Positions 1 through 64,000 of a stretch of DNA of 64,000 bases are shown here, piece after piece (position 1 is the first letter of the stretch; each line of letters opens with the position of its first letter). The DNA is taken from positions 90,566 to 154,565 of the forward strand of contig NZ_KB892866.1 in the NCBI RefSeq assembly GCF_000373965.1, given 5' to 3'. The position numbers and the translations under genes are program-made. Below the pieces are notes generated by a model. That model made no database searches. It saw nothing but the letters and a program-made list of their open reading frames with translations, and was not told the DNA's origin. The DNA comes from Uliginosibacterium gangwonense DSM 18521. GTDB taxonomy: Bacteria > Pseudomonadota > Gammaproteobacteria > Burkholderiales > Rhodocyclaceae.

Positions 1-288
1 AGCGAGCGGGGCATTCTCAGCGCCAACATGTTCGGGCGCTCACGCAAGTATGAGCCTTCGCTCAAGCGCCTGGGCAACGCTTTTGAGCACAGGGCCATGG
101 CTTTTCCGTCTTGCGACAGTGGCAACGTGGTGGCCTTTGCGGCCAAGGGGGATCCTATCGAGGCCAGCATTGCTGATCTACGTATGCGTGCTACTGCGCT
201 GAAAGCGGCCACTGGCCTGGATTTGCGCCCCACCGTGACACGTCTTGAGCAAGCCAATACGCTGCCCGGCGGAGTGCTCAAACTTTAG
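1..288 (+). CDS. Spermidine synthase-like protein, C-terminal part (partial)
   Basis: The reading frame is open from the first base and stops with TAG at 286-288, leaving 95 residues of the C-terminus. The pattern NMFGRSRKYEPSLKRL followed by a strand reading GNVVAFAAKG resembles the last part of spermidine/spermine synthase-fold (Rossmann) methyltransferase relatives, where a GNxxxFA strand is common. The catalytic part is outside the window, so the substrate cannot be judged. It could be a general SAM-dependent methyltransferase instead. The stop codon is followed at once by a 30-bp element that recurs at 26309. Confidence 0.5.
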   Translation, partial: SERGILSANMFGRSRKYEPSLKRLGNAFEHRAMAFPSCDSGNVVAFAAKGDPIEASIADLRMRATALKAATGLDLRPTVTRLEQANTLPGGVLKL

Positions 289-318
289 GAAGCCGTAACA
301 CAATGGTTCTGGCGTTGT
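289..318. repeat. Dispersed 30-bp repeat, copy 1
   Basis: Thirty bases beginning GAAGCCGTAACA and ending TTCTGGCGTTGT match the element at 26309-26338 at 28 of 30 positions. In both places the repeat lies directly after the TAG stop codon of a plus-strand gene. It could be the end of a decayed insertion sequence, a MITE relic or a REP-like element. No transposase remains beside it. Confidence 0.6.
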
Positions 319-406
319 TGCGCCGCCTTGCCGTACTACCGGTGCTGTCTGCGTCGGCGCGCCTAGCCAGAACCGTTGCACTCCATTTTGTTTCAGCTTC
401 CCCAGA

Positions 407-811
407 TCAGCCTGCCATCAACTTTTGCCCCACCTCGGTAAAAGACCAGTGGGTCTGGATGATGCGCCATTGCCCTGCGATGCGCTGGAACACCTCGGTA
501 CAGTTCCAGCGCAAGGCATTCTCGCTGCCACCCCAGGATTTGAAATTGTAGCTCAGCACGGCGGCATCCCCGATGTATTGGACTTTGGGGTCGAGGAACT
601 CAAAGTGCGCGGCGCTGATCTTGCCACGCAAGGCCTCATAATAGTCCGTCAGCGCCGCCAAGCCGTCCATGCGCCGGGCGAGGAAGGGGTCGAAGTACAC
701 CACGTCCGGCGCGCAGATTTCCAGAAAGCCCGAAGGGTCGCCCTGGCACCAGCGCTGCATGGCGGCTTTTTCAAGGGCCAGAATTTCGTCTTCGTGCTGA
801 TTGGTATTCAT
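407..811 (-). CDS. NTF2-like / SnoaL-type small protein
   Basis: This 134-residue protein has the make-up of the NTF2-like cone fold. An N-terminal helix (EILALEKAAMQRWCQGDPSGFL) is followed by a strand with VVYFDPF and a C-terminal half of strands ending in QWRIIQTHWSF, a usual finish for SnoaL/DUF4440 proteins. Such proteins bind or isomerise small ligands, or act as accessory domains; the ligand is unknown here. The start is supported by AGGAG a few bases upstream of the ATG at 811. It is a single-gene unit with no obvious partner nearby. Confidence 0.6.
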   Translation of the reverse strand: MNTNQHEDEILALEKAAMQRWCQGDPSGFLEICAPDVVYFDPFLARRMDGLAALTDYYEALRGKISAAHFEFLDPKVQYIGDAAVLSYNFKSWGGSENALRWNCTEVFQRIAGQWRIIQTHWSFTEVGQKLMAG

Positions 812-969
812 GTGGGGCTCCTGATGGTGGGGTCAATGTGGGGATTATGCCATATGGCAGCATGACCGTTTGCAGGCATGGCCCGCACCGAACCCCGAGC
901 TTGTTCAAACTGGCCGATCAAATGTGTCGGCAGGCTGCATTGCAATGCAGGGCTCCAGGCGATTGACAT

Positions 970-1003
970 AAAAAAGCGGCACCACGGAAACCGTGGATGC
1001 CGC
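970..1003 (-). terminator. Rho-independent terminator of the outer-membrane barrel gene
   Basis: On the minus strand, GCGGCA and CCACGG pair with CCGTGG and TGCCGC around a TTT loop with one bulged base. A run of T follows. It lies about 40 bases past the stop at 1043. Confidence 0.8.
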
Positions 1004-1042
1004 CCAAGTTCTACGGGGAGGAGAAAACGAAATGCGGATGGA

Positions 1043-1696
1043 TCAGAATTTGTAAGCCAAGCCTACTGTATAGGTGTTAACAGAGCCATAGCCCGTGGAG
1101 GGATTCCCCAAATTGCCATAGCGGTTCCATTCCACGCGGGTGGCCACCTGCGGGGTGATGTCATAACTGGCACCCAGCCCAAGAAGGGGGCCTGTGGTAG
1201 TGTGGCTGGTGTTGACGGTGTCCACACCATTGCTACCAGAAGCGCGCAGTTCGGTATCTGCCCTGATCAGGCCAAGTTTGCCGTATACCGACACATTGTG
1301 TGCCAGTGGCAGGATACCCAGTGCCGCTGCAGTGACACCTTGTGATTTGAATTCACCTACGACAGCCGCATTGGATGCGCCGCTGACGTTGGATTGATAA
1401 CCGAATTTGCCCAAATTGACATAGCCCGCTTCCACTGCCAGATTTGGCGTGATGCGATACCCAAAGCTTAAGCCGTAGGTGGTATTCTGCGTATCAGACG
1501 TGCCGGATGACACACCAATACCCTGTGCGCCCAGGGCGCTATCGATACCGCCTTTGCGCAACGAGGAGACTCCCGCGCCCACGTTGGCGCTGACGTAAGG
1601 GCCTGTTGAAAAATCCGCAGCCTGAGCCTGGCCTGCCAGACACAAACCGCCAACAACCAGAGTAGCAACGATGGAATGGGGGATGAATGTTTTCAT
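1043..1696 (-). CDS. Outer membrane beta-barrel protein (OmpA/OmpX-like porin family)
   Basis: The 217-residue precursor starts with a clear Sec signal peptide (Lys-Thr n-region, hydrophobic core, cleavage near AQAADF at about residue 27). The mature part is a run of alternating amphipathic strands such as YGLSFGYRITPNLAVEAGY and ASYDITPQVATRVEW. It ends in Phe after TVGLAYKF, the usual BAM recognition end. Length fits an 8-stranded barrel of the OmpA_membrane / OMP_b-brl type. AAGGAG lies 8 bases before the ATG, and a strong terminator follows the gene. Its exact role (adhesion, stability or transport) cannot be told from sequence. Confidence 0.8.
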   Translation of the reverse strand: MKTFIPHSIVATLVVGGLCLAGQAQAADFSTGPYVSANVGAGVSSLRKGGIDSALGAQGIGVSSGTSDTQNTTYGLSFGYRITPNLAVEAGYVNLGKFGYQSNVSGASNAAVVGEFKSQGVTAAALGILPLAHNVSVYGKLGLIRADTELRASGSNGVDTVNTSHTTTGPLLGLGASYDITPQVATRVEWNRYGNLGNPSTGYGSVNTYTVGLAYKF

Positions 1697-1963
1697 GTTT
1701 GTGCTCCTTGATATATCCAGTCATCTGGAGCGCCCATTGAACCTCAAAGTTGTAAGCCCCCTGTTTCGTGATGTTTCTGAACTGCTACAGGATGCAAGAA
1801 AGTGTTACAGGCGTACCGCTCCAAGGCGCTTCAGATTGATTCCCAAGGGTGGCTAAAGGGGTTACTTTTCTTGAAAATGCAGCTGTGGGTCTAAAGACTT
1901 TCAGGCAGAGGCCGTTACTCCGCCAAGGCTGATGCTCATTTCAGCCGCAATTGGGAGGTCAAT

Positions 1964-3577
1964 ATGAATATTGCGCGCAAGATCATGCTGCTTGTGTTGT
2001 TTGCGCTGGCAACCTGTGCCGCCATCGTGGGTGTGGCGACATTCGGGCTGAGCCGGGTCAAATCGGGTGTGGATGACATTACTTCTACCACCTTGCCTGC
2101 GGTAATGGCCGCCGGGGAAATTCGGGCCAAATACCTCACGCTGCACGCTGCTGCCTATGATCGCATTCCGGTCACGGATGCTGACGCAGCCAAGCGTATC
2201 GAAGCGCGTATGGACGAGTTGAGCAATGGCATCATCAAGGAGATCGTCTTCTATACCGAGAAAACGACTGACCCTAACGAAAAGCAGATTCTCGATGAGG
2301 CCAAACGGGGCATTGCGACCTATGTGAGCAAGATGAGCCAGGTGCGCAACCTTGCGGGCTCGGGTGAGGCACAGATGGCTATGAACGTGATGCAGACCCA
2401 GGTCGGCCCCGTCCATGCGCAGCTTGCCGACGCCTTCGACAAGCTCCTGAAGATCAAAGCCACTCAGGCGGAAAGCGTCTCTAAGGCGGCTGCCGCATCG
2501 TTTGCCACCACCATCAGCGTAACCATTGTTGCTGCCGTGCTGGGCCTGGGCCTGATTGCTGTATTGGGCTTCACGCTCGGGCGCTCCATCATCCGACCAC
2601 TGGATTCCATGCAAAGGGCAATTGCCCGCACTGCCGAGGAACTTGATTTCCGCAATGATCTGCCCGTCAAGAGCAGGGATGAGATCGGCAAAACCCTGGC
2701 GGCCTACAATTCCCTGCTCGCCCGCCTGCGCAGCAGCTTTGCACACATCCAGCAATCAACCAACCAGATGCTCAAAGCCGCCCATGAAGCCAGGGCGAAC
2801 GCGCACCAGATTGCGGAAAACTCCCGCCAGCAAAGCGATGCCTCCTCAGGCATGGCCGCTGCCATTGAAGAGCTGACAGTCAGCATCTCCCACGTTGCCT
2901 CCCAGGCACACGAGGCGACCCAGCACACCCTTTCGTCCCAAAGCAGCGCCGAACGTGGCAGCGAAGTGATTCTGGCCACGGTAGGAGGCATTCAGAGCAT
3001 TGCCCGCACCGTTGAAGCCGCCGCCGAGCGCATCAATGCATTGCGCAACGATAGCGAAAGCATCTCCTCGGCCGCCAACATCATCCGGGATATTGCCGAT
3101 CAAACCAATCTGCTGGCGCTCAACGCCGCCATTGAAGCCGCTCGCGCAGGCGAGCAGGGGCGCGGTTTTGCCGTGGTGGCAGATGAAGTGCGCAAGCTCG
3201 CAGAGCGCACCGCGAATTCCACGCAAGAGATCTCCTCCATGCTCGAACGCATGCAAAGCAGCGCCCGACAAGCAGTAGATACCATGAATGATGCGGTGCG
3301 CGAAGTGGCCGGTGGCGTGGAAAACGCCAATGAAGCAGGGGCCTCCATCCAGGGGATCAAGCAAGGCTCAGGCGTCGTGGTCAAGGCGGTGGAAGATATT
3401 ACCGACGCCATGCGCGAACAAAGCACCGCCAGCACCACCATTGCCCAGCAGATCGAACAGATCGCCCAGATGACCGAAAGCAACTCCTCAGCAGCCATAC
3501 AGTCCGCCGATGCGGTCGACAAAATGGCCTCGATGAGCCAGGACATCGCCCGTGCACTGGAAGTCTACAAGGTTTGA
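1964..3577 (+). CDS. Methyl-accepting chemotaxis protein
   Basis: This 537-residue transducer has a first membrane helix at about residues 7-29 and a periplasmic helical sensor (4HB-like) to about 180. A second membrane helix spans about 181-206, followed by a HAMP domain beginning [14 protein letters not shown] and a cytoplasmic coiled-coil signalling domain. The highly conserved hairpin tip is present ([20 protein letters not shown] then [15 protein letters not shown]). It would couple an unknown periplasmic ligand to CheA/CheW and flagellar control. No C-terminal CheR-binding pentapeptide is seen. A GGGAGG ribosome site precedes the ATG. No che gene is adjacent, so it is an orphan receptor. 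Confidence 0.95.
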
Positions 3578-3613
3578 AGCGGATTAACACCCAGCCGGAT
3601 GACCCCAGGCAGC

Positions 3614-3639
3614 AAAAAGCCCGCATTTGCGGGCTTTTT
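3614..3639. terminator. Bidirectional terminator between the chemotaxis gene and tRNA-Arg
   Basis: AAAAAGCCCGC pairs with GCGGGCTTTTT around a short loop. The A and T tracts flank the stem, so it can end transcripts from both the plus-strand receptor gene and the minus-strand tRNA. Confidence 0.85.
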
Positions 3640-3654
3640 GTCACTCAACCGGTA

Positions 3655-3726
3655 TAGCCCCAACAGGAATCGAACCTGTATTTCAGTCTTAGGAGGACCG
3701 CGTTCTATCCATTGAACTATAGGGCC
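3655..3726 (-). tRNA. tRNA-Arg (anticodon CCU)
   Basis: Read on the minus strand, the gene folds into a full cloverleaf. The acceptor GGCCCTA pairs with TGGGGCT (two G-U pairs), and the D stem GTTC/GAAC is intact. The anticodon stem CGGTC/GACTG carries the loop CTCCTAA, giving anticodon CCT. The T arm ACAGG-TTCGATT-CCTGT is canonical. The 3' CCA is not encoded, so it would be added after transcription. It decodes the AGG codon. tRNA-Arg(CCU) genes are common integration sites, but no integrase lies next to it here. Confidence 0.93.
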
Positions 3727-4527
3727 ATAGTTGTATCAGTGGGGAGGGAGGAATCCCGTACTGCTTCGTGCTTTACGGCTTCCTGCCTCGCCCGCGATAA
3801 TAGCATGTGTAGCGCGCCTTGAACGATCTTGGCAGCACTTTCGGGTTGCAAACAAATCGCTGGCGCAGGCATGCCGTAGCGGTCGCAAGACTATCACAAA
3901 ACCCTTGCTGACAAAAAAGTAGCAGTACGGTTGGGACAAGCAGAAGGCGTCTACCGGCGAGTCTCGTAACGATCGAGTACTTCAATCGTAGCGGCGTGCC
4001 TCTTGAAAAACGCTTCTTCTATGAAATGTCGCCGTATTGTTGGGAGGCGCCTTCGGCTTGTCCCAATCAACCTCGCTGGGAGATGAAACTGTGAAATTTT
4101 CAACCTATGCTCGTGGCGTAATTTTATAGGCGGTGAAATAGTAGATAAATGTTAAAAGCAAGGGTCTGAAAACTATGTGATATCACGTAGCCAGCATGCA
4201 ACCTTGCCCTTCCTGAACTAACACGTTTTTCCATGAAATCCACCGCATTGTTGGGCGGTACCGTTCACCTCACCTTGACCGTGTATTGATGATTGAAGTG
4301 CGCGCTCAGATGGATTTCAAAAGTTGTGTGCAGTGAATTAAAAATTCACCTTTCTGCCTTGCAAACAAAGTTTCGCCACTCCACTCTGGAAAGAGAAATA
4401 TTCCATCAAGTGTGGATTCAATCGGTGGGTGCAACAGAATGAAACAAAGCAGCTTGGGTCAAACGTTAATTCGTATACGGACGATCAGGCTGCGAACCGA
4501 TAAATGCAGTATATGGAGAAGAGCACC
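3727..4527. other. 800-bp AT-richer intergenic region without a convincing gene
   Basis: The stretch between the tRNA and the periplasmic binding protein has only short frames without good ribosome sites. It contains one notable structure, the inverted repeat at 3931-4066, and is visibly richer in A and T from about 4080 onward. That is compatible with a promoter region for the gene at 4528 or a decayed mobile element. Confidence 0.5.
3931..4066. repeat. 22-bp imperfect inverted repeat with a 92-bp spacer
   Basis: TTGGGACAAG at 3931 begins an arm whose reverse complement is at 4045-4066. The arms agree at 20 of 22 positions. The layout (short terminal inverted repeats around about 90 bp without a gene) suggests a MITE-like relic. 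A long RNA hairpin is the alternative. Confidence 0.5.
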
Positions 4528-5283
4528 ATGAACAAATACATATGTGCCGTATGTCTTGGGATCATGTCCAGCATGGCATTTGCCGACGAAGTGCATGTAG
4601 GCGTGTTTATCCATTCACCGAACGTCTATCAAGACAAGCAGACAAACGTCATACGTGGCCCATCGATTGACTACATTACAACCAAACTGAGGAAGATGGG
4701 GCACACTCCCGTCGTTGTGGCTCAGCCCTTCCCGAGGCTGATGTTATCTCTGGAAAATGGTGACGTTGATCTTACTTTGGAGATTGCCAAAAATCAGGAT
4801 AGAGAAAGGTTTGCCTATTTCTCAAAAAAACCTATCTACATCATGCGGCCCGGAATAACCGTGCTGGTTGGTAGCAAACTCAGTAAAATTGAATCTGTCA
4901 ATAACCTGAACGGCATGACATTAGGTTTTCTTGCGGGGGCTGCAATCCCAGATTTCTTTGCAAACCAGCCCGCCGTTAAATTTGATCTGGTTTCGGGAGA
5001 CGATTGGTTGGCGAAAAATCTGGGGAAATTGTTGGCCGGACGAGTTGATGCGGTGTTTGACCAAAATGTTTACTCCTATCTGGCCGAGGCGAAAAAGAAG
5101 AATATTGGAGATAAAATTAAAACGATACCGTTGCCGGTCAAAGGCACTGAAGCCTTTGTTGCATTCTCAAAGAAATCAGCCGTTGGGGCAAAACTGCTTA
5201 AAGAGTTTGACGACGCCAATGATGACAAGGTGGATGTTATCAACTCCATGATAGAGAACGAATTGGCGAAGAGCGACCATTAA
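4528..5283 (+). CDS. Periplasmic solute-binding protein, family 3 (amino-acid type)
   Basis: This 251-residue protein has a signal peptide ending near SSMAFADE, followed by a two-lobed type II binding fold. The start strand EVHVGVFIHSPNVYQ leads into a GPSIDYITTKLRKMGH helix, the usual SBP_bac_3 opening. The hinge region reads LNGMTLGFLAGAAIPDFF. An ATG at 4504 would add eight residues before the signal peptide, but GGAG upstream of 4528 and the peptide itself favour the later start. No permease or ATPase is adjacent, so it may serve an unlinked ABC transporter or a sensor. Confidence 0.8.
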   Translation: MNKYICAVCLGIMSSMAFADEVHVGVFIHSPNVYQDKQTNVIRGPSIDYITTKLRKMGHTPVVVAQPFPRLMLSLENGDVDLTLEIAKNQDRERFAYFSKKPIYIMRPGITVLVGSKLSKIESVNNLNGMTLGFLAGAAIPDFFANQPAVKFDLVSGDDWLAKNLGKLLAGRVDAVFDQNVYSYLAEAKKKNIGDKIKTIPLPVKGTEAFVAFSKKSAVGAKLLKEFDDANDDKVDVINSMIENELAKSDH

Positions 5284-5313
5284 AAATGCGCCACAAGAAT
5301 CGGTGGCATTTTT
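5283..5313 (+). terminator. Terminator after the periplasmic binding protein
   Basis: AATGC-CCAC pairs with GTGGCATT around a short loop, with one bulged G, followed by a T tract. It begins at the stop codon. Confidence 0.75.
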
Positions 5314-5344
5314 GAATAATTAGGCTTGTCAGGCAACGACCAAC

Positions 5345-5371
5345 AAAAAGGCCCGGAATTTTCCGGGCCTT
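5345..5371 (-). terminator. Terminator of the DEAD-box helicase gene
   Basis: On the minus strand, AAGGCCCGGAA pairs with TTCCGGGCCTT, followed by a T run. It lies 25 bases beyond the helicase stop. Confidence 0.85.
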
Positions 5372-5395
5372 GCCTATTCAAGCAGATGATGTCGT

Positions 5396-6907
5396 TTATT
5401 CGTCGCGGTGGGCGCGGCTGAAGTTGCGGCGGCCGCCTTCGGTGGGAGGCCGGGGACGGGCGGGGCGGTCACCGGTGGGGGCGCGGTCATCACGGCGGTG
5501 GGCAAAGCCTTGGCCTGCGGGACGGGGGCGGTCGCTGAAGCTACGTTCGCCTGTGCCAGCAGGGCGCTCACGGCGTTCGGTGCTAGGGCGCTCGGCACCA
5601 AAGGCGGGGCGATCTGCGCCGAATGCCGGGCGGTCAGCACCAAAGCGGCTGCGACCGGAACCGGAATCGTTGCGGTCGGTACGCGGGCGATCACCAAAGC
5701 GGCGTTCGCCGGTGCGGGCGGGGCGACTACCTTCGGAGCCACGACGTTCGCGTTGCTCAGGATTGACGCGGGGTTCCAGCCCGGCAATGACCTGGGCAGG
5801 GATGCGCTGGGTGGTGAAGCGTTCGATGGCGCGGACCTTGAAGCGTTCGCTGGCCATGGCCAGGGTGGTGGCGATGCCAGCACGCCCGGCACGACCGGTA
5901 CGACCAATGCGGTGTACGTAATCTTCCGGCTTCATCGGCATGCCGAAGTTGATGACGTGGCTGATGTTGGGGACGTCGATGCCACGGGCGGCCACATCGG
6001 TGGCGACCAATATCTTGATGTGATCCCGGCGCAGGCTCGTCAGCGTGCGGTTGCGTTTGCCCTGGGGCATATCGCCGTGCAGCGCAGCGGCAGCGAAACC
6101 CTTTTCGTTCAGAGTGTCGGAGAGCCAGTCTGCATCGCGCTTGGTGGCTACGAATACGATGGCTTGTTGCACGTCTTCACCGCGCAGCAGGTGGTCGAGC
6201 AGGCGCAGCTTGTGGCTGCTGTCGTCGGCCCAGTGCAGGTGTTGGGTGATGTCGGTGTGGCGGTCGGTTTGGGAGGCGAGCGCAATACGCACAGGGTCTT
6301 GCAGCATGCCTTGCGCGAGGCGGCCGACTTCGCCGCCGAATGTGGCGGAGAACATGACGGTCTGGCGGTCTGCAGGCAGTGATGCGACGATCTGGTCGAT
6401 GTCTTCCTTGAAGCCCATGTCGAGCATGCGGTCGGCTTCGTCCAGCACAAGCATTTCGCAGCGGGAGAAATCGATGCGACCACGGCCGATGTAGTCCAGC
6501 AGACGGCCCGGTGTGGCGACCAGGATGTCAACCGATTGGCGCAGAAGCTTGATCTGTGCCGGGTAGGGCATGCCACCCACGACGGTGACGACAGACAGAC
6601 GCTTGAAGGCGCGGCCATAGGTGATTGCGGATTTGCCAACCTGTTGGGCCAGCTCGCGCGTGGGGCAGAGTATCAGGATGCGCGGGCCGATGCAGCCGGT
6701 AACGGTGGTGTTTTCGGTGAGGCGTTGCAGCGCGGGCAGCATGAAGGCTGCGGTTTTACCGCTGCCAGTGGCGGCAGAGACCATGAGGTCAGCGCCGGTG
6801 AAGGCGGCGGGGATGGCTTCGGCCTGAACAGAGGTGGGCGTGGTGTAACCGGCAGAGGTTACAGCCTTGAGAATGAGGGGGTGCAGGCCCAGTGAATCAA
6901 AAGTCAT
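5396..6907 (-). CDS. rhlE: DEAD-box ATP-dependent RNA helicase (RhlE type)
   Basis: The 503-residue protein opens directly with the Q-motif region (MTFDSLGLHPLILKAV, then GYTTPTSVQAEAIP). Motif I reads SAATGSGKT, motif II VLDEADRML, motif III SAT, and the helicase C-terminal lobe carries ATDVAARGID and HRIGRTGRAG. The last 110 residues are a basic, Arg/Gly/Asp-rich tail with a seven-residue repeat FGADRPA. This layout is that of RhlE helicases, which act in ribosome assembly and RNA decay. AGGA six bases before 6907 fixes the start; an upstream in-frame ATG at 7054 would add an unlikely 49 residues. Confidence 0.9.
   Translation of the reverse strand: MTFDSLGLHPLILKAVTSAGYTTPTSVQAEAIPAAFTGADLMVSAATGSGKTAAFMLPALQRLTENTTVTGCIGPRILILCPTRELAQQVGKSAITYGRAFKRLSVVTVVGGMPYPAQIKLLRQSVDILVATPGRLLDYIGRGRIDFSRCEMLVLDEADRMLDMGFKEDIDQIVASLPADRQTVMFSATFGGEVGRLAQGMLQDPVRIALASQTDRHTDITQHLHWADDSSHKLRLLDHLLRGEDVQQAIVFVATKRDADWLSDTLNEKGFAAAALHGDMPQGKRNRTLTSLRRDHIKILVATDVAARGIDVPNISHVINFGMPMKPEDYVHRIGRTGRAGRAGIATTLAMASERFKVRAIERFTTQRIPAQVIAGLEPRVNPEQRERRGSEGSRPARTGERRFGDRPRTDRNDSGSGRSRFGADRPAFGADRPAFGAERPSTERRERPAGTGERSFSDRPRPAGQGFAHRRDDRAPTGDRPARPRPPTEGGRRNFSRAHRDE
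5592..5646 (-). repeat. In-frame tandem repeat in the helicase tail
   Basis: About 2.7 copies of a 21-bp unit encode FGADRPA, FGADRPA and FGAERP in the disordered C-terminal tail. Copy number may vary between strains. Confidence 0.65.
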
Positions 6908-7364
6908 AAAATTCCTGTCAAGGGTGCGCGCATCCAGACGCAGACAAGCTGCCGCCGGGTTGGGCGCTGAAAAATCACGAAAACCGGGGTGCAGACAGGT
7001 AATGCAGCAAAAGGGGAATAGTTCGCAGCAGCCAGATGGCTGTGAAAACGGCATCCTTCAGCGGCATCCAGGCAGGCTGGTGGCGGATACGTGACACGCG
7101 CGTTGCGCAACAATCGCAACGCAAATGCATCGGCGCCAACCAGAACAACAAACGCGCAAGACTCCGGTTTGAAGGGGGAATGCGTCAGGAGGGGTCAGAG
7201 ACGATGAACCAGGCTCGATACAAAAACTCGGGCATAAGGGGCAGCACTATACAGGAAAATTCTGTATACGCAAGGACTTATGGAAAATTATTGTGCAATG
7301 CGCGTTTTGTGCAAAACGTCCAGTTACTCCGGGCGCTCGTGGCGACATCATGGGGTTGGGGTGG
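6908..7364. other. 457-bp leader and promoter region of the helicase gene
   Basis: No gene is seen here. On the minus strand it would form the 5' leader of rhlE. It holds an 8-bp perfect stem (GCGTTGCG with CGCAACGC, 7100-7122) and further upstream a 7-bp inverted repeat (7248-7268). Long structured leaders are known for cold-induced helicase genes, but that role here is inference. Confidence 0.4.
7248..7268. promoter_or_regulatory. Inverted repeat TATACAG-N7-CTGTATA, candidate operator
   Basis: A perfect 7-bp inverted repeat with a 7-bp AT-rich spacer lies upstream of the helicase leader. Its symmetry suits a dimeric regulator. The binding protein is unknown. Confidence 0.4.
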
Positions 7365-7727
7365 TCACTGATCCTTGGGAATTGGCGGGTATTTCACCGC
7401 ATTCATGGCGATCTTGTTGCGTACGGCTGAATCCAGATCGATTTCCAGGATCATTGCCAGGCGCATGAGGTAGAGCAGCACGTCGGAGATTTCCTGGCGT
7501 ACATGCTCGGCCTTGTCGGTGCGCATGATGGATTCGGCTTCCTCATCGGTGAGCCACTGGAAGATTTCCGCTAGCTCGCCCACCTCGCCAGTTAGGGCGA
7601 GCAGGATATTGCGTGGGGTGTGGAAGCGATCCCAGTCCCGCTCGCGGGCAAATTCCGCGAGCCGTGCTTCCAGGGCGTGGGTGTCGAGCAGGCGAGGGCT
7701 GCCTGCAGACTCAGAAGGTGTAGCCAA
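7365..7727 (-). CDS. MazG-type nucleotide pyrophosphohydrolase (dCTPase-like)
   Basis: This 120-residue all-helical enzyme has the metal-binding signature EVGELAEIFQW near residue 50 and RQEISDVLLYL near 80, the EExxE and ExxD pairs of the MazG / RS21-C6 family. These enzymes hydrolyse dNTPs such as dCTP or modified nucleotides to the monophosphate and so cleanse the pool. The start is a TTG with GGAGGAG nine bases upstream. This places it inside the last codons of the kinase gene (overlap 7711-7727), so translation is probably coupled. The next in-frame start would cut into the first helix. Confidence 0.85.
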   Translation of the reverse strand: MATPSESAGSPRLLDTHALEARLAEFARERDWDRFHTPRNILLALTGEVGELAEIFQWLTDEEAESIMRTDKAEHVRQEISDVLLYLMRLAMILEIDLDSAVRNKIAMNAVKYPPIPKDQ

Positions 7728-8706
7728 TGACGGTCTCCTCCGGATCGAGTTTGTTGAGCAGGCGCAGCAAGGGGTGTAGTTCCCGGTAGCGTTTGCAGAC
7801 CGCGCGCAGGTAATGCATCACTAGCGGCATGTCCTTGAGATAGCCGTCTTTGCCATCGCGGTGCCAGAGGCGGGCGAAAATGCCGAGCACCTTGATGTGG
7901 CGTTGGGCACCCATGAACTCATAGTCGCGGTGGAATTCGGCAAAGTCTGCACGGACCGGCAGGCCGATGTGGCGGGCGGTTTCCCAGTAGCGGGCGAGCC
8001 AGTCCAGCGTGCGCTCTTCTTCCCAATGGATGTAGGCGTCTTTGAACAGCGAGACCAGATCGTAGGTGAGCGGGCCGTAGACTGCATCCTGAAAATCCAG
8101 CACACCTGGATTGGGCGTGCTGAGCATCAGGTTACGGCAGTGATAGTCGCGGTGGACGAAGACCTGGGGTTCAGCAAGATTAACGGCGAGGATTGCGTCG
8201 AAGACCCCATATAGGTCATTCTTCTCATTTTCGGTCAGGGTGACGCCTTTGTGGTGTTCAACGTACCATACCGGGAACAACTCCATTTCGCGCAGCAGGT
8301 GGGCCTGATTGTATTCGGGCAATGCGCCGGGGTGGCTGGCGCGTTGGATGCTTGCCAGCGTGCCCAGGGCATCTGCGTACAGATCGGAGGCGTTCTCGGG
8401 GGTCAGGGCCGACAGGTAGGTGGTCGAACCCAGGTCGGAGAGTTCCAGGAAGCCTTGCTCCAGGTCGTTGGCAAAAACGCTTGGTACATGGGCGCCTGCT
8501 TCTCCGAAGAGGTGCGCCACATGGATGAATGGGCGGCAATCTTCGTGGCTGGGGGGGGCGTCCATGATGATACGGGTTTCGCCGTCGTCGAAACTGACGC
8601 GGAAGTAACGCCGGAAACTGGCATCGGCAGAGGCCGGTGCGATGGAATAAGGGTGGCCGGGATGCAGTTTTTTGATCCAGGCTTGTAATAGTTCAAAACG
8701 ATCCAA
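7711..8706 (-). CDS. amgK: Aminoglycoside-phosphotransferase-fold sugar kinase (AmgK-like)
   Basis: The 331-residue protein matches the anomeric N-acetylmuramate/N-acetylglucosamine kinase AmgK of the peptidoglycan recycling route. It has an N-lobe with SADASFRRYFRV and a kinase loop FVHRDYHCRNLML, followed by the metal-binding LDFQDAVYGPLTYDL. In pseudomonads and many betaproteobacteria amgK lies beside lptD and is followed by murU. Here lptD is divergent 96 bp away, but the next gene is MazG-like and murU is missing from the site. The AmgK assignment rests on motif and position. A different small-molecule kinase is possible. Confidence 0.75.
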   Translation of the reverse strand: MDRFELLQAWIKKLHPGHPYSIAPASADASFRRYFRVSFDDGETRIIMDAPPSHEDCRPFIHVAHLFGEAGAHVPSVFANDLEQGFLELSDLGSTTYLSALTPENASDLYADALGTLASIQRASHPGALPEYNQAHLLREMELFPVWYVEHHKGVTLTENEKNDLYGVFDAILAVNLAEPQVFVHRDYHCRNLMLSTPNPGVLDFQDAVYGPLTYDLVSLFKDAYIHWEEERTLDWLARYWETARHIGLPVRADFAEFHRDYEFMGAQRHIKVLGIFARLWHRDGKDGYLKDMPLVMHYLRAVCKRYRELHPLLRLLNKLDPEETVIGYTF

Positions 8707-8802
8707 TTCAGGCTCCCACGGCTGAGCTGAGGCTTCATGTAGAATGCGACCCCGGATCTTATCAAACGTGGCGGCACTTGGGCCGCTTCGCTCAAGCTTC
8801 TA

Positions 8803-11076
8803 ATGTTCATGACGCGTCCTGACCCTACTGCTACACATCATCATTCAAGCCCTGCCTGCTTCCGTCTGAGCGGGCTGGCGCTCGCTGTTATGGCGGCTTT
8901 GCCTGCACCTGCCCACGCGGTGGAAAAGGACGCGGGGGAAACGCGCATTTCCGCCGGCCGGATAGAAGGGCAGGACGAGGTGGAGCTTCGGGCGATCGAG
9001 GGCGTCAAGGTCGAGCGCAGTGGCGCGGTGTTGACGAGTGAGCAGATCAAGATGGATCTGGGCACCAACAACGTGGATGCAGACGGCGACGTGCTCTTGG
9101 TGCGCGACCAGGACCGCATCAAGGGGCCGCATGCCCGCGTTAACGTTGATACGTGGTTCGGCGTGGTGGAGTCTCCCGAATATGCCCTGCGGCGCACGGC
9201 ACGCGCAAGAAGCGCGAAGATGTTTGCCAATTCGCTCCAGCGTGGTGTGGCGGGCTCGGGGACTGCCGACAAGATTTACCTGGAAGGCGAAAACCAATAC
9301 CGCCTGACCAATGCCACCTTTTCGTCCTGTAAGGCGCCTAACCCAGCTTGGTATCTCAAGCTTGGGGAACTGCGGTTGGACTACGACCGCGAAAAAGGGC
9401 AGGGGAATAACGCGGTGGTGGTCTTCAAAGGTGTGCCTATCGTCTATACCCCTTGGCTGGAGTTCCCCTTGAACGGGGGGCGTCAGTCCGGTGTGCTGCC
9501 CCCTACCTTTGGCAGCTCGTCGAACACAGGGATCGACTTGACGCTGCCGTACTATTTCAACCTGGCCCCCAACTACGATTTTACCTTGGCGCCACGCTAC
9601 ATGTCACGGCGAGGGTTGCAGGTGGCCTCCGAGGCGCGTTACCTGACGGCGACTTCCGGTGGCACGATTCGTAACGAGTTTCTGGCTGACGATCTGGTGA
9701 CCAAGACCTCGCGTTCCTTGTTCATGTTCACGCACAACCAGAGTTTTGGCAGCGGGCTGACGGGGGCTATCGATTTCAACGCGGTATCGGACAAAACCTA
9801 TTTTACCGACCTCAGCTCACGGATCACCTCTACGTCTTTGACCAACCTGAACCGCCAGGCGACCTTGAACTACAACAATGGTAGCTGGCTGTCGGGAACG
9901 ATGTTGGTGCAGTCTTTCCAGACATTGAGCGGAGACACGCCTTATGAGCGCTCCCCGCAGATTTCGTTTCTGCCGCAAGTTGCAGATTTCCATGGTTTTG
10001 CCTTGCAGATGCCGGTGCAGTACACCAACTTCACCCACCCTTCTGCCGATACCGGACAACGGACGATCATGTACCCGCAGATCTCCTTGCCCATGCGCAG
10101 TGCTGCGTATTACCTGACGCCCAAGATCGGTCTGCATCTGACCAATTACGATATCGACCGCCGTACCACGACCGGGGATTCACATCTGCAGCGGGCGGTG
10201 CCGATTGCCACGCTAGACACTGGCGTCAAGTTTGAACGTGAGTTCCAGATCGGCGATGCAACGCATATCCAGACGCTGGAACCCCGTTTGTACTACGTGC
10301 GTGCTGCCTATCGAGATCAGAGCAACTACCCCGTATTTGATACGGCAGCGGCCGACTTCAACTTTGCACAGATCTTCTCGGAAAACATTTATTCTGGCCA
10401 GGATCGGATCGTCAATGCCAACCAGATCACGGCCGGGGTGCAGTCCCGTCTGATCAAGGCTGATACCGGCGAGCAATGGTTGGGGATGGCCCTGGCGCAG
10501 CGCTATTACATGGCGGATCAGCGTGTGACGCTGCCCAACGAAACAGCGCGTACAGGGCGGGTGGCTGATATCCTGGCGGCAGTATCCGGCAAGGCCTACC
10601 GTAATGTGCTGCTGGATGCAGCCGTGCAGTACGATCCGCGTGCGGGGCTGTTCGAGCAGACCTCTTTTGGGGTGCGGTATCAGCCGGGATATGGCAAGAC
10701 GGTGTCGTTTGCCTATCGCTTCAAGCGCAACGATACGTTGAACGGATATCGTGATATCGACATCACCTTCCAGTGGCCGCTTTGGGGAAGCTGGTATGGC
10801 GTGGGGCGTTACAACCCCAACCTGCAGGACCACAAGTTGACAGAAGCCCTGGCCGGGGTCGAGTACAAGGCCGATTGCTGGGTGTTCCGTGGGGTTTGGC
10901 AGACCTTGTTGAACACGACAGGGCTGCGCAACAACTCCTACTTCTTCCAGATTGAACTAAATGATTTTGCCGGGATCGGAACGAATCCGGTGGGATTGCT
11001 GCGCCGTAACGTGAGTGGTTATGGCAAGATCAACGAAGCACCAATAGGCAGTGAAGTGTTTTCCGACGAACAATAA
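8803..11076 (+). CDS. lptD: LPS-assembly outer membrane protein LptD
   Basis: The 757-residue protein carries a signal peptide ending near AHAVEKD and an OstA-type beta-jellyroll at about residues 45-190. A large C-terminal barrel follows, with segments such as YYFNLAPNYDFTLAPRYMSRR. With LptE it inserts lipopolysaccharide into the outer leaflet. Cys176 in the jellyroll and Cys692 near the barrel end are placed like the inter-domain disulfide pair of the family. The linked surA four bases downstream is the usual partner, since SurA helps fold LptD. ATG codons at 8803 and 8809 are both possible. Confidence 0.95.
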   Translation: MFMTRPDPTATHHHSSPACFRLSGLALAVMAALPAPAHAVEKDAGETRISAGRIEGQDEVELRAIEGVKVERSGAVLTSEQIKMDLGTNNVDADGDVLLVRDQDRIKGPHARVNVDTWFGVVESPEYALRRTARARSAKMFANSLQRGVAGSGTADKIYLEGENQYRLTNATFSSCKAPNPAWYLKLGELRLDYDREKGQGNNAVVVFKGVPIVYTPWLEFPLNGGRQSGVLPPTFGSSSNTGIDLTLPYYFNLAPNYDFTLAPRYMSRRGLQVASEARYLTATSGGTIRNEFLADDLVTKTSRSLFMFTHNQSFGSGLTGAIDFNAVSDKTYFTDLSSRITSTSLTNLNRQATLNYNNGSWLSGTMLVQSFQTLSGDTPYERSPQISFLPQVADFHGFALQMPVQYTNFTHPSADTGQRTIMYPQISLPMRSAAYYLTPKIGLHLTNYDIDRRTTTGDSHLQRAVPIATLDTGVKFEREFQIGDATHIQTLEPRLYYVRAAYRDQSNYPVFDTAAADFNFAQIFSENIYSGQDRIVNANQITAGVQSRLIKADTGEQWLGMALAQRYYMADQRVTLPNETARTGRVADILAAVSGKAYRNVLLDAAVQYDPRAGLFEQTSFGVRYQPGYGKTVSFAYRFKRNDTLNGYRDIDITFQWPLWGSWYGVGRYNPNLQDHKLTEALAGVEYKADCWVFRGVWQTLLNTTGLRNNSYFFQIELNDFAGIGTNPVGLLRRNVSGYGKINEAPIGSEVFSDEQ

Positions 11077-11100
11077 GCAGTGCTGAAAGCGGACGTAAAG

Positions 11101-12396
11101 ATGCAAGCATTTTTCAGGATTCCCCGACTCCTCTGTGCTGTGGCACTCATGGCGGCGCTGTCTGCCCAGGCCCAGGTTCTGGACAAGGTGGTGGCGGTTG
11201 TCAACAAGGACGTGGTGACGCAATCCGAGTTGAACACACGCCAGCAATTGATAACCAGCCAGCTCAAGCGCAAGGGGACTGCGCTGCCTTCGGCCGCACA
11301 GTTGCGTAGCCAGGTGCTGGAGCGCCTGATCATGGAACGCATCCAGCTGCAACAGGCGGAGGCCGTGGGCATCCGGGTGGATGAATCGATGCTTGATCGG
11401 GCGGTGGGCCGCATTGCTGAAGATAACAAGATGGACATGGCTGCGTTCCGCAAGGCCGTAGCCGATGAAGGCTTTAGCTGGGAACAGTTCCGTGAGCAGA
11501 TCCGGACGGAAATTACCCTGGCCCAGCTGCGCGAACGCGAGGTGGATAGCCGCATCGACATCACCAATGCCGAGCTTGAAGCCGCGTTGAACAATCAGGA
11601 CAACAACGCGATGGCTTCCAGCGAATTCCAACTGGCCCACATCCTGTTGCGTGCGCCGGAAGGGGCTACGCCAGAGCAGTGGAAAGCCGTGACCAGGCGT
11701 GCTGAAGACGTGCTGGCCTTGATCAAACAGGGGGAAGACTTCAGCAAGGTGGCTGCCACCTACTCCAACGCGCAGGATGCTATGCAGGGCGGCATGTTGG
11801 ATTGGCGCCCTTTCCGCCGTCTGCCGGAGATCTTTGCTGAACGCCTGACCGGGATGAAGAAGGGGGACGTCAGCCCCATTCTGCGTAGCCCGGTGGGGCT
11901 GCATATCTTCAAATTTGTCGATATGCGTGAAGCGGCCCAGACCAAAACCGAGATTGAGCAGACGCATGCCCGTCATATCCTGTTGCGTGCCAGCGATACG
12001 ATGAGTGAAGCCGAAGCAGTGCGCCGCCTGAGTGATCTGCGAGACCGGATTCGCAATGGCGCGGATTTTGGCGAAATTGCCAAGGCCAATTCCAGCGATC
12101 TGTCTGCGGTCAAAGGAGGGGATCTGGGCTGGATTTCCCCAGGGGACACGGTGCCGGATTTCGAGCGTGCCATGAATGCGCTCAAACCCGGTGAAGTCAG
12201 CGATGTCGTGCAGTCTCCATTCGGATGGCATCTGATCCAGGTGATCCAACGCCGCAAGATGGATGTGACAGAAGAGCGTCGCAAGTTTGAAGTGCGCAAA
12301 GCCTTGCGTGACCGCAAGAGTGACGAGTCCTATGAAGATTGGCTGCGTCAATTGCGTGATACGGCATACGTTGAGATCAAACCCGAAGACTACTGA
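11101..12396 (+). CDS. surA: Periplasmic chaperone / peptidyl-prolyl isomerase SurA
   Basis: This 431-residue protein has a signal peptide (MQAFFRIPRLLCAV to about SAQAQ), a SurA N-terminal chaperone helix region and two parvulin domains. The domains open with FQLAHILLRAPEG and THARHILLRASD. SurA escorts barrel proteins including LptD to the BAM complex. A GTG at 11080 would add seven residues in front of the signal peptide. The ATG at 11101 gives the more typical n-region and is preferred. It is in an operon with lptD and pdxA. Confidence 0.93.
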   Translation: MQAFFRIPRLLCAVALMAALSAQAQVLDKVVAVVNKDVVTQSELNTRQQLITSQLKRKGTALPSAAQLRSQVLERLIMERIQLQQAEAVGIRVDESMLDRAVGRIAEDNKMDMAAFRKAVADEGFSWEQFREQIRTEITLAQLREREVDSRIDITNAELEAALNNQDNNAMASSEFQLAHILLRAPEGATPEQWKAVTRRAEDVLALIKQGEDFSKVAATYSNAQDAMQGGMLDWRPFRRLPEIFAERLTGMKKGDVSPILRSPVGLHIFKFVDMREAAQTKTEIEQTHARHILLRASDTMSEAEAVRRLSDLRDRIRNGADFGEIAKANSSDLSAVKGGDLGWISPGDTVPDFERAMNALKPGEVSDVVQSPFGWHLIQVIQRRKMDVTEERRKFEVRKALRDRKSDESYEDWLRQLRDTAYVEIKPEDY

Positions 12397-12411
12397 TTAT
12401 TTAGCATAAGG

Positions 12412-12431
12412 CCGGCACCGAAAGGTGCCGG
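12412..12431 (+). promoter_or_regulatory. GNRA-capped hairpin covering the pdxA ribosome site
   Basis: CCGGCACC (12412-12419) pairs perfectly with GGTGCCGG (12424-12431) around a GAAA tetraloop. The stem ends six bases before the pdxA ATG and includes the only SD-like bases (AAGGTG). No T tract follows, so it is more likely a translation-affecting or processing hairpin than a terminator. Confidence 0.55.
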
Positions 12432-12437
12432 ATTACC

Positions 12438-13445
12438 ATGCATCCTGTTATTGCCATAACTTCTGGTGAGCCTGCCGGGGTTGGTCCGGAACTCTGCACC
12501 GCCCTCTCGCAGCGCCACTGGCCTGCACGTCTGGTGGTGATCGGAGACAAGGACCTGATCGCACAGCGCATGGCTTCGGCCAATCGCCATGTGGCACTGC
12601 GCCCGTTTCAGCGTGAGAACATTCCCGTGCCCGGTACGCTTGAGGTGTTGCATATTCCGCTGGAAGTGCCTGCGCAGCCGGGCGTGCTCAACCCGGCCAA
12701 TGCGCGGTATGTGCTCAAGACGCTGGACCGTGCCATTGATGGTTGCGTGTCCGGTCGATTCTCCGCGATGGTGACTGCCCCTGTACAGAAAAGCGTGATC
12801 AATGACGCCGGGGTGCCGTTCTCTGGGCATACCGAGTATCTGGCTGAACGGACCCACACCCCTCAAGTTGTGATGATGCTGGCGGGGGAGTATGGCGAAC
12901 AAACGGCTTCACGATGGATGCGGGTGGCATTGGCCACAACCCATCTGCCATTGCAGGGGGTGAGTGCTGCCATCACGGCAGAAGGGCTGGAACGCAGCCT
13001 GCGCATCCTGCATGTTGATCTGCAAAAGAAATTTGGTTTTGCCAACCCCAGAATTCTGGTTGCTGGCCTCAATCCCCATGCGGGTGAAGGCGGCCACATG
13101 GGGCGTGAAGAGATTGAAATCATCACTCCCGTGCTGGAGCGGCTCCGTGCAGAAGGTATGAACCTGATCGGCCCCCTGCCTGCCGATACCCTCTTTACCC
13201 CTCGTCAGCTGGGCCGGGGGGACGCGGTGATGGCGATGTACCATGACCAAGGCCTGCCGGTGTTGAAATTCGCCACCTTTGGCGGTGGCATCAACGTAAC
13301 CTTGGGGCTGCCCATCATCCGTACCTCTGTTGATCATGGCACGGCGCTGGATCTGGCAGGTACGGGGAGCGCGGACCCCGGCAGCCTGTTTGCCGCCGTC
13401 GATTGTGCCCTGAGCATGATCCAGGCACAGCAGCTCACTGTCTGA
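12438..13445 (+). CDS. pdxA: 4-hydroxythreonine-4-phosphate dehydrogenase PdxA
   Basis: The 335-residue enzyme oxidises 4-phosphohydroxy-L-threonine in the DXP-dependent pyridoxal phosphate pathway. The opening ITSGEPAGVGPELC, the metal/substrate segment SGHTEYLAERT and the late motif MYHDQGLPVLKF, with its zinc-ligand His, are all characteristic. The lptD-surA-pdxA-rsmA order is the classic one in gamma- and betaproteobacteria, although here a patatin gene sits between pdxA and rsmA. The start codon lies just behind a strong hairpin, which may tune expression relative to surA. Confidence 0.95.
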   Translation: MHPVIAITSGEPAGVGPELCTALSQRHWPARLVVIGDKDLIAQRMASANRHVALRPFQRENIPVPGTLEVLHIPLEVPAQPGVLNPANARYVLKTLDRAIDGCVSGRFSAMVTAPVQKSVINDAGVPFSGHTEYLAERTHTPQVVMMLAGEYGEQTASRWMRVALATTHLPLQGVSAAITAEGLERSLRILHVDLQKKFGFANPRILVAGLNPHAGEGGHMGREEIEIITPVLERLRAEGMNLIGPLPADTLFTPRQLGRGDAVMAMYHDQGLPVLKFATFGGGINVTLGLPIIRTSVDHGTALDLAGTGSADPGSLFAAVDCALSMIQAQQLTV

Positions 13446-13491
13446 GCTTGCGGTTTCAATCTGTTTTCTTTTGAGAACCCTTGGTGTTTTG

Positions 13492-14394
13492 ATGAAACGT
13501 CTTTCTGTATTGCTGTGTTCTGTGGGCCTGCTGGCCCTGAGCGCATGTGTGGGCCTGGAAACCAAGTCTGATACCCCGCCCGTCAAGCAAGTGGTGACCA
13601 CGCCTGCGGTTGTCAAGGTCAAGCCAAGAATTGCGCTGGCCCTGGGCGGCGGTGCGGCGCGTGGTTTTGTGCATATCGGTGTGATCAAGGCGCTGGAGAC
13701 CAGTGGCATTACCCCGGATATCGTAGTGGGGACCAGCGCGGGGAGTGTGGTAGGTTCCCTCTATGCATCAGGCAATGATGCCTTTGCCCTGCAAAAGATT
13801 GCCTTCCAGATGGAGGAAAGCGCCTTTACTGACTGGGCGATTTTTGACCACGGCTTCCTCAAGGGCGAGGCGCTGGAGAAGTTTGTCAATCAACAGGTTG
13901 CCAACAAGCCCATCGAAGGCCTCAAGCGCAAGTTTGCAGCGGTGGCGACGGAATTGAATAATGGCTCGATGACGGTGTTTACCTCCGGCAACGTGGGGCA
14001 GGCCGTGCGGGCTTCGTCCTCCGTGCCCGGCGTGTTCACGCCGGTGGTGATCCGTGGCAAGGAATATGTGGACGGTGGGCTGGTCAGCCCCATTCCGGTG
14101 AAGGCAGCCCGCCAGTTGGGGGCAGATATTGTCATCGCGGTGGATATCTCTGCCCGCCCTTCGGGCAAAGCCAATCCGGGTAGCGTTGATGTGATGCTCG
14201 ATACCATTGCAATCATGGGAACGACCATCGGTGCCTATGAATTGCGTGACGCAGACATCGTGATCCACCCTGAAACAAAGGGCTTGGCTGCGGCCAACTT
14301 CCAGCAGCGGCATGAGGCTATTATGCGTGGTGAGCAGGCCGGTTATGCCGCCATTGCCAAGATCAAGGAGAAGATTGCTGCATTCAGCAAGTAA
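13492..14394 (+). CDS. Patatin-like phospholipase lipoprotein (RssA-like)
   Basis: The 300-residue protein starts with a lipoprotein signal peptide (lipobox LSAC at about residue 18) and is thus probably anchored in a membrane. The patatin hydrolase fold is clear. LALGGGAARGFVHIGV forms the oxyanion hole, VGTSAGSVVGSL carries the nucleophile Ser, and EYVDGGLVSPIP carries the catalytic Asp. It likely cleaves phospholipid acyl chains. The TTG at 13471 would extend the protein ahead of the signal peptide and is rejected. It lies between pdxA and rsmA, probably co-transcribed. Confidence 0.85.
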   Translation: MKRLSVLLCSVGLLALSACVGLETKSDTPPVKQVVTTPAVVKVKPRIALALGGGAARGFVHIGVIKALETSGITPDIVVGTSAGSVVGSLYASGNDAFALQKIAFQMEESAFTDWAIFDHGFLKGEALEKFVNQQVANKPIEGLKRKFAAVATELNNGSMTVFTSGNVGQAVRASSSVPGVFTPVVIRGKEYVDGGLVSPIPVKAARQLGADIVIAVDISARPSGKANPGSVDVMLDTIAIMGTTIGAYELRDADIVIHPETKGLAAANFQQRHEAIMRGEQAGYAAIAKIKEKIAAFSK

Positions 14395-14610
14395 GAGTCG
14401 GTTTTTGGCCTGACCGCGAAAAAATGCATCAAGGCTTGTGTGCTGCACCCCTTGCTGCCCCTTTGCGATAGATCGTAGACCGGCTTTGGAATGTAGATTC
14501 AGTATCGCCCTGGTGTGAGACGGCAGAGCAGGCTAGACTAGGCCCGTTCTGCCGTATTGTTTTGTGTTTTTTGAAGTGGATTGTGAGCCGCTTCCAACAA
14601 GGATTGCCCC

Positions 14611-15390
14611 ATGCCGCAAGGCCATATTGCCCGCAAGCGTTTCGGTCAGAATTTCCTTTCCGACCCCAACATCATCCGCAAGATCATCAGCTCCATTGCC
14701 CCCAAGCCGGGGCAGGCGGTGGTTGAGATCGGACCTGGCCTGGGCGCACTGACCCAGCCTCTGCTGGTGGCCTGTGGGCACCTGCATGTGGTGGAGATTG
14801 ACCGGGACCTGATTGCCCGGCTCAAGCAGACCTACACCCCTGAGCAACTGACGATCCATGAAGGGGATGCGCTCAAGTTCGATTTCGCAAGCCTGCCTGC
14901 CCTGCTGCGCGTGGTGGGGAATCTGCCCTACAATATCTCTACGCCATTGCTGTTTCACTTTGCTGGCTATGCCGAACGGGTGGAGGACATGACCTTCATG
15001 CTGCAAAAGGAAGTTGTGCAACGTATGGTGGCCGAGCCGGACACCGAGGAATACGGTCGCCTGTCCGTGATGCTGCAATACCGTTTTTACATGGACAGCC
15101 TCTTCGATGTCCCCCCTGGCGCTTTCCGCCCCGCCCCCAAAGTGACTTCCGCCATTGTCTGGATGAAGCCCCGGCCTGCGTCGGAGTGCGCCTGCAAGGA
15201 TGAGGCCTTGATGGCACGCATCGTCACCGCAGCTTTCGGCCAGCGCCGCAAAACCCTGCGGAACACCTTGCGTGAATGGCTGGATGAAGAGGATTTTGCT
15301 GCCTTGGGCATCAACCCGCAGGCACGTGGTGAAACCTTGGCCGTGGCTGACTATGTCAGAATAGCCGATCATATTGCAGCAAAGCGCTGA
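14611..15390 (+). CDS. rsmA: 16S rRNA dimethyladenosine transferase RsmA (KsgA)
   Basis: This 259-residue SAM methyltransferase dimethylates two adjacent adenines in helix 45 of 16S rRNA. It starts HIARKRFGQNFLSDPNII, the family opening. It has the SAM loop VVEIGPGLGALT and the catalytic NLPYNIST motif at about residue 107. The C-terminal helical domain follows with QRRKTLRNTL. AAGGA precedes the ATG. It is separated from the upstream patatin gene by 216 bp without a clear terminator. Confidence 0.95.
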   Translation: MPQGHIARKRFGQNFLSDPNIIRKIISSIAPKPGQAVVEIGPGLGALTQPLLVACGHLHVVEIDRDLIARLKQTYTPEQLTIHEGDALKFDFASLPALLRVVGNLPYNISTPLLFHFAGYAERVEDMTFMLQKEVVQRMVAEPDTEEYGRLSVMLQYRFYMDSLFDVPPGAFRPAPKVTSAIVWMKPRPASECACKDEALMARIVTAAFGQRRKTLRNTLREWLDEEDFAALGINPQARGETLAVADYVRIADHIAAKR

Positions 15391-15452
15391 CGCAGCCCTG
15401 ATGTGTATGTATTCTGCATAAAAATTCTTTCTCCTCGATATACGCGCCCATC

Positions 15453-16436
15453 ATGACCACTACCAGTCATCCCTACGATGCTTTGACGCCGGACGTGGTG
15501 CTGGATGCAGTTGATGCCACCGGGCTGCATGCCGATGGCCGTCTGCTGGCGCTCGCCAGTTATGAAAACCGGGTCTATCAGGTGGGCCTGGATGATGAAA
15601 GTTTCGTGGTGGCCAAGTTCTATCGCCCAGGGCGCTGGAGTGACGCCGCCATTCACGAAGAGCATGCTTTTACCCAGGCGCTCGCCGAGAATGAAATCCC
15701 CGCCGTGCCTCCTCTGCGCAACAGCGCAGGAGATACCCTGAGCCATTTTGCAGGGTTCCGGCTGGCGGTTTTTCCGCGTCGTGGTGGGCGCACGCCAGAG
15801 CTGGAAGACCCGAGTGTGCTCGAATGGCTGGGGCGCTTCATCGGGCGGATTCATGCCCAAGGCGCACTGGCGACCTACCAACACCGCCCGGTGCTGGATG
15901 TGGAAACATTTGGCCGCCTACCTGGGCGCTTTCTGCTCGAAGGGGGCTGGCCTCCGCCTGAAATCCGCACTGCATACGAAGGCGTTTTGCAGCAGGTGCT
16001 CGATGGCGTTGCTGCCTGCTTCGAGGCGGTGGGCAGCATCAAGATCATCCGCCTGCATGGTGACTGCCATCCAGGGAACGTGCTGTGGACCGATCAGGGG
16101 CCGCATTTCGTGGATTTTGACGACACCTGTACCGGGCCATCCATCCAGGATCTGTGGATGCTGCTGTCTGGCGAGCGGGCCGAGATGACCCGCCAACTTG
16201 CCGATCTGGTCGCAGGTTACGAGGATTTCGCCGAGTTTGATCCACGGCAGGTCCGCTTGATTGAAGCACTGCGCAGCTTGCGCCTGATTCATTATGCCGC
16301 ATGGTTGGCACGGCGCTGGGACGATCCGGCTTTTCCGCACTCCTTCCCCTGGTTCAACACCCGGGCGTGGTGGGATGAACATATTGCCGCACTGAATAAT
16401 CAACTTGAACGCATGGCACAGCCGTGGCTGTTCTGA
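15453..16436 (+). CDS. srkA: Stress response kinase A (SrkA/YihE/RdoA family)
   Basis: The 327-residue protein has the choline-kinase-like fold of SrkA. ASYENRVYQVGL forms the N-lobe nucleotide loop, FVVAKFYRPGRW carries the Lys, and LHGDCHPGNVLW is the catalytic loop. FVDFDDTCTGPSIQDLW is the metal-binding segment. In enteric bacteria SrkA protects from stress-induced death and acts on Ser/Thr substrates. Length matches the family (about 328). It stands alone between rsmA and the rhamnose genes. Confidence 0.9.
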   Translation: MTTTSHPYDALTPDVVLDAVDATGLHADGRLLALASYENRVYQVGLDDESFVVAKFYRPGRWSDAAIHEEHAFTQALAENEIPAVPPLRNSAGDTLSHFAGFRLAVFPRRGGRTPELEDPSVLEWLGRFIGRIHAQGALATYQHRPVLDVETFGRLPGRFLLEGGWPPPEIRTAYEGVLQQVLDGVAACFEAVGSIKIIRLHGDCHPGNVLWTDQGPHFVDFDDTCTGPSIQDLWMLLSGERAEMTRQLADLVAGYEDFAEFDPRQVRLIEALRSLRLIHYAAWLARRWDDPAFPHSFPWFNTRAWWDEHIAALNNQLERMAQPWLF

Positions 16437-16476
16437 ATAATTTATTGGCATTGTGATGCCAGGCAGGAGGTAAATC

Positions 16477-17538
16477 ATGACAATTCTGGTAACAGGCGGC
16501 GCAGGGTTTATTGGCGCCAACTTCATCCTTGACTGGTTGCGTGGCTGCAATGAACCAGTCATCAATCTGGATGTTCTCAGCTATGCAGGGAATCCTGAAA
16601 ATCTTGCCTCTTTGCAGGGGGATTCTCGTTATACCTTTGTGCAGGGGGATATCTGTGACCGCGCCCTGGTAGATAGCCTGCTGGCAACGCATCAGCCGCG
16701 CGCAATGGTGCATTTCGCCGCAGAGAGCCACGTGGATCGCAGCATTCACGGCCCTGGGGAATTCATGCGCACCAACATTACCGGCACCTTTACTCTGCTT
16801 GAGGCCGTGCGGGGTTATTGGAGCGGTTTGGCGGGTGAGGCGAAGGCCGCGTTCCGGTTTCATCACGTCAGTACCGACGAGGTGTATGGCTCGCTCAAAG
16901 CAGATGATCCACCATTTGCCGAAACCAACCGCTATGAGCCCAATAGCCCTTATTCGGCCAGCAAGGCCGCGTCTGATCATCTTGTACGCGCATGGCATCA
17001 TACCTATGGCCTGCCGGTGACGATCAGCAATTGCTCTAACAACTATGGCTCTTATCATTTCCCGGAAAAGCTCATTCCGTTGATCATCGCCAATGCGCTG
17101 GCCGGAAAGAATCTCCCGATTTATGGTGATGGCATGCAGGTGCGCGATTGGCTCTACGTGACCGATCACTGTAGCGCGATCCGAGCCATTCTTGAGCGCG
17201 GGCGTGTAGGCGAGGTCTATAACGTCGGGGGCTGGAACGAGAAGCCGAATATCGAGATCGTCAAAACCCTGTGCGCCTTGCTTGATGAACTGGCGCCCAG
17301 CTCTGCGGGTAGTTATGCCCGCCTCATTACCTACGTGGCAGATCGCCCTGGCCATGATCGCCGCTACGCGATTGATGCCCGCAAGATTGAACGCGAACTG
17401 GGATGGCGCCCGGCAGAAACCTTTGAGACCGGCATCCGCAAGACCGTGGAATGGTATCTGGCCAATCAGGCCTGGGTCGCCAATGTGCAAAGTGGCGCAT
17501 ATCGTGAATGGATGGCCAAGAACTATGCGCAGCGATAA
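16477..17538 (+). CDS. rfbB: dTDP-glucose 4,6-dehydratase RfbB (RmlB)
   Basis: This 353-residue extended SDR enzyme forms dTDP-4-keto-6-deoxyglucose, the second step of dTDP-L-rhamnose synthesis. It shows the NAD loop [12 protein letters not shown], the family [11 protein letters not shown] and the catalytic [11 protein letters not shown] (Tyr and Lys). The substrate loop [14 protein letters not shown] is also present. AGGAGG lies 7 bases before the ATG. It heads the rfbBDAC operon for LPS O-antigen or exopolysaccharide sugar supply. Confidence 0.95.
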
Positions 17539-17559
17539 GGTGCGCGCGCGGGAGTCAAA

Positions 17560-18444
17560 ATGAAGATATTGTTGTTTGGCAAGGGCGGGCAATTGGGTTG
17601 GGAGCTTCAGCGCTCACTGGCTCCGCTTGGCGAAGTCGTGGCACTGGATGCTGATAGCCAGGACTTGTGTGGTGACTTCACCAACCTGCCTGGGCTGGCC
17701 CAGGCCGTGCGGGTGGTGCAACCGGATGTCATTGTCAATGCAGCGGCCCACACCGCCGTCGACAAGGCAGAAAGCGAACCGGACCTTGTGCGCATGATCA
17801 ATGCCCTGGCGCCCAGTGTATTGGCTGAAGAAGCCAAGAAACTCGGCGCATGGCTGGTGCATTACTCCACCGATTATGTCTTTGATGGCAGTGGCGATCA
17901 GTCCTGGCGTGAAGAGGATCGCACCGCCCCACTTTCCGTTTATGGCCGGACCAAACGTGATGGCGAGAACCTGATCGCGCTGACCGATTGCAAGCATTTG
18001 ATTCTGCGTACCAGTTGGGTGTATGCCGCACGTGGGGGCAATTTTGCTAAGACCATGCTGCGTCTGGCCGGGGAACGCGAACAGTTGAAGATCATCAATG
18101 ACCAGATTGGCGCGCCAACCGGGGCCGAATTGTTGGCGGACGTGAGTGCTCATGCAATACGCATGGTACAGGCCCGGCCGGAGCTTGGCGGGCTATACCA
18201 TTGCACGGCTGCCGGGCAGACGAACTGGTATGAATATGCCAGACTGGTATTTGAACTGGCGCGCAAGGCCGGGCGGGAACTCAAGCTTGGGGAAGTTCTG
18301 CCGATTTCCACCAACGAGTACCCCACGCCCGCGCAACGCCCGCTCAACTCGCGCCTGTGTTGTGCCAAGCTGGAAGCTGCATTTGGGCTGCGCCTGCCGG
18401 ATTGGCGCGTGGGCGTGACTCGTATGCTCAATGAAATCCTTTGA
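17560..18444 (+). CDS. rfbD: dTDP-4-dehydrorhamnose reductase RfbD (RmlD)
   Basis: The 294-residue reductase performs the last step to dTDP-L-rhamnose. It begins with the Rossmann motif [13 protein letters not shown]. It has [13 protein letters not shown], which contacts the cofactor, and [10 protein letters not shown], and carries the SDR Tyr-Lys pair in YGRTKRDGE. It follows rfbB by 21 bp with GGGAG before the ATG. Its end abuts the next gene, so the two are probably translated together. Confidence 0.95.
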
Positions 18445-18461
18445 CCGGAGCGGACCTCATC

Positions 18462-19346
18462 ATGACGACACGCAAGGGTATCATTCTCGCCGGCGGTTCT
18501 GGCACTCGGCTGCATCCGGCCACACTGGCTGTTTCCAAGCAACTGGTGCCAGTGTATGACAAACCGATGATCTATTACCCGCTGAGTACCTTGTTGCTGG
18601 CGGGGATTCGGGAAATTCTGGTGATCTCCACCCCGCAGGATACCCCACGTTTTCAGCAACTGCTGGGTGATGGCTCCGCCTGGGGCATCAAGCTGGAATA
18701 CGCGGTGCAACCTAGCCCGGATGGTTTGGCGCAGGCCTTCATCATCGGTGCGGATTTTATCGGGGATGGCCCCTCGGCCCTGGTGCTTGGCGATAACATC
18801 TTCTATGGGCACAGCCTGATGGATAGCCTGAAAGCAGCCAATGTCCGCAGCGAAGGGGCCAGCGTGTTTGCCTATCCGGTGACTGACCCCGAGCGTTACG
18901 GGGTAGTGGAGTTCGATGCCCACAGGCGGGCCCTGAGCATTGAGGAGAAACCGAGCAAACCACGTAGCCGGTATGCTGTCACAGGGCTGTATTTTTATGA
19001 CAATCAGGTTGTTGGGTTTGCCCGCAATCTCAAACCTTCTGCACGTGGCGAGCTTGAAATTACGGATTTGAACCGCATCTATCTGGAACGTGGCCAGTTG
19101 GATGTACAGATCATGGGTCGTGGTAACGCCTGGCTGGATACGGGCACGCACGACAGCTTGCTGGAAGCCGGACAGTTCATCCAAACCTTGGAAAAGCGCC
19201 AGGGGCTGAAGATCTGCTGCCCCGAGGAAATCTGCTGGCGCCAGGGCTGGATTGACAATGCCCGTTTGCGTGAGATTGCCACACCCTTGGCTAAGAGCGG
19301 TTATGGTCAGTATTTGTTGCGTATCATGGAAGACAAGGTTTTTTGA
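18462..19346 (+). CDS. rfbA: Glucose-1-phosphate thymidylyltransferase RfbA (RmlA)
   Basis: This 294-residue nucleotidyltransferase makes dTDP-glucose from dTTP and glucose-1-phosphate. [16 protein letters not shown] is the nucleotide-binding signature, followed by [20 protein letters not shown] across the sugar site. VLGDNIFYG carries a metal-binding Asp. A TTG at 18441 is in frame, but ATG 18462 matches the family N-terminus. The stop overlaps the start of rfbC (TGATG). Confidence 0.95.
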
Positions 19347-19894
19347 TGAAAGTAGTCGCTACCCCGATCTCTGATCTATTGATTCTGGAACCCCACGTAT
19401 TTGGAGATGCGCGAGGTTTCTTCTTGGAGAGCTTCAACGCGCGGGTGTTTGCCGAAGCCACTGGTGCAAAGGTGGACTTTGTGCAGGATAACCATTCACG
19501 CTCCCAGCAAGGGGTGCTGCGGGGGCTGCATTACCAGATTCGGCAGCCACAGGGCAAGCTGGTGCGTGTGGTGGCGGGGCGTGTGTTTGATGTGGCGGTC
19601 GACATGCGGCGTTCGTCTGCCCACTTCGGGCAGTGGTTCGGCGTTGAACTCAGTGCGGAAAACAATCGCCAGTTCTGGATTCCGCCAGGGTTTGCCCATG
19701 GGTTTGTAGTGCTCTCCGAGACAGCGGATTTTCTCTACAAGGCGACCGATTATTACGCGCCCGAGCATGAACGCTGCCTGCGTTGGGATGACCCCCATGT
19801 GGGGGTACAATGGCCGTGCGAAGGGCTCCCCCTCCTTTTGTCGGCCAAGGATCAGGCAGGGCTTTCATTTGGCGAATGCGAGACCTACTCTTGA
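19346..19894 (+). CDS. rfbC: dTDP-4-dehydrorhamnose 3,5-epimerase RfbC (RmlC)
   Basis: The 182-residue cupin enzyme epimerises C3 and C5 of the 4-keto sugar. The conserved segment QDNHSRSQQGVLRGLHYQ holds the catalytic His, and FDVAVDMRRSS and PPGFAHGF complete the active cleft. Its ATG overlaps the rfbA stop by one base. With rfbB, rfbD and rfbA it gives a complete dTDP-L-rhamnose pathway. Confidence 0.95.
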   Translation: MKVVATPISDLLILEPHVFGDARGFFLESFNARVFAEATGAKVDFVQDNHSRSQQGVLRGLHYQIRQPQGKLVRVVAGRVFDVAVDMRRSSAHFGQWFGVELSAENNRQFWIPPGFAHGFVVLSETADFLYKATDYYAPEHERCLRWDDPHVGVQWPCEGLPLLLSAKDQAGLSFGECETYS

Positions 19895-19951
19895 AGGCTG
19901 ATGCACCAATAGGTATGACAGTATGTTGGTTTGCCGTAGAAGGATAAATAT

Positions 19952-20968
19952 ATGAGTTGCATATTGGTTACAGGCGGCGCCGGGTATATCGGCACCCACA
20001 CCTGCGTGGAGTTGCTCAACGCAGGGCATGAGGTTGTGGTGGTGGATAACCTCTCGAACAGCAAGGTGGTGGCCTTGCGTCAGGTGGAGGAGATTGCCGG
20101 GCGCAGCATTGCGGCGTTTCACCTGCGCGACATCCGGGATCGCGGCGCCATGCGCGAAGTCTTCCGCAATCATGCCATTGATGCGGTGATCCACTTTGCC
20201 GGGCTCAAGGCAGTGGGGGAATCCGTGGCCAAGCCGCTGATGTATTACGAGAACAATATCGCGGGCACCGTGGCATTGGCCGAGGTGATGGCCGAATCCG
20301 GTGTCAAGACCCTCGTGTTCTCATCTTCCGCCACCGTGTATGGCGACCCGGCCAGCGTGCCGATTCGTGAAGATTTCCCGACCATGCCCACCAATCCCTA
20401 TGGGCGTACCAAGTGGATGATGGAATACGTGCTGCAAGATCTGGTCGCCACCGATCCAGCTTGGCGGATTGCCGTGCTGCGTTATTTCAACCCGGTGGGG
20501 GCGCATCCTTCCGGCCTGATTGGTGAAGACCCGAACGGCATCCCCAACAATCTGATGCCCTTTGTATCCCAGGTGGCCGTGGGCAAACGCGAGAAACTCT
20601 CGGTGTTTGGTGGCGACTATCCAACGCCGGATGGCACCGGAGTGCGCGACTATATTCACGTTGTCGATCTGGCGGTGGGGCACGTCAAGGCACTGGGGCG
20701 TCTGGCGCAGCAGCAAGGCTTGCTGACCCTGAATCTGGGGACAGGCAAGGGCTACTCGGTGCTGGACATTGTGCACGCTTTTGAAAAGGCGGCAGGGCGC
20801 AAGATTCCGTACGAAATCGTGGCCCGTCGCCCTGGCGATATTGCCCAATGCTATGCCGACCCGGCGCTGGCCGAACGTGAGTTGGGTTGGCGTGCCGAGC
20901 GTGGGATTGAAGAGATGTGTGCCGATGCCTGGCGTTGGCAGAGTGGCAACCCGGATGGGTTTGTGTGA
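19952..20968 (+). CDS. galE: UDP-glucose 4-epimerase GalE
   Basis: This 338-residue SDR enzyme interconverts UDP-glucose and UDP-galactose. [17 protein letters not shown] is the NAD loop, SSSATVYGD holds the catalytic Ser, and [12 protein letters not shown] holds the Tyr/Lys pair. The C-terminal [16 protein letters not shown] is typical of GalE. AAGGA lies just ahead of the ATG. It directly follows the rhamnose genes and ends before a strong terminator, so the block probably supplies surface-polysaccharide precursors as one unit. Confidence 0.95.
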
Positions 20969-21003
20969 TCGGCTTTGCGTGATAAAGCGCTGCGTTTGAT
21001 GTG

Positions 21004-21038
21004 AAAAAGGGGAGGCACTTGTGGTGCCTCCCCTTTTT
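21004..21038. terminator. Strong bidirectional terminator between galE and the HDOD gene
   Basis: AAAAAGGGGAGGCAC and GTGCCTCCCCTTTTT form a perfect 15-bp stem with a five-base loop. It serves both convergent genes. Confidence 0.93.
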
Positions 21039-21062
21039 GTTTTCATGCTCAGTTGAAGTGCT

Positions 21063-22202
21063 TCAGTTGAAACTCAGCTCATCTGCAAAAGCCACCGCCT
21101 GGATCAGCGCAGAGGTGATCTGTTGATCACTCAGCCCGAGTTGCTGGGCCTGCTTGCGCAACTGGTCGGGCATGAAGGTCTCGGACGCAGTAGCCAGCTT
21201 GAGCAAGGGCGCATAGGCACCGTCGCCGGTGAGCAGGGCGTCCCGCACGGGCTCAGGTAGGCTCAGTTGCTCCAGGATCACATCAACCGAGGTGCCCAGC
21301 AAGACGTTCAGCAGCGAGAAGGCGCCGGTGATGAACAGGTTGTCCAACTGCGCTTTGTCAAAGAAGTGTGCGCCCAGGATTTCCATCATCCGGGCGCGGG
21401 CCAGCGCGGCCTGCATCACCGCCGGGGCGGTAGGGTCCTTGCTGGCGGACACGAGCAGCAGCGAGAGCCACTTGTTGAGCTTGTCGCGCCCCAGGATCGT
21501 TACTGCATGGCGGAAGGACTGTACTTCCACCATCAGCCCGAAGCCAGCCGAGTTGATGTAACGTAGCAGCTTATAGGGCAGGGTCACGTCCTGCTTGAGC
21601 ACGGCCTCGATGTCGTTGATTTCCGCATCGTTGCGCACCAGATTGAGTAGCCGCACGATCTGTGCATGCGAGGGCGCCAGTGTTTTCGACGGGGTGACGC
21701 CGTGCAGGAAGAACCAACCCGCTGCACCGCTGTAGCCTTGGGCTACGGCCTGCTGGAAGGATGGCACATCGGGCAGCCCCCATGCCAATGCCACGCCTGG
21801 AGCCCCGGCCGGATTGGGCACCTTGTTGATGTCTGCCAGCGCGAAGCGGCAGTCAATCCCATCGGGCCAACGCACACCGGGCTGGAACCAGCTGACTGCC
21901 AGCGGGATGTTGGCTTCATTCATCCGGGTGATCAGTTCCTGGATCTGCGTGTATTGCAGGGCTTGGGCCGGGATTTCGATCAGCGTGCCTTCCGGCGGTT
22001 GCCAAGCGAAGAGATCGGCTGTGGGTACGAGTCGCCCCAGGCTGACAAAAACGGTATGCGTCTTGGGCCAATGCGGACGAAGCTCCTCCAATGCCTCCAC
22101 CGCCTCGGGGACGGTGCTGGCATGGACGATCAGGCGGTTGGCCGTGATCGCGCGTTGTTGGTTGACGACGGGTTCGCGCGTAATGAGAACACCGTTGGGC
22201 AT
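21063..22202 (-). CDS. HDOD domain signalling protein with degenerate EAL-like N-terminus
   Basis: The 379-residue protein has an N-terminal half like a worn EAL domain (ILITREPVVNQQRAI-type opening in YuxH-like proteins). No intact EAL metal site is visible. A C-terminal HDOD domain runs from about residue 170, with LLRYINSAGFGL and FRHAVTILGRDKLNKWL. Such proteins act in signalling, often linked to motility or cyclic-di-GMP networks, without phosphodiesterase activity. AGAGGATT precedes the ATG at 22202. An upstream in-frame start at 22310 would add 36 non-conserved residues and is rejected. Confidence 0.8.
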   Translation of the reverse strand: MPNGVLITREPVVNQQRAITANRLIVHASTVPEAVEALEELRPHWPKTHTVFVSLGRLVPTADLFAWQPPEGTLIEIPAQALQYTQIQELITRMNEANIPLAVSWFQPGVRWPDGIDCRFALADINKVPNPAGAPGVALAWGLPDVPSFQQAVAQGYSGAAGWFFLHGVTPSKTLAPSHAQIVRLLNLVRNDAEINDIEAVLKQDVTLPYKLLRYINSAGFGLMVEVQSFRHAVTILGRDKLNKWLSLLLVSASKDPTAPAVMQAALARARMMEILGAHFFDKAQLDNLFITGAFSLLNVLLGTSVDVILEQLSLPEPVRDALLTGDGAYAPLLKLATASETFMPDQLRKQAQQLGLSDQQITSALIQAVAFADELSFN

Positions 22203-22215
22203 GAGAATCCTCTCC

Positions 22216-23247
22216 TCAGAGCTTGTTGTCGGATGCGAAACTGAATGCATCCGCGAAAAATGCGTGCTCAGGCAAACCGCAGGTCTGCATGAAATCGGCT
22301 CGCGCCGCATCGATCATTGCCGGGGCGCCACAGGCGTACACTTGATGCGCAGATAGATCCGGCCAGTCCTTTATAACGGCATGGTGCACAAGACCTTTAT
22401 GGCCCGCCCATCCATCCGGCACTTCATCCGAGATGACCGGGCGATAATCGAAGCCCGGGATTTCCTGCTGCCAACGCTCGGCCAACTCATGCATGTAAAG
22501 CCCGGCGCGGTTGCGTGCGCCCCAGTAGAGCGTGGTCGGGCGGTGGATGCCCTGGGCCTGCATGTATTCGACGATGGCCTTGATGGGGGCAAAGCCGGTG
22601 CCCCCCGCCAGTAGGATGATAGGCTTGTCGCCGCCCTGCTCAGGTGCTTCGCGCAGAAAGAAGCTCCCCAGCGGGCCTTCCAGGCGGAGGATGTCGCGCG
22701 GCTTCATGCTGGTGAAGACTTTGCTGGTGAAGAGCCCGTTCGGAATCTGCCGGATGTGCAGTTCCAGCGTATCGCCACCTGGGGCATTGGCAATTGAAAA
22801 GCTGCGTCGTTGGCCATCAGGCAGCAGGAAGTCGATGTACTGTCCGGCGCGGAACTGAAATTCCTCCGTAGGCGGGAGCTTGACCTTGAGAATCATCACG
22901 TCATCCGCCACCTTGTCTAGGCTGGCGACACGACAGGGCAGCTTGCGTACGGGAATGTCCTGCGCCGAGCGGACTTCGCGGCATTCGATGCTGAGGTCGC
23001 TGCGGGCATGGGCGCAGCACATCAGCACTCCACCCTGTTCGCGTTCTGTGGTGCTGAGAGTGCTTTCGGGCGAGCGGCCATGATCGACCTCACCAGTCAG
23101 CACGCGCCCCTTGCAGGCTCCGCAGGCGCCATCGCGGCAGCCATAGGGCACCAGCAGGTGGGCATCCAGGGCGGCTTGTAGCAAGGTGGTGTCTGCCGTG
23201 GCATCGAAGTGATGGGGGCCGGGGAATAAAGAAACCTTGAAAGACAT
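22216..23247 (-). CDS. 2Fe-2S/FAD oxidoreductase (CDP-6-deoxy-delta-3,4-glucoseen reductase-like)
   Basis: This 343-residue electron-transfer protein has an N-terminal plant-type ferredoxin domain with PYGCRDGACGACKG and a later MCC, giving the four cluster cysteines. A ferredoxin-NADP reductase module follows, with FAD contact RSFSIANAPG and the NAD site LLAGGTGFAPIKAI. Betaproteobacterial relatives carry the AscD-like name, although many serve as general phenol-hydroxylase-type or ubiquinone-linked reductases. The true partner oxygenase is not in the window. It ends 13 bases before the HDOD gene and may share its transcript. Confidence 0.85.
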   Translation of the reverse strand: MSFKVSLFPGPHHFDATADTTLLQAALDAHLLVPYGCRDGACGACKGRVLTGEVDHGRSPESTLSTTEREQGGVLMCCAHARSDLSIECREVRSAQDIPVRKLPCRVASLDKVADDVMILKVKLPPTEEFQFRAGQYIDFLLPDGQRRSFSIANAPGGDTLELHIRQIPNGLFTSKVFTSMKPRDILRLEGPLGSFFLREAPEQGGDKPIILLAGGTGFAPIKAIVEYMQAQGIHRPTTLYWGARNRAGLYMHELAERWQQEIPGFDYRPVISDEVPDGWAGHKGLVHHAVIKDWPDLSAHQVYACGAPAMIDAARADFMQTCGLPEHAFFADAFSFASDNKL

Positions 23248-23286
23248 GGCTGTAGGCGATGTTGAGGGACGTGGGATAATACGGTG

Positions 23287-24159
23287 ATGAACAGACTTCT
23301 GATTATAGGTTGTGGCGACGTAGCCAGTCGGGCCTTGCCCTGGCTGCGCCGTCGCTTCCGCGTGTATGCCTTGGTACGTAATATGGCCGGGGCACAGGCT
23401 TTGCGCGCGCAAGGCATCACGCCGATCCTGGGCGACCTGGATCAGCCCCGCAGCCTGAAGAGGCTGGCAGGTCTGGCCCATTACGTGTTGCACAGCGCAC
23501 CACCGGCAGAGACCACCACAGACGATGCACGTACCCGCCGCCTCCTGGCTACCTTGGCACAAGGCCAAAGTCTAGCACGTGCCATGGTCTATATCAGCAC
23601 CACCGGTGTGTATGGCGATTGTCAGGGTGCCTGCGTGGATGAATCACGCCCGCTGCGCCCTGCCACGGCGCGTGCGCAGCGGCGGGTGGCGGCAGAGCAG
23701 TGCCTGCGGCGTTTCGCCAGTCGTCAGGGCTGTGCCCTGCGTATTCTGCGTGCCCCTGGCATCTATGCTGCCCAGCGCCTGCCCTTGGCACGCCTGCGCC
23801 AAGCCAGCCCGGTGCTGTGTGCCCAAGAGGATGTGTATACCAACCACGTCCATGCCGATGATCTGGCCCATGCCGCCTGCCTTGCGCTCCTGCGCGGGCC
23901 ACGTCTGCGCGTGTATAACGTGTGCGATGATACGCACCTGAAGATGGGCGACTGGTACGATGCACTGGCTGATGCCGCCGGTTTGCCCCGTCCGCCACGG
24001 GCTACCTGGGCGGAATGTGCAGCAAGTCTGTCGCCTGCCACCTTGTCCTTCATGGGCGAATCGCGGCGGATCTGCAACACCCGCATCAAGCGGGAGCTAC
24101 GCTGGCAGCCCGCCTACCCGGACGTCGTGGCGGCCCTCCCTCAACTTCTAAAGGATTGA
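23287..24159 (+). CDS. SDR-family NAD(P)-dependent epimerase/dehydratase (YeeZ-like)
   Basis: The 290-residue protein starts with a Rossmann segment LLIIGCGDVASRALPWLRRR. It keeps an SDR-like STTGVYGD strand but lacks a canonical YxxxK at the usual place; RVAAEQCLRRF follows instead. It resembles the YeeZ/atypical SDR group, for which no reaction is firmly known. It is divergent from the reductase gene with 39 bp between starts. It is followed at 4 bp by hemJ, so the two are likely co-transcribed. Confidence 0.75.
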   Translation: MNRLLIIGCGDVASRALPWLRRRFRVYALVRNMAGAQALRAQGITPILGDLDQPRSLKRLAGLAHYVLHSAPPAETTTDDARTRRLLATLAQGQSLARAMVYISTTGVYGDCQGACVDESRPLRPATARAQRRVAAEQCLRRFASRQGCALRILRAPGIYAAQRLPLARLRQASPVLCAQEDVYTNHVHADDLAHAACLALLRGPRLRVYNVCDDTHLKMGDWYDALADAAGLPRPPRATWAECAASLSPATLSFMGESRRICNTRIKRELRWQPAYPDVVAALPQLLKD

Positions 24160-24163
24160 ACCC

Positions 24164-24604
24164 ATGCTCTACCTGTGGATGAAGGCCATACACGTCTTCT
24201 TTGTTGTCAGCTGGTTTGCCGGGCTCTTCTACCTGCCGCGCATTTTCGTGAATCTGGCCCAGGTGGCACCCGGTAATGCAGAGTATGACCGCCTGCTGGG
24301 CATGGCCCGGCGCCTGAAGCGCTTCATGCTGATCCTGATGGCGGGCACCTTCATTTTCGGTGGGGCGGTCATCTTCTCCAATGGCCTGGAAGGTGTGCCT
24401 TTCTGGCTTGTGCAGAAATGGCTCTGGGTAAAAGCCGTGCTGGTGATTGGGCTGGTTGCCTATGATTATGGGTGTGCCATCCTGCTGCGCGAATTCGAGC
24501 AAGGGCGCAACCAATACAGCCACGTCTGGTTCCGTTGGTTCAACGAAGCCCCCACCATCATTTTATTGATCGTCTGCATTCTGGCGATTGTCAAACCGTT
24601 CTGA
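24164..24604 (+). CDS. hemJ: HemJ-type protoporphyrinogen IX oxidase (CopD-like membrane protein)
   Basis: This 146-residue integral membrane protein has four predicted helices. It starts MLYLWMKAIHVFFVVSWFAG, which carries the conserved His of the HemJ family (His10). The RMxxxLxxLL-like segment and the KWLWVKAVLV helix with its conserved Lys are also present. HemJ oxidises protoporphyrinogen IX to protoporphyrin IX in haem synthesis where HemG and HemY are absent. AAGGA precedes the ATG. Confidence 0.85.
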   Translation: MLYLWMKAIHVFFVVSWFAGLFYLPRIFVNLAQVAPGNAEYDRLLGMARRLKRFMLILMAGTFIFGGAVIFSNGLEGVPFWLVQKWLWVKAVLVIGLVAYDYGCAILLREFEQGRNQYSHVWFRWFNEAPTIILLIVCILAIVKPF

Positions 24605-24611
24605 GGCACGT

Positions 24612-25775
24612 ATGTCCGATACATTTTTCCTGCCATGCCCGCGTGGGCTGGAGCAATTCCTGGTGGCCGAACTCAAGGGGTTTGGCGCCAAAAATATCGA
24701 AACCGTGCCCGGTGGCGTGCAGTGCGAAGGCGAATGGGAACTGGCATGGCGCGCCAACCTTGAATCCCGGATTGCCACACGCGTATTGTGGAAGGTGGGC
24801 TTTGGCCGTTACCGTGGCGAAGATGACATCTACCGGATTGCCTATGCCACCACCTGGGCGAAGTGGTTCGAGCCCACGGATACCATCCGTGTATATGTCA
24901 CCGCCATCAAGTCGCCGCTCAAGAGCCTGAACTTCACCACCCTGCGCATCAAGGATGGCTTGTGCGACCACTTCCGGGCCGTGCGCGGAGATCGTCCATA
25001 TATCGACACCGAACACCCGGACATGCGTATCCACGCATTCCTCACGGAAAACACTTGCACGCTCTATCTGGATACCTCGGGGGACGCGCTCTACAAGCGT
25101 GGCTTCAAACGCGCCAAGGTTGAAGCCCCCCTCAAGGAAAATCTGGCCGCTGGCATCATCATGCTATCGGGATGGCAACCGGGGGATGTGTTGCTCGACC
25201 CCATGTGCGGCAGCGGCACCTTCCTGATTGAAGCCGCGCAGATGGCGCTCGATATTGCTCCCGGCCTCGGACGCAACTTTGCTTTCGAGCGCTTCCGTCA
25301 GCATGATGATGGGGCGTGGCGCAGCCTGCGGACCACGGTCGAACAACGCCGCAAGCATATCCCGGAGCTGCCGATTTTTGGCTCCGACATTGATCCGCAC
25401 CAGCTTAGCGCTGCGCAGGCCAACCTGGATGCAGCGGGGCTGGGGCGAGCCGTTGAGCTGATCGAAAGCGACATTCTGGACATCGAGCCCCCCTCCGATG
25501 AAGGCGTATTGGTCACCAATCCCCCCTACGGCGTCCGCCTGTCCTCTGGCGAGGAACTGGCCGACTGGTATCCGCTGGTGGGCAATGTGCTCAAGCAACG
25601 CTTTGCCGGGTGGAATTGCTACTTCCTGTCTGCCGACATGGAACTTGCCAAACGCATCGGGCTGAAAGCCAGCAAGCGCACCCCGCTCATGAACGGCGAC
25701 CTTGACTGCCGCCTGTTTGAATATCGCATCGTTGCCGGGCAAAACCGTGGCAAGCGCGTGGAAGATGAACAGTAA
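24612..25775 (+). CDS. THUMP-domain class I RNA methyltransferase (RlmL N-terminal type)
   Basis: The 387-residue protein has a ferredoxin-like/THUMP RNA-binding part (residues 1-160; opening LPCPRGLEQFLVAELK). A SAM methyltransferase domain follows, with LLDPMCGSGTFLIEAA and the amino-methylase motif VTNPPYGVRL (NPPY). It matches the m2G-forming RlmL family, which modifies 23S rRNA. The RlmK half of the enteric fusion is absent. GAGG five bases before ATG 24612 selects this start over an in-frame ATG at 24588. Confidence 0.88.
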   Translation: MSDTFFLPCPRGLEQFLVAELKGFGAKNIETVPGGVQCEGEWELAWRANLESRIATRVLWKVGFGRYRGEDDIYRIAYATTWAKWFEPTDTIRVYVTAIKSPLKSLNFTTLRIKDGLCDHFRAVRGDRPYIDTEHPDMRIHAFLTENTCTLYLDTSGDALYKRGFKRAKVEAPLKENLAAGIIMLSGWQPGDVLLDPMCGSGTFLIEAAQMALDIAPGLGRNFAFERFRQHDDGAWRSLRTTVEQRRKHIPELPIFGSDIDPHQLSAAQANLDAAGLGRAVELIESDILDIEPPSDEGVLVTNPPYGVRLSSGEELADWYPLVGNVLKQRFAGWNCYFLSADMELAKRIGLKASKRTPLMNGDLDCRLFEYRIVAGQNRGKRVEDEQ

Positions 25776-25802
25776 CAGAGTATCCATAAGGAATATCCAC
25801 CC

Positions 25803-26309
25803 ATGAACCTCAGTTACTGCCGTATCCACCTGCCCAAAGACATCGCCTTGCAGCGCTTTGCTGTTTGGCTCGATTTGCCCCCTGCTGGCCCGCTCAAGCG
25901 CTGCAGCTTTGAGGGCGCGATTGACAAGGCCTGCGACGCAGATGGCGCATGGCTCGGAGACGCTGTTTTTGTAGCAGAAATCGAAGGTTGGACCTTGTTC
26001 CAGGACCTCTCCGGCGGGCTTGGCGCGATCGCAGCGGAAGACTGGTCACGTCTGGCCGGTGAGGAAGAACTGATCGTCGCCGGGTACAACGACGCCATTC
26101 CCAGTGGGGAACTGATTGTTGTCCGCAAGGGCCAGATTGTGCGTGCACTGGTTGATGCACCAGACGAGCAGCGCAATATCGGAACGCCCGACAATGAGTT
26201 TGCATCCTTCAAACGCTGGCAGGATATCGCCCGGTATGTGGATGACGATGAGCTGGGCTTTGCCGAAAAGGGGTGGCTCTGGGTGTATCGGGAGCGTGAG
26301 GACGATTAG
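25803..26309 (+). CDS. Uncharacterised 168-residue protein
   Basis: I do not recognise this protein. It is acidic, predicted soluble and without a signal peptide. It opens NLSYCRIHLPKDIAL and contains WLGDAVFVAEIEGWTLFQD and ASFKRWQDIARYVDDD. The regular alternation of strands and helices suggests a compact globular domain, such as the small companions of SUKH/SMI1-like proteins, but I cannot support that. AGGA nine bases before the ATG and a terminator after the stop support it as a gene. A dispersed repeat touches its stop codon. Confidence 0.65.
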   Translation: MNLSYCRIHLPKDIALQRFAVWLDLPPAGPLKRCSFEGAIDKACDADGAWLGDAVFVAEIEGWTLFQDLSGGLGAIAAEDWSRLAGEEELIVAGYNDAIPSGELIVVRKGQIVRALVDAPDEQRNIGTPDNEFASFKRWQDIARYVDDDELGFAEKGWLWVYREREDD

Positions 26310-26338
26310 AAGCCGTAACAAAATGATTCTGGCGTTGT
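26309..26338. repeat. Dispersed 30-bp repeat, copy 2
   Basis: This is the second copy of the element at 289-318, again immediately behind a TAG stop. Two mismatches separate the copies, both in the middle of the element. Confidence 0.6.
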
Positions 26339-26349
26339 ACTACAAAAAG

Positions 26350-26390
26350 TGGGCAAGACCTTGAGTGCGATGGCCTTGCCCATTTTTTTG
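26350..26390 (+). terminator. Terminator of the 168-aa gene
   Basis: TGGGCAAG pairs with CTTGCCCA around an 11-17 base loop region, with CC/GG extending the stem, followed by seven T. It ends next to the stop of the convergent ADP-ribosylglycohydrolase gene. Confidence 0.8.
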
Positions 26391-27305
26391 TTAGCATGTT
26401 GCGTGGCAGGACAACTCAAACAGTTGATCTGCCATGTGTTCGATGTCTTCCCTCATGCATAGGCGCTGTAACCAGCGCTGTGGAATCGCGTCGGCGCCAT
26501 AATATGCACCTGCAATCTGCCCGGTGATTGCTGCCGTGGTGTCGGCATCGTCTCCAAGATTGGCCGCTTTCAAAATTGCGTCAGCAAAGTTGTCTGTGTG
26601 GTGGAAGCACCATAAGGCGGCCTCAAGGGAACTGATGACGTATCCCGTGCCAAAGATCGCATCCTCTGTCTTTTGCAGGTAATCGCCTCGGGCAAGTGCT
26701 TGAACCTGAGCTTCGGTCGCTGAGTAAGCATGTGCGAGCAAAACATCCTGTTTTGTGGCTCCTTTGAGTGCCTGATACAGCATTGCCGCGAACAGCTCAC
26801 AGCATTCGAGAGCTTCTGGTGCTGCGTGGGTCGTGCGAGAACTCTCCCTGGCCTGCGCCTGCATGGCCTCTACGTCCGGAAAATAGAATAGCGGCACGGG
26901 CGCTAGGCGCATCAATGATCCGTTGCCAGCACTTCTCGGGTCAGTTGAGCCCGCATACGGATTTTGCGTAGTGCGAAACTGTTCCAGTGCTGTGGCAACG
27001 GTCATGCCAATGTCAAAACAGCTTCCAGTGGAACTCATGTATCCCCACTGCTGCCAGTTGCAGTAGCGGGTCATTTGATCTTTGGCATCAAACCCCTTGC
27101 ATTTAATCAGGCTTTCTGCCAGACACAGGGCCATGGAGGTGTCATCCGTCCAATAGCCAGGGGGCAAGGCAAAGCAGCCGCCCCCCACCATGTCGGTGAC
27201 TGGCGCAAATGATCCCTTGGGCTCGAATTCGACCGTGGTGCCTACGGCATCACCGCAGGCCAGCCCGAGCAGACACCCACGAAAACGCTCCTGTAAGGTC
27301 GTCAC
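26391..27305 (-). CDS. ADP-ribosylglycohydrolase family protein (DraG/ARH-like)
   Basis: The 304-residue all-alpha protein shows the two metal-binding signatures of the family. WTDDTSMALCLAES is near residue 56, and NLGDDADTTAAITGQIAGA lies near the C-terminus. The opening is FRGCLLGLACGDAVG. Such enzymes remove ADP-ribose from proteins, nucleic acids or small molecules. It is the last gene of a six-gene NAD operon, suggesting it returns ADP-ribose for salvage or reverses an ADP-ribosylation. The start is GTG 27305, with AGGAG upstream. Confidence 0.9.
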   Translation of the reverse strand: MTTLQERFRGCLLGLACGDAVGTTVEFEPKGSFAPVTDMVGGGCFALPPGYWTDDTSMALCLAESLIKCKGFDAKDQMTRYCNWQQWGYMSSTGSCFDIGMTVATALEQFRTTQNPYAGSTDPRSAGNGSLMRLAPVPLFYFPDVEAMQAQARESSRTTHAAPEALECCELFAAMLYQALKGATKQDVLLAHAYSATEAQVQALARGDYLQKTEDAIFGTGYVISSLEAALWCFHHTDNFADAILKAANLGDDADTTAAITGQIAGAYYGADAIPQRWLQRLCMREDIEHMADQLFELSCHATC

Positions 27306-27323
27306 AGATGCACGCTCCTGGAA

Positions 27324-28349
27324 TCAATCCGTCAGCTTCAGGAAGTGGTCGAGTATGTTGAAGTGATCTTCAAAAAACTCGCCTTCCATTTCGCATAGCT
27401 TGGATATCGGCGTCCAGTGGGCTTCGGCCGCGTCGTCGGCGCCTTCCACCTGTGGCGGGCGGGCGTTCTTCAGGTCGAAGAAGTGGGCGTGGGTGATGGT
27501 GCGGCCACGCTGGCTGCGGTCCGGGTGGTCGAAAACGGCCACACCTGCGAGGGCTTCTTCCAGTGTTTCGTCGCGCAGGGCGAAACCGGTTTCTTCCCGC
27601 AGCTCACGGATGGCGCCTTGCAGCACACGTTCGCGGCCATCCAGAAAGCCACCAGGAACGGCGAGCAGCCCCTTGCCGGGGGCGCGACCACGCCGGATCA
27701 GCAGGATCTGGTCAGATGCTTTGACAATGGCATCCACGGTGATGAAGGGGCCGGTGCCCCAGACCTTCTTGTTCTTCTCAATAGCCAGATGCTCCTCGCG
27801 CAGGCGGGCAAAGTGCGGCAACTGTGCCCAGCCTTCGATGTAGCGCAGGGACGCAATCGGCATCAGTGGGGCGAGGAGCGAACGGGTGACGTTGGCGTCT
27901 TCGCCTTCAAACCAGATGCGGCGCAGCGCAGAGGCGTCGATTTCGCCATACTGGGGGGCGGCGACAAATTCCCAGTCTGGGAAGCGGTTCAGATATTGGC
28001 TGGAGGCATCCTTGAGGTGGCCGATCAGGGCCACGCGCTTGCCTGCGCCGCATTTTGCCAAAACGGTGGAGGTTGCAGTGGCGGCCCAGCGCTGGTCATT
28101 GTAATAGTCGCGCATGGGCAGGAATTCGACGCGTGCGCGCTCGCTTTCTGTGAGCGAGCAGGCGATCATCGCGGCGCGTTCTTCCCAGGTGAAAGGGTTT
28201 TTGGCGTTGCGGGCCGAGAAGGCTGAGCCGAGCAGCACGAACACCTTGGGGGCTGTGGCCAGTGCGGTTTTGAGCAGTGCGGCGTGGCCGTTGTGGAAAG
28301 GCTGGAAGCGGCCGATGAGTACTGCAATGTCATGAGTGGTGGTCATCAT
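27324..28349 (-). CDS. nadM: Bifunctional NMN adenylyltransferase / Nudix hydrolase (NadM-Nudix)
   Basis: This 341-residue fusion has an N-terminal nucleotidyltransferase with LIGRFQPFHNGH (the HxGH motif) and a C-terminal Nudix domain. The Nudix box reads PGGFLDGRERVLQGA then IRELREETGF. The first half joins ATP and NMN to NAD. The second half typically hydrolyses ADP-ribose, linking repair of NAD breakdown products to resynthesis. ATG codons at 28349 and 28346 are both possible, 14-17 bases after nadE. The fusion is well known in bacteria with NrtR-controlled salvage. Confidence 0.92.
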   Translation of the reverse strand: MMTTTHDIAVLIGRFQPFHNGHAALLKTALATAPKVFVLLGSAFSARNAKNPFTWEERAAMIACSLTESERARVEFLPMRDYYNDQRWAATATSTVLAKCGAGKRVALIGHLKDASSQYLNRFPDWEFVAAPQYGEIDASALRRIWFEGEDANVTRSLLAPLMPIASLRYIEGWAQLPHFARLREEHLAIEKNKKVWGTGPFITVDAIVKASDQILLIRRGRAPGKGLLAVPGGFLDGRERVLQGAIRELREETGFALRDETLEEALAGVAVFDHPDRSQRGRTITHAHFFDLKNARPPQVEGADDAAEAHWTPISKLCEMEGEFFEDHFNILDHFLKLTD

Positions 28350-28363
28350 ACAGTCCGTTCTAA

Positions 28364-30052
28364 TCAAAATTCATAACGTGCGGCTATCGGCATCTGCCGG
28401 CCGCTGCCAAATGCGCGTGAGCGCAGGCGCAGGATGGGGGGCGCCTGGCGGCGCTTGTATTCGTTGCGGGCAATCATCTTCTTGATGCGGGCGACGAGCG
28501 CAGCGCCTTCGGCTGTACCGACCAGTTCCGTGAAGGCCGTCTGCACCTGGGTGCGTTCAGCCCCCTCCAGACGCTTGCCCTCGATGAGCTGCTTGAGGAT
28601 CACGTCCAGCACCGGGTAGGGTGGCAGGCTGTCGGTATCGCGCTGATCCGGGGCCAGTTCGGCGGAGGGTTCCTTGTCGATGATCGCTACGGGAATGATC
28701 TCACGCCCGGCACTGTGGTTGATATGGCGGCACAGATCGAAGACTTCCGTTTTGTAGAGGTCACCGATCAGCCCGAGGCCGCCATTGGTGTCACCATACA
28801 GGGTGCAATAGCCAACAGAGATTTCGCTCTTGTTGCCGGTGGTCAGCAGCAGGTGGCCGAAGCTGTTGGAATATTCCATGAGGATGGTGCCGCGAATCCG
28901 TGCCTGCAGGTTCTCCAGCGCCAGCCCTTGCAGGGGTGCGGCGAAAGCAGCGTCAAAGCCACTGCCGTATTGGCTGACGATGTCGCGGATCGGGTGCTCC
29001 AGCAGGCGAATGCCGAGGTTCTGGCATAGGCTGACCGAATCACTGACGCTACCTGTGCTGGAAAAGCGTGAGGGCATGGTGATGCCGATGACATTGTCTG
29101 CGCCCAGTGCTTCAACGGCCAGCGCCATGGTCAGTGCGCTGTCGATGCCACCCGATGAGCCGATCACCGCCTTGGTGAATCCGCAGCGCCGGGCATAGTC
29201 GCGTAGCCCGAGCACGATCTGGCGACGATAGAATTCCATGGGAGGGAGTTCTTCTGCGCCTGCCTCGGCGGGGGATGTGAACACGCCTTGGGCGAAGTCC
29301 AGGTTGTGGGTGCATTCGACAAACGCGGGTGCCTCAAACACGACTCCCCCTGCCGGGGTGACGGCAAACGATGCGCCGTCATAAACAATCTGGTCATGCC
29401 CACCCACCTGATTCACATAGAGTAGTGGCAGATTGTGGTGTTGGGACGCTGCACTGAACAAGGCGTGGCGCTGTTCGCGTTTGCCCAGGTTCGAGGGGCT
29501 GGCGTTGATCGACACGATCAGGTCGGGTGCCGCGTCTGCGAGGCGTTCAAAGGGGTTGATGTCATAGTCATGGCGCTCGTCGTTCCAGCCATCTTCACAG
29601 ACGAGGAAGCCGACGCGTGTGTCGCCAATACGCAGCACACGGGCAACATCCGGCCCCGGTTCGAAGTGGCGGCGCTCGTCAAAGATGTTGTAGGTGGGGA
29701 GCAGCTGTTTGGCATAGCGTAGGCATTCGTTGCCGTTGCATAGCACCAAGAGGCTGTTCCAGAGTGACTTGCCCGGGCCGGTGCGATGTAGGGGTGCGCC
29801 GATGACCCAATGTAGCCCCGGGGTGGAACGGCTGGCTTCAAGCAGATCGGCAATGCCTTGCTCGATGCGCGCCAGGAAGCCGGGTTCGTCCAGCAGGTCG
29901 CCGGGGTAGTAGCCAGTGAGTGAGAGTTCAGGGAAAACGACCAGTTGTGCCTTGTCGGCATGGGCTTTGGCCGCCGCCGCACGCATCAGGGCGATATTGC
30001 CGGCAATGTCGCCAATGGTCGGGTTGATCTGGGCGAGGGTGATACGCAGCAT
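28364..30052 (-). CDS. nadE: Glutamine-dependent NAD+ synthetase NadE
   Basis: The 562-residue enzyme amidates nicotinate adenine dinucleotide. The N-terminal half is a nitrilase-fold glutaminase with its Glu in VVFPELSLTGYYP, Lys in KQLLPTYNIFDE and Cys in FLVCEDGWND. The C-terminal half is the ATP-pyrophosphatase synthetase with VIGSSGGIDSALT, the PP-loop. It sits second to last but one in the NAD operon, directly before nadM. Confidence 0.95.
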   Translation of the reverse strand: MLRITLAQINPTIGDIAGNIALMRAAAAKAHADKAQLVVFPELSLTGYYPGDLLDEPGFLARIEQGIADLLEASRSTPGLHWVIGAPLHRTGPGKSLWNSLLVLCNGNECLRYAKQLLPTYNIFDERRHFEPGPDVARVLRIGDTRVGFLVCEDGWNDERHDYDINPFERLADAAPDLIVSINASPSNLGKREQRHALFSAASQHHNLPLLYVNQVGGHDQIVYDGASFAVTPAGGVVFEAPAFVECTHNLDFAQGVFTSPAEAGAEELPPMEFYRRQIVLGLRDYARRCGFTKAVIGSSGGIDSALTMALAVEALGADNVIGITMPSRFSSTGSVSDSVSLCQNLGIRLLEHPIRDIVSQYGSGFDAAFAAPLQGLALENLQARIRGTILMEYSNSFGHLLLTTGNKSEISVGYCTLYGDTNGGLGLIGDLYKTEVFDLCRHINHSAGREIIPVAIIDKEPSAELAPDQRDTDSLPPYPVLDVILKQLIEGKRLEGAERTQVQTAFTELVGTAEGAALVARIKKMIARNEYKRRQAPPILRLRSRAFGSGRQMPIAARYEF

Positions 30053-30082
30053 GGATTGTGTTCTCTAATAATGGGTGTGGGG

Positions 30083-30568
30083 TCAGGCCGCCAACAACGT
30101 CTGGCGGACACGCATGAGCACCTTGCCCAGGCGGTTCTGGCCCCGCCATTTGGAAGGGTCGTGCGCGCGTGGGTCTTCCTCTTCAAGGCCGATGCCCCAG
30201 ATGCGGTCGGTGGGGCTGGCTTCGGCGATCAGGGTGTCGCCCGTGGCACGCAGGACCTCCAGCAACTCGGGATTCTGGCGGAATTTTTCCCGCAAGCCGG
30301 TATAGACCAGATCTTCGCATTGCGCATCCCAGATGGCTTCGTCAAAGCCGTGGACCTTGCGGCCCAGCTCTTTCTGGCGTCGTGGGATGGCTTCGGCCAG
30401 GATTTTGGCGGCGACTTCGTGGTCGCCAAATAGTTTGGCCTTGCTATACATCATCCACTGTTCGCCGCAGTTGAAGCCTTGGCCTTCGACCACGAATTCA
30501 CTGGGATACCAGTTGGAGAAAACCTCATGGTTGCGCCAGAACAGGGTGAGTGTTTTGGTTTTGAGCAT
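30083..30568 (-). CDS. NADAR domain protein (YbiA/DUF1768 N-glycosidase family)
   Basis: This 161-residue protein is a clean NADAR domain: FSNWYPSEFVVEGQGFNCGEQWMMYSKAKLFGD near the N-terminus in two adjoining conserved stretches, and WGIGLEEEDPRA near the C-terminus. NADAR proteins cleave N-glycosidic bonds. Characterised members act on riboflavin precursors (YbiA) or remove ADP-ribose from guanine in nucleic acid. Its place between pncB and nadE in a dedicated NAD operon argues for a role with ADP-ribose or NAD derivatives. Confidence 0.9.
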   Translation of the reverse strand: MLKTKTLTLFWRNHEVFSNWYPSEFVVEGQGFNCGEQWMMYSKAKLFGDHEVAAKILAEAIPRRQKELGRKVHGFDEAIWDAQCEDLVYTGLREKFRQNPELLEVLRATGDTLIAEASPTDRIWGIGLEEEDPRAHDPSKWRGQNRLGKVLMRVRQTLLAA

Positions 30569-30580
30569 GGTGTTCTCTTT

Positions 30581-31795
30581 TCAGCCTACACGCGGGTGAT
30601 GGAAAACCTGCCGCAGATAGGCGAGGAAGGTTTCATCATCACACAGGGTCTTGCCCGGGGAGTCGGAGAGCTTGGCGACTGGTTGGCCATTGCAGGCGGT
30701 GATCTTCATCACGATGTTCAGCGCCTTGTGCGGGGTGTCGTTGGTCAGATCGGTGCCAATGCCAAAACTCGTCTGGATGCGGCCCCGGAAGTGGCGGTAC
30801 AACTCAATCGCACGGGGTACATTCAGGCCATCGGAGAACACCAGCCGCTTGGTACATGGATCAATGCGCAACTTCTTGTAGTGGGCAATGGCCTTTTCGC
30901 CCCATTCAGTGGGGTCGCCGGAATCATGGCGCAAGCCATCGAAGAGTTTGGCAAAGTACAGGTCGAAGTCGTTCAGGAAGGCGTCCATCCCTACTACATC
31001 CGTGAGTGCCGTGCCCAGGTCGCCCCGGTATTCCTGCACCCAGCCTTCCAGCGCAGCTTTCTGGAAATCCCGCAGGCGGAAGCCGAAGGACTGATAGGCC
31101 TGCAGGTATTCATGGGCCATTGTGCCAATCGGGGTGAGGCCATACTGTTTGGCCAGATACACGTTGGAGGTGCCACGGAACAGGGCCGGGGCTGCTTTGG
31201 CAAAACGTTGCACCACCTCTTCCTGCCATGCCCCTGAATAGCGGCGGCGCAGGCCGAAGTCAAAGAGCATGAAGGGGAATTTGCCATCGTCCAGCAGTTC
31301 AGTCTCTGCCGCGCAGAGCTGGGTCACCTTGGTGTCCAGGCGCTGGCGGGCCACATCCATCACACTAGTTTGGTCCAGGCGGCGGAAGTAGAGTTCATTG
31401 ACGATGTAGAGCACGAAAATCTCAAAGCCCATCACGTGCACGAGCGGGCCGGTCGCGTGGATCACCAGTTGCCCGTTGTGGGTGGAAACCTGGATGAAGC
31501 GGCGCTGGAAGCGGAACACGGTGAGGAAATCCACAAAATCGCTCTTGATGAAGCGCAGGCTGGAGAGGTAATCCAGCTCATCCTGTGTGAAGTTGAGCGT
31601 GCACAGGTGGTCCAGCTCGGCTTCCACTTCTTCCTTGAGTTCGGCCAGTGGGAAGGCCGTGGCGTTGCGGCATACGAAACTGTATTCGGCCTGCGCACCT
31701 GGGTGGCTGTGCAGCAGCGATTGCCACATGGTGAATTTGTAGAGGTCGTTTTCCAGCAGGCTTCTTACGACGGGTTGATGTTGCGCGTCTCTCAT
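30581..31795 (-). CDS. pncB: Nicotinate phosphoribosyltransferase PncB
   Basis: The 404-residue enzyme makes nicotinate mononucleotide from nicotinate and PRPP in the Preiss-Handler route. It opens [21 protein letters not shown] and contains [14 protein letters not shown]. The PRPP-site region is [18 protein letters not shown] and [10 protein letters not shown]. It follows the nicotinamidase by 18 bp and precedes the NADAR gene by 12 bp, so the operon supplies its substrate and uses its product. Confidence 0.95.
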
Positions 31796-31813
31796 GATCT
31801 TGTGTCTCTGCTC

Positions 31814-32683
31814 TCAATTCATATTGGCTTGCAACGTGGCGGCCAGGTCTTTTGCACGGGCAAACCCGAGTCCCTTGCTGCGCATGGCGGCGAAAAAGGC
31901 GCTCTGCTGCGCTTCAAATCCTGTCACAGCACTCATGCAGTCTTCAATCAGCACCAGCTTACCTAAATGCTCAGCGCCGATATTCTCAACGATATGCTCG
32001 ACGGTTGCCTTAACACAGTGACTAGCGGCTTCTCCGGCGATGAAAATCCGATCAGCGCGACGTAACTGGGTGATGAAATCCATATTGAGTGCGGTGGAGG
32101 CGTCTGCGGGATCGGGCACCTCGGCCATCACCGCGCTGTAGTGTTCCGTCCAGGGGTTGGTGCCTTTGACGAGCTTGCCGACGATGTTGAGCTGCTGTTC
32201 TTCCCAAAGGTTGCAGGCGGCACGCAGGTCGTGGTGGATGTTGTGGCCCCAGGTGCCGATTTCGCAATGCACCGGCCACACCATGTGGGTGTAGCGCCCG
32301 GCGGCTTCCAGTGTATCCAGGTAGGCCTGCACACGGGGCAGGGCGGCTGCCAGCCGGGGGCGGAATTGCCCGGCGCGCACGGCTGCGGCGCTGATCTGGG
32401 TGAAGGGGGCGATAGGCTCGCCCTGTGCATCTTGCCAGAAAGTGGGGTGGGCAATATCCAGGTGCTGGTGCGAATCCAGGGTGACGGTGATTTCGCTCAG
32501 ACCGGCGGCGCTAGCGGAAATCAACCGGGCTAGGCGTTGCATGTCGGCGTGGGCGCCAGCCACTGGCAGTGCAGGTGCCATGCGGGTGCCGCTGAGGGGG
32601 TCGGGCGGGCAGTAGGCGGCGGGCAGATCGCAGAAATCGTTCTGGGGGTCGATGATCAGCAGGTGAAAGGCTTGCTTGGGCAT
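31814..32683 (-). CDS. Nicotinamidase-like cysteine hydrolase (isochorismatase family)
   Basis: This 289-residue protein is longer than the usual PncA (about 210). It carries LLIIDPQNDFCDLPAA with the catalytic Asp, TPWTEHYS-like loop residues (GTNPWTEHYSAVM) and FIAGEAASHCVKATVEHI with the nucleophilic Cys. The longer linkers match a group found beside pncB. It probably deamidates nicotinamide to nicotinate. AGGAG precedes ATG 32683; an upstream in-frame start at 32710 is not supported. It is the promoter-proximal gene of the NAD operon. Confidence 0.85.
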   Translation of the reverse strand: MPKQAFHLLIIDPQNDFCDLPAAYCPPDPLSGTRMAPALPVAGAHADMQRLARLISASAAGLSEITVTLDSHQHLDIAHPTFWQDAQGEPIAPFTQISAAAVRAGQFRPRLAAALPRVQAYLDTLEAAGRYTHMVWPVHCEIGTWGHNIHHDLRAACNLWEEQQLNIVGKLVKGTNPWTEHYSAVMAEVPDPADASTALNMDFITQLRRADRIFIAGEAASHCVKATVEHIVENIGAEHLGKLVLIEDCMSAVTGFEAQQSAFFAAMRSKGLGFARAKDLAATLQANMN

Positions 32684-32702
32684 GATGGCATCTCCTGTAA
32701 GC

Positions 32703-32722
32703 GCACTCATGTTATCGAGTGC
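32703..32722. promoter_or_regulatory. Palindrome GCACTC-N8-GAGTGC upstream of the NAD operon
   Basis: A perfect 6-bp inverted repeat lies 20-40 bases before the nicotinamidase start, next to the better NrtR-type site. An overlapping CTCATG/CATGAG repeat shares it. It could be a second operator or a leader hairpin. Confidence 0.35.
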
Positions 32723-32735
32723 ATGAGATTACTCT

Positions 32736-32754
32736 AAACTACTTAAAATAGTTT
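32736..32754. promoter_or_regulatory. Candidate NrtR operator AAACTA-N7-TAGTTT
   Basis: The 19-bp sequence AAACTACTTAAAATAGTTT is a perfect 6-bp inverted repeat with an AT-rich centre, placed between the divergent nrtR and NAD operon. NrtR repressors bind AT-rich palindromes of this size and release them with ADP-ribose. Position and symmetry are seen; binding is inferred. Confidence 0.6.
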
Positions 32755-32877
32755 TGCAACTAACAAAGACAAATGGCTTTTCTTGTGCCACATCCAACAC
32801 CAACTTGAAAGACAGGCGCTAAACTAACACCTGATCGGGGTGCATTGGCCCCCGCTTGATTGGTGGAGTGGGTAAAG

Positions 32878-33555
32878 ATGGAATCGGTGATCTGCACGGT
32901 CGATGTGGTGCTGCTGACCTTGCGCGAAGGCAATCTGTATGTGGCCTTGCTCTTGCGCGATAAAGCCCCCTTTCAGGGCGCCTGGGCGCTGCCGGGCGGT
33001 TATGTGCACGTAGAGGCCGATGAGGATGCCGAGCAGGCCGCCGGCCGCGTGCTGGAGGAAAAGGCCGGTATCGTCAGCCCCTATCTTGAACAGTTGGCCA
33101 CCTTCTCGGGTCGGGCACGTGATCCGCGTGGTTGGTCGGTCTCGATCAGCTACTACGCCCTGGTGCCGTCTGCCGTGATCGAACGCGTGGAGCGCAGTGA
33201 CCTGCGTCTGGTGGCTGTCGATCAACTCAAGAATCTGCCCTTCGATCACCTGAACATTGTGCGGGCTGCACTGGAGCGGGTGCGTTCCAAGAGCAGCTAT
33301 TCGTCCTTGCCAGTCTATCTGTGCAGTGAGCAATTTACGTTGCCGCAGTTGCAGACGGTGTATGAAGCGATCCTCAAGGAGCCGATCAACAAGGTGAGCT
33401 TCCGCCGCAAGATGGAAGAGCTGGGGATCCTTGAGCCTGTGCTGGGGGCGGTGGAAACCGGCAAGGCCAATCGTCCTGCGCAGTATTACCGGCTCAAGGC
33501 GCAATACCGGCATACCCTGTCGCAAACCGGGCGGGGCTTGAATCCCGGTTCATAG
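32878..33555 (+). CDS. nrtR: NrtR-type Nudix-related transcriptional regulator of NAD metabolism
   Basis: The 225-residue protein has an N-terminal Nudix-like domain (WALPGGYVHVEADEDAEQ, then VLEEKAGI) in which the catalytic REU part of the Nudix box is degraded. A C-terminal winged helix is typical of NrtR and ends with YYRLKAQ. NrtR senses ADP-ribose and controls NAD synthesis. The divergent placement against a complete salvage operon, with a palindrome between, is the classic regulon layout. ATG 32878 lies behind GGTGGAG. A TTG at 32860 is in frame but less likely. Confidence 0.88.
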   Translation: MESVICTVDVVLLTLREGNLYVALLLRDKAPFQGAWALPGGYVHVEADEDAEQAAGRVLEEKAGIVSPYLEQLATFSGRARDPRGWSVSISYYALVPSAVIERVERSDLRLVAVDQLKNLPFDHLNIVRAALERVRSKSSYSSLPVYLCSEQFTLPQLQTVYEAILKEPINKVSFRRKMEELGILEPVLGAVETGKANRPAQYYRLKAQYRHTLSQTGRGLNPGS

Positions 33556-33622
33556 GCGTTGTGCGCACGGTCTGCTGCAAGGATATGCTTCTGGGTTGTA
33601 TTGCAAGGTGTGCGCCGCGTAC

Positions 33623-34045
33623 TTATTTCGACAGGCGTATGACTTTGTAATTTGCCCCGCCTTTGGGCGCAGGGGTGAGTTCCACGCGATAGGCAATCAT
33701 CTTGCCGCTACTTTCAATCTGCCAGCGCTCGATATAGGTTGCGCCATCTTTACCCACGTAATCCGCCGCGATCAGACGGGGTGGCGGGGACGAGCGCTTG
33801 CCTGTGGCGGCTGCTTCGTAGGCGCTGATCGTGCGCATCACATCCTTGCGCAACTGGGCATCTGCCACCGATTTGATGCGGGCCGCAGAGGTTGAGGCGG
33901 AGACTTCGCTCTGAGGCGCCACGGCGGGCGCAGTGGTGCGGGCGTCCGCCTGGGGCGCCATGTCGGCGCAACTACTCAGAAAAAGCATGCCCACGGCCTG
34001 GGCAAGGATGATTGCGGTACTACGGGAGGTGTGCATCATATTCAT
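33623..34045 (-). CDS. Small putative lipoprotein of unknown function
   Basis: This 140-residue protein starts with a short basic region, a hydrophobic core and the lipobox FLSSC, predicting a lipid-anchored periplasmic product. The mature part has a low-complexity Ala/Thr linker (about residues 25-50), a helix with QLRKDVMRTISAYEAA and a C-terminal pair of strands with YIERWQIESSGKMIAYRVEL. Several Met codons (34045, 34039, 34036) could start it. I recognise no family. Confidence 0.6.
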   Translation of the reverse strand: MNMMHTSRSTAIILAQAVGMLFLSSCADMAPQADARTTAPAVAPQSEVSASTSAARIKSVADAQLRKDVMRTISAYEAAATGKRSSPPPRLIAADYVGKDGATYIERWQIESSGKMIAYRVELTPAPKGGANYKVIRLSK

Positions 34046-34197
34046 GGTGTGAGACGGCCAATCAAGCGCTTCCTGCGCCATCATAACGGTTTGGCTGCGA
34101 ACCACGAAATGCAGATGATGCATGGCCCCTGGTGGCCGGGGGCAGGGCGCGTTCTGTACTCCACACAACGCGCCTTGCAGAAACGCCTGAGGGATTT

Positions 34198-34716
34198 CTA
34201 GCGAATGCCCACTCTGAGTGAAGCGCTATCGCCGTAGGATTCGGGCAGGCAGGGGGTGTGCACGCAGGAATTGGTGTCCGCGTTGCGCAGCAGGCGCCAT
34301 GCCCACCAGCGGTGATCGTACTCGTTCTCCTCCACGCTATATTGCGCACCGCAGAGCACGCAGCGGCACTCGTAGTGGTCTACCCACTTGCCATCAAGCA
34401 ACACCGTTTTCAGAATATCGATATTCCCTTGGCGTGCTTCTTCTACCGGGTTGAACAGATCATCGGTCAAATACAGGGAGCAGATGCATTCGTGGGATCG
34501 CCTGACGTGTTCCAGCTTATGCAAGGCGAATTCTATGTCCATGAAATAGCCACGGAAGCCATCGTTGAATTCGATGTGATCAATGCACTCTCGGATGTGG
34601 TCAAGCTCCTGGGCCAGTGCTGCAAGCTCGCCCTTGTCGCGCAGGTGGCGAACGGCGTTGGAGGCAATCCAGGTTCTCTGGGCGTTCTTGGAAGTCAGGT
34701 CATTGAGTAGGGGCAT
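34198..34716 (-). CDS. Uncharacterised protein with a Cys-rich C-terminal half
   Basis: The 172-residue protein is soluble. The first half is helical (LAALAQELDHIRECIDHIEF). The second half has YECRCVLCGAQYSVEE and a later Cys pair in SCVHTPCLPE, which could bind a metal. WWAWRLLR follows an acidic stretch. I cannot assign a family. No strong ribosome site is visible before 34716, so the start is uncertain. Confidence 0.55.
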   Translation of the reverse strand: MPLLNDLTSKNAQRTWIASNAVRHLRDKGELAALAQELDHIRECIDHIEFNDGFRGYFMDIEFALHKLEHVRRSHECICSLYLTDDLFNPVEEARQGNIDILKTVLLDGKWVDHYECRCVLCGAQYSVEENEYDHRWWAWRLLRNADTNSCVHTPCLPESYGDSASLRVGIR

Positions 34717-34983
34717 CTTATAACTCTGCTAGTAATAAGGGATCGGGTACACCTTTTGAAAACCTTGCTAGGAGAAACTCCCCAGCTTGTAACAATTGGC
34801 GCATGTTTGCGCTATATAGGACAATCTGGCCGAAGGGGCATGACCCTGGGCGCGGGGAAGGGCAAAAGAGTCTGATACTATTATTGACAAAGTGACCTTG
34901 GTTGGATATCTGTATGGTATATCCTCTGTTTCCGCTCACATGAAATTAGTTCCTTACAAATCATGCTTTTGAAGGCCTAATCG
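34717..34983. other. 267-bp intergenic region with a weak promoter
   Basis: It is AT-rich. TTGACA near 34883, followed after 17 bases by TATCTG, is a weak sigma-70-like promoter pointing towards the small ORF at 34984. No other structure is evident. Confidence 0.35.
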
Positions 34984-35109
34984 ATGAATACTCGCTTTGC
35001 TGCAGGAAATCCTCTGCATGCTTCTCTGTACTATAGACCAATGGGCAAGACTTCAAGCCCGGTTGTGAGCTGGTTTTTGAATGGGAAACGCAGGGGATGC
35101 GATCAATGA
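34984..35109 (+). CDS. Small 41-residue ORF coupled to the next gene
   Basis: ATG 34984 is preceded by GAAGG at 8 bases, and its TGA at 35107-35109 overlaps the ATG of the downstream gene (ATGA). These two features together argue that it is translated. The product begins MNTRFAAGNPLHASLYY, ends in GKRRGCDQ, is basic, and has no membrane segment. It may be a leader peptide that controls or delivers ribosomes to its neighbour, or a small partner protein. Confidence 0.5.
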   Translation: MNTRFAAGNPLHASLYYRPMGKTSSPVVSWFLNGKRRGCDQ

Positions 35110-35543
35110 ATTTTTCTCTCATGAAGGCGGGGCAGGTGACGAGCGGGCAGCTGACCGCGCTGGTTCCAGAGGATGCTGGTGGTCGTCAGGCGCGTACCAG
35201 GGCCGTGTTTGTTGAACGCAATGCGTTCGGCTTTTTTGACCCTTTTATCAGCCAATGTTGGCCTGACTACTCCAACTCGATCCGCAAGCGTGAATACCGG
35301 ATTCCTACCGAGGTCTGGCGACAGATCATTGAACGCGTGTCAGACTTTCGTATGGCCCTGATGGCCGCGCAGGCGCCCGAAGCGCTGACAGGGATGGGAT
35401 TTGTCATGGGCAGCCACTATGGCGCAGCGGGGAACAATTTTGCCCAGACACAGCAGGGCATCGCCGGCCTGATTAGCGAACTTGTCGCATGGCTTCAAAG
35501 CGAACTGCCGTGCTGTGGTTATGTTGATATCGTGGACTTATGA
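35106..35543 (+). CDS. Uncharacterised 145-residue protein
   Basis: I do not recognise this soluble protein. It begins MNFSLMKAGQV and contains FVERNAFGFFDPFISQCWPDY, split by aromatic residues. A helical part reads VWRQIIERVSDFRMALMAA, and the protein ends CGYVDIVDL. A first ATG at 35097 touches the AGGGG ribosome site, whereas 35106 has it at a proper distance, so 35106 is chosen. Translation is coupled to the 41-residue ORF upstream. Immunity-type proteins often look like this, but no toxin is nearby. Confidence 0.6.
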   Translation: MNFSLMKAGQVTSGQLTALVPEDAGGRQARTRAVFVERNAFGFFDPFISQCWPDYSNSIRKREYRIPTEVWRQIIERVSDFRMALMAAQAPEALTGMGFVMGSHYGAAGNNFAQTQQGIAGLISELVAWLQSELPCCGYVDIVDL

Positions 35544-35605
35544 GCGCCAGCGCTTTGCCTGAAAATGGATAATGATTATTGCGATGACATGCGGCGCGTT
35601 GTGTA

Positions 35606-35899
35606 CTAGAACTCTTCCCGACTGATGACACGAATCATCTTTTCCTGCGGGTCGAATGCAATGCTCACGCGTTGGCTGTTGTCGCGCAAGATCAGATTGG
35701 CTTGGAAGTAGGTCCAACTCACGTAGATTGTGCCATCCACGCCATAGATGACTTCAGCTGGGGCCCCCAAGGTGGATTTGGCGTCCTGCAAGGTGGTGAC
35801 ACCGGGCTTGAAATTGCGGACGGTATGGTCATCCAGACGCTTGCCAACCGAGGTACAGGCAGACAAGAGCAGGGCGATCAGGATGAGTGCTCTTTTCAT
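35606..35899 (-). CDS. SmpA/BamE-like small lipoprotein
   Basis: This 97-residue protein has a lipoprotein signal peptide with lipobox LLSAC (Cys15). A domain follows with NFKPGVTTLQDAKSTLGAP, the typical GxTTxxxVxxxLGxP opening of SmpA/OmlA-fold proteins, and strands TIYVSWTYFQ and VSIAFDPQEKMIRV. Such proteins often stabilise outer-membrane complexes. It is shorter than true BamE and so probably a relative. It is on the same strand as the biosynthetic operon upstream but 55 bp apart, with TATAAT in the gap, so it may have its own promoter. Confidence 0.7.
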   Translation of the reverse strand: MKRALILIALLLSACTSVGKRLDDHTVRNFKPGVTTLQDAKSTLGAPAEVIYGVDGTIYVSWTYFQANLILRDNSQRVSIAFDPQEKMIRVISREEF

Positions 35900-35954
35900 G
35901 GCAACGTTCCCCGAGAAAGTGGGTTTTCTCCATTATAAAGAGTCTGGCCGCGTG

Positions 35955-36530
35955 TTATCCCTCCAGTGTGAAACTATTCAGGCTCGTATCCATCAGTTCA
36001 GCCAGGGTGGCGGGCAGCGGGGCGAAGCGCTGGGCTGTGGCCGGAACAAGGCGAAGCCACTGGCTGCTGGCGGGCTCGTCCTCCGACACCCAGCCCAGCA
36101 GTACCCCTCCTTTGGGGCGTGACTGACAGGCCAGTCGCAAGGCGTCCAGCGGATGGCGGGTGGTGAGGTAGCGCGCATCTCCTTGCCAGTTCAGTGCTTT
36201 GCACAGGTGAGCAAGTGCCTGATTGGCTTGCCCTTGCAGAAATCCCAAGGGGAGCGGTTGCCCATCCTGGGCTTCGACCAGTGAGTCACACAGCGCCTGC
36301 ATGGGGCCCCGTGGGCTGGCGAGGCTGATCAATGCGTTGGCAGGCAGGGTGGAGGCGGAGGAGGTGAACTCCCCCGCATTCTCCAGGCAACACAGGGCAC
36401 CATACAGCACCAGTTCCGCCCATGTACCGATACGCCGGGGTTTGTGGCCCAGGCGGATGGCAAGCGCTTGGCGCCAGTTGTCAGGCGGTGGGTTCAGGGC
36501 GCTGCGCCCAATGATCTGCCAGCCATTCAT
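35955..36530 (-). CDS. Beta-ketoacyl synthase-like protein (N-terminal-like domain only)
   Basis: The 191-residue protein resembles the short 'chain length factor' proteins found in aryl polyene and related operons. WAELVLYGALCCLENAG and LISLASPRGPMQALCDSLVEAQDGQPLPLGF follow the ketosynthase N-terminal fold in adjoining blocks. The catalytic Cys region is missing. It probably pairs with or modulates the full ketosynthase encoded just upstream, which it overlaps by 4 bp. It is the last gene of the nine-gene operon. Confidence 0.7.
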   Translation of the reverse strand: MNGWQIIGRSALNPPPDNWRQALAIRLGHKPRRIGTWAELVLYGALCCLENAGEFTSSASTLPANALISLASPRGPMQALCDSLVEAQDGQPLPLGFLQGQANQALAHLCKALNWQGDARYLTTRHPLDALRLACQSRPKGGVLLGWVSEDEPASSQWLRLVPATAQRFAPLPATLAELMDTSLNSFTLEG

Positions 36531-37579
36531 GAACGGTGCTCCAATATCACCGTGGCATGGCCCCCGCCAAAACCAAGGATGTTGCTCATCAGGTAACGCA
36601 CGGCTGGGAGTCGGGGCGCAAATCCCGCATTGAATGCCGGATCGGTTGCGTAACGAGCTGCTGGCCAGATTCGTTGGTCAATGCAGGCGGTGAGCAAGGC
36701 CAACTCCGCAGCGCCCGAGGCGCCCAAGGTGTGGCCGATTTCCGCCTTGAAGCTGATGAGAGAGGGCAGTTGCGGGAAAATCTCGCGCAAGCCTTCCAGT
36801 TCTATCGGGTCATTACCGGGGCTTCCCGCTGCCTGGAGTTTGATCAGGTCGATGTCATCGGCATTGGCACCGCCATCAGCCAGTGCGCGCTGGCACATCT
36901 GCGAAACGGCCTCTGCACGGGCCCCGGCAGGATCACAGCCATCTACAACATTGGCACCACCGCAGATACGCCAGGGGCTGGTTTCGCAACTGAGCCGCAA
37001 GGCCGCAACGGCTTCACCCAACACCAAACCAGCGCGGTCCGCCGCCAAGGGGCGGGGGCGGCGGGTGTCCAATAACTGCATGGCGCCAAAGCCCGCACAG
37101 GTATAGCGGTTGATAAGTTCCACCCCCAGCACCAGTGCTTCCTGGGCATGTCCGTTACGCAGGCAGGATAGGGCAGCCAAGATGGCGTTGGAGGAAGACG
37201 TGCAGGCCGTGGATATCCAATACACCGGCCCTTGCCAAGCCAGCCATTCTGTGAGCATCTCAGAAAATTGCAGGCAGTCTTCTTCGGGGGCTGTGCCATC
37301 TTCAAATGCGCCGATATTGAGTGAGCAAGACGCGATGAAGAGTGGAATGTTGCGATTGTTGGCACTACTTTCCATTACAACCTGCTGGCATAAGTGGCGT
37401 GCCCGCGCGTACCAATCTGGCTGGGGATCGGGAATGGCAAAGTAGGGCCACGCCAATGCTGGGCCTACCGATAATGATTGCGGCGCCACGCCGCCTGCCT
37501 GCAGCATGCGCAATGCCGACGGAATATCCTTTCCCAAGGCGCAGGCCAAGCCGCATCCCGCCAGAAAGACTTCATTCAT
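36527..37579 (-). CDS. FabF-like beta-ketoacyl-ACP synthase with altered active site
   Basis: This 350-residue enzyme is shorter than FabF (about 410). The nucleophile segment is ISTACTSSSNA (Cys126) and the second His motif IGHTLGASGA (His283) is intact. At the first His motif (HGTxTPxND) the sequence reads QAAGSPGND, so Gln249 stands where the catalytic His is expected. Decarboxylation of malonyl-ACP normally needs both His, so activity may be altered or the protein may use another starter. It overlaps the ACP gene by 4 bp and presumably works on that ACP. Confidence 0.8.
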   Translation of the reverse strand: MNEVFLAGCGLACALGKDIPSALRMLQAGGVAPQSLSVGPALAWPYFAIPDPQPDWYARARHLCQQVVMESSANNRNIPLFIASCSLNIGAFEDGTAPEEDCLQFSEMLTEWLAWQGPVYWISTACTSSSNAILAALSCLRNGHAQEALVLGVELINRYTCAGFGAMQLLDTRRPRPLAADRAGLVLGEAVAALRLSCETSPWRICGGANVVDGCDPAGARAEAVSQMCQRALADGGANADDIDLIKLQAAGSPGNDPIELEGLREIFPQLPSLISFKAEIGHTLGASGAAELALLTACIDQRIWPAARYATDPAFNAGFAPRLPAVRYLMSNILGFGGGHATVILEHRS

Positions 37580-37836
37580 GTGCGCTGTGCGGCCAGATAA
37601 TCAGCCAGGGTTTGCAGCGAGGCCATGGCCCGGCGCGTTTCCTTGCTGTCTGCAATGCGGATGCCCGTGCGCTTCTGGATGGCGACCGAAATCTGCAAAG
37701 CATCCAGGGAATCCAGTTCGAGGCGGGATTCAGGCCCGAACAGAGCCTCATCAGGGCTGAGGCCGCCTTCGGGTTCTTCCTTGTCGCAGGCTTCCAGAAT
37801 CAGGTGCTGGAGGTCGGGTAGAGAAATGTTTGTCAT
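37576..37836 (-). CDS. Acyl carrier protein (phosphopantetheine attachment)
   Basis: This 86-residue four-helix carrier protein has the attachment motif ELDSLDALQISVAI, with Ser43 as the predicted 4'-phosphopantetheine site. It is acidic as expected. Its ATG overlaps the permease stop and its stop overlaps the ketosynthase start. It would carry the growing acyl chain for this operon. In dialkylresorcinol pathways the matching role is called DarC. Confidence 0.9.
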   Translation of the reverse strand: MTNISLPDLQHLILEACDKEEPEGGLSPDEALFGPESRLELDSLDALQISVAIQKRTGIRIADSKETRRAMASLQTLADYLAAQRT

Positions 37837-38990
37837 GATTTGACACGGCGGTGGAACAACAAAACGGCAGTCATACCCATGAGCAGGGCAAAGCCTGCCA
37901 GTCGAGTGGCATAAGGCAGCACGGCAGCCAGATCCCCCCCGCGCAGGAGAACCTGCAACAAGCCCTCCAGCGCCCAGTTCATGGGGGAGAAGTGGGCAGC
38001 GGTCTGCATGATCGCAGGCATTACGAAGCTGGGCACCATCACTCCGCCAATAGCCGCCATCAGGATATTGCACATTGGCCCCAGGGTGGAGGCTTGGGCA
38101 TGGGTGCGCACCAGGCAGGCCAGCATCAGGGCAAAGCCAATCGCCGCAAGGCTGGTACTGGTCAGCACGAGGATGAGCGCAGGCCAGTGAATGCCCGCCA
38201 GTGAAAGCGCTTCGCCGCCCAGGTGAGGCATCAGCCAGACGCCAACAGACAACATCAAGACTGCTTGTATTGCATTGACCAACAGGTAGGGCAGGGCTTT
38301 GCCCAGAATCTGCTTGCCCGCAGGAACGCCAATTGCATGGAGCCGGGCAAGCGTGCCATCGCGCTGCTCCTGCACAAACAAAGTGGAAATCGCAGTGACC
38401 ACAAAGAACATGCCGAACACCAGCCACGCAGGTACATTCTGCTGCACGGAGGTGGGGTGGGTGCCTGCGCCGATACGTTCTGCCGAAACCATGGCGGGGA
38501 TGTCTTGCCCCGGCGGGCTGCTGATCCCCATAAAGCGTTCCTGCAAGGCATTGGATCGTTGCATGCCCACGGCTGCGGCCAGTTCCGCTTCGGTGCTGCG
38601 GAACAGGGCATGTTCCAGACCCGGCTCTGCATACAGATGCACCTTGATGCTGCGGGGCGCATTCGGTGTGCTCATCGCCTCGGAAAAACCCTTGTCGATG
38701 ACAAGCACGTAACGCAGCCTGCCTGCGCGAAGGGCCTCACGCCAATCGGCGGGCGAAGCAGTGGCTGCGTTGTGCAGATGTTGCCATTGGGCAAGCAGGG
38801 CCTTGGCCTGGGGGCCTTGGTCCTGATCCTGTACGGCGTACTCAAGCTGGCGATTCTTTGGGCTGTAATAGTCTTGCAGCGCCAGAGACATGATGACGAT
38901 GAAGGCCATCGGCATCAGGAACAGGGCCGCCATGCCATGCGGGTCGCGTAGCAGGGCGAGGAGTTCCTTGCGGATCAGGGCGAAAAGCAT
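37833..38990 (-). CDS. ABC-2 type transporter permease
   Basis: The 385-residue membrane protein has one N-terminal helix with ALFLMPMAFIVIMSLAL, a large periplasmic domain (about 45-170) and five or six C-terminal helices with FGMFFVVTAISTLFVQEQRDGTLARL. That layout is ABC2_membrane_3. It overlaps the ATPase gene by one base. Together they form an exporter, likely for the lipid-like product of the operon. Confidence 0.9.
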   Translation of the reverse strand: MLFALIRKELLALLRDPHGMAALFLMPMAFIVIMSLALQDYYSPKNRQLEYAVQDQDQGPQAKALLAQWQHLHNAATASPADWREALRAGRLRYVLVIDKGFSEAMSTPNAPRSIKVHLYAEPGLEHALFRSTEAELAAAVGMQRSNALQERFMGISSPPGQDIPAMVSAERIGAGTHPTSVQQNVPAWLVFGMFFVVTAISTLFVQEQRDGTLARLHAIGVPAGKQILGKALPYLLVNAIQAVLMLSVGVWLMPHLGGEALSLAGIHWPALILVLTSTSLAAIGFALMLACLVRTHAQASTLGPMCNILMAAIGGVMVPSFVMPAIMQTAAHFSPMNWALEGLLQVLLRGGDLAAVLPYATRLAGFALLMGMTAVLLFHRRVKS

Positions 38991-39913
38991 CAGTCGTCCC
39001 TCAACTGGCGATGGGTCAGATGCATGAACAGGCGCTCCAGATCATGGCTGCCGTAGCGGGCCATCTGGAGTTCGATGCCGTGTGCTGCAATGGCCTGCAA
39101 AACTGCTGCAGGGCTTGCTTCAGGATTGAGCTGAAGCTCAATCTCGCCATCCCCGCCTTGCTGCACGCTGCCAAAACTTTGGAGCATTGTCTTTACGGCA
39201 TCCAGGGGGGCAGCAACGCGTAGCGTCAATAGTGCGCCCCCTTCGGCCAGCAAACTTGCCAGAGGCGCGTGGCGCAGGATGGTGCCGTGATCGAGGATCG
39301 CCACGTCATCGGCAATCGCTTCAATCTCCTCAATGTAATGCGTGGTGTAGATCACCGTGGTGCCCGCCTGTGCCAGTGCTTTGACGGCATCAAGCAGAAA
39401 GGCGCGTGACTGGGGGTCGACCCCCACGGTAGGCTCATCAAGCAGCAACAGTTCCGGCTCCGCGAGCATGGCAATTGCCAGATTCAGACGACGTTTGAGC
39501 CCACCGGAAAGCTGGTTGGCACGCGTGCTGGCAAAGCGTTCGAGTTGCCCCAGCGCCATGCAGGCGGTGATGCGGACCACTTTGCGTGACCCATGAAACT
39601 GGCATGCCGAGGCGAAGAAGGAGAGGTTCTCGGCCACCGTCAGCATCGGGTAGAAAGCGTATTCCTGTGGGGCTAGGGCGATCCGCATAGGGCATTCGCG
39701 GCGGGATTGTGCTAGCGGCAGGGTATTGATATGGATTTCTCCATGCTGGATGGGTAATAGACCCACTAGGTGAGAGATCAGCGTGGTCTTGCCTGCGCCA
39801 TTTGGGCCCAGCAGGCCCAGCACACGGCCACGTTCAAGCCCCAGCGATACGGCATTGAGCGTGGTTTGCGCTGCACCCGGATAACGGAAGGAAACATCCT
39901 GGATGTTCAGCAT
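38990..39913 (-). CDS. ABC transporter ATP-binding protein
   Basis: The 307-residue ATPase shows Walker A LGPNGAGKTTLI (residues 35-46), Q-loop ALAPQEYAFYP, signature NQLSGGLKRRL, Walker B LLLLDEPTVGVD and an H-loop TTHYIEE. It belongs to the drug/lipid exporter subfamily with a short C-terminal domain. It pairs with the permease encoded next. Confidence 0.93.
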   Translation of the reverse strand: MLNIQDVSFRYPGAAQTTLNAVSLGLERGRVLGLLGPNGAGKTTLISHLVGLLPIQHGEIHINTLPLAQSRRECPMRIALAPQEYAFYPMLTVAENLSFFASACQFHGSRKVVRITACMALGQLERFASTRANQLSGGLKRRLNLAIAMLAEPELLLLDEPTVGVDPQSRAFLLDAVKALAQAGTTVIYTTHYIEEIEAIADDVAILDHGTILRHAPLASLLAEGGALLTLRVAAPLDAVKTMLQSFGSVQQGGDGEIELQLNPEASPAAVLQAIAAHGIELQMARYGSHDLERLFMHLTHRQLRDD

Positions 39914-39918
39914 GGTGC

Positions 39919-40896
39919 CTAGACAGTCTTGCCCAATGCCCGGAAGAAAGCTTCTTCGCTGGCGGCCTGCTGCATGAGTAGCGCAGCGATGGCGGGTGGG
40001 TCGAGCGCGTCACGTCCCTTGACCATGCGGGCGGCCGCCAGTGCCACATCACGCCAGGCGTCACCAATTTCCATCAGGCGTTCGGAGCATTCGCCCAGCG
40101 CGGCAATGCCGGTAATATCACGCGCTTCCTGCAAAAATGCTGCGTAGATAAAGCGGAAACCAGCCCCGCCTGTGCCGATTTCCTCCTGCATGCGTACAAC
40201 ATGACCAATGAACGGGCTGCTCATGGCGTCTTTTGGATCAAGCTTGGCAATGCGCCGTGCCAGCATGCGGATGCCGCGCACGCCGATGATCGGGACCGGG
40301 GCCAGCATGTTGCGCGCTGTTGTGCGGATAGCCGGGCGGATGGCCTCGGGCTTTACGTTGTCATATGCAGGGGTAATGGGGTAGTACAGCAAGCCTTGCG
40401 GGGCCAGCGCACCTTTGGCAAAGCGGGCGCGGTTCAGGTCTGCTGTGGCACAGCGTTGTGGTTCTTCGGCCACAGGGTCGCCAATGAGGTAGTCGTCCCC
40501 CTCTTTGCCATACACAACGAGGTTATGCGCATTGAAGTGGAAACGCATGCTCTCGGGAAAGTAGGGCAGCCAGAATACTGATGTCTGCAAGCCTACGATC
40601 TGGCCGCTTGCCAGCAGTTCATCTAGACGACGCTGTCCGTCTTCCACAGAGCGGAATTTCTCGAAGCGGAATTGGGTGCCAAATGGCTTTGCGGCACCCT
40701 TGAGGATGGCTTTTGGGAGCATCCGATAGGCGATCAGGGGCAGGCCGTTGATGCGCACGAAAGGCAGGTAGGCAAACGATAGCCCTGCGGCAATCCCAAA
40801 GGCCATCGGCTCGGTGATTGTGGCGCCGTGGTGGCGCAGCAGGTTGGCGGCGGTGCCACTCTCGCAATGGGCCGCGTGCTGGTGTTGATAGCTCAT
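39919..40896 (-). CDS. BtrH-like acyltransferase (papain-like, with DUF4872-type C-terminus)
   Basis: This 325-residue protein begins with HCESGTAANLLRHHG, the BtrH N-terminal motif. Cys11, His124 (in HFNAHNLVVYG) and Asp140 (in LIGDP) are candidates for a Cys-His-Asp triad. In butirosin synthesis BtrH moves an acyl group from an ACP to an amine. Here the dedicated ACP in the same operon is the obvious donor; the acceptor is unknown. The C-terminal part (about 190-325) is helical. Confidence 0.85.
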   Translation of the reverse strand: MSYQHQHAAHCESGTAANLLRHHGATITEPMAFGIAAGLSFAYLPFVRINGLPLIAYRMLPKAILKGAAKPFGTQFRFEKFRSVEDGQRRLDELLASGQIVGLQTSVFWLPYFPESMRFHFNAHNLVVYGKEGDDYLIGDPVAEEPQRCATADLNRARFAKGALAPQGLLYYPITPAYDNVKPEAIRPAIRTTARNMLAPVPIIGVRGIRMLARRIAKLDPKDAMSSPFIGHVVRMQEEIGTGGAGFRFIYAAFLQEARDITGIAALGECSERLMEIGDAWRDVALAAARMVKGRDALDPPAIAALLMQQAASEEAFFRALGKTV

Positions 40897-41297
40897 GGCT
40901 GCTCCGGCAGTCGGCTGATCTGGTCAGGGGTAAGTCCCAGCGCATCGGCATAGCGTGCCAGGAGTGCAGGGGAAAGGCGGGCAAATACGGCGGGGCGCAG
41001 ATGGCGGCGGATACGCCAGCGCCATAGGCCGGTGACTTGCGCAAGCATCTCTATATCCATGCGTCGAGCATAGATCCAGTATTCCAGCGGTGCGCTTTGC
41101 CCTGCCTGTATGCGTTGGCGGGCTGCGTCAGCCTGTGCCTGCAAGGTGTCGATGGCCTGCGTGGTGACGATTTCCTCCACCTCCCAGCCGTTGGATGGGG
41201 TCATGACCATGCGCCCGGACTCGTCCCGCGCATACATGGCCTTGCGATAGCCGCCAAGGGTCCGGTTGTTGTCCTGGGGGACTTCGTCAAGTTTCAT
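40893..41297 (-). CDS. Operon-embedded 134-residue protein with an HTH-like C-terminus
   Basis: The N-terminal part reads DNNRTLGGYRKAMYARDESG and the C-terminal 50 residues look like a Cro/XRE-type fold: DIEMLAQVTGLWRWRIRRHL, then LLARYADALGLTPDQI. It overlaps both neighbours by 4 bp, so it is made together with the biosynthetic enzymes. It may regulate the operon or, if the fold has been repurposed, hold the enzyme complex together. I know no characterised member. Confidence 0.6.
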   Translation of the reverse strand: MKLDEVPQDNNRTLGGYRKAMYARDESGRMVMTPSNGWEVEEIVTTQAIDTLQAQADAARQRIQAGQSAPLEYWIYARRMDIEMLAQVTGLWRWRIRRHLRPAVFARLSPALLARYADALGLTPDQISRLPEQP

Positions 41298-42427
41298 ACT
41301 GCCTCCAGCATGACAAAGCCACAGGAGAATCGCCCGCTTTCCGGCACAAACATCAGCAGGCGTTGCCCGCGATGGACGTGTCCGGAGCGAAATAATTCAT
41401 CTAGCATAATATAAGGTGAGGCCGAACCGGTGTTGCCACGCGTGGTGAGGTTGGTGAACCAGCGCTCACGCGGGATGGGCAAGCCGATTTCCTTCAATGC
41501 CTGTTCAACCGGCTCAGCAAAATACATTGAGGAAATGTGCGGAAGAAACCAGTCAATGTTTTCTGCATTGAGCTTGCGTTTGTCCATCAGTGCCTGTAAC
41601 GGGTCGCGCAAGGTGGCACGCACGATGTTGTCATTGAGGAGCTTGACGTCTTGCTTGACGGCAAAGAACGAGCGTGTGCCCCACTCCGTTTGCGGCGTGT
41701 GCCGCCAGCTGTGCAGTGCGTGCCCTTCGTCTTTGTCTGCGCCCATATACATGCAGGCGGGCAGTTCGTGTGCGGCGGATGAAAGCTCGATCCACTCGAT
41801 GCGCAGCGAGAGCGGGCCACGCGGGATAGATTCCAAAAGCATGGCGCCCGCACCATCGGAGAGCATCCAGCGCAGAAAGTCCTTTTCGAAGGCGATCTGG
41901 GGCTGGGTTTGCAGCACGTCGATCTGGTGAGCCGTTTCTGCCTGGAAAAAGTGCCCGCGCAGGGCCGGCGAGGCCAATTCCGAACCGGTAGCCACTGCCC
42001 GTTGTGCCTCACCACTGCGCACCGACAACCAAGCATGCTTGAGTGCCGCCGTGCCTGCCAGACAGATGCCTGCAAAAGCGACGGCTTCAAGGCGTGGCCA
42101 TTTCAATTCGCCATGCACCATCACGGCATGGTTGGGCATCAACTGGTCTGGCACAGAAGTGCCAGTGGCCAGACAATCGATGGGGCCCACATCGCCAAGT
42201 TCGCGGATGGCTTCGGCCGTCATCTGCGCATTGCTCATGGCATTTTTGCCGGAGGCCCGGTCAATAGCGTAGTGCCGGCTCTGGATACCGTTGCTCTTGA
42301 GGATTAGGCGGCGTGCGCGCGAAGGGCGATTACCCACCATGCCGAGCACTGTTTCAATCTCATCGTTATAAACCGGGGCAAACGGCAGAAAGGCTGCCGT
42401 GCGGGTAATGTAAACCTCAGAAGTCAT
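41294..42427 (-). CDS. darB: Beta-ketoacyl-ACP synthase III-like ketosynthase (DarB-like)
   Basis: The 377-residue thiolase-fold enzyme keeps the FabH triad: Cys122 in FAGICLAGTAALKHA, His297 in FLPHISSMYFAEP and Asn332 in TTRGNTGSASPY. In dialkylresorcinol synthesis DarB joins a beta-ketoacyl thioester with an unsaturated or second acyl unit. Pairing with a DarA-like gene, overlapping by 11 bp, supports this assignment. A plain starter-unit FabH is the alternative. Confidence 0.8.
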   Translation of the reverse strand: MTSEVYITRTAAFLPFAPVYNDEIETVLGMVGNRPSRARRLILKSNGIQSRHYAIDRASGKNAMSNAQMTAEAIRELGDVGPIDCLATGTSVPDQLMPNHAVMVHGELKWPRLEAVAFAGICLAGTAALKHAWLSVRSGEAQRAVATGSELASPALRGHFFQAETAHQIDVLQTQPQIAFEKDFLRWMLSDGAGAMLLESIPRGPLSLRIEWIELSSAAHELPACMYMGADKDEGHALHSWRHTPQTEWGTRSFFAVKQDVKLLNDNIVRATLRDPLQALMDKRKLNAENIDWFLPHISSMYFAEPVEQALKEIGLPIPRERWFTNLTTRGNTGSASPYIMLDELFRSGHVHRGQRLLMFVPESGRFSCGFVMLEAV

Positions 42428-43403
42428 ATTGCGACAAACGATCTATGCCCGAGCCGGAGGGCTGTTCAAATTGCTGCTTGAGCTTGTCGAGACGCTTGGC
42501 CAGAAAGGGGCGCAGCAGGGTCTGCACGACAAGGCTGATTGGGACCACGCTCAGGATGATGGCAATCAGAAACAGTACGTAGAGCACCAGCAAGGGCTGG
42601 CGAAGTGTGGCGCCTGGGGGGCCTGCCCAACGCAGGAGCTTGCCCCACAGGTAAAAACTGCGTGTGCCTGCTTTTTCGCTCACCAGCAGGCGGGGGTTGG
42701 CCACCACGGCCTGCAGACCAGGGAGCAAGGGTTGGTCGTTGCACTCACGCCCCGCCAGCAAAGCGTCAAGCAGCGCGCGCCCGAAACGGATGCAGCGCTT
42801 GATCTCAAGTTCGGAGATGCCCGCAACGGGCAGGCATGCAAGGGCTTGGCGCTTGCCGGTAAAGAGCCATAGTGGCGTGGTGACCAGACTCGCCAAGGTA
42901 GGGGTCTGGTCTGTCAGCACCACATTGTCCAGCAAACGTGCTTGCAGCGCGGTGAGCAGACCACGCATCTTTTCGTGTGCCAACATCCACATGTTACGGC
43001 AGCCAATCACGGTGATCACCGGTTTGCCTTTGATCAGACATGCCGCGACCGGGTGCTTGAGGAAGGCGGTGATGGGCTGGCAGGGAGCCAGAAACCAGAC
43101 CTGGTAGGGCAGGATCACCAGATCGAAGTCTTCCTCGCCGGTAAGTGTCAGTGGTGCCAGGGCGGGAGGGACTAGATGTGCCGATTCCGGGAAGGCATCA
43201 AAGAACCTGAAGAACGACCAGGGAAAGGGGAATGCTGGCTCCGGGCGCAGTGTTTCTACATGCACCGCGATACGAGCATCGGCGCGCAGAGGAGCCAGGA
43301 TGCGCTCAACGATAGCGGCGAGCTGCCCGGTCTGGGAATAGGAAACGACCAACACGCGTTTCAGGGGGCCGGGTGACATGGCCTCGGGAACAGGGTGGGT
43401 CAC
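42417..43403 (-). CDS. darA: DarA-like protein (dialkylresorcinol-type cyclase/oxidase, flavodoxin-like)
   Basis: This 328-residue protein starts with a flavodoxin-like strand-loop VLVVSYSQTGQL. It contains FDLVILPYQVWFLAPCQPITAFLKHP and VITVIGCRNMWMLAHEKM in adjoining blocks, and ends with a hydrophobic helix pair at about 275-305. These are features of proteins named dialkylresorcinol condensing enzyme DarA, which act with DarB to close or oxidise the ring. GTG 43403 with AGGA at 8 bases is preferred over the later ATG at 43379. It is the first gene of the operon. Confidence 0.75.
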   Translation of the reverse strand: MTHPVPEAMSPGPLKRVLVVSYSQTGQLAAIVERILAPLRADARIAVHVETLRPEPAFPFPWSFFRFFDAFPESAHLVPPALAPLTLTGEEDFDLVILPYQVWFLAPCQPITAFLKHPVAACLIKGKPVITVIGCRNMWMLAHEKMRGLLTALQARLLDNVVLTDQTPTLASLVTTPLWLFTGKRQALACLPVAGISELEIKRCIRFGRALLDALLAGRECNDQPLLPGLQAVVANPRLLVSEKAGTRSFYLWGKLLRWAGPPGATLRQPLLVLYVLFLIAIILSVVPISLVVQTLLRPFLAKRLDKLKQQFEQPSGSGIDRLSQYDF

Positions 43404-43697
43404 GGAGTCATTCCTAGACAAGTTGTAAGAAAAGGTAAACGGCACATTCTAGCAGGATACATGGTTTCTCATAAGGAATTTGCCCGATGAACGTGCCTTT
43501 TGCCGCAAATTTGAAGAGGCTTCTCGTGCCTGCGGATCAGTCGGTCAGCCCCGTAAGCCAGCGGCGATCCGCCAGCCGGTCATCCAGAGGTCGTTAGCGT
43601 GGTGCTAGGATGCCCAGCGACAAATCTTGGGCGCGCCAACTGATGGGGGACTACCCTTCAAGAAGTGAAGCCTTCGCTGATTGATGGAGATTTTTAT

Positions 43698-44216
43698 ATG
43701 AAACCGGCTCAAATCCTTTTAGCTCTGCTTGCGGCACTGGTTGTGATGCCGACACAGGCTGCTGACGTTGGAGTATCCATTTCTGTTGGGCAGCCTGGCT
43801 TCTACGGGCGTATTGATATCGGCGACGTCCCTGCCCCGCAGGTAATTTATACCCGTCCCGTCATGATTGAACGGGTGCCGGACGATCGCCCACCCATCTA
43901 TCTGCGGGTACCGCCAGGGCACGCCAAGAACTGGGGTAAGCACTGCCACGCTTACCATGCCTGTGGTGAACGGGTATTCTTTGTGCGCGATGATTGGTAT
44001 CAGCGCGAGTACGTGCCACGTCACGAAGGGCATCGAGATGGCCCCGTGATGCGTGACGACCGGCAATTTGAGCACAGGGAAGAGCGTCGGGATGATCGAC
44101 GTGATATGCGTCGGGACGAACGGCGCGATGACCGCCGGGGCGGTGATCAGGATCGTCGTGATGACAGAGGCGGGCGTGGTCATGGTAATGACCGCCGCGA
44201 TGATCATGGACGTTAA
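43698..44216 (+). CDS. Secreted protein with a charged Arg/Asp-rich tail
   Basis: The 172-residue protein has a signal peptide ending near PTQAADVG. A compact domain follows (about 25-110) with VSISVGQPGFYGRIDIGD, PPIYLRVPPGHAKNWGKHC and a His/Cys cluster CHAYHACGERVFFV. The last 60 residues are a low-complexity tail of RRDDRR-type repeats. The front half resembles the DUF3300/YXWGXW-like 'GYW' periplasmic proteins seen in betaproteobacteria. GGAGA precedes ATG 43698. The His-rich and Asp-rich composition suggests metal or nucleic-acid contact, which is unproven. Confidence 0.65.
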   Translation: MKPAQILLALLAALVVMPTQAADVGVSISVGQPGFYGRIDIGDVPAPQVIYTRPVMIERVPDDRPPIYLRVPPGHAKNWGKHCHAYHACGERVFFVRDDWYQREYVPRHEGHRDGPVMRDDRQFEHREERRDDRRDMRRDERRDDRRGGDQDRRDDRGGRGHGNDRRDDHGR

Positions 44217-44502
44217 ACATACCTGATCCGCCACAGGCGCCTCCTTCCCTGGCGCCTTGTTCTGTATTGAGCGGCTCGCAAGGCCGCTCAATTTCATTCT
44301 GGGGTTTCGCCCCTGCCTCTGGCTTGCGTCCCCGCTTTTGTATCCCCTCTTGCAAAGAGAAATTGACTTTGTCATAGCCCAGGCCGCTCCGCTATGCGGG
44401 TGTTGGAGCCCAAGCCAATTCACAGATCGCAAAGTGCCCTGCTTCGGTTCGGGGTTTATGGGCGGTTCAGTAAAATCTATAGCTTGAGTTATTTTATTTG
44501 TG
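44217..44502. other. Intergenic region with the terminator of the secreted protein
   Basis: Apart from the hairpins near 44234-44292, no gene or promoter is evident. The regulated promoter of the first 63-aa gene begins at its right end. Confidence 0.4.
44266..44292 (+). terminator. Hairpin downstream of the secreted-protein gene
   Basis: ATTGAGCGGC and GCCGCTCAAT form a perfect 10-bp stem with a 7-base loop, followed by a T-rich stretch. A shorter GGCGCC hairpin lies just before it. Confidence 0.65.
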
Positions 44503-44547
44503 GATCAAACACTCGAATTGGATTTTCTTACTTGGGCCATTTAGTAT
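44503..44547 (+). promoter_or_regulatory. Promoter and conserved upstream motif of small protein 1
   Basis: ATCAAACACTC leads into a -35-like TTGGAT (44518), an 18-base spacer and a -10-like TAGTAT (44542). The same arrangement recurs before the second copy. AATTGGA, part of an imperfect palindrome, overlaps the -35. Confidence 0.6.
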
Positions 44548-44606
44548 TCGGTTAAGGGTTAATAAAAGACCCACCCCCTTACCAAGATAAAGAAAGAGAG
44601 CGCAAA

Positions 44607-44798
44607 ATGGTTCCAACTTTTGGCATGTTTGATTTCCTTCCCGTGCGTCTGGCCCGTGCTGAAGCCGATGATCGGGAGCGTCAAGAATACCTCGGAGAAG
44701 TCCGCCGCAACAGCACCCAATTCGGTGCCCATGAAGCTGAAGGCCAAGCCCACGCTGATGCCTGCCTGCGCATGGCTATGTTGCTGAATCGCTTCTAA
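44607..44798 (+). CDS. 63-residue small protein, tandem paralogue 1
   Basis: The protein starts MVPTFGMFDF and shares about half its residues with the 63-residue protein 500 bp downstream, including ADD-ER, YL-EV and STQFG. It is predicted soluble and largely helical from residue 18 on, ending in Arg-Phe. AAAGAGAG supplies the ribosome site. A dedicated promoter and a strong terminator frame it, so it is probably a well-expressed monocistronic gene. I recognise no family. Confidence 0.8.
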   Translation: MVPTFGMFDFLPVRLARAEADDRERQEYLGEVRRNSTQFGAHEAEGQAHADACLRMAMLLNRF

Positions 44799-44818
44799 GC
44801 ACAAGCGCTTCCCTCAGC

Positions 44819-44844
44819 AAAAACCCGCCTTTTGGCGGGTTTTT
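44819..44844 (+). terminator. Terminator of small protein 1
   Basis: AAAAACCCGCC pairs with GGCGGGTTTTT around a four-T loop, 20 bases after the stop. Confidence 0.9.
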
Positions 44845-45004
44845 GCTTTTCTGCATCGGAATGCTGTAGCTATGATGAACTACTTTACCGTGCAGAAAAT
44901 AGAAAACACAAAAATATGTAAATGACCTATTTGTGGCCCGCCGCAATTTTGAGTGTTGCTTATCGGCGTATAAACGGTTTCTTATTTCAAATAATTGATT
45001 CCCG

Positions 45005-45049
45005 AATCAAACACTCCAATTGGAAATGTTGTCTGACAACCTCTATGAT
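45005..45049 (+). promoter_or_regulatory. Promoter and conserved upstream motif of small protein 2
   Basis: ATCAAACACTC, then TTGGAA (45020) and TATGAT (45044) with an 18-base spacer. TCCAATTGGA here is a perfect 10-bp palindrome overlapping the -35. The distance to the ATG matches that of copy 1 within two bases. Confidence 0.65.
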
Positions 45050-45106
45050 TGAGTCATGGGATCAAGACATCCCTTCCCCAAACAGATATAGAAAGAGAGT
45101 TCAATC

Positions 45107-45298
45107 ATGGTTCCGACATTTGGCATGTTTGATTTTCACCCCACCCATGTTGCGGCGATGGGAGCGGATGACGCTGAACGGGAAGGCTATCTTGCTGAAG
45201 TGACGCGTCACAGCACACAATTTGGTCATGGTGCGCGTAATGAAGCCGCTGCGCATACCGAAGAAGGTTTGCGTCTGGCACTGATGCATCGTTTCTGA
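45107..45298 (+). CDS. 63-residue small protein, tandem paralogue 2
   Basis: This is the second copy of the small-protein gene. The first ten residues are identical to copy 1, and the block YLAEVTRHSTQFG is close to its counterpart. Differences cluster at residues 11-18 and 41-55, leaving a conserved N-terminal segment and a helical end LRLALMHRF. The shared promoter, leader and ribosome site (TAGAAAGAGAG) show that the whole unit was duplicated, not just the coding part. The function is unknown. Confidence 0.8.
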   Translation: MVPTFGMFDFHPTHVAAMGADDAEREGYLAEVTRHSTQFGHGARNEAAAHTEEGLRLALMHRF

Positions 45299-45324
45299 GT
45301 GTATGTTAATACTATGGCATAGAT

Positions 45325-45354
45325 AAAAGGCCTGCCGAATTTGGCAAGCCTTTT
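45325..45354 (+). terminator. Terminator of small protein 2
   Basis: AAAAGGC and TGCC pair with GGCA and GCCTTTT with one mismatch, followed by T. Confidence 0.75.
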
Positions 45355-45503
45355 CTGTCATCAAGATAATTGGTGTGTGCTGATGATTAGCAGCTTGTAT
45401 GACCTGGAGCTTGATTCGGCTTTTCAAGGCTGATACAAACGCAGTGTGGACTCCGTGTGGTGGTAATTCCAGGCCAACCCATGCGGATCGATAATATTTC
45501 TTA

Positions 45504-46442
45504 CTATAGGCCGTTGTCTTTGTGTGGGGCAATGGCTGTGCGAACCATGGCTTCGTCCAGATCGGGTGAGCACAATTCGATGAAGCGATAGGCAAACCCC
45601 CTCAAGTAATGGCCTCTGCGCACCGCGATCAGGGAAGTATTGCGAGCAAACAGATGTGAGGCATCAATCAGGCGCAGATCAGGATCTTTGCTGGGGTTGA
45701 ATGCATTCGGGGCGATGATGCCAACCCCCAGACCCAGCTCCACATAAGATTTAATGACGTCTGCATCAAGCGCAGAAAGCACTATGTCCGGCGCCAGATT
45801 GGCATCGGTAAACGCCCGGTCAATCTTGCTGCGTCCGGTAAAACCGCTGTGGTAGGTGATGATCGGGTATTCAGCCAGCGCTTCCAGACTCAAACGGGGC
45901 TCAGTGAGTAGCGGATGGCCTGCTTGAACCAGCACTGCATGGTGCCACTCGTAAAAGGGGAACGTGACAAGTTCGGGTTCGTTATCCAGCGATTCGGTGG
46001 CAATCCCCAGATCGGCTTCCCCCGAGAGCAGTAATTGAACAATTTCCTGAGGGCTGCCCTGGTGCAAAGCCAGATGAACCTTTGGGTATTCATGCTTGAA
46101 GGTGGCTACAACGGCGGGCAGGGCATAGCGGGCCTGAGTGTGGGTGGTTGCCACGGTGAGCTGCCCCTGATCGCGTTGTGTGAATTGATCCGCCAGTTTC
46201 TTGATGTTGCGCGCATCCAGCAGCATCCGCTCAACAATCACCACGAGTTCCTTGCCGGGTTCGGTCAGTCCGAGCAGGCGTTTGCCGCGCCGAATGAAGA
46301 GTTCCACCCCGAGTTCATCTTCTAGGTCCTTAATGTGCTTGGAGACCCCCGGTTGCGAAGTAAATAGGGCGTTGGCGACTTCAGTCAGGTTGTAATTTTG
46401 GCGCACAGTCTCACGAACGATGCGTAGCTGTTGGAAGTTCAT
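45504..46442 (-). CDS. cysB: LysR-type regulator CysB
   Basis: The 312-residue regulator has an N-terminal winged HTH (NFQQLRIVRETVRQNYNLTE, with TSQPGVSKHIKDLEDELG) and a two-lobed sensor domain. VATTHTQARYALP is the N-acetylserine/sulfate pocket region typical of CysB and Cbl. It controls sulfur assimilation genes. Length and the opening MNFQQLRI match betaproteobacterial CysB closely. ATG 46442 is preferred over an upstream in-frame start at 46472. No cys structural genes are adjacent. Confidence 0.92.
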   Translation of the reverse strand: MNFQQLRIVRETVRQNYNLTEVANALFTSQPGVSKHIKDLEDELGVELFIRRGKRLLGLTEPGKELVVIVERMLLDARNIKKLADQFTQRDQGQLTVATTHTQARYALPAVVATFKHEYPKVHLALHQGSPQEIVQLLLSGEADLGIATESLDNEPELVTFPFYEWHHAVLVQAGHPLLTEPRLSLEALAEYPIITYHSGFTGRSKIDRAFTDANLAPDIVLSALDADVIKSYVELGLGVGIIAPNAFNPSKDPDLRLIDASHLFARNTSLIAVRRGHYLRGFAYRFIELCSPDLDEAMVRTAIAPHKDNGL

Positions 46443-46769
46443 GGTCTGTCTGCCCCTTGTTTGGACGATCAATAGAGGATGGATTCAGACTAACCATATT
46501 TATATGCACTTATGAGAATTATTGGCAATGCTATATTCCCAATCGCAATATCAATCGTTGGGATGAATAGCAGCGCTATCCAATTTGGTGCGTTTCCTAC
46601 GCCAAACAAAATCCGTTTTGCACCATACCTAAGCAAAAGCTCGGTTGATTTTTCACCATTAAGGTGCGGGTGAATGTCTTTGAGCACTATAAGTGATTGA
46701 TTTTACAATATGCTTCTTGTGGCCTGAATCGTGCTTAAGGCTCCACCATCGTGCAAAATGGAGTCCAAT
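46443..46769. other. cysB-amt divergent intergenic region
   Basis: This 327-bp region holds the promoters of both genes. TTGGTGCG (46585) and TTGCACCA (46618) are NtrC-like half sites in opposite orientation, and a sigma-54-like element lies at 46720. No gene is convincing. Confidence 0.4.
46720..46735 (+). promoter_or_regulatory. Sigma-54-like promoter of the ammonium transporter
   Basis: TGGCC-N7-GTGCT gives GG and GC exactly ten bases apart, the -24/-12 pattern, 35 bases before the amt start. Ammonium transporter genes are usually NtrC/RpoN controlled, which supports the reading. Confidence 0.5.
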
Positions 46770-47972
46770 ATGGAGCAGTTCAAGACCGCAAGTGATGCAT
46801 TGTTTGTGCTGTTAGGCGCCATCATGGTGCTGGCAATGCACGCTGGCTTTGCCTTCCTGGAGCTTGGCACTGTACGCCGCAAGAACCAGGTCAACGCATT
46901 AGTGAAGATCCTCACCGATTTCTGTGTATCCACCGTGGCCTATTTCTTCATCGGCTACGGCGTGGCGTATGGCATCCACTTCTTTAGTGGGGCTGAAACG
47001 CTGGCACAAAACAGTGGCTATGAGCTGGTGAAATTCTTCTTCCTGCTCACCTTTGCTGCAGCGATTCCCGCCATCATCTCTGGTGGGATTGCCGAGCGCG
47101 CAAAATTCTCCCCACAACTGGCCGCCACCTTTTTTATTGTCGGCTTGATCTACCCTTTCTTTGAAGGTATTGCCTGGGGCGAACACTTCGGCATCCAGGC
47201 TTGGCTGGAAGCCACCTTTGGCGCTAAATTCCATGACTTTGCGGGCAGCGTGGTGGTCCACGCCGTCGGGGGTTGGATCGGCTTGGTTGCGGTGCTGTTC
47301 TTGGGGGCTCGGCGTGGTCGCTATGGGCACAACGGCTCCATCACCTCCCACCCACCTTCAAGCATCCCCTTCCTGGCGCTGGGAGCCTGGATTCTGACGG
47401 TAGGCTGGTTTGGCTTCAACGTGATGAGTGCACAAAAACTCGAAGCCATGAGCGGCCTGGTTGCAGTCAACTCCCTGATGGCTGCAGTGGGGGGCACGCT
47501 GGTTGCGCTGGTGCTTGGGCGCAACGACCCCGGTTTCGTGCATAACGGCCCATTGGCTGGGCTGGTTGCCGTCTGTGCTGGTTCCGACATCATGCACCCG
47601 ATAGGCTCATTGGTCGTCGGCGGCGTTGCAGGCGCACTGTTCGTGGTGATGTTCACCCTGACCCAAAACCGCTGGAAGATTGATGATGTCCTTGGCGTAT
47701 GGCCTTTGCATGGGCTATGTGGCGCCTGGGGCGGCATTGCCGCAGGCATCTTCGGTCAGCAGATGCTGGGAGGCCGTGGAGGCATCAGCTTTGCCTCCCA
47801 ACTCATCGGCACCGCCGGGGGGGTTGTAGTCGCTCTTGTTGGTGGAGCCATTGTATATGGCATCCTCAAGAACACAGTGGGTTTGCGCCTGGATCAAGAA
47901 GAGGAATATAACGGCGCCGACCTGAGTATCCACAAGATCAGCTCCTCGCCAGAGAAAGAAAGCCTCTCGTAA
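46770..47972 (+). CDS. amt: Ammonium transporter Amt
   Basis: The 400-residue membrane protein has eleven predicted helices. Both pore histidines are present, in VVVHAVGGWIGL and PLHGLCGAWGGIAAG, with the conserved FFFLLTFAAAIPAIISGGIAER spread over the vestibule helices. It conducts ammonium across the inner membrane. No cleavable signal and no glnK neighbour are seen; the family often pairs with glnK, so regulation may come from an unlinked PII. GGAG lies six bases before ATG 46770. ATG 46758 is also in frame. Confidence 0.95.
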   Translation: MEQFKTASDALFVLLGAIMVLAMHAGFAFLELGTVRRKNQVNALVKILTDFCVSTVAYFFIGYGVAYGIHFFSGAETLAQNSGYELVKFFFLLTFAAAIPAIISGGIAERAKFSPQLAATFFIVGLIYPFFEGIAWGEHFGIQAWLEATFGAKFHDFAGSVVVHAVGGWIGLVAVLFLGARRGRYGHNGSITSHPPSSIPFLALGAWILTVGWFGFNVMSAQKLEAMSGLVAVNSLMAAVGGTLVALVLGRNDPGFVHNGPLAGLVAVCAGSDIMHPIGSLVVGGVAGALFVVMFTLTQNRWKIDDVLGVWPLHGLCGAWGGIAAGIFGQQMLGGRGGISFASQLIGTAGGVVVALVGGAIVYGILKNTVGLRLDQEEEYNGADLSIHKISSSPEKESLS

Positions 47973-47997
47973 TGTTGATGATTGTAGGTAAAAATTA

Positions 47998-48030
47998 AGT
48001 CTGTAACACTAAAAACTAGTCTGTAACAGA
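47998..48030. repeat. Tandem AGTCTGTAACA repeats after amt
   Basis: Two copies of AGTCTGTAACA start 20 bases apart (47998 and 48018). The second extends into the palindrome TCTGTAACAGA. They lie between the amt stop and its terminator, at the edge of the accessory island. Role unknown. Confidence 0.45.
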
Positions 48031-48042
48031 CCATCCCTAGAC

Positions 48043-48073
48043 AAAAGGGCCACTGCATAGCGGCGGCCCTTTT
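48043..48073 (+). terminator. Terminator of amt
   Basis: AAAAGGGCC pairs with GGCCCTTTT around a 13-base loop. It marks the end of the conserved backbone before the island. Confidence 0.75.
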
Positions 48074-48177
48074 GCTTTACCTTTCGTATCCAAGGGCAGT
48101 AAAAACCGCTCACTGTAGGAGGGCTCTAACCCTCAGCTACGTTAGCTAGACGCCTGAGCATCGTTCGTTGCACACAT

Positions 48178-50241
48178 TCAGGCAGATCCAGTGTTTATTG
48201 TCGAACCAGACACCTTGTTTCGTTTTGGCCGCCTCTTAGCTATTTTCACAGCAGCACCGGAGGGCTTTGATTTTTTACTAATATCGCTTGGCAAATACCG
48301 ACGACCCGGCACTTTGACGATAACGACATGCCTCGGCTCTGCTTCGCCTGATCGCTGTATCGGGCGACACTGCATCAAAGTTCGGATGTGTGGCGTACCT
48401 TCGAGTTTCGGCGCGGTTAGGTCAAGAACAAGCAGAAATCCCAATCGAATACTTACATTCTGGTAATCGGTCGTTTGTCCCGTATATTGAACTGCCAGCG
48501 AATCAAACGATGCGTTGTCCATTTCACGCTTGATTTCGATCACTATGCGCTCTCCCGTAGTCTTCAGAGCCACGTCGGCGCGGCCTCCGCCAAGGTTCGT
48601 GGGCTCTATTTCACCTGATGCGGATTGAGTACATATCCAGCGGAAATAATCGTCTTGAAGAGCACTCTCTGGCGGCAAGATGCCATCAGAGTCTTCAAAC
48701 AGATAGGCGACCGATGGATCATCCTTCTTTGTAATTTCCAAACGATTTTTAAGAAATCTGGTCGTCCACAGTAAAACGGTGCTGAACAATTTTGCACCTC
48801 GAACACTATCCCTGTAGTCCGGGTGATGTTCCACCGAGGCCAAGCAATGGTCAAAGATATCGATCTCCGCCGTGCTCAATCCTTCGAGACTGAACGCATA
48901 GGCGTTCAAGACAACTTCGATTACGCGCCGCTCGGTTTCTTTACTGCAACGGGCTTGTGACAGTACGGCAGCGACCGGCGCCCAAACGGTGGCTGCCTCA
49001 GTGGGGTTTCGCTGGGCCTCTGCATCAGCGGCCATAAACCGATCAATGCCGCTCAGGATAGCATCGGCCTCGGGGACCTGCTCGTGCTCGCGGTTTTGTT
49101 CCAGCCAGCATTTCAAAAGGTACGCCTGTCCCTCGCGCTGCGCGATCGAAGACTCGATCCTGGGACGCAGTAAAGCTTCTAGATATCCATCTCGGCTGCG
49201 TTTCAAGATCGTTCGCCCCGCGCTATAAGCTGCGAGCACTTGGCATTCGATCACTACCCTAGGTTCCCACCAGCTAATCTGCTGCAAACTGTCGGCAAGC
49301 GACGCAAGCGTTCCTGCAAGATCGTTCCAGCATGCAGCCTGTATATGCCGTGCGCCCAACCATGTTGGCGAATTTTCGTCGGCATGCCAAGCAAGGAGTT
49401 CGAAGGCTGATTTCTGAATCGTCGCGCTGCGCGCTCTCAACTCAATGTTGGTCTTGTGGGCTTCGAAGTCTGTCAATAATGTGAGACATTCCCCATACAG
49501 CGCTGCCTCCGGTGCCGCTTCCTTCAATGATTCAGCTTTCTTGAACCACTGCAGGGAATCCAGAAAGATGGCATTTGCCATCTCTCTCTTCGGTTCGTCG
49601 AGCGCAGCAGCGAGACCTGCCATCCCCAACTCAAAGCTAGCTTCATAGGCTGCGTCTTCGCACTCGGAGAAGATGCGTAGCTTTTCCACCAACCCCGTTT
49701 CCCGCCAATGCGAGTGGGCGATTCCCATAATCTTGGCGGCATGACGAAGAAAATGCGGTTCGTCGGAAATTTGAATGCCCAACAAGGCATCCAGCAGGCG
49801 AAGCTGCATCCGACGATCAGACGCAGCCAGCCGGAAAGCTCCCTCAAGTGCTACAGCTCGGGCATAGCCTGTTATCGCACCGGAAACATCAACCGCTTTC
49901 TGCAAGAAAGCCATGAATACGTCATTTGCAGTACCGTCCGGCAATTGGCAAGAATTCAGCGCATCGACCATTTCGATCAACACAACATCACTTATGGCGG
50001 CTCGTACCAAACAATCGATCAGGTCTTTCCATGGATGTACATCCTTGACCAATGCGTCGCTCGCATCTCGGAGAACCGCAGACAAAATTTCGCCAGCAAA
50101 AGGGGATGCCCCCAGCGCTGGCGTAGCCTCAACAATTACTTCGAATCCGCCCAGATTGTCGACGTTCGGCAGTTCCCCTTGGCTCAACAACGTATGCAGC
50201 GTAACTTCCACCGGATGCAGTTGAGCCCCCTGCGCGGTCAT
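48178..50241 (-). CDS. Putative effector with C-terminal PD-(D/E)XK nuclease motif (ABC-3C-like system)
   Basis: The 687-residue protein is helical over its first 500 residues, with many Ala/Leu-rich repeats-like helices. It ends in a probable restriction-endonuclease fold: DDYFRWICTQ, then RADVALK (Asp556) and IVIEIKRE (Glu569-x-Lys571), the PD-(D/E)XK core. A Lys/Arg-rich tail follows. Its ATG overlaps the ATPase stop (TAATG), so the two are made together. An ABC ATPase plus a small winged-helix protein points to an ABC-three-component conflict system, in which this would be the DNA-damaging arm. Confidence 0.7.
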   Translation of the reverse strand: MTAQGAQLHPVEVTLHTLLSQGELPNVDNLGGFEVIVEATPALGASPFAGEILSAVLRDASDALVKDVHPWKDLIDCLVRAAISDVVLIEMVDALNSCQLPDGTANDVFMAFLQKAVDVSGAITGYARAVALEGAFRLAASDRRMQLRLLDALLGIQISDEPHFLRHAAKIMGIAHSHWRETGLVEKLRIFSECEDAAYEASFELGMAGLAAALDEPKREMANAIFLDSLQWFKKAESLKEAAPEAALYGECLTLLTDFEAHKTNIELRARSATIQKSAFELLAWHADENSPTWLGARHIQAACWNDLAGTLASLADSLQQISWWEPRVVIECQVLAAYSAGRTILKRSRDGYLEALLRPRIESSIAQREGQAYLLKCWLEQNREHEQVPEADAILSGIDRFMAADAEAQRNPTEAATVWAPVAAVLSQARCSKETERRVIEVVLNAYAFSLEGLSTAEIDIFDHCLASVEHHPDYRDSVRGAKLFSTVLLWTTRFLKNRLEITKKDDPSVAYLFEDSDGILPPESALQDDYFRWICTQSASGEIEPTNLGGGRADVALKTTGERIVIEIKREMDNASFDSLAVQYTGQTTDYQNVSIRLGFLLVLDLTAPKLEGTPHIRTLMQCRPIQRSGEAEPRHVVIVKVPGRRYLPSDISKKSKPSGAAVKIAKRRPKRNKVSGSTINTGSA

Positions 50242-52196
50242 TACCACAGGTAGCCTCCATTTGTGGCTTCTCTGCGATGGCTTTCAGGGACGTGATCGAT
50301 CATCGCTTTCGAGGTTACGCCTGCAACGAAAATCTGGAGATGGGGAAGTTCGTCACGGATGTCTTTCAACCCCGAGAGCAATTCACGAAGATCTTCTGGC
50401 GCGATTTCCTGCGCAGCGGGCGAATCAATCATGATCAAGCCAGGGTGTCGTCCGACGCCCCTTCGTTCACCGACCTGAATCATGGCGAGAACTGTGGCGA
50501 CTTTCAGCCTTAGGCGCTCACCTTTCGTCACTTTGCTGAACGATGTCTCGGCGCCACCCTTCGTCAGGATCAGATTCGCATTTCCACGCAGTTGAGCCTT
50601 TGACAAGCTGTGCATGCCAAAGCGCTGGGCGAAGTGAAGAAGACTGGCGGAGACCTCGCCTAGGAACTCGTCGCGGACAGCTTTGGACCGTGTGTCCGTC
50701 TCGCTGACAATGGCTTTGAGCACGGCAGCTTCATCATCCGTAACATCATCGCTACCAGGATCAAAGCCTGCTTCTTCAAGGCGACCTTCAAGTACAGCGA
50801 TCTCGTTGGCAAGTAGCTTTCGAGCGTCGAACGACCCAAGCTGAAGTGTTAACGCTTCACTCTTGGTCTGGATGTTCTCTAAATCCGTTTGCAAGGCCTG
50901 GAGACTTTCATCGGCCAAATTACGATTCTTTTGGGCTTTGTCGAATGCCGCTTTTGACGCTTTGACGCTCGCCTCAAGCTCTTTCCTCAGAACATCCGCG
51001 TCCTCGCTGCTCGAAATATTCTCTCCGCACACAGAGCATGAATGGCTAGTCGCCTCTTTTTTCTTCCGTGCCTGATCGATTTCATGATCACAACGTGGGC
51101 AGCAACTCGGGTCGAGCAAACGAAAGACTGAACCCGCCGCCGTCGAATCTTGGTGGGCCTGTAATTCACGGCGATCTTGCAGATAGGCAGCGTTTGCCTG
51201 CTGCTCTGCGAGCGTCTCTCGATCAAACCGTTCTTGCATTGCCTTCTCTCTACGTTTGGTTTCTGAGTACCTGCTGCTAAGCACAGATAGCTCAGCCTGG
51301 ATTGCCTCATCCGACGGTTGCGAATTCAATGCTTCTCGTTTCTCTGCAAGCGTTGCTTCGATCTCCTTGACGCGGGCTTGCTTGGCACGTGTACCCTGAA
51401 TGCGACGGCGCGCCTCCAACTCATTTCCGGACTCGACGAGTTTCAGTGCCGCTGCTGCTGTGGCCAGCGTCGAAACCCATGGAACGCCGAGGTACATTTG
51501 CATTAAACGTGCTTGAGTTCCTGTCGTGGCGGGCAGATCACCGAGCACTACGTCATAGTTTGTGCCGATGAACATCGCGCCTGACAATGAAGGCCAGCCA
51601 TGAACGACTGCATGACCGGTTTTTTCTTCGGAGTCACTTTCACGCCATGTCGCAAGTCCCTCCATGGAGAAAGCACGCAGAAAGAAGTCCGACATGACCA
51701 TCTCGAACTGCTTATCACTATTGAAGGACGCGAGTACCGTAGGGTTTGCTGTTGCCGATGACCGTCGGCTTAGCGTGCCAGAAGCTCCGCTTTGACAATC
51801 GAGTTGCACCTCATGCTCAAGTCCATCAAGATCGAATCGCAAGCAAGCGTTGTGGATCCAGCTCTTGACGTCATCTTGAAGATTCGGAGATGGCTTGCCG
51901 CGCATCAGCCATCGCACGACTTCGATGATCGATGACTTCCCGCGCAGGTTGCGATCCGTCATCATTCCCCATAGTCCTTCATTCAGGTCTGGCCATTCAA
52001 AGGTGTAAAGTCCGTCGTCCTCAACGCCTTGCTTAGTTCCACCGAAGGCAATACTCAAAAGCTTCATCCTGCGTGGAGCGGGTAGCACCGGGGTTGGCAC
52101 GATATGCCGTGCGGTCAAAACTGACTCCACGCGACTCGTATCGACCTTGGCTCGGCTTGCGATGGCGTCCAGCCATTCCATGCTCTCTTTTGCCAT
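50241..52196 (-). CDS. SMC/Rad50-like ABC ATPase (ABC-3C-like system)
   Basis: This 651-residue ATPase has a P-loop-like TDRNLRGKSSIIEVVRW at about residue 80, a long coiled coil (about 260-510) and C-terminal KGERLRLKVATVLAMIQVG (signature) and GLIMIDSPAAQE (Walker B). The middle of the coil carries CCPRCDHEI and CSVCGENI, a four-Cys zinc-knuckle or hook. The first Gly of the canonical P-loop is Asp, as in other ABC ATPases of conflict systems that start with xRNxxGKS. AAGGGGAA precedes the ATG. It sits between the other two components. Confidence 0.8.
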   Translation of the reverse strand: MAKESMEWLDAIASRAKVDTSRVESVLTARHIVPTPVLPAPRRMKLLSIAFGGTKQGVEDDGLYTFEWPDLNEGLWGMMTDRNLRGKSSIIEVVRWLMRGKPSPNLQDDVKSWIHNACLRFDLDGLEHEVQLDCQSGASGTLSRRSSATANPTVLASFNSDKQFEMVMSDFFLRAFSMEGLATWRESDSEEKTGHAVVHGWPSLSGAMFIGTNYDVVLGDLPATTGTQARLMQMYLGVPWVSTLATAAAALKLVESGNELEARRRIQGTRAKQARVKEIEATLAEKREALNSQPSDEAIQAELSVLSSRYSETKRREKAMQERFDRETLAEQQANAAYLQDRRELQAHQDSTAAGSVFRLLDPSCCPRCDHEIDQARKKKEATSHSCSVCGENISSSEDADVLRKELEASVKASKAAFDKAQKNRNLADESLQALQTDLENIQTKSEALTLQLGSFDARKLLANEIAVLEGRLEEAGFDPGSDDVTDDEAAVLKAIVSETDTRSKAVRDEFLGEVSASLLHFAQRFGMHSLSKAQLRGNANLILTKGGAETSFSKVTKGERLRLKVATVLAMIQVGERRGVGRHPGLIMIDSPAAQEIAPEDLRELLSGLKDIRDELPHLQIFVAGVTSKAMIDHVPESHRREATNGGYLW

Positions 52197-52206
52197 ATCT
52201 TCCCCT

Positions 52207-52839
52207 TCAGACGGTTTGTTTGAGTTGATTTAGTCTTCGTTGTACATCCGTACCAATCGGAGGAATGATCCCGCCAAGTTGGGTTTGAGCATACGTCGCC
52301 TGCTCGTACTGCTTATCCTTCAGAGCGCCGCCGCCTCGTGTGCCAGCGATTTCCGCAACCAAGGCCGCCCGTTGGGCATACCATTCAAGAATTGGCTCCT
52401 GTACGACAGCGTTCGAGCAGACATCTACTCCGCGAACCGTCAAGATGAAATCGGTTTCGTGGACCTTCACCTTTCCTTTGATGCCCGTAATACGGACTAA
52501 GTCACGTGATCGAAGTAAGGAAAGCGCATCGTCGAGTCGTTCATAGGCACCAAACAGATAGCGGATCATTGGAATACGTCGCAAGTCAGGTTCATCGCTT
52601 TCGAAGATGGCTTCCGCAGCTTGACGATAGTCCGTGTTGCCCGTTGTTTCGTAGCCGTCCAACAGTTCGCTAGCCAGATAGTCTGGGTTGCGCATCCAGA
52701 AGTCGAAGGCATGCAATCGAGCCTCGCCTTTGAAAATTTTGGCGACTGTCGGATCATTTTTGTCCACCAATGGCGTACCACCAGCGTTCAGAATAAAAAG
52801 TATCCGGATTGCATCGCGGTGAGGCGTTCGAGCATTCAT
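52207..52839 (-). CDS. Putative middle component (winged-helix-like) of the ABC-3C-like system
   Basis: The 210-residue protein contains LHAFDFWMRNPDYLASELLD, close to the LDFLLRNPDYLA pattern typical of middle-component proteins of ABC-3C systems. A helical region and a strand pair (KGKVKVHETDFILTVRG) follow, compatible with a winged helix. GGGGGAG a few bases before ATG 52839 picks this start over 52863. It is the first gene of the three-gene unit. An inverted repeat CATCGC-N6-GCGATG lies 34 bases upstream of the start. Confidence 0.65.
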   Translation of the reverse strand: MNARTPHRDAIRILFILNAGGTPLVDKNDPTVAKIFKGEARLHAFDFWMRNPDYLASELLDGYETTGNTDYRQAAEAIFESDEPDLRRIPMIRYLFGAYERLDDALSLLRSRDLVRITGIKGKVKVHETDFILTVRGVDVCSNAVVQEPILEWYAQRAALVAEIAGTRGGGALKDKQYEQATYAQTQLGGIIPPIGTDVQRRLNQLKQTV

Positions 52840-52872
52840 GCGCTCCCCCTTTTTTCTGAGCATCAGTTAAAT

Positions 52873-52890
52873 CATCGCGAACAGGCGATG
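52873..52890. promoter_or_regulatory. Inverted repeat CATCGC-N6-GCGATG, candidate operator
   Basis: A perfect 6-bp inverted repeat at the expected promoter position of the three-gene system. It may be an operator for the winged-helix component or for one of the nearby HTH proteins. Confidence 0.35.
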
Positions 52891-53122
52891 AAATAGATAA
52901 TCAACATGATACACGTCGATGACGGCGACTTGGCTGACATCCGAGTGTCGGATGAGATGGTTATTTTCAACCTTCGTCAGTTTGACCGCTTCCATTTCCC
53001 AGAATTGATCTCAAAGTCGGTTCGGTGGCTATGGCATCAAGGATGCTTGGAGCTCATGCCAAAGAGATCAAACGTCAACAGCGAAATTTGCAGGGAATGA
53101 AATTCAATGCGGCCAGCCAAAT

Positions 53123-54223
53123 TCATGCACACACAATATCAAACTCTGCCTGCGGCACTGACCGCGCCAGCCGCGCATGACGAAGCGCCGCCTGCAGCAA
53201 ACCTTCGAAACCATCGACCCGCAGGCCATATTTTTCAGCAAGCTGCTGCCACGGCAACTCTGCGATGAAACCAGAGATCGCCCGTTCTTCGTCCGCCGAC
53301 CGCAGCCCCATAGGGGTGCTCATCAGCGACAGCCTGATCTCAGCTTGGTTGAGCGCAGCCAAGGCGTCATCGGCGCTATCGAAAAGCAACGCAAGTGCGA
53401 GCGCGTAGTACTGAGCCGGATACGCCAAATCTGTGCTGCTGTAGGTCCGGCAAATAGATGAAGCTCTTCCCTTCGTGAAAACATCAGGGATGTATTCCTG
53501 TAGCCACCGACGATCAGTGCGTTCGATCGCGAGCTTGTCCATATGATCGCCATGCGATCCAAGACGTCCCCGAAGATCCAGAAAACGCGCCCTGTCACGG
53601 ATGAGCTGCGCCATCTGCGCAAGATTGATGGGCGCATCCAGCGTCAGAAAGCCTGTGCAAATTTCGCCATAGCGCCGTAACACAGGATGGGCGACAAACT
53701 CCTCCGCCATCTCATCGGCCTGGCCCTCGGACACAAATGCCTCAGGTAGCTGCCGCATGGCGTCATCAGCCGCAGTGGAGTAAAGCCCGCACAAGTGCTC
53801 GACGCACCAACTGACACCAAACAGCTGATGGCTGCGCCTCCAATACGACACGCCTAGCGATCTGAGATCCTGCTCAACACATTGGGGACAAAAGCGAATA
53901 GTCTTGGTCGCTCCCTTTCTTGCCGAAATCATCAATGACTGCCATTGAATAGATTCCGATGTCCAGTCTATGTCCTGCTCTTGCACAGCTTTGAAGAACG
54001 GAACCAACGTGTGGCTATATATGTACTGCCTGAGCGGCATGCGACTCAGATCTGCCAGTTGCCCCAAGTACTTTTGATTGTCCGAAGCGGCTCCAATCAG
54101 CGACGACAGGCTGCGCGAATGCCTTTTCCGTTCAGGTATACCGGCGAGGATGAAGATCCTCGCCATATGCCCCTGCGCCAGCTCATCCGGCAAAGGCGCA
54201 GGTGCGCAGGAAAACCCGGCCAT
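53123..54223 (-). CDS. tniQ: TniQ family transposition protein
   Basis: The 366-residue protein has the TniQ N-terminal layout. PLPDELAQGHMARIF opens it, and the zinc-finger pairs RFCPQCVEQD and SWCVEHLCGLYS follow at about 110-150. A helical C-terminus is too short for a TnsD-type DNA-binding part. TniQ proteins connect a target-recognition factor to TnsC. Its ATG overlaps the stop of the HTH gene upstream (TGATG). Together with the larger TnsD-like gene at 54661 it gives this element two target selectors. Confidence 0.85.
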   Translation of the reverse strand: MAGFSCAPAPLPDELAQGHMARIFILAGIPERKRHSRSLSSLIGAASDNQKYLGQLADLSRMPLRQYIYSHTLVPFFKAVQEQDIDWTSESIQWQSLMISARKGATKTIRFCPQCVEQDLRSLGVSYWRRSHQLFGVSWCVEHLCGLYSTAADDAMRQLPEAFVSEGQADEMAEEFVAHPVLRRYGEICTGFLTLDAPINLAQMAQLIRDRARFLDLRGRLGSHGDHMDKLAIERTDRRWLQEYIPDVFTKGRASSICRTYSSTDLAYPAQYYALALALLFDSADDALAALNQAEIRLSLMSTPMGLRSADEERAISGFIAELPWQQLAEKYGLRVDGFEGLLQAALRHARLARSVPQAEFDIVCA

Positions 54224-54579
54224 CACAGCGTCCCTCCGTGTTTGTCGCAGTGGTTGAGCGCTGCAAGACTGCGGATGACTCCGACGAGTGCTTTGGCGTG
54301 CTCAGAAGTCCCATCCCAAACCTCATCCACTGCCTGGTGAAGCTCCGCCCCTCCCACAAGCTCCGAATTTTCAGGTCGGCTCTGCGCATCAGAAAATACA
54401 TATTTGCATACAGCCACGAAGAGCTTCGAGCGGCGTTTTGATGTGCCAGAAAATATTCGGCTGATCTGTGACTGACTGGCCTCAAGAGCCGCTGCTATGG
54501 CCGATTGCGTAAGCCCACGCATCTTGGCATGCTGGGCCAATTGCAGTGCTTCATCACGTAGGGACGTCTGTGCGCTCAT
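54223..54579 (-). CDS. Small XRE-like HTH protein upstream of tniQ
   Basis: The 118-residue protein has a helix-turn-helix at about residues 20-45 (LTQSAIAAALEASQSQIS, then RIFSG). A C-terminal helical part with ELHQAVDEVWDGTSEHAKAL follows. It is the first gene of a two-gene unit with tniQ. It may control transposition genes or act in target choice. An in-frame TTG at 54618 is less likely than ATG 54579. Confidence 0.75.
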   Translation of the reverse strand: MSAQTSLRDEALQLAQHAKMRGLTQSAIAAALEASQSQISRIFSGTSKRRSKLFVAVCKYVFSDAQSRPENSELVGGAELHQAVDEVWDGTSEHAKALVGVIRSLAALNHCDKHGGTL

Positions 54580-54660
54580 GCGCAAACTATGCGCGAAATA
54601 TGCATTTATTGCAACCAATGCATACCCAGAAACGCAGTGACGGCAGAACCGGAAAACGCC

Positions 54661-56178
54661 TCAGCGATGCCAGAGCCCTGGAAGGTTCTCTACCAGCCAA
54701 GCGCGATCGTTGTTGTAGAGCCACTGAAAGCCATTGCTCGGCAGCCTCCGGATTTTCTTGATCGGCACACCCGGATTTTCGGCCAAGGTGGTGAGAAACC
54801 TCAGCCGATAAGCATCTCGTTTGCGCTCAAAGTGCCGGTTCTGCCAGATTTCTCGCAGCTCCGGTCGTGCCGCCAGATAGTCTTTGATGAAGCTCCGCCG
54901 TACTCTCAGAGAGGACGCGATCAGGGGTGGGTCATCTCCTCGGCGCAGCATAAGCTCGACCTGCTTTTCGCGGTCGGTTCCCACAACCCGAGGGCGGGTT
55001 CCATATGCAACACCTGCACGCTGCAGGCACTTAGTCGCAAGCGTAACCGTCATGCCCAGCTCATCGGCGGCACGACACACAGAGAGCCCTTGTTCTTGGA
55101 CCAGGGTTTTGAGCTGCTGCGTCAATCCCGCTCGCTCTTCTGTCAGCAGCGTGCGCCGCTCCGCTGCAGCCAGCGTCGCCGTTTCGTCGTACGCAGCCAG
55201 GAAAGCCTCTGGGGACTCAAACAAGAAGGCGAGCAGCAACAAGTGCTTCACAGGATGTTGTCGCCCCGGATATTGGCGGAGCAGCGAGCCAACGAAACCT
55301 CCCGTAACCCCGTGGGCTGCAGCAATGAATTCGAAACCGGGCACGGCTTCCAATCCGGCAAAGCGTGACCGAAGCTGATGGCACATAGGTCTGAACATCA
55401 GCCGCCCATCACCACCCGACCAGCCTTCACGCGCGGCTTGTCGCACATAGGTATCGCGCAAGTCTTCTGTTTCGAAGAGGCGGACCTCTTGTTCGCTCTT
55501 TGCCCTCAACGCGCGCCCCCAAAACTCGATCCTCTGGAGGGCATCCATTACCGAGGTGCAAACACGGGGAAGCTCACCCCATTCATCCGCATTCAACATG
55601 TGGGGCAATATTAACTGCTGTCGTCTTGCACGCGAATGCGCGGATTCGGTGGCAACCCTCAGCAGCACTCTGTGCTTCGGGCAGACTCTTGCTCCAGGGA
55701 GTTGCTGTTCAACGCGCCAATGTGCCACGTAGTGGGAGCGAACGTCTTCGTCCGCACATGCCGCACATGATTTCAAGGGCGCAGGCGTACCGATGCGACT
55801 TGTCGTGAGTCCCATCATCCTGCCTATCGCAAAACTATCGCCAGCACGCATGGCCTGGCTGACCTTGCCAAAAAGGTCAACGCCCAGAAAGGGGGCAAAT
55901 GCGCCGAACGCCGAGTGCTCGTGGGCGATATGGGCCGCACCACCGAAAGCCCCCGCAGTTCTCTCGACTAGCGCATCAAGCTGCACGGGGAAATCTGTTC
56001 TGAGCGCTGCGTGGGGGTTGCCGAACAACTGTCGGCTAGTGGTGCGAGAGCATGCATTGCTCGACAGCACGTGATATCTGGCAACCCAGCTATAGAGGGT
56101 TTCATCAGAACGGAGCGGGGGCAGCGACAACCCGCCCAAGCCAGGAAGCTCCAAAAAACCTACACCATGCTCATCCAT
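54661..56178 (-). CDS. tnsD: TnsD-like target selector (TniQ domain plus long C-terminus)
   Basis: The 505-residue protein begins with a TniQ domain: LPPLRSDETLYSWVARYH, and a zinc finger with SCAACADEDV, HWRVEQQLPGARVCPKH. A long helical C-terminal part (about 330-505) with two HTH-like stretches follows (LSVCRAADELGMTVTLATK and PPLIASSLRVRRSFIKDYLA). This is the design of TnsD, which binds a fixed chromosomal attachment site and recruits TnsC. It lies alone on the minus strand, with tnsABC divergent about 1.3 kb away. Confidence 0.85.
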   Translation of the reverse strand: MDEHGVGFLELPGLGGLSLPPLRSDETLYSWVARYHVLSSNACSRTTSRQLFGNPHAALRTDFPVQLDALVERTAGAFGGAAHIAHEHSAFGAFAPFLGVDLFGKVSQAMRAGDSFAIGRMMGLTTSRIGTPAPLKSCAACADEDVRSHYVAHWRVEQQLPGARVCPKHRVLLRVATESAHSRARRQQLILPHMLNADEWGELPRVCTSVMDALQRIEFWGRALRAKSEQEVRLFETEDLRDTYVRQAAREGWSGGDGRLMFRPMCHQLRSRFAGLEAVPGFEFIAAAHGVTGGFVGSLLRQYPGRQHPVKHLLLLAFLFESPEAFLAAYDETATLAAAERRTLLTEERAGLTQQLKTLVQEQGLSVCRAADELGMTVTLATKCLQRAGVAYGTRPRVVGTDREKQVELMLRRGDDPPLIASSLRVRRSFIKDYLAARPELREIWQNRHFERKRDAYRLRFLTTLAENPGVPIKKIRRLPSNGFQWLYNNDRAWLVENLPGLWHR

Positions 56179-56235
56179 GGCAGAAATTTCCTCAGATATG
56201 CGGTGCCCACTTCCAGTTCAATTGCAGCCCTTTGA

Positions 56236-56547
56236 TCAATCAAGGTCCGAACGATTAATCTGCCATACGCCCCATGCTGCATAGATCATGCCCACCACCG
56301 CGAAGACCCAGCGAAACCAGTCATGCGATGGCATCGCCATGGCGCACCCCATTGAAACCGGGGCAATGAAGAGCAGAGTCAGGCCAAAGCGCCGACGCCG
56401 TTCGGCACGCACAGAGGCAATTGCAGCGAATTCGCGACTGCCCACAGGCGGCTCCTCAGCGCCTTTTGATAAAGGATCCAAGGCATGACGCACGCTAAGA
56501 AAAGCTTTGACGTGATGCCTCACTTGTTCGTCATGGTTTCTCATCAC
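56236..56547 (-). CDS. Small protein with two membrane helices
   Basis: This 103-residue protein has a charged cytoplasmic first half (HVKAFLSVRHALDPLSKG) and two hydrophobic helices at about 55-75 and 78-97 (FGLTLLFIAPVSMGCAMAM and WVFAVVGMIYAAWGVWQ). It lies 8 bp after the XRE gene and is probably in the same transcript. I recognise no family. Small two-helix proteins in islands can be effectors or phage-type membrane proteins. Confidence 0.55.
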   Translation of the reverse strand: MMRNHDEQVRHHVKAFLSVRHALDPLSKGAEEPPVGSREFAAIASVRAERRRRFGLTLLFIAPVSMGCAMAMPSHDWFRWVFAVVGMIYAAWGVWQINRSDLD

Positions 56548-56554
56548 TCCCTCG

Positions 56555-56956
56555 TCACGAGATAAGCCGTAACGTACGGTTTAGCGCCGCCGGGTCGATA
56601 TCTTCAGCATTTTCGAACTGTGAGTAGAGCGTACAAAGGAGATCTTCCAGCTTCGGACGGGGAATGCGGACACCATGCTCTTGTGACCACTCCATTACGG
56701 CGTCAACCAAGACACTCATCAGGCGCCAATCGAAGCTTTTCGAGAGGTGCTGACCTGTTAGCAAGAAAACCTCATCAAACCCGGCCTCAGACAAGCTCCT
56801 AACGTATTCGAGATCAGGAATACGCGCGTCCGTCTCATACGCCACCTGCGTCGTCTTAGAAACTTTGCCAACAACTGCTGCCTGCGCCTGCGTTAGTCCA
56901 AGTCGCAAGCGTTCTGCGCGTAGCCTCGGTCCAAAAGATCCGTTTTGTTGAATCAT
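56555..56956 (-). CDS. XRE-family HTH regulator
   Basis: The 133-residue protein carries a clear Cro/C1 HTH at residues 8-62: LRAERLRLGLTQAQAAVVGK, then KTTQVAYETDARIPDLEYV. The C-terminal helical extension has MEWSQEHGVRIPRPKLEDLL. It is divergent from the small DNA-binding protein at 57031, with 74 bp between the starts, a typical switch layout. Confidence 0.85.
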   Translation of the reverse strand: MIQQNGSFGPRLRAERLRLGLTQAQAAVVGKVSKTTQVAYETDARIPDLEYVRSLSEAGFDEVFLLTGQHLSKSFDWRLMSVLVDAVMEWSQEHGVRIPRPKLEDLLCTLYSQFENAEDIDPAALNRTLRLIS

Positions 56957-57030
56957 GACAACAATCTGTGTTTACGATTGTTCAAAATTATTCTACATTC
57001 ACAAAAATCGCAACAGAAAAGTGAGTGCAC

Positions 57031-57273
57031 ATGCCGCAAGCGCTACCCCCTGAAGTGCCACGTACGCTGGAACAGGCGAAAGATTGGTTCTACGCGAACG
57101 GCGAGTCCGTAAGCAACTGGGCGAAGGCGCGCGGTTTCCGTCGAGAGATCGTGTATGCCGTGCTGGCTGGACGCACACGGGGATGTCGCGGTGAAGCACA
57201 CCGCGTAGCTGTGGCCCTTGGCTTGAAGGCGCCCCCACCAGATCAGACGCCGCTAGGAGGCGCCATGTCGTAA
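57031..57273 (+). CDS. Small DNA-binding protein (phage-repressor-like)
   Basis: This 80-residue protein reads LEQAKDWFYANGESVSNWAK and REIVYAVLAGRTRGCRGEAH, then VAVALGLK. The pattern matches the small putative DNA-binding proteins (Cro/excisionase-like) found next to XRE repressors in islands. It is divergent from the XRE gene and ends before a terminator. ATG 57031 is chosen over GTG 57025. Confidence 0.7.
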   Translation: MPQALPPEVPRTLEQAKDWFYANGESVSNWAKARGFRREIVYAVLAGRTRGCRGEAHRVAVALGLKAPPPDQTPLGGAMS

Positions 57274-57294
57274 AACGCCAGCAGTAGAAAGCAC

Positions 57295-57331
57295 AAAGCC
57301 CCCAAACCTTTGGCGAGGTCGAGGGGCTTTT
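57295..57331 (+). terminator. Terminator of the small DNA-binding protein
   Basis: AAAGCCCC pairs with GGGGCTTT around a 20-base inner region, followed by T. It isolates the regulator from tnsA. Confidence 0.7.
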
Positions 57332-57385
57332 CTGGATGTGCTTGTCGCGCGGGTGCTTGACATGCACATCCTCTCCCCGAGAGGC

Positions 57386-57402
57386 CCCTGTTGTCAACAG
57401 GG
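57386..57402. promoter_or_regulatory. 17-bp palindrome upstream of tnsA
   Basis: CCCTGTTGTCAACAGGG is a perfect 8-bp inverted repeat about one central base, 102 bases before tnsA. A second, imperfect repeat (GTCTAAACC / GGTTAGAC) lies at 57429-57456. Both fit operators for an XRE-type dimer. TnsB-binding repeats are the alternative. Confidence 0.5.
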
Positions 57403-57503
57403 CCGCCTTGGACGGGTTCGTCGCGTTCGTCTAAACCCTGCGCTGGTAGGTTAGACCGACGCACACAGAGAGGTGTGATCATGAAAATTTTCAGGAGTGG
57501 CCG

Positions 57504-58484
57504 GTGAGCCGGCCAACGCTTGCCCGCCTGCGTCAGATTCTGGACCGCCAGGCCGTCCGACGTTGGGGGGCTGAATATCAGCCAGCAACCCGGTTTTCCA
57601 TTGGAGAGTTGCCGTCCGAAAGTCGCCCGAGCGCGCTTCGGTCAGCTCTCGTCGGTCGCGACATTGTCACACTGTCGCTGCCGGAACGGGCAGCCGCGCT
57701 GGTCGCGTTGCACAATCCAAATCTGTTCGATCTTCAGGAACAGAGGATGCTGGAAGTCTGTGCTGCACCACACCCTCTCGTTGGGCACCCCACAGCAATC
57801 GGTTGTAATCTGCTGCCGCTGCGGGGCACGTTGGAAATCGCCTCCGAAAAAGGATGGCTCACGCGGCATGCAAAGACCTGGGATCAAAACAACGCTCGCT
57901 GGTTGCCCTTCCCCTTCCTAGGCGATCTGTTGCTATTTCTACGCGATGACAACGGCCCGTACTGCATCAACTGGACGGTCAAGAAGCGCGCCGAGGACTT
58001 TGTACGCAGCCCGTTCGCGATGTCAAAGAAGTCGGAGCGCAACACGCCGCAGCAGTCCGTTCTACAGCGGCATGAAATCGAAAGCGAGTTCTACGCTGAC
58101 GCAGGGATCCCCACCCATCAAATCACCCTGAAGACCTTTGACAAAACGTTCGTCAGCAACCTGCTCAATTTGATCTTGTGGCACAACAGATCAACATCGA
58201 TCGAGCCAGCTTCAAGCCGATACGATGAAGCAGTTGAATTTGTGCGGCAATGCATCGACACCGACACACCTCAGTATGAGATAGCGAAAAGACTGGCAGC
58301 ACAATTCAGCTGCCCAGTTCAGGAAGATGCAAAACCATTCATCAAACAGGTGATATGGCACCGGGTAGTCCGTGTGGATCTGTTTCAGACCCTAGGCGAC
58401 AACATTCCCCTGTGCTCGGAAATCTTCGATCCTTTTGTCCGATACGCAGCACTGTTTGCCAGGGGCGCTCATGTTGATCGGTGA
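57504..58484 (+). CDS. tnsA: TnsA-like endonuclease of a Tn7-like transposon
   Basis: The 326-residue protein matches heteromeric-transposase TnsA, which cuts the 5' strands at the transposon ends. A PD-(D/E)XK-type site is present, with Glu79 (LFDLQEQRML), Asp141 (FPFLGDLLLFL) and Lys160 (INWTVKKRAEDF). A C-terminal winged-helix region follows, as in TnsA. The start is GTG 57504 with AGGAG seven bases upstream. It overlaps tnsB by 14 bases. Confidence 0.85.
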   Translation: MSRPTLARLRQILDRQAVRRWGAEYQPATRFSIGELPSESRPSALRSALVGRDIVTLSLPERAAALVALHNPNLFDLQEQRMLEVCAAPHPLVGHPTAIGCNLLPLRGTLEIASEKGWLTRHAKTWDQNNARWLPFPFLGDLLLFLRDDNGPYCINWTVKKRAEDFVRSPFAMSKKSERNTPQQSVLQRHEIESEFYADAGIPTHQITLKTFDKTFVSNLLNLILWHNRSTSIEPASSRYDEAVEFVRQCIDTDTPQYEIAKRLAAQFSCPVQEDAKPFIKQVIWHRVVRVDLFQTLGDNIPLCSEIFDPFVRYAALFARGAHVDR

Positions 58485-60498
58485 GCAACTGGAGTTTCCG
58501 GAAGGCTATCTGTCTTTCGAGAAGGGGAAAGTCTATTCATATGCTGGGGGCAGCATGATCACCGGCCTCAAGACACTGGTCGAATTCACCACCCAGAGGT
58601 CCGGCCGGCGGGTTCACCTACATCGCATCGATCAAGACAGATTTCAGCTGGCCGTACGCGAACGATTTCTATGCGTCTGTGAAAAGCAGGCCACAGTACC
58701 ACCATGGCTGGCGGACATCGCGGGCATGGACATTGATGCCATGGACTTGAAGCGACAGTCAGCGATGCTGACAAATAGGAGTCGCGCCGAACAACGCTAT
58801 ACCTACATCGAACCGCTCCTTGTGCGATTGCCCGAGATACTCGCCGCAAACAACCCATTCTCGATCATCAACGAAGTCGCAGCTCAAGGCCCAAAGAAAC
58901 AGAACAGGACGCGACTTGCGGAATGGTTCTTCGCGTACATCTGTTTTGGCCGAAATTTGCTCGCCTTGTATCCAGAATTTCACAACACCGGGCGCTATGA
59001 CCGTAGTGGCGACGAGGGCTACCGCGCCCCCGTGGGCAGACCGTCACTCAGCAAAGGAAAGCTCCATGGCTTTGCGAGTCTTCCGATGGCTGAAGCTATA
59101 TGCGAATCCTACAGACGACATATGCGGCCTGGAAAACCGATGACAGAAATCTATCGTGACGCGATCATGCAAGATTGGGGGGTGCGGGGCCGTGTGAACA
59201 GCAAAGGCCAATGGGAGTTCTATCATCCCGAGGGACTGCCATTTCCTGACAGCTACGGGAAGTTTCGTTATCGAGTCATCATCTCGTTTGGTATCGATTG
59301 GGTTCAGCGCAATCTGTACGGCTTGGAGCGTATACGGAACAAGAAATCCCTTTCCAAGGGCTCGTTCTCCGAAGAAGTCAGTAACCTTCTTGAACGGGTG
59401 GAAGTTGATGCGTATTACGTTGAGGAATGCCCGATCTCCCCCATCACTGGCAAAGCCATGCCTCGCTTGGTCGTGGTCAGGGCGAAGTGCCTGCGCAGCA
59501 AGTGCATCGTCGGAATAGGATTCTCTGTCGAGAATGAGGAGGCAGAAGGCTATCGCAGCATGCTGTTCTCGATGAGTCTAGACAAGCACGAGTATGCCGC
59601 GATGCTCGGCATCGGGAATGGCATTCTGCCGTGGCCGTGCCGGGGTCTTCCCGCACACCTCATCCCCGACAGAGGATCTGCCCCCGCAGCGGCCATCGTG
59701 AACGACTTGCAGTCGCAGTTTCCTGTTCGTGAGTTGCCCCGCCCCTATTCAGGGCAGGGGAAAGCATCAATCGAAAGCTCGCATCCACGCACCATCACAC
59801 GGGAAGGCCGTCCATCCGAACGCATTTCCGAACTAAACATGATCCAGCTGGCGCAACGCGAATTTGCGTTGGCAGCCTTGCACAACCACACCAGCGATGT
59901 CAGTACCTACATCGCGGGAGATCGTTTGCGCGACATGGAGGCTCCAACGCCATATGCCATCTGGAACGACCTTGATTCGATCGGGCAAAACGACGGAATC
60001 TCGATCAGCGAGGAGGCCGCCGTGCGCGCATTTCTCGTCCCCCTGACCGTCGAACTACGTGAAGGGGGAATTTGGGTCGAGGATCGAAATTTCTACTCCG
60101 ATGAATTTGAAGCCAGCGGCATCATGGACATGGTCATGCCAGGCCAGACCGTCGGACTGAAGGGCTTTTGCATGCAGCTTTGCCTCCTGTATTTGTGGGT
60201 GGAGGTCAAAGGCCGCCTCATGAAGCTGGAACAACGCCTGCCATTTCGCGACAAATTCGGGCTGCGACTTCTTTCGCGGAATGATCTCATTGCCGAAGCA
60301 AAACTCCGGCGGGAATTGGAATCCTCTCAGAGAAGCGGCGCTGCAGCCGCAGCTGTTTCCGCACGCCATCTTTTTCAGCAGGCGACAGGCAAGGAGTGGG
60401 GGAACTATTCGGTCAGAAACTATCGTCCAAAGAAACGCGATGCGTTCGACTCCATCGAGATTCGCGCACTCAAGAGCAAGCGTAGAAAATCCGCATGA
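58471..60498 (+). CDS. tnsB: TnsB-like DDE transposase
   Basis: This 675-residue Mu/TnsB-type transposase joins 3' ends to target DNA. The RNase-H core shows Asp313 (VEVDAYYVE), Asp400 (LIPDRGSAPAA) and Glu435 (GQGKASIESSHPR), a full DDE set. Upstream helical DNA-binding domains span about 80-290. A basic C-terminal tail (KKRDAFDSIEIRALKSKRRK) suits the contact with TnsC. ATG 58471 with AGGGG before it is chosen; a TTG at 58435 is rejected. It overlaps tnsC by 4 bp. Confidence 0.92.
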   Translation: MLIGEQLEFPEGYLSFEKGKVYSYAGGSMITGLKTLVEFTTQRSGRRVHLHRIDQDRFQLAVRERFLCVCEKQATVPPWLADIAGMDIDAMDLKRQSAMLTNRSRAEQRYTYIEPLLVRLPEILAANNPFSIINEVAAQGPKKQNRTRLAEWFFAYICFGRNLLALYPEFHNTGRYDRSGDEGYRAPVGRPSLSKGKLHGFASLPMAEAICESYRRHMRPGKPMTEIYRDAIMQDWGVRGRVNSKGQWEFYHPEGLPFPDSYGKFRYRVIISFGIDWVQRNLYGLERIRNKKSLSKGSFSEEVSNLLERVEVDAYYVEECPISPITGKAMPRLVVVRAKCLRSKCIVGIGFSVENEEAEGYRSMLFSMSLDKHEYAAMLGIGNGILPWPCRGLPAHLIPDRGSAPAAAIVNDLQSQFPVRELPRPYSGQGKASIESSHPRTITREGRPSERISELNMIQLAQREFALAALHNHTSDVSTYIAGDRLRDMEAPTPYAIWNDLDSIGQNDGISISEEAAVRAFLVPLTVELREGGIWVEDRNFYSDEFEASGIMDMVMPGQTVGLKGFCMQLCLLYLWVEVKGRLMKLEQRLPFRDKFGLRLLSRNDLIAEAKLRRELESSQRSGAAAAAVSARHLFQQATGKEWGNYSVRNYRPKKRDAFDSIEIRALKSKRRKSA

Positions 60499-61868
60499 AC
60501 CCATTCGCCCACACATTGAAGAACGATCTGACGGACGTGCAACTCGACGCATACATCCGCCGCTCGCCACCCGCCTTGCAGGGGCTCGGTCGGCTCACGC
60601 CAGAGTCTGCCGAATTCAGACTCGGCGTCGCGCTCGAAAAAACCGTAGAGCCAACCGACCAGATGCGGCGGTTGCTGCGACATTTCCTGACTATCGCAGC
60701 GGAACACTGTATCGCCCACTACCCTGACGAAGAAACATTCAGAAGACGTTGCTACCAGAGTAATTTGACGGAGGAGCAACCGAAGTTTCTGATTTGTCTG
60801 ACCGGCCTTTCCGGTGTCGGAAAATCAGGAATTCTCGGCGCCTTAGAACGGATACTGAACGATCGTCACGACATCATTGCGCTGGACAATCTTCCCTCCT
60901 ATCCGGTGCAGCCTCTTTGGCCCATGACCGTAAAAACCGGCGTAACGTTGCCCAGTCTGCTCAGACCCTTTTTGTCCGAGGTGCTGAAGGCGCAAAAGCA
61001 GGTGCTAGGGGAAGATCTGCTGCAAGTCGCCTCAAAAGCTGCACATGCCCGAGGAGTGTCACTCGTTTTTGCGGATGAGTTCCAGTTCATCTCCACCAGC
61101 CAGGAAGCACACGCCAACGCGGCAAAAATTCTGCTTCAGCTCAGCCGACTTGGTCCGCCATTGGTCTATTGCGTCAATTACGACATGGTGGGACGCCTAG
61201 AGAAGCGCCCCCAGCAAGAAAGATCGCGTCTTTTCAAGAAGACGCTCGTCTTGTATCCGGACTCTGCAGATAGCGCAGACTGGCATGCAACGCTGGCCGC
61301 ACAACTCGGAGTGGCCGACGAGCTTTGCGGCACAGACAAATCCATCTCTATCGCCCGGTATGGCGAGATGATTCATCACTTCACGTTCGGAATAAAGGGC
61401 TTTTCCGCAAAGCTACTCCTCAAGGCGTACAGTTCTGCGAGGCGGTGCGGACGCGAATACATCTCGCCGCAAGACATTGAAATGGCATACAAATCTGGCG
61501 GCTATTATGCCGAACGCCAAGATGTAGAGCTTTTGAAACTCCAAGTCATTACAGGCAAGTCGCAAAGGCATGACCTCTGGTGCAATTTTGCCGCTCCGGC
61601 ATTCATCAGCGACAACGTCCAAGAGATCAATTCATCGATAAAGAAGGACTCTGTAGTCGTTCAAGCGGACCGAGCGATCGCCGAGCACAAACGCAGAGTC
61701 CTAGAGTCCTACGCTAAATCGTCTTTGGATCCAGAGGCGCGTGAGGCGTTGGCTTACCTCGAAAAACCGCCTGCAACACAGTCAGCAAAGGTTGTGAAGC
61801 TCAACAAGCCGCGAGCAACGAAAGATGAGCTTTTGAAGGGATTTTCAGAGTTCATGGAAAAGCCATGA
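60495..61868 (+). CDS. tnsC: TnsC-like AAA+ transposition regulator
   Basis: The 457-residue ATPase has Walker A LTGLSGVGKSGIL (Gly104-Ser111) and Walker B LVFADEFQF (Asp194-Glu195). Arginine-rich sensor regions follow (KRPQQERSRLFKKT). TnsC links the TniQ/TnsD target complex to the TnsAB transposase. ATGA overlaps the tnsB stop. The basic C-terminal 40 residues end in KGFSEFMEKP. Confidence 0.9.
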   Translation: MNPFAHTLKNDLTDVQLDAYIRRSPPALQGLGRLTPESAEFRLGVALEKTVEPTDQMRRLLRHFLTIAAEHCIAHYPDEETFRRRCYQSNLTEEQPKFLICLTGLSGVGKSGILGALERILNDRHDIIALDNLPSYPVQPLWPMTVKTGVTLPSLLRPFLSEVLKAQKQVLGEDLLQVASKAAHARGVSLVFADEFQFISTSQEAHANAAKILLQLSRLGPPLVYCVNYDMVGRLEKRPQQERSRLFKKTLVLYPDSADSADWHATLAAQLGVADELCGTDKSISIARYGEMIHHFTFGIKGFSAKLLLKAYSSARRCGREYISPQDIEMAYKSGGYYAERQDVELLKLQVITGKSQRHDLWCNFAAPAFISDNVQEINSSIKKDSVVVQADRAIAEHKRRVLESYAKSSLDPEAREALAYLEKPPATQSAKVVKLNKPRATKDELLKGFSEFMEKP

Positions 61869-61943
61869 CGGCGCCCGACCGGCTGCCCATGAACATCAAT
61901 ATGCTTCGCAAACGTATTTCTATCGTCTTGGGAGTTAGAACTA

Positions 61944-62855
61944 ATGGCCACTGCTCGTGATTCTGACGTACTGACCCGTCTTTCCAGAGAGCACAGCAAA
62001 GCTCGCCGAGAGGAGATCAAGCTCGCGGCGAGCAGACGGCGACGCCAAGCCATTGCCGATTACTGTGCCGCCCAGTGGGACTATTCCGTACGTGACATTT
62101 CACCCAAACAATTGTCCGCAAGAGCCGCGTTTTCGCTGCTCTGTATCGTCCGCAACGGAGGGTGGATCACGCCGACTACCGTCGGTGCATTGGATGACGG
62201 CCATCCGCGTATTGCACCATATACCCTCGAATTTCAAACAGGTTTCCCGCTCCTTATAACTACGCATCAACTGGCTGTGCCCTCACCAGACTCGCCGCTG
62301 AAAGCATTTCCTGACGACACGAAAGGCCAACTCAGCTGGAGCCTAGGAAATGTGCATTGGCAACTGCTGATGCGAAATCCTGTAGTCTTTATCCAGGAAC
62401 TGGAAACTCTTGTTGCCAGTCGGGCGTGGCCTCTTGGCTGGGCTGAAGAGGTCAGTGAGCTATGGATTGAGCTCGCGATCGCAGAATGCCTTGAATTCGC
62501 TGACATAACCGCCGTCAGAAAAGGCCTTCCTATCCCCTGCGTATGGGATATGGCCCCGTTGCTCAAAACCCTGCTCGCTGAGTATTCGGTATCTCAAGTC
62601 TTTGCTCTGCTTTGGGCTGCAATTGAAGATACTGCCGCCTTCGTTGAGCACAACTACATTTCCATGAAGCGGGCTGACGATTTTCTCGTCGGCGCGTGCC
62701 GACGACGAGCCGACTGGGTTTACGCCGAGGGCTTAACCGTCAGTGGACTTCAGCGCGATGCTATCCTGAGTAGGACACAAGCGAGCTACGTCCTTCATGA
62801 CCTATTTCTGAATCATGGGGAGGATGGTTTTTTCAAGAGACCTACTCCAGTATAG
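61944..62855 (+). CDS. Uncharacterised 303-residue protein downstream of tnsC
   Basis: I do not recognise this protein. It has a basic N-terminus (RLSREHSKARREEIKLAASRRR spans a charged helix) and a helical body with SARAAFSLLCIVRNGGWITP. An HTH-like end (LTVSGLQRDAILSRTQASYV) could bind DNA. GGGAG nine bases before the ATG and the same strand as tnsABC suggest it belongs to the transposon core, in the position held by other accessory genes such as tnsE. No TnsE similarity is visible by eye. Confidence 0.6.
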   Translation: MATARDSDVLTRLSREHSKARREEIKLAASRRRRQAIADYCAAQWDYSVRDISPKQLSARAAFSLLCIVRNGGWITPTTVGALDDGHPRIAPYTLEFQTGFPLLITTHQLAVPSPDSPLKAFPDDTKGQLSWSLGNVHWQLLMRNPVVFIQELETLVASRAWPLGWAEEVSELWIELAIAECLEFADITAVRKGLPIPCVWDMAPLLKTLLAEYSVSQVFALLWAAIEDTAAFVEHNYISMKRADDFLVGACRRRADWVYAEGLTVSGLQRDAILSRTQASYVLHDLFLNHGEDGFFKRPTPV

Positions 62856-62920
62856 CCTGTCACCTTTATAATTCGTAAGAGCCAAGAATACGCATATCGA
62901 CTGAGAAGGTGACTGAAAAC

Positions 62921-64000
62921 ATGTTTTTGAAGAGTACGGAGGGGAGCTATGAGCCGGCTTTCTTTATTATCCGAATTGAGGCTGACGAACCGCCGGAACA
63001 GCTTGCGAAAGAAAATGAGTCCACATTCATTCACGAGTATCTTCACTTACTTCAAGATCTAATCTTGCCATATTGCATGCGAGAAAATACTGTCTTACTC
63101 GAGATATTCATGTCGAAAATTGAGAATGCACGAGAAAGAGGGCAAATCCACTTACCAAATGACTACTCCAATGAGGATATTTCCCTCGCAACAAAAATAA
63201 ACCAAACCACTTGGGGAGACTGCTCATTTTGCGACAATGTCGAGAAAATCAATCGAATTGAACTGCAGGAAGCGGCCATTGAAGGCAAAAATTACAAGCT
63301 ACACAAGTACCTTCTCCAGGGTATTGGTATCATTGATTATCATTTTGGTGCTCGAGATTTTCTCGAGTACATCGCCTCCAAGATTGAAGCGCGTCATTTT
63401 CCTAGTGATAACAAGCTGCCTGATCTTCCATACCGGACAGTTGATTTAGTCATTGAGCATGAAGGGCTAGGGTATTTGAGTGATGTAAAACGTATCGCGT
63501 TGGCAGAGTATTGTCTTTTGAACGATAACCCAGCACGCCGTCTTATGGTCGTCATCGGAGATATCAAAAGTAGAATACTCGAAGGGGTGGAATTTGCAGA
63601 TGATGACGAATTTATTGATTTTATTTTGCAACTTGAATGGCTAGCACAAGACATTCCTTTTCGAACGATCGCAGAAAAAATCGCGCAGCGTTATGCGCAG
63701 TTCCAAGAAACATTGGAACGTCTGTTCCCAGAAAATGCCTTTCCCCTAATCTATGCTTGGCTCTCCGAGACCTTGAGGTCCACTCAGGAACTGATCGCTG
63801 GGCGGGGGTTGTTCTCTGCCTTATACCAGATGAACACTGACCAGTTCCGCGAGACGATGAACCTACTGCTCTCAAGGCTGGGAGTTCCACTTATTGTCAA
63901 TGGAAGTGAACAGCTGGGCACCTCGATCGGCGATGATTCATCGAAGTCGCAGTTTATACAAATGCTGATAGTATATCAATTTTCGGAATATATTAAGAAT
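62921..64000 (+). CDS. Cargo protein with HEYLH metallopeptidase-like motif (partial)
   Basis: From ATG 62921 the frame stays open to the window end (360 codons). Near the N-terminus FIHEYLHLLQDLILP gives His38-Glu39-x-x-His42, the zincin HExxH signature. The rest is acidic and helical, with no signal peptide. Codon use is much richer in A and T than the transposon core, a sign of recent transfer. The third zinc ligand cannot be picked out. The product could be a peptidase-type effector of a defence or toxin system carried by the transposon. Confidence 0.65.
   Translation, partial: MFLKSTEGSYEPAFFIIRIEADEPPEQLAKENESTFIHEYLHLLQDLILPYCMRENTVLLEIFMSKIENARERGQIHLPNDYSNEDISLATKINQTTWGDCSFCDNVEKINRIELQEAAIEGKNYKLHKYLLQGIGIIDYHFGARDFLEYIASKIEARHFPSDNKLPDLPYRTVDLVIEHEGLGYLSDVKRIALAEYCLLNDNPARRLMVVIGDIKSRILEGVEFADDDEFIDFILQLEWLAQDIPFRTIAEKIAQRYAQFQETLERLFPENAFPLIYAWLSETLRSTQELIAGRGLFSALYQMNTDQFRETMNLLLSRLGVPLIVNGSEQLGTSIGDDSSKSQFIQMLIVYQFSEYIKN

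Follow-up and report, generated by a model that had tools for sequence, protein, structure and literature searches.

A nine-gene dar operon of Uliginosibacterium gangwonense resembles the dialkylresorcinol module of arcuflavin-type pigment pathways

Results

We find that nine genes in the window (the whole 64,000-nucleotide stretch of U. gangwonense DNA that was analyzed) look like an ordinary operon, the resorcinol half of a described type of yellow pigment, and we judge, with a probability of roughly 0.9, that they are the dialkylresorcinol (DAR) module of an arcuflavin-type pathway. Azoarcus sp. BH72 has these nine genes as well, arranged identically (darA, darB, darD, darE, darF, darI, darC, darJ, darK), among its dar genes (azo0283-0293, Table 1 of PMC3949708), and there the resorcinol is joined to a xanthomonadin-like aryl polyene to give the yellow pigment arcuflavin. 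The published work on BH72 describes arcuflavin at m/z 608.386, formation of a DAR in E. coli by the BH72 DAR proteins, pigment mutants in arcK and arcT, and a DAR link based on mass spectra, with no dar mutant reported in its account of these experiments (PMC3949708). A sequence-only reading of this DNA had named the families correctly, i.e., a dialkylresorcinol-type operon with its own acyl carrier protein (ACP), a BtrH-type protein, an ABC transporter and a small HTH-like protein, and had added that no characterized product was known for this exact set. The BH72 match groups the genes with a described aryl polyene pathway, an outcome that the sequence-only reading had itself named as speaking against it, and rules out a new operon of unknown product; the earlier interpretation stands as to the families and falls as to the novelty of the product, and what appeared to be an orphan operon is now linked to a described pigment class.

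All nine open reading frames were confirmed on the minus strand as one tight operon (35955-43403), with neighboring frames overlapping by 1 to 11 bp and a sole gap of 5 bp at 39914-39918, which agrees with the spacing first described (overlapping or within 5 bp). No sigma-70-like promoters were found in 35500-43800 (shuffled mean 2.9), and we give no weight to the 11 terminator-like sites in this region (shuffled mean 6.7, sd 2.8).

The darA gene (42417-43403, minus strand) has a GTG start and encodes a 328-aa protein that we assign as the dialkylresorcinol aromatising partner; an in-frame GTG further upstream would move the gene end to 43445. No Pfam or NCBIfam model matched the DarA-like protein, or the 191-aa DarK protein, at E 0.001, and the identity of DarA therefore rests on position, i.e., on co-linearity with BH72 and on adjacency to DarB, seen in the window and in relatives, where none of the 81 same-strand A-B pairs measured has a gap of >300 bp (here and in the other presence, gap, residue and tree counts, the locus rows contain two repeats, L031 = L052 and L044 = L080). 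A plasmid search for DarA gave three Streptomyces matches, all named hypothetical protein, and was of no help. The adjacent darB gene (41294-42427, minus strand, 377 aa) encodes an StlD/DarB ketosynthase (NF005293, 578.6 bits against a cut-off of 450), with Cys122 in 87 of 91 aligned rows (4 gaps) and both His297 and Asn332 in all 91.

The exporter genes are darF (38990-39913, minus strand), encoding an ABC ATPase (PF00005) whose best NCBIfam relative is of the DrrA type, with a score under the cut-off of that model, and darI (37833-38990, minus strand), encoding an ABC-2 permease (PF12698 and PF01061). BH72 carries darG and darH, which are toxin-antitoxin-type genes for PHD and PilT-domain proteins, between darF and darI, whereas in the window darF and darI share 1 bp, with neither gene in between. 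Since few of the same-strand F-I pairs measured in relatives are widely spaced (gap >300 bp in 4 of 87), we read darG/darH as an insertion rather than as a defining feature of the operon. In locus L039, one of these four, the F-I gap contains a gene of the phd family together with a frame that is PIN-like and has no NCBIfam match, and repeats do not explain the spacers of locus L037.

For darD and darE we follow the BH72 naming. DarD (40893-41297, minus strand, 134 aa; NCBIfam “DarG family”) scores 175 bits with NF053536 (cut-off 70) and has an HTH-like C-terminal half; its AlphaFold model has a pLDDT of 88, and XRE-type HTH proteins are among its best Foldseek matches, all of them weak (best E 0.032, none <0.001). 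The DarD alignment comprised the window and 44 of 78 references. DarE (39919-40896, minus strand; NCBIfam “DarH”) is a BtrH-type papain-like acyltransferase that scores 477.6 bits with NF053550 (cut-off 300) and also matches PF14399 and PF16169. Neither the DarD nor the DarE profile gave a convincing sequence match to a solved chain. Cys11, Gln104, His124 and Asp140 of DarE occur in 97 of 97 rows, and we predict that the Cys, His and Asp are catalytic; another DarE alignment left out L032, L046 and L047. At two loci (L126 and L127), DarD-DarE adjoin ketosynthase (KS) and acyltransferase genes, with no DarA/B in the fetched stretch, so that the link of DarD-DarE to resorcinol synthesis is not a strict one.

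The same operon carries darC (37576-37836, minus strand), which encodes an 86-aa ACP (PF00550, 22.3 bits against a cut-off of 20.8) with Ser43 in 81 of 81 rows, and darJ (36527-37579, minus strand), which encodes an ApeO-like KS whose closest matches among solved chains, 7f28_B (E 4e-30) and 6qsp_A (E 6.5e-24), are both ApeO. DarJ has Cys126 and His283, but Gln249 replaces the usual HGT histidine, i.e., the complete Cys-His-His triad is absent. In a tree flagged for long branches and for composition, DarJ falls into a separate clade that does not include the polyene KS of the same genome; the 75 rows of this clade divide into 42 with Gln at the catalytic His (window included) and 33 with His, the latter including the Azoarcus/Thauera branch. 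We prefer these counts to those of a wider alignment of 81 rows (42 Gln, 38 His, 1 gap), since the latter takes in loose hmmsearch picks, of which L082, L101 and L113 fall outside the DarJ clade. The DarJ pick of L127 is probably a different KS. We rejected the NCBIfam match of DarJ to the AmcF “acyltransferase subunit”, which two other KSs in the genome match more strongly.

The last gene, darK (35955-36530, minus strand, 191 aa), encodes an ApeC-like half KS of chain-length-factor (CLF) type, and its previously noticed KS likeness is borne out by both profile and fold. The profile search gave PKS ketosynthase chains as the best matches (7s6b_A, E 4.5e-5), with ApeC (7f28_A) at E 7e-4, and the fold search ranked ApeC (7f28_C) first (E 5e-6, TMq 0.63), narrowly ahead of FabH-type synthases. 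Arg32-Arg33 is present in 46 of 47 rows (1 gap). The window DarK has no Cys at residues 122-129, the active-site position expected by eye, and relatives have Cys at column 124 in 11 of 47 rows and at column 123 in two; another DarK alignment comprised the window and 32 of 47 references. DarJ-DarK is a full-size KS beside a half-size, KS-fold CLF.

Both arc polyene locus types are found in the genome of the window, on contigs C24 and C2, as judged on genes other than arcA, arcF, arcG and arcL. The C24 locus encodes a KS, a PF13723 protein, a reductase, a methyltransferase, a GT2 protein, an acyltransferase (a PlsC-like one is among those of the polyene loci) and MipA, together with an FkbO/Hyg5-type chorismatase-family protein, a FabF-like KS and an ACP; the frame at the dehydratase position had no model match. 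The C2 locus encodes a polysaccharide deacetylase, an MMPL exporter, a LolA-like protein, an LpxL-like acyltransferase and an AMP-ligase.

The dar families were found together in many loci elsewhere, which removes a lack of co-occurrence, the other ground that the sequence-only reading had named as speaking against it. The locus set was the best 80 of 585, and presence was counted in the 45 loci with flanks (>6 kb and >7 kb). DarJ is present in at most 41 of these 45, an upper bound because the hmmsearch picks are loose, and DarK in 29 of 45 at E 1e-5; DarK diverges fast. Among 150 genomes of the family, all 17 with DarE over cut-off also contain the polyene-type family PF13723, compared with 35 of the 133 without DarE over cut-off (Fisher p 2e-9), and among 369 genomes of the class the figure is 18 of 18, PF13723 being present in 87 of 369 overall; the two sets share one genome, and the counts are not independent, since the genomes are related. 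DarE over cut-off was found in none of 14 control genomes. DarE-like matches below the cut-off occurred without PF13723 in three family genomes (G131, G036 and G133) and two class genomes (G162 and G287), and with PF13723 in G122 and G250. As DarB over cut-off is equally strict in its association with PF13723 (21 of 21), little is gained from the DarE co-occurrence by itself. In three genomes of the class, DarA-DarB stand without any further dar gene in the fetched stretch; these genomes have PF13723 but no DarE over cut-off, which indicates that the resorcinol and polyene halves can coexist without DarE.

Discussion

For the step that joins polyene to resorcinol in flexirubin- and arcuflavin-type pigments, the dar genes suggest a testable answer, with DarD, DarE, DarC, DarJ and DarK as the candidates. 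We propose that DarA and DarB would build the resorcinol, and that the C24 and C2 loci would build and handle the aryl polyene, probably started from a chorismatase product. Joining could then be a two-stage relay. In its first stage, DarJ-DarK, with the DarJ-type Cys-Gln-His seen in much of the beta-proteobacterial branch, would lift the finished polyene off the polyene ACP and load it onto DarC without chain extension; that this pair is a transacylase rather than a condensing pair is a tentative suggestion. In its second stage, the BtrH-type, papain-fold DarE with its proposed partner, the small HTH-like DarD, would pass the polyene on from DarC to one of the phenol hydroxyls of the resorcinol and so form an aryl ester, which DarF-DarI may export towards the envelope. 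The acyl acceptor postulated earlier would most likely be the resorcinol from DarA/DarB. BtrH is an ACP:aminoglycoside acyltransferase (PMC10318531), an activity that offers a precedent for DarE moving an acyl group from an ACP to an acceptor, and we give even odds to the prediction that DarE is an ester-forming enzyme. A polyene-DAR ester pigment is predicted for this organism from its gene content. The relay as a whole is a rather improbable account of the joining step; if it is true, DarD-DarE would be a portable esterification unit, used also beside the non-DarA/B KS clusters of L126 and L127.

It is possible, if doubtful, that DarJ-DarK is instead an ordinary condensing KS-CLF that, with DarC, supplies DarB with a special beta-keto acyl chain for the side chain of the resorcinol, that DarE hydrolyses or edits acyl-DarC, and that a ligase or acyltransferase encoded in the polyene loci forms the ester. 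The Cys126 and His283 retained by DarJ and the HGT histidine kept in part of its clade are consistent with condensation, and the LpxL-like and PlsC-like acyltransferases, the AMP-ligase and the PF13723 genomes whose DarA-DarB loci lack DarE point the same way, as does the proposal of the flexirubin authors that a ligase-like enzyme, FlxW, joins the two halves (PMC3992019). Against this stand the Gln that the window shares with the larger part of the DarJ clade, the BtrH-domain precedent, which is a transferase (PMC10318531), and the occurrence of DarD-DarE at L126 and L127.

We consider it very unlikely that the operon makes a free or otherwise acylated resorcinol lipid, much as in the sequence-only reading, with no link to the polyene. 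DarA-DarB do give free DARs in Pseudomonas, and the dar and arc loci of the window’s genome lie on three separate contigs, while in BH72 the dar genes are some 20 gene numbers from arcM-X. However, the two arc loci of BH72 also lie apart from each other, and the pigment nevertheless requires both (PMC3949708); moreover, no genome among the 150 of the family and the 369 of the class had DarE over cut-off in the absence of PF13723. A flexirubin type in the strict (Bacteroidota) sense is hardly credible. The DarB, DarD and DarE-type families are common to both, and the NCBIfam models for DarD and DarE-type proteins are shared, but the window falls under two flexirubin-side cut-offs, scoring 125.6 with the flexirubin-specific DarG model NF053545 (cut-off 170) and 461.9 with the DAR-specific DarB model NF053539 (cut-off 550), and its polyene locus carries the FkbO/Hyg5-type chorismatase-family gene, whereas the flexirubin pathway is described with a tyrosine ammonia-lyase (PMC3992019).

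The operon as the DAR module of an arcuflavin-type pathway has its closest described counterpart in BH72, from which it differs, besides darG/darH and linkage, in the methyltransferase of the C24 locus; in addition, DarJ has Gln in the window and His in the sampled Azoarcus/Thauera branch, a sample in which BH72 itself is not included. BtrH of butirosin biosynthesis has the PF14399 domain in common with DarE (PMC10318531), and the two are likened by this domain and by the ACP gene that accompanies darE in its operon; the BtrH acceptor is an aminoglycoside, and the acceptor proposed for DarE is a resorcinol phenol. Among solved structures, ApeO lies nearest to DarJ by sequence and ApeC nearest to DarK by fold (7f28 and 6qsp; PMC8358021), and the ApeO-ApeC pair shares with DarJ-DarK the half-size CLF and the Arg-Arg pair, while DarJ is shorter than ApeO and has Gln249. 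The flexirubins of Chitinophaga pinensis and Flavobacterium johnsoniae are likewise DAR esters of an aryl polyene, made with DarA/DarB (PMC3992019).

The operon is a member of the arcuflavin-type pathway

The nine open frames of the operon lie on the minus strand from 43403 down to 35955. Neighbours overlap by 1 to 11 bp, save for a single gap of 5 bp, which confirmed the tight packing described in the sequence-only reading. Pfam and NCBIfam name seven of the nine encoded proteins, and at E 0.001 no model from either matched the DarA-like protein or the last protein of the operon (DarK, 191 amino acids). The same reading had held the product to be uncharacterised; this is refuted by the gene-for-gene likeness of the operon to the dar set of arcuflavin, the pigment of Azoarcus sp. 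BH72. The printed Table 1 of PMC3949708 lists azo0293 to azo0283 of this strain as darA, darB, darD (hypothetical), darE (BtrH-like), darF (ABC ATPase), darG (prevent-host-death), darH (PilT domain), darI (ABC permease), darC (ACP), darJ (ketosynthase) and darK (hypothetical), and against this table the set in the window is identical once darG and darH are removed. We assign the window operon to the arcuflavin-type pathway as a new member. We use the BH72 names, which clash with NCBIfam, where BH72 DarD is ‘DarG’ and BH72 DarE is ‘DarH’.

In the window darF and darI overlap by 1 bp (at 38990), whereas in BH72 darG and darH lie between them and look like an inserted toxin-antitoxin pair rather than pathway genes. 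In a relative (L039:5092-5741, on G026:C1), a phd-family antitoxin gene occupies this junction together with a PIN-like frame, like BH72 darG/darH; the PIN-like frame had no NCBIfam match and its likeness was judged by eye.

Beside the operon, a plus-strand frame (43665-44216) encodes a protein with a repetitive, Arg/Asp-rich C-terminal part. Two 63-aa plus-strand frames 500 bp apart (44607-44798 and 45107-45298) are strikingly alike, both beginning MVPTFGMFDF and sharing STQFG, and are possibly duplicated small genes.

Layout of the dar genes in relatives

Arcuflavin-like gene sets were reported in Dechloromonas aromatica, Variovorax paradoxus S110 and Sideroxydans lithotrophicus (PMC3949708). 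Our Variovorax paradoxus locus (L107) contains all nine genes in the order of the window, and our Dechloromonas locus (L073) contains eight in that order, with darK as a weaker match only. Across the best 80 of 585 loci, all found through DarE, the dar genes form two blocks, A-B-D-E and F-I-C-J-K, with the second on the opposite strand in L098, L100, L106, L109-L112, L118, L121, L123, L125 and L128. Flanks were long in 45 loci, and all of these have D and E (DarE by construction, since all loci were found through it); 44 have F, I and C, 43 have A and B, at most 41 have J and 29 have K. Of the 94 D-E pairs measured on one strand, 91 have their genes no more than 300 bp apart.

D-E is present without A or B in L111. 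In a Syntrophaceae MAG (L126) and a Deltaproteobacteria MAG (L127), DarD-DarE lie near ketosynthase and acyltransferase genes, with an ACP too in L127, and DarA and DarB are absent from the fetched stretch; B12/radical-SAM genes are also nearby. Searching elsewhere in the genome for DarB gave a full match over cut-off for L105, a match in two pieces below cut-off for L126, 21.7 bits only for L127 and none for L111.

In a same-genus relative (L037, on G074:C4), spacers of 300-640 bp (D-E 523, E-F 503, I-C 326 and C-J 638 bp) separate genes that overlap or are 5 bp apart in the window. An unassigned 150-aa frame lies in the D-E spacer, and a repeat search of the spacers gave no convincing shared element. 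In another (L046, G122:C105:76000-91000) the operon seems broken, the best tblastn piece covering darB, darD, darE, darF and darJ only partially. This genome has PF13723, our marker of a polyene locus, over cut-off, and here, in a single genome, decay of the resorcinol half may precede that of the polyene half.

DarE co-occurs with a polyene marker

Among 150 family genomes, 17 pass the cut-off for DarE (NF053550; 21 at E 0.001), and PF13723 was found in 17/17 of these and in 35/133 of the others (Fisher p 2e-9, for mutually related genomes and with PF13723 as a proxy for the polyene locus). In 369 class genomes, 18 pass the cut-off for DarE (21 at E 0.001), 21 pass that for DarB (NF005293) and 87 that for PF13723; all 18 with DarE have both DarB and PF13723, and all 21 with DarB have PF13723. 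The corresponding numbers in 14 control genomes were 0 for DarE, 1 for DarB and 1 for PF13723. Weaker hits of the DarE model, under its cut-off, accompany PF13723 in G122 and G250 and are found without it in G131, G036, G133, G162 and G287. Three genomes with DarB and no DarE (G253, G347, G370) have only DarA and DarB, the other dar genes being absent at E 0.001 in 18.7-19.0 kb. Four more gave DarB-like scores of 312-414 bits, below cut-off; in these genomes neither DarE nor PF13723 gave a match, the fetched stretch lacks DarA, and the DarB-like proteins may not be DarB at all.

Candidate roles of DarJ, DarK, DarD and DarE

The solved chain closest to DarJ is ApeO of Acinetobacter (7f28_B, E 4e-30; 7F28 is ApeO-ApeC according to the data statement of PMC8358021), followed by ApeO of Xenorhabdus (6qsp_A, E 6.5e-24). 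In a tree of 85 rows, which carried long-branch and composition warnings, 75 rows group in a single DarJ clade (100/100) that is separate from the genome's own ketosynthases. Cys126 is present in 81/81 and His283 in 80/81 rows (one gap) of a set looser than this clade. At the HGT histidine position the 75 rows have 42 Gln and 33 His, with Gln restricted to a mainly beta-proteobacterial clade of 53 rows (42 Gln, 11 His), and the Azoarcus/Thauera branch having His. Ketosynthases in which the first histidine is lost can retain transacylation, and DarJ-DarK may act as a transacylase.

The DarK model (AlphaFold, pLDDT 91) had ApeC 7f28_C as its top Foldseek match (E 5e-6, TMq 0.63); FabH-type synthases come next, so that the predicted fold class is certain and the likeness of the model to ApeC only moderate. 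Profile searches placed polyketide synthase ketosynthases first, with ApeC (7f28_A) at E 7e-4, and aligned DarK with DarJ at a probability of 46 (hhalign, E 2e-4). DarK Arg32-Arg33, present in 46/47 rows (one gap), recall ApeC Arg30-Arg31, for which ACP contact was suggested (PMC8358021).

DarE Cys11, Gln104, His124 and Asp140 occur in 97/97 alignment rows. The DarD model (AlphaFold, pLDDT 88) has an HTH-like C-terminal half and gave weak Foldseek matches. DarE, with DarD, would form the ester, with DarC as the donor, and DarF-DarI would export the product. A literature search of partial coverage, which does not prove absence, found no tested role for DarE, DarJ or DarK.

Joining of polyene and resorcinol, and comparison with BH72

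In the available part of PMC3949708, one arcuflavin fragment is a DAR identical by MS to that from heterologously expressed BH72 DAR proteins, the second is a xanthomonadin-like polyene, and an ester link is predicted; the pigment mutants described there are arcK and arcT, with no dar mutant in that account. DAR formation by BH72 proteins and the two-part pigment were thus reported earlier, and what we add is the gene set, the co-occurrence, the residues and the fold likeness. For the joining step, the flexirubin work proposed the ligase-like FlxW instead (PMC3992019). Attachment to a lipid anchor, proposed for ApeD and ApeJ in E. coli, which makes the aryl polyene without DAR, may be another route for a polyene (PMC8253772).

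The window (C33:90566-154565) and two candidate polyene loci lie on three separate contigs. The locus on C24 contains an aryl polyene-type ketosynthase over cut-off, a PF13723 protein, a reductase, a methyltransferase, GT2, a PlsC-like acyltransferase, MipA, a FabF-like ketosynthase, an ACP and an FkbO/Hyg5-type chorismatase-family protein (TIGR04444, 229 bits, below the cut-off of 325), much as in BH72 arcB-arcK; no model matched the frame in the dehydratase place. On C2, a polysaccharide deacetylase, a weakly hydrolase-like protein, an MMPL exporter, a LolA-like protein, an LpxL-like acyltransferase and an AMP-ligase are ordered as in BH72 arcN to arcT, and the position of arcS is taken by an ApeI-like frame that scored below cut-off. 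The two arc loci of BH72 are likewise unlinked, but its dar genes and one of these loci are about 20 gene numbers apart.
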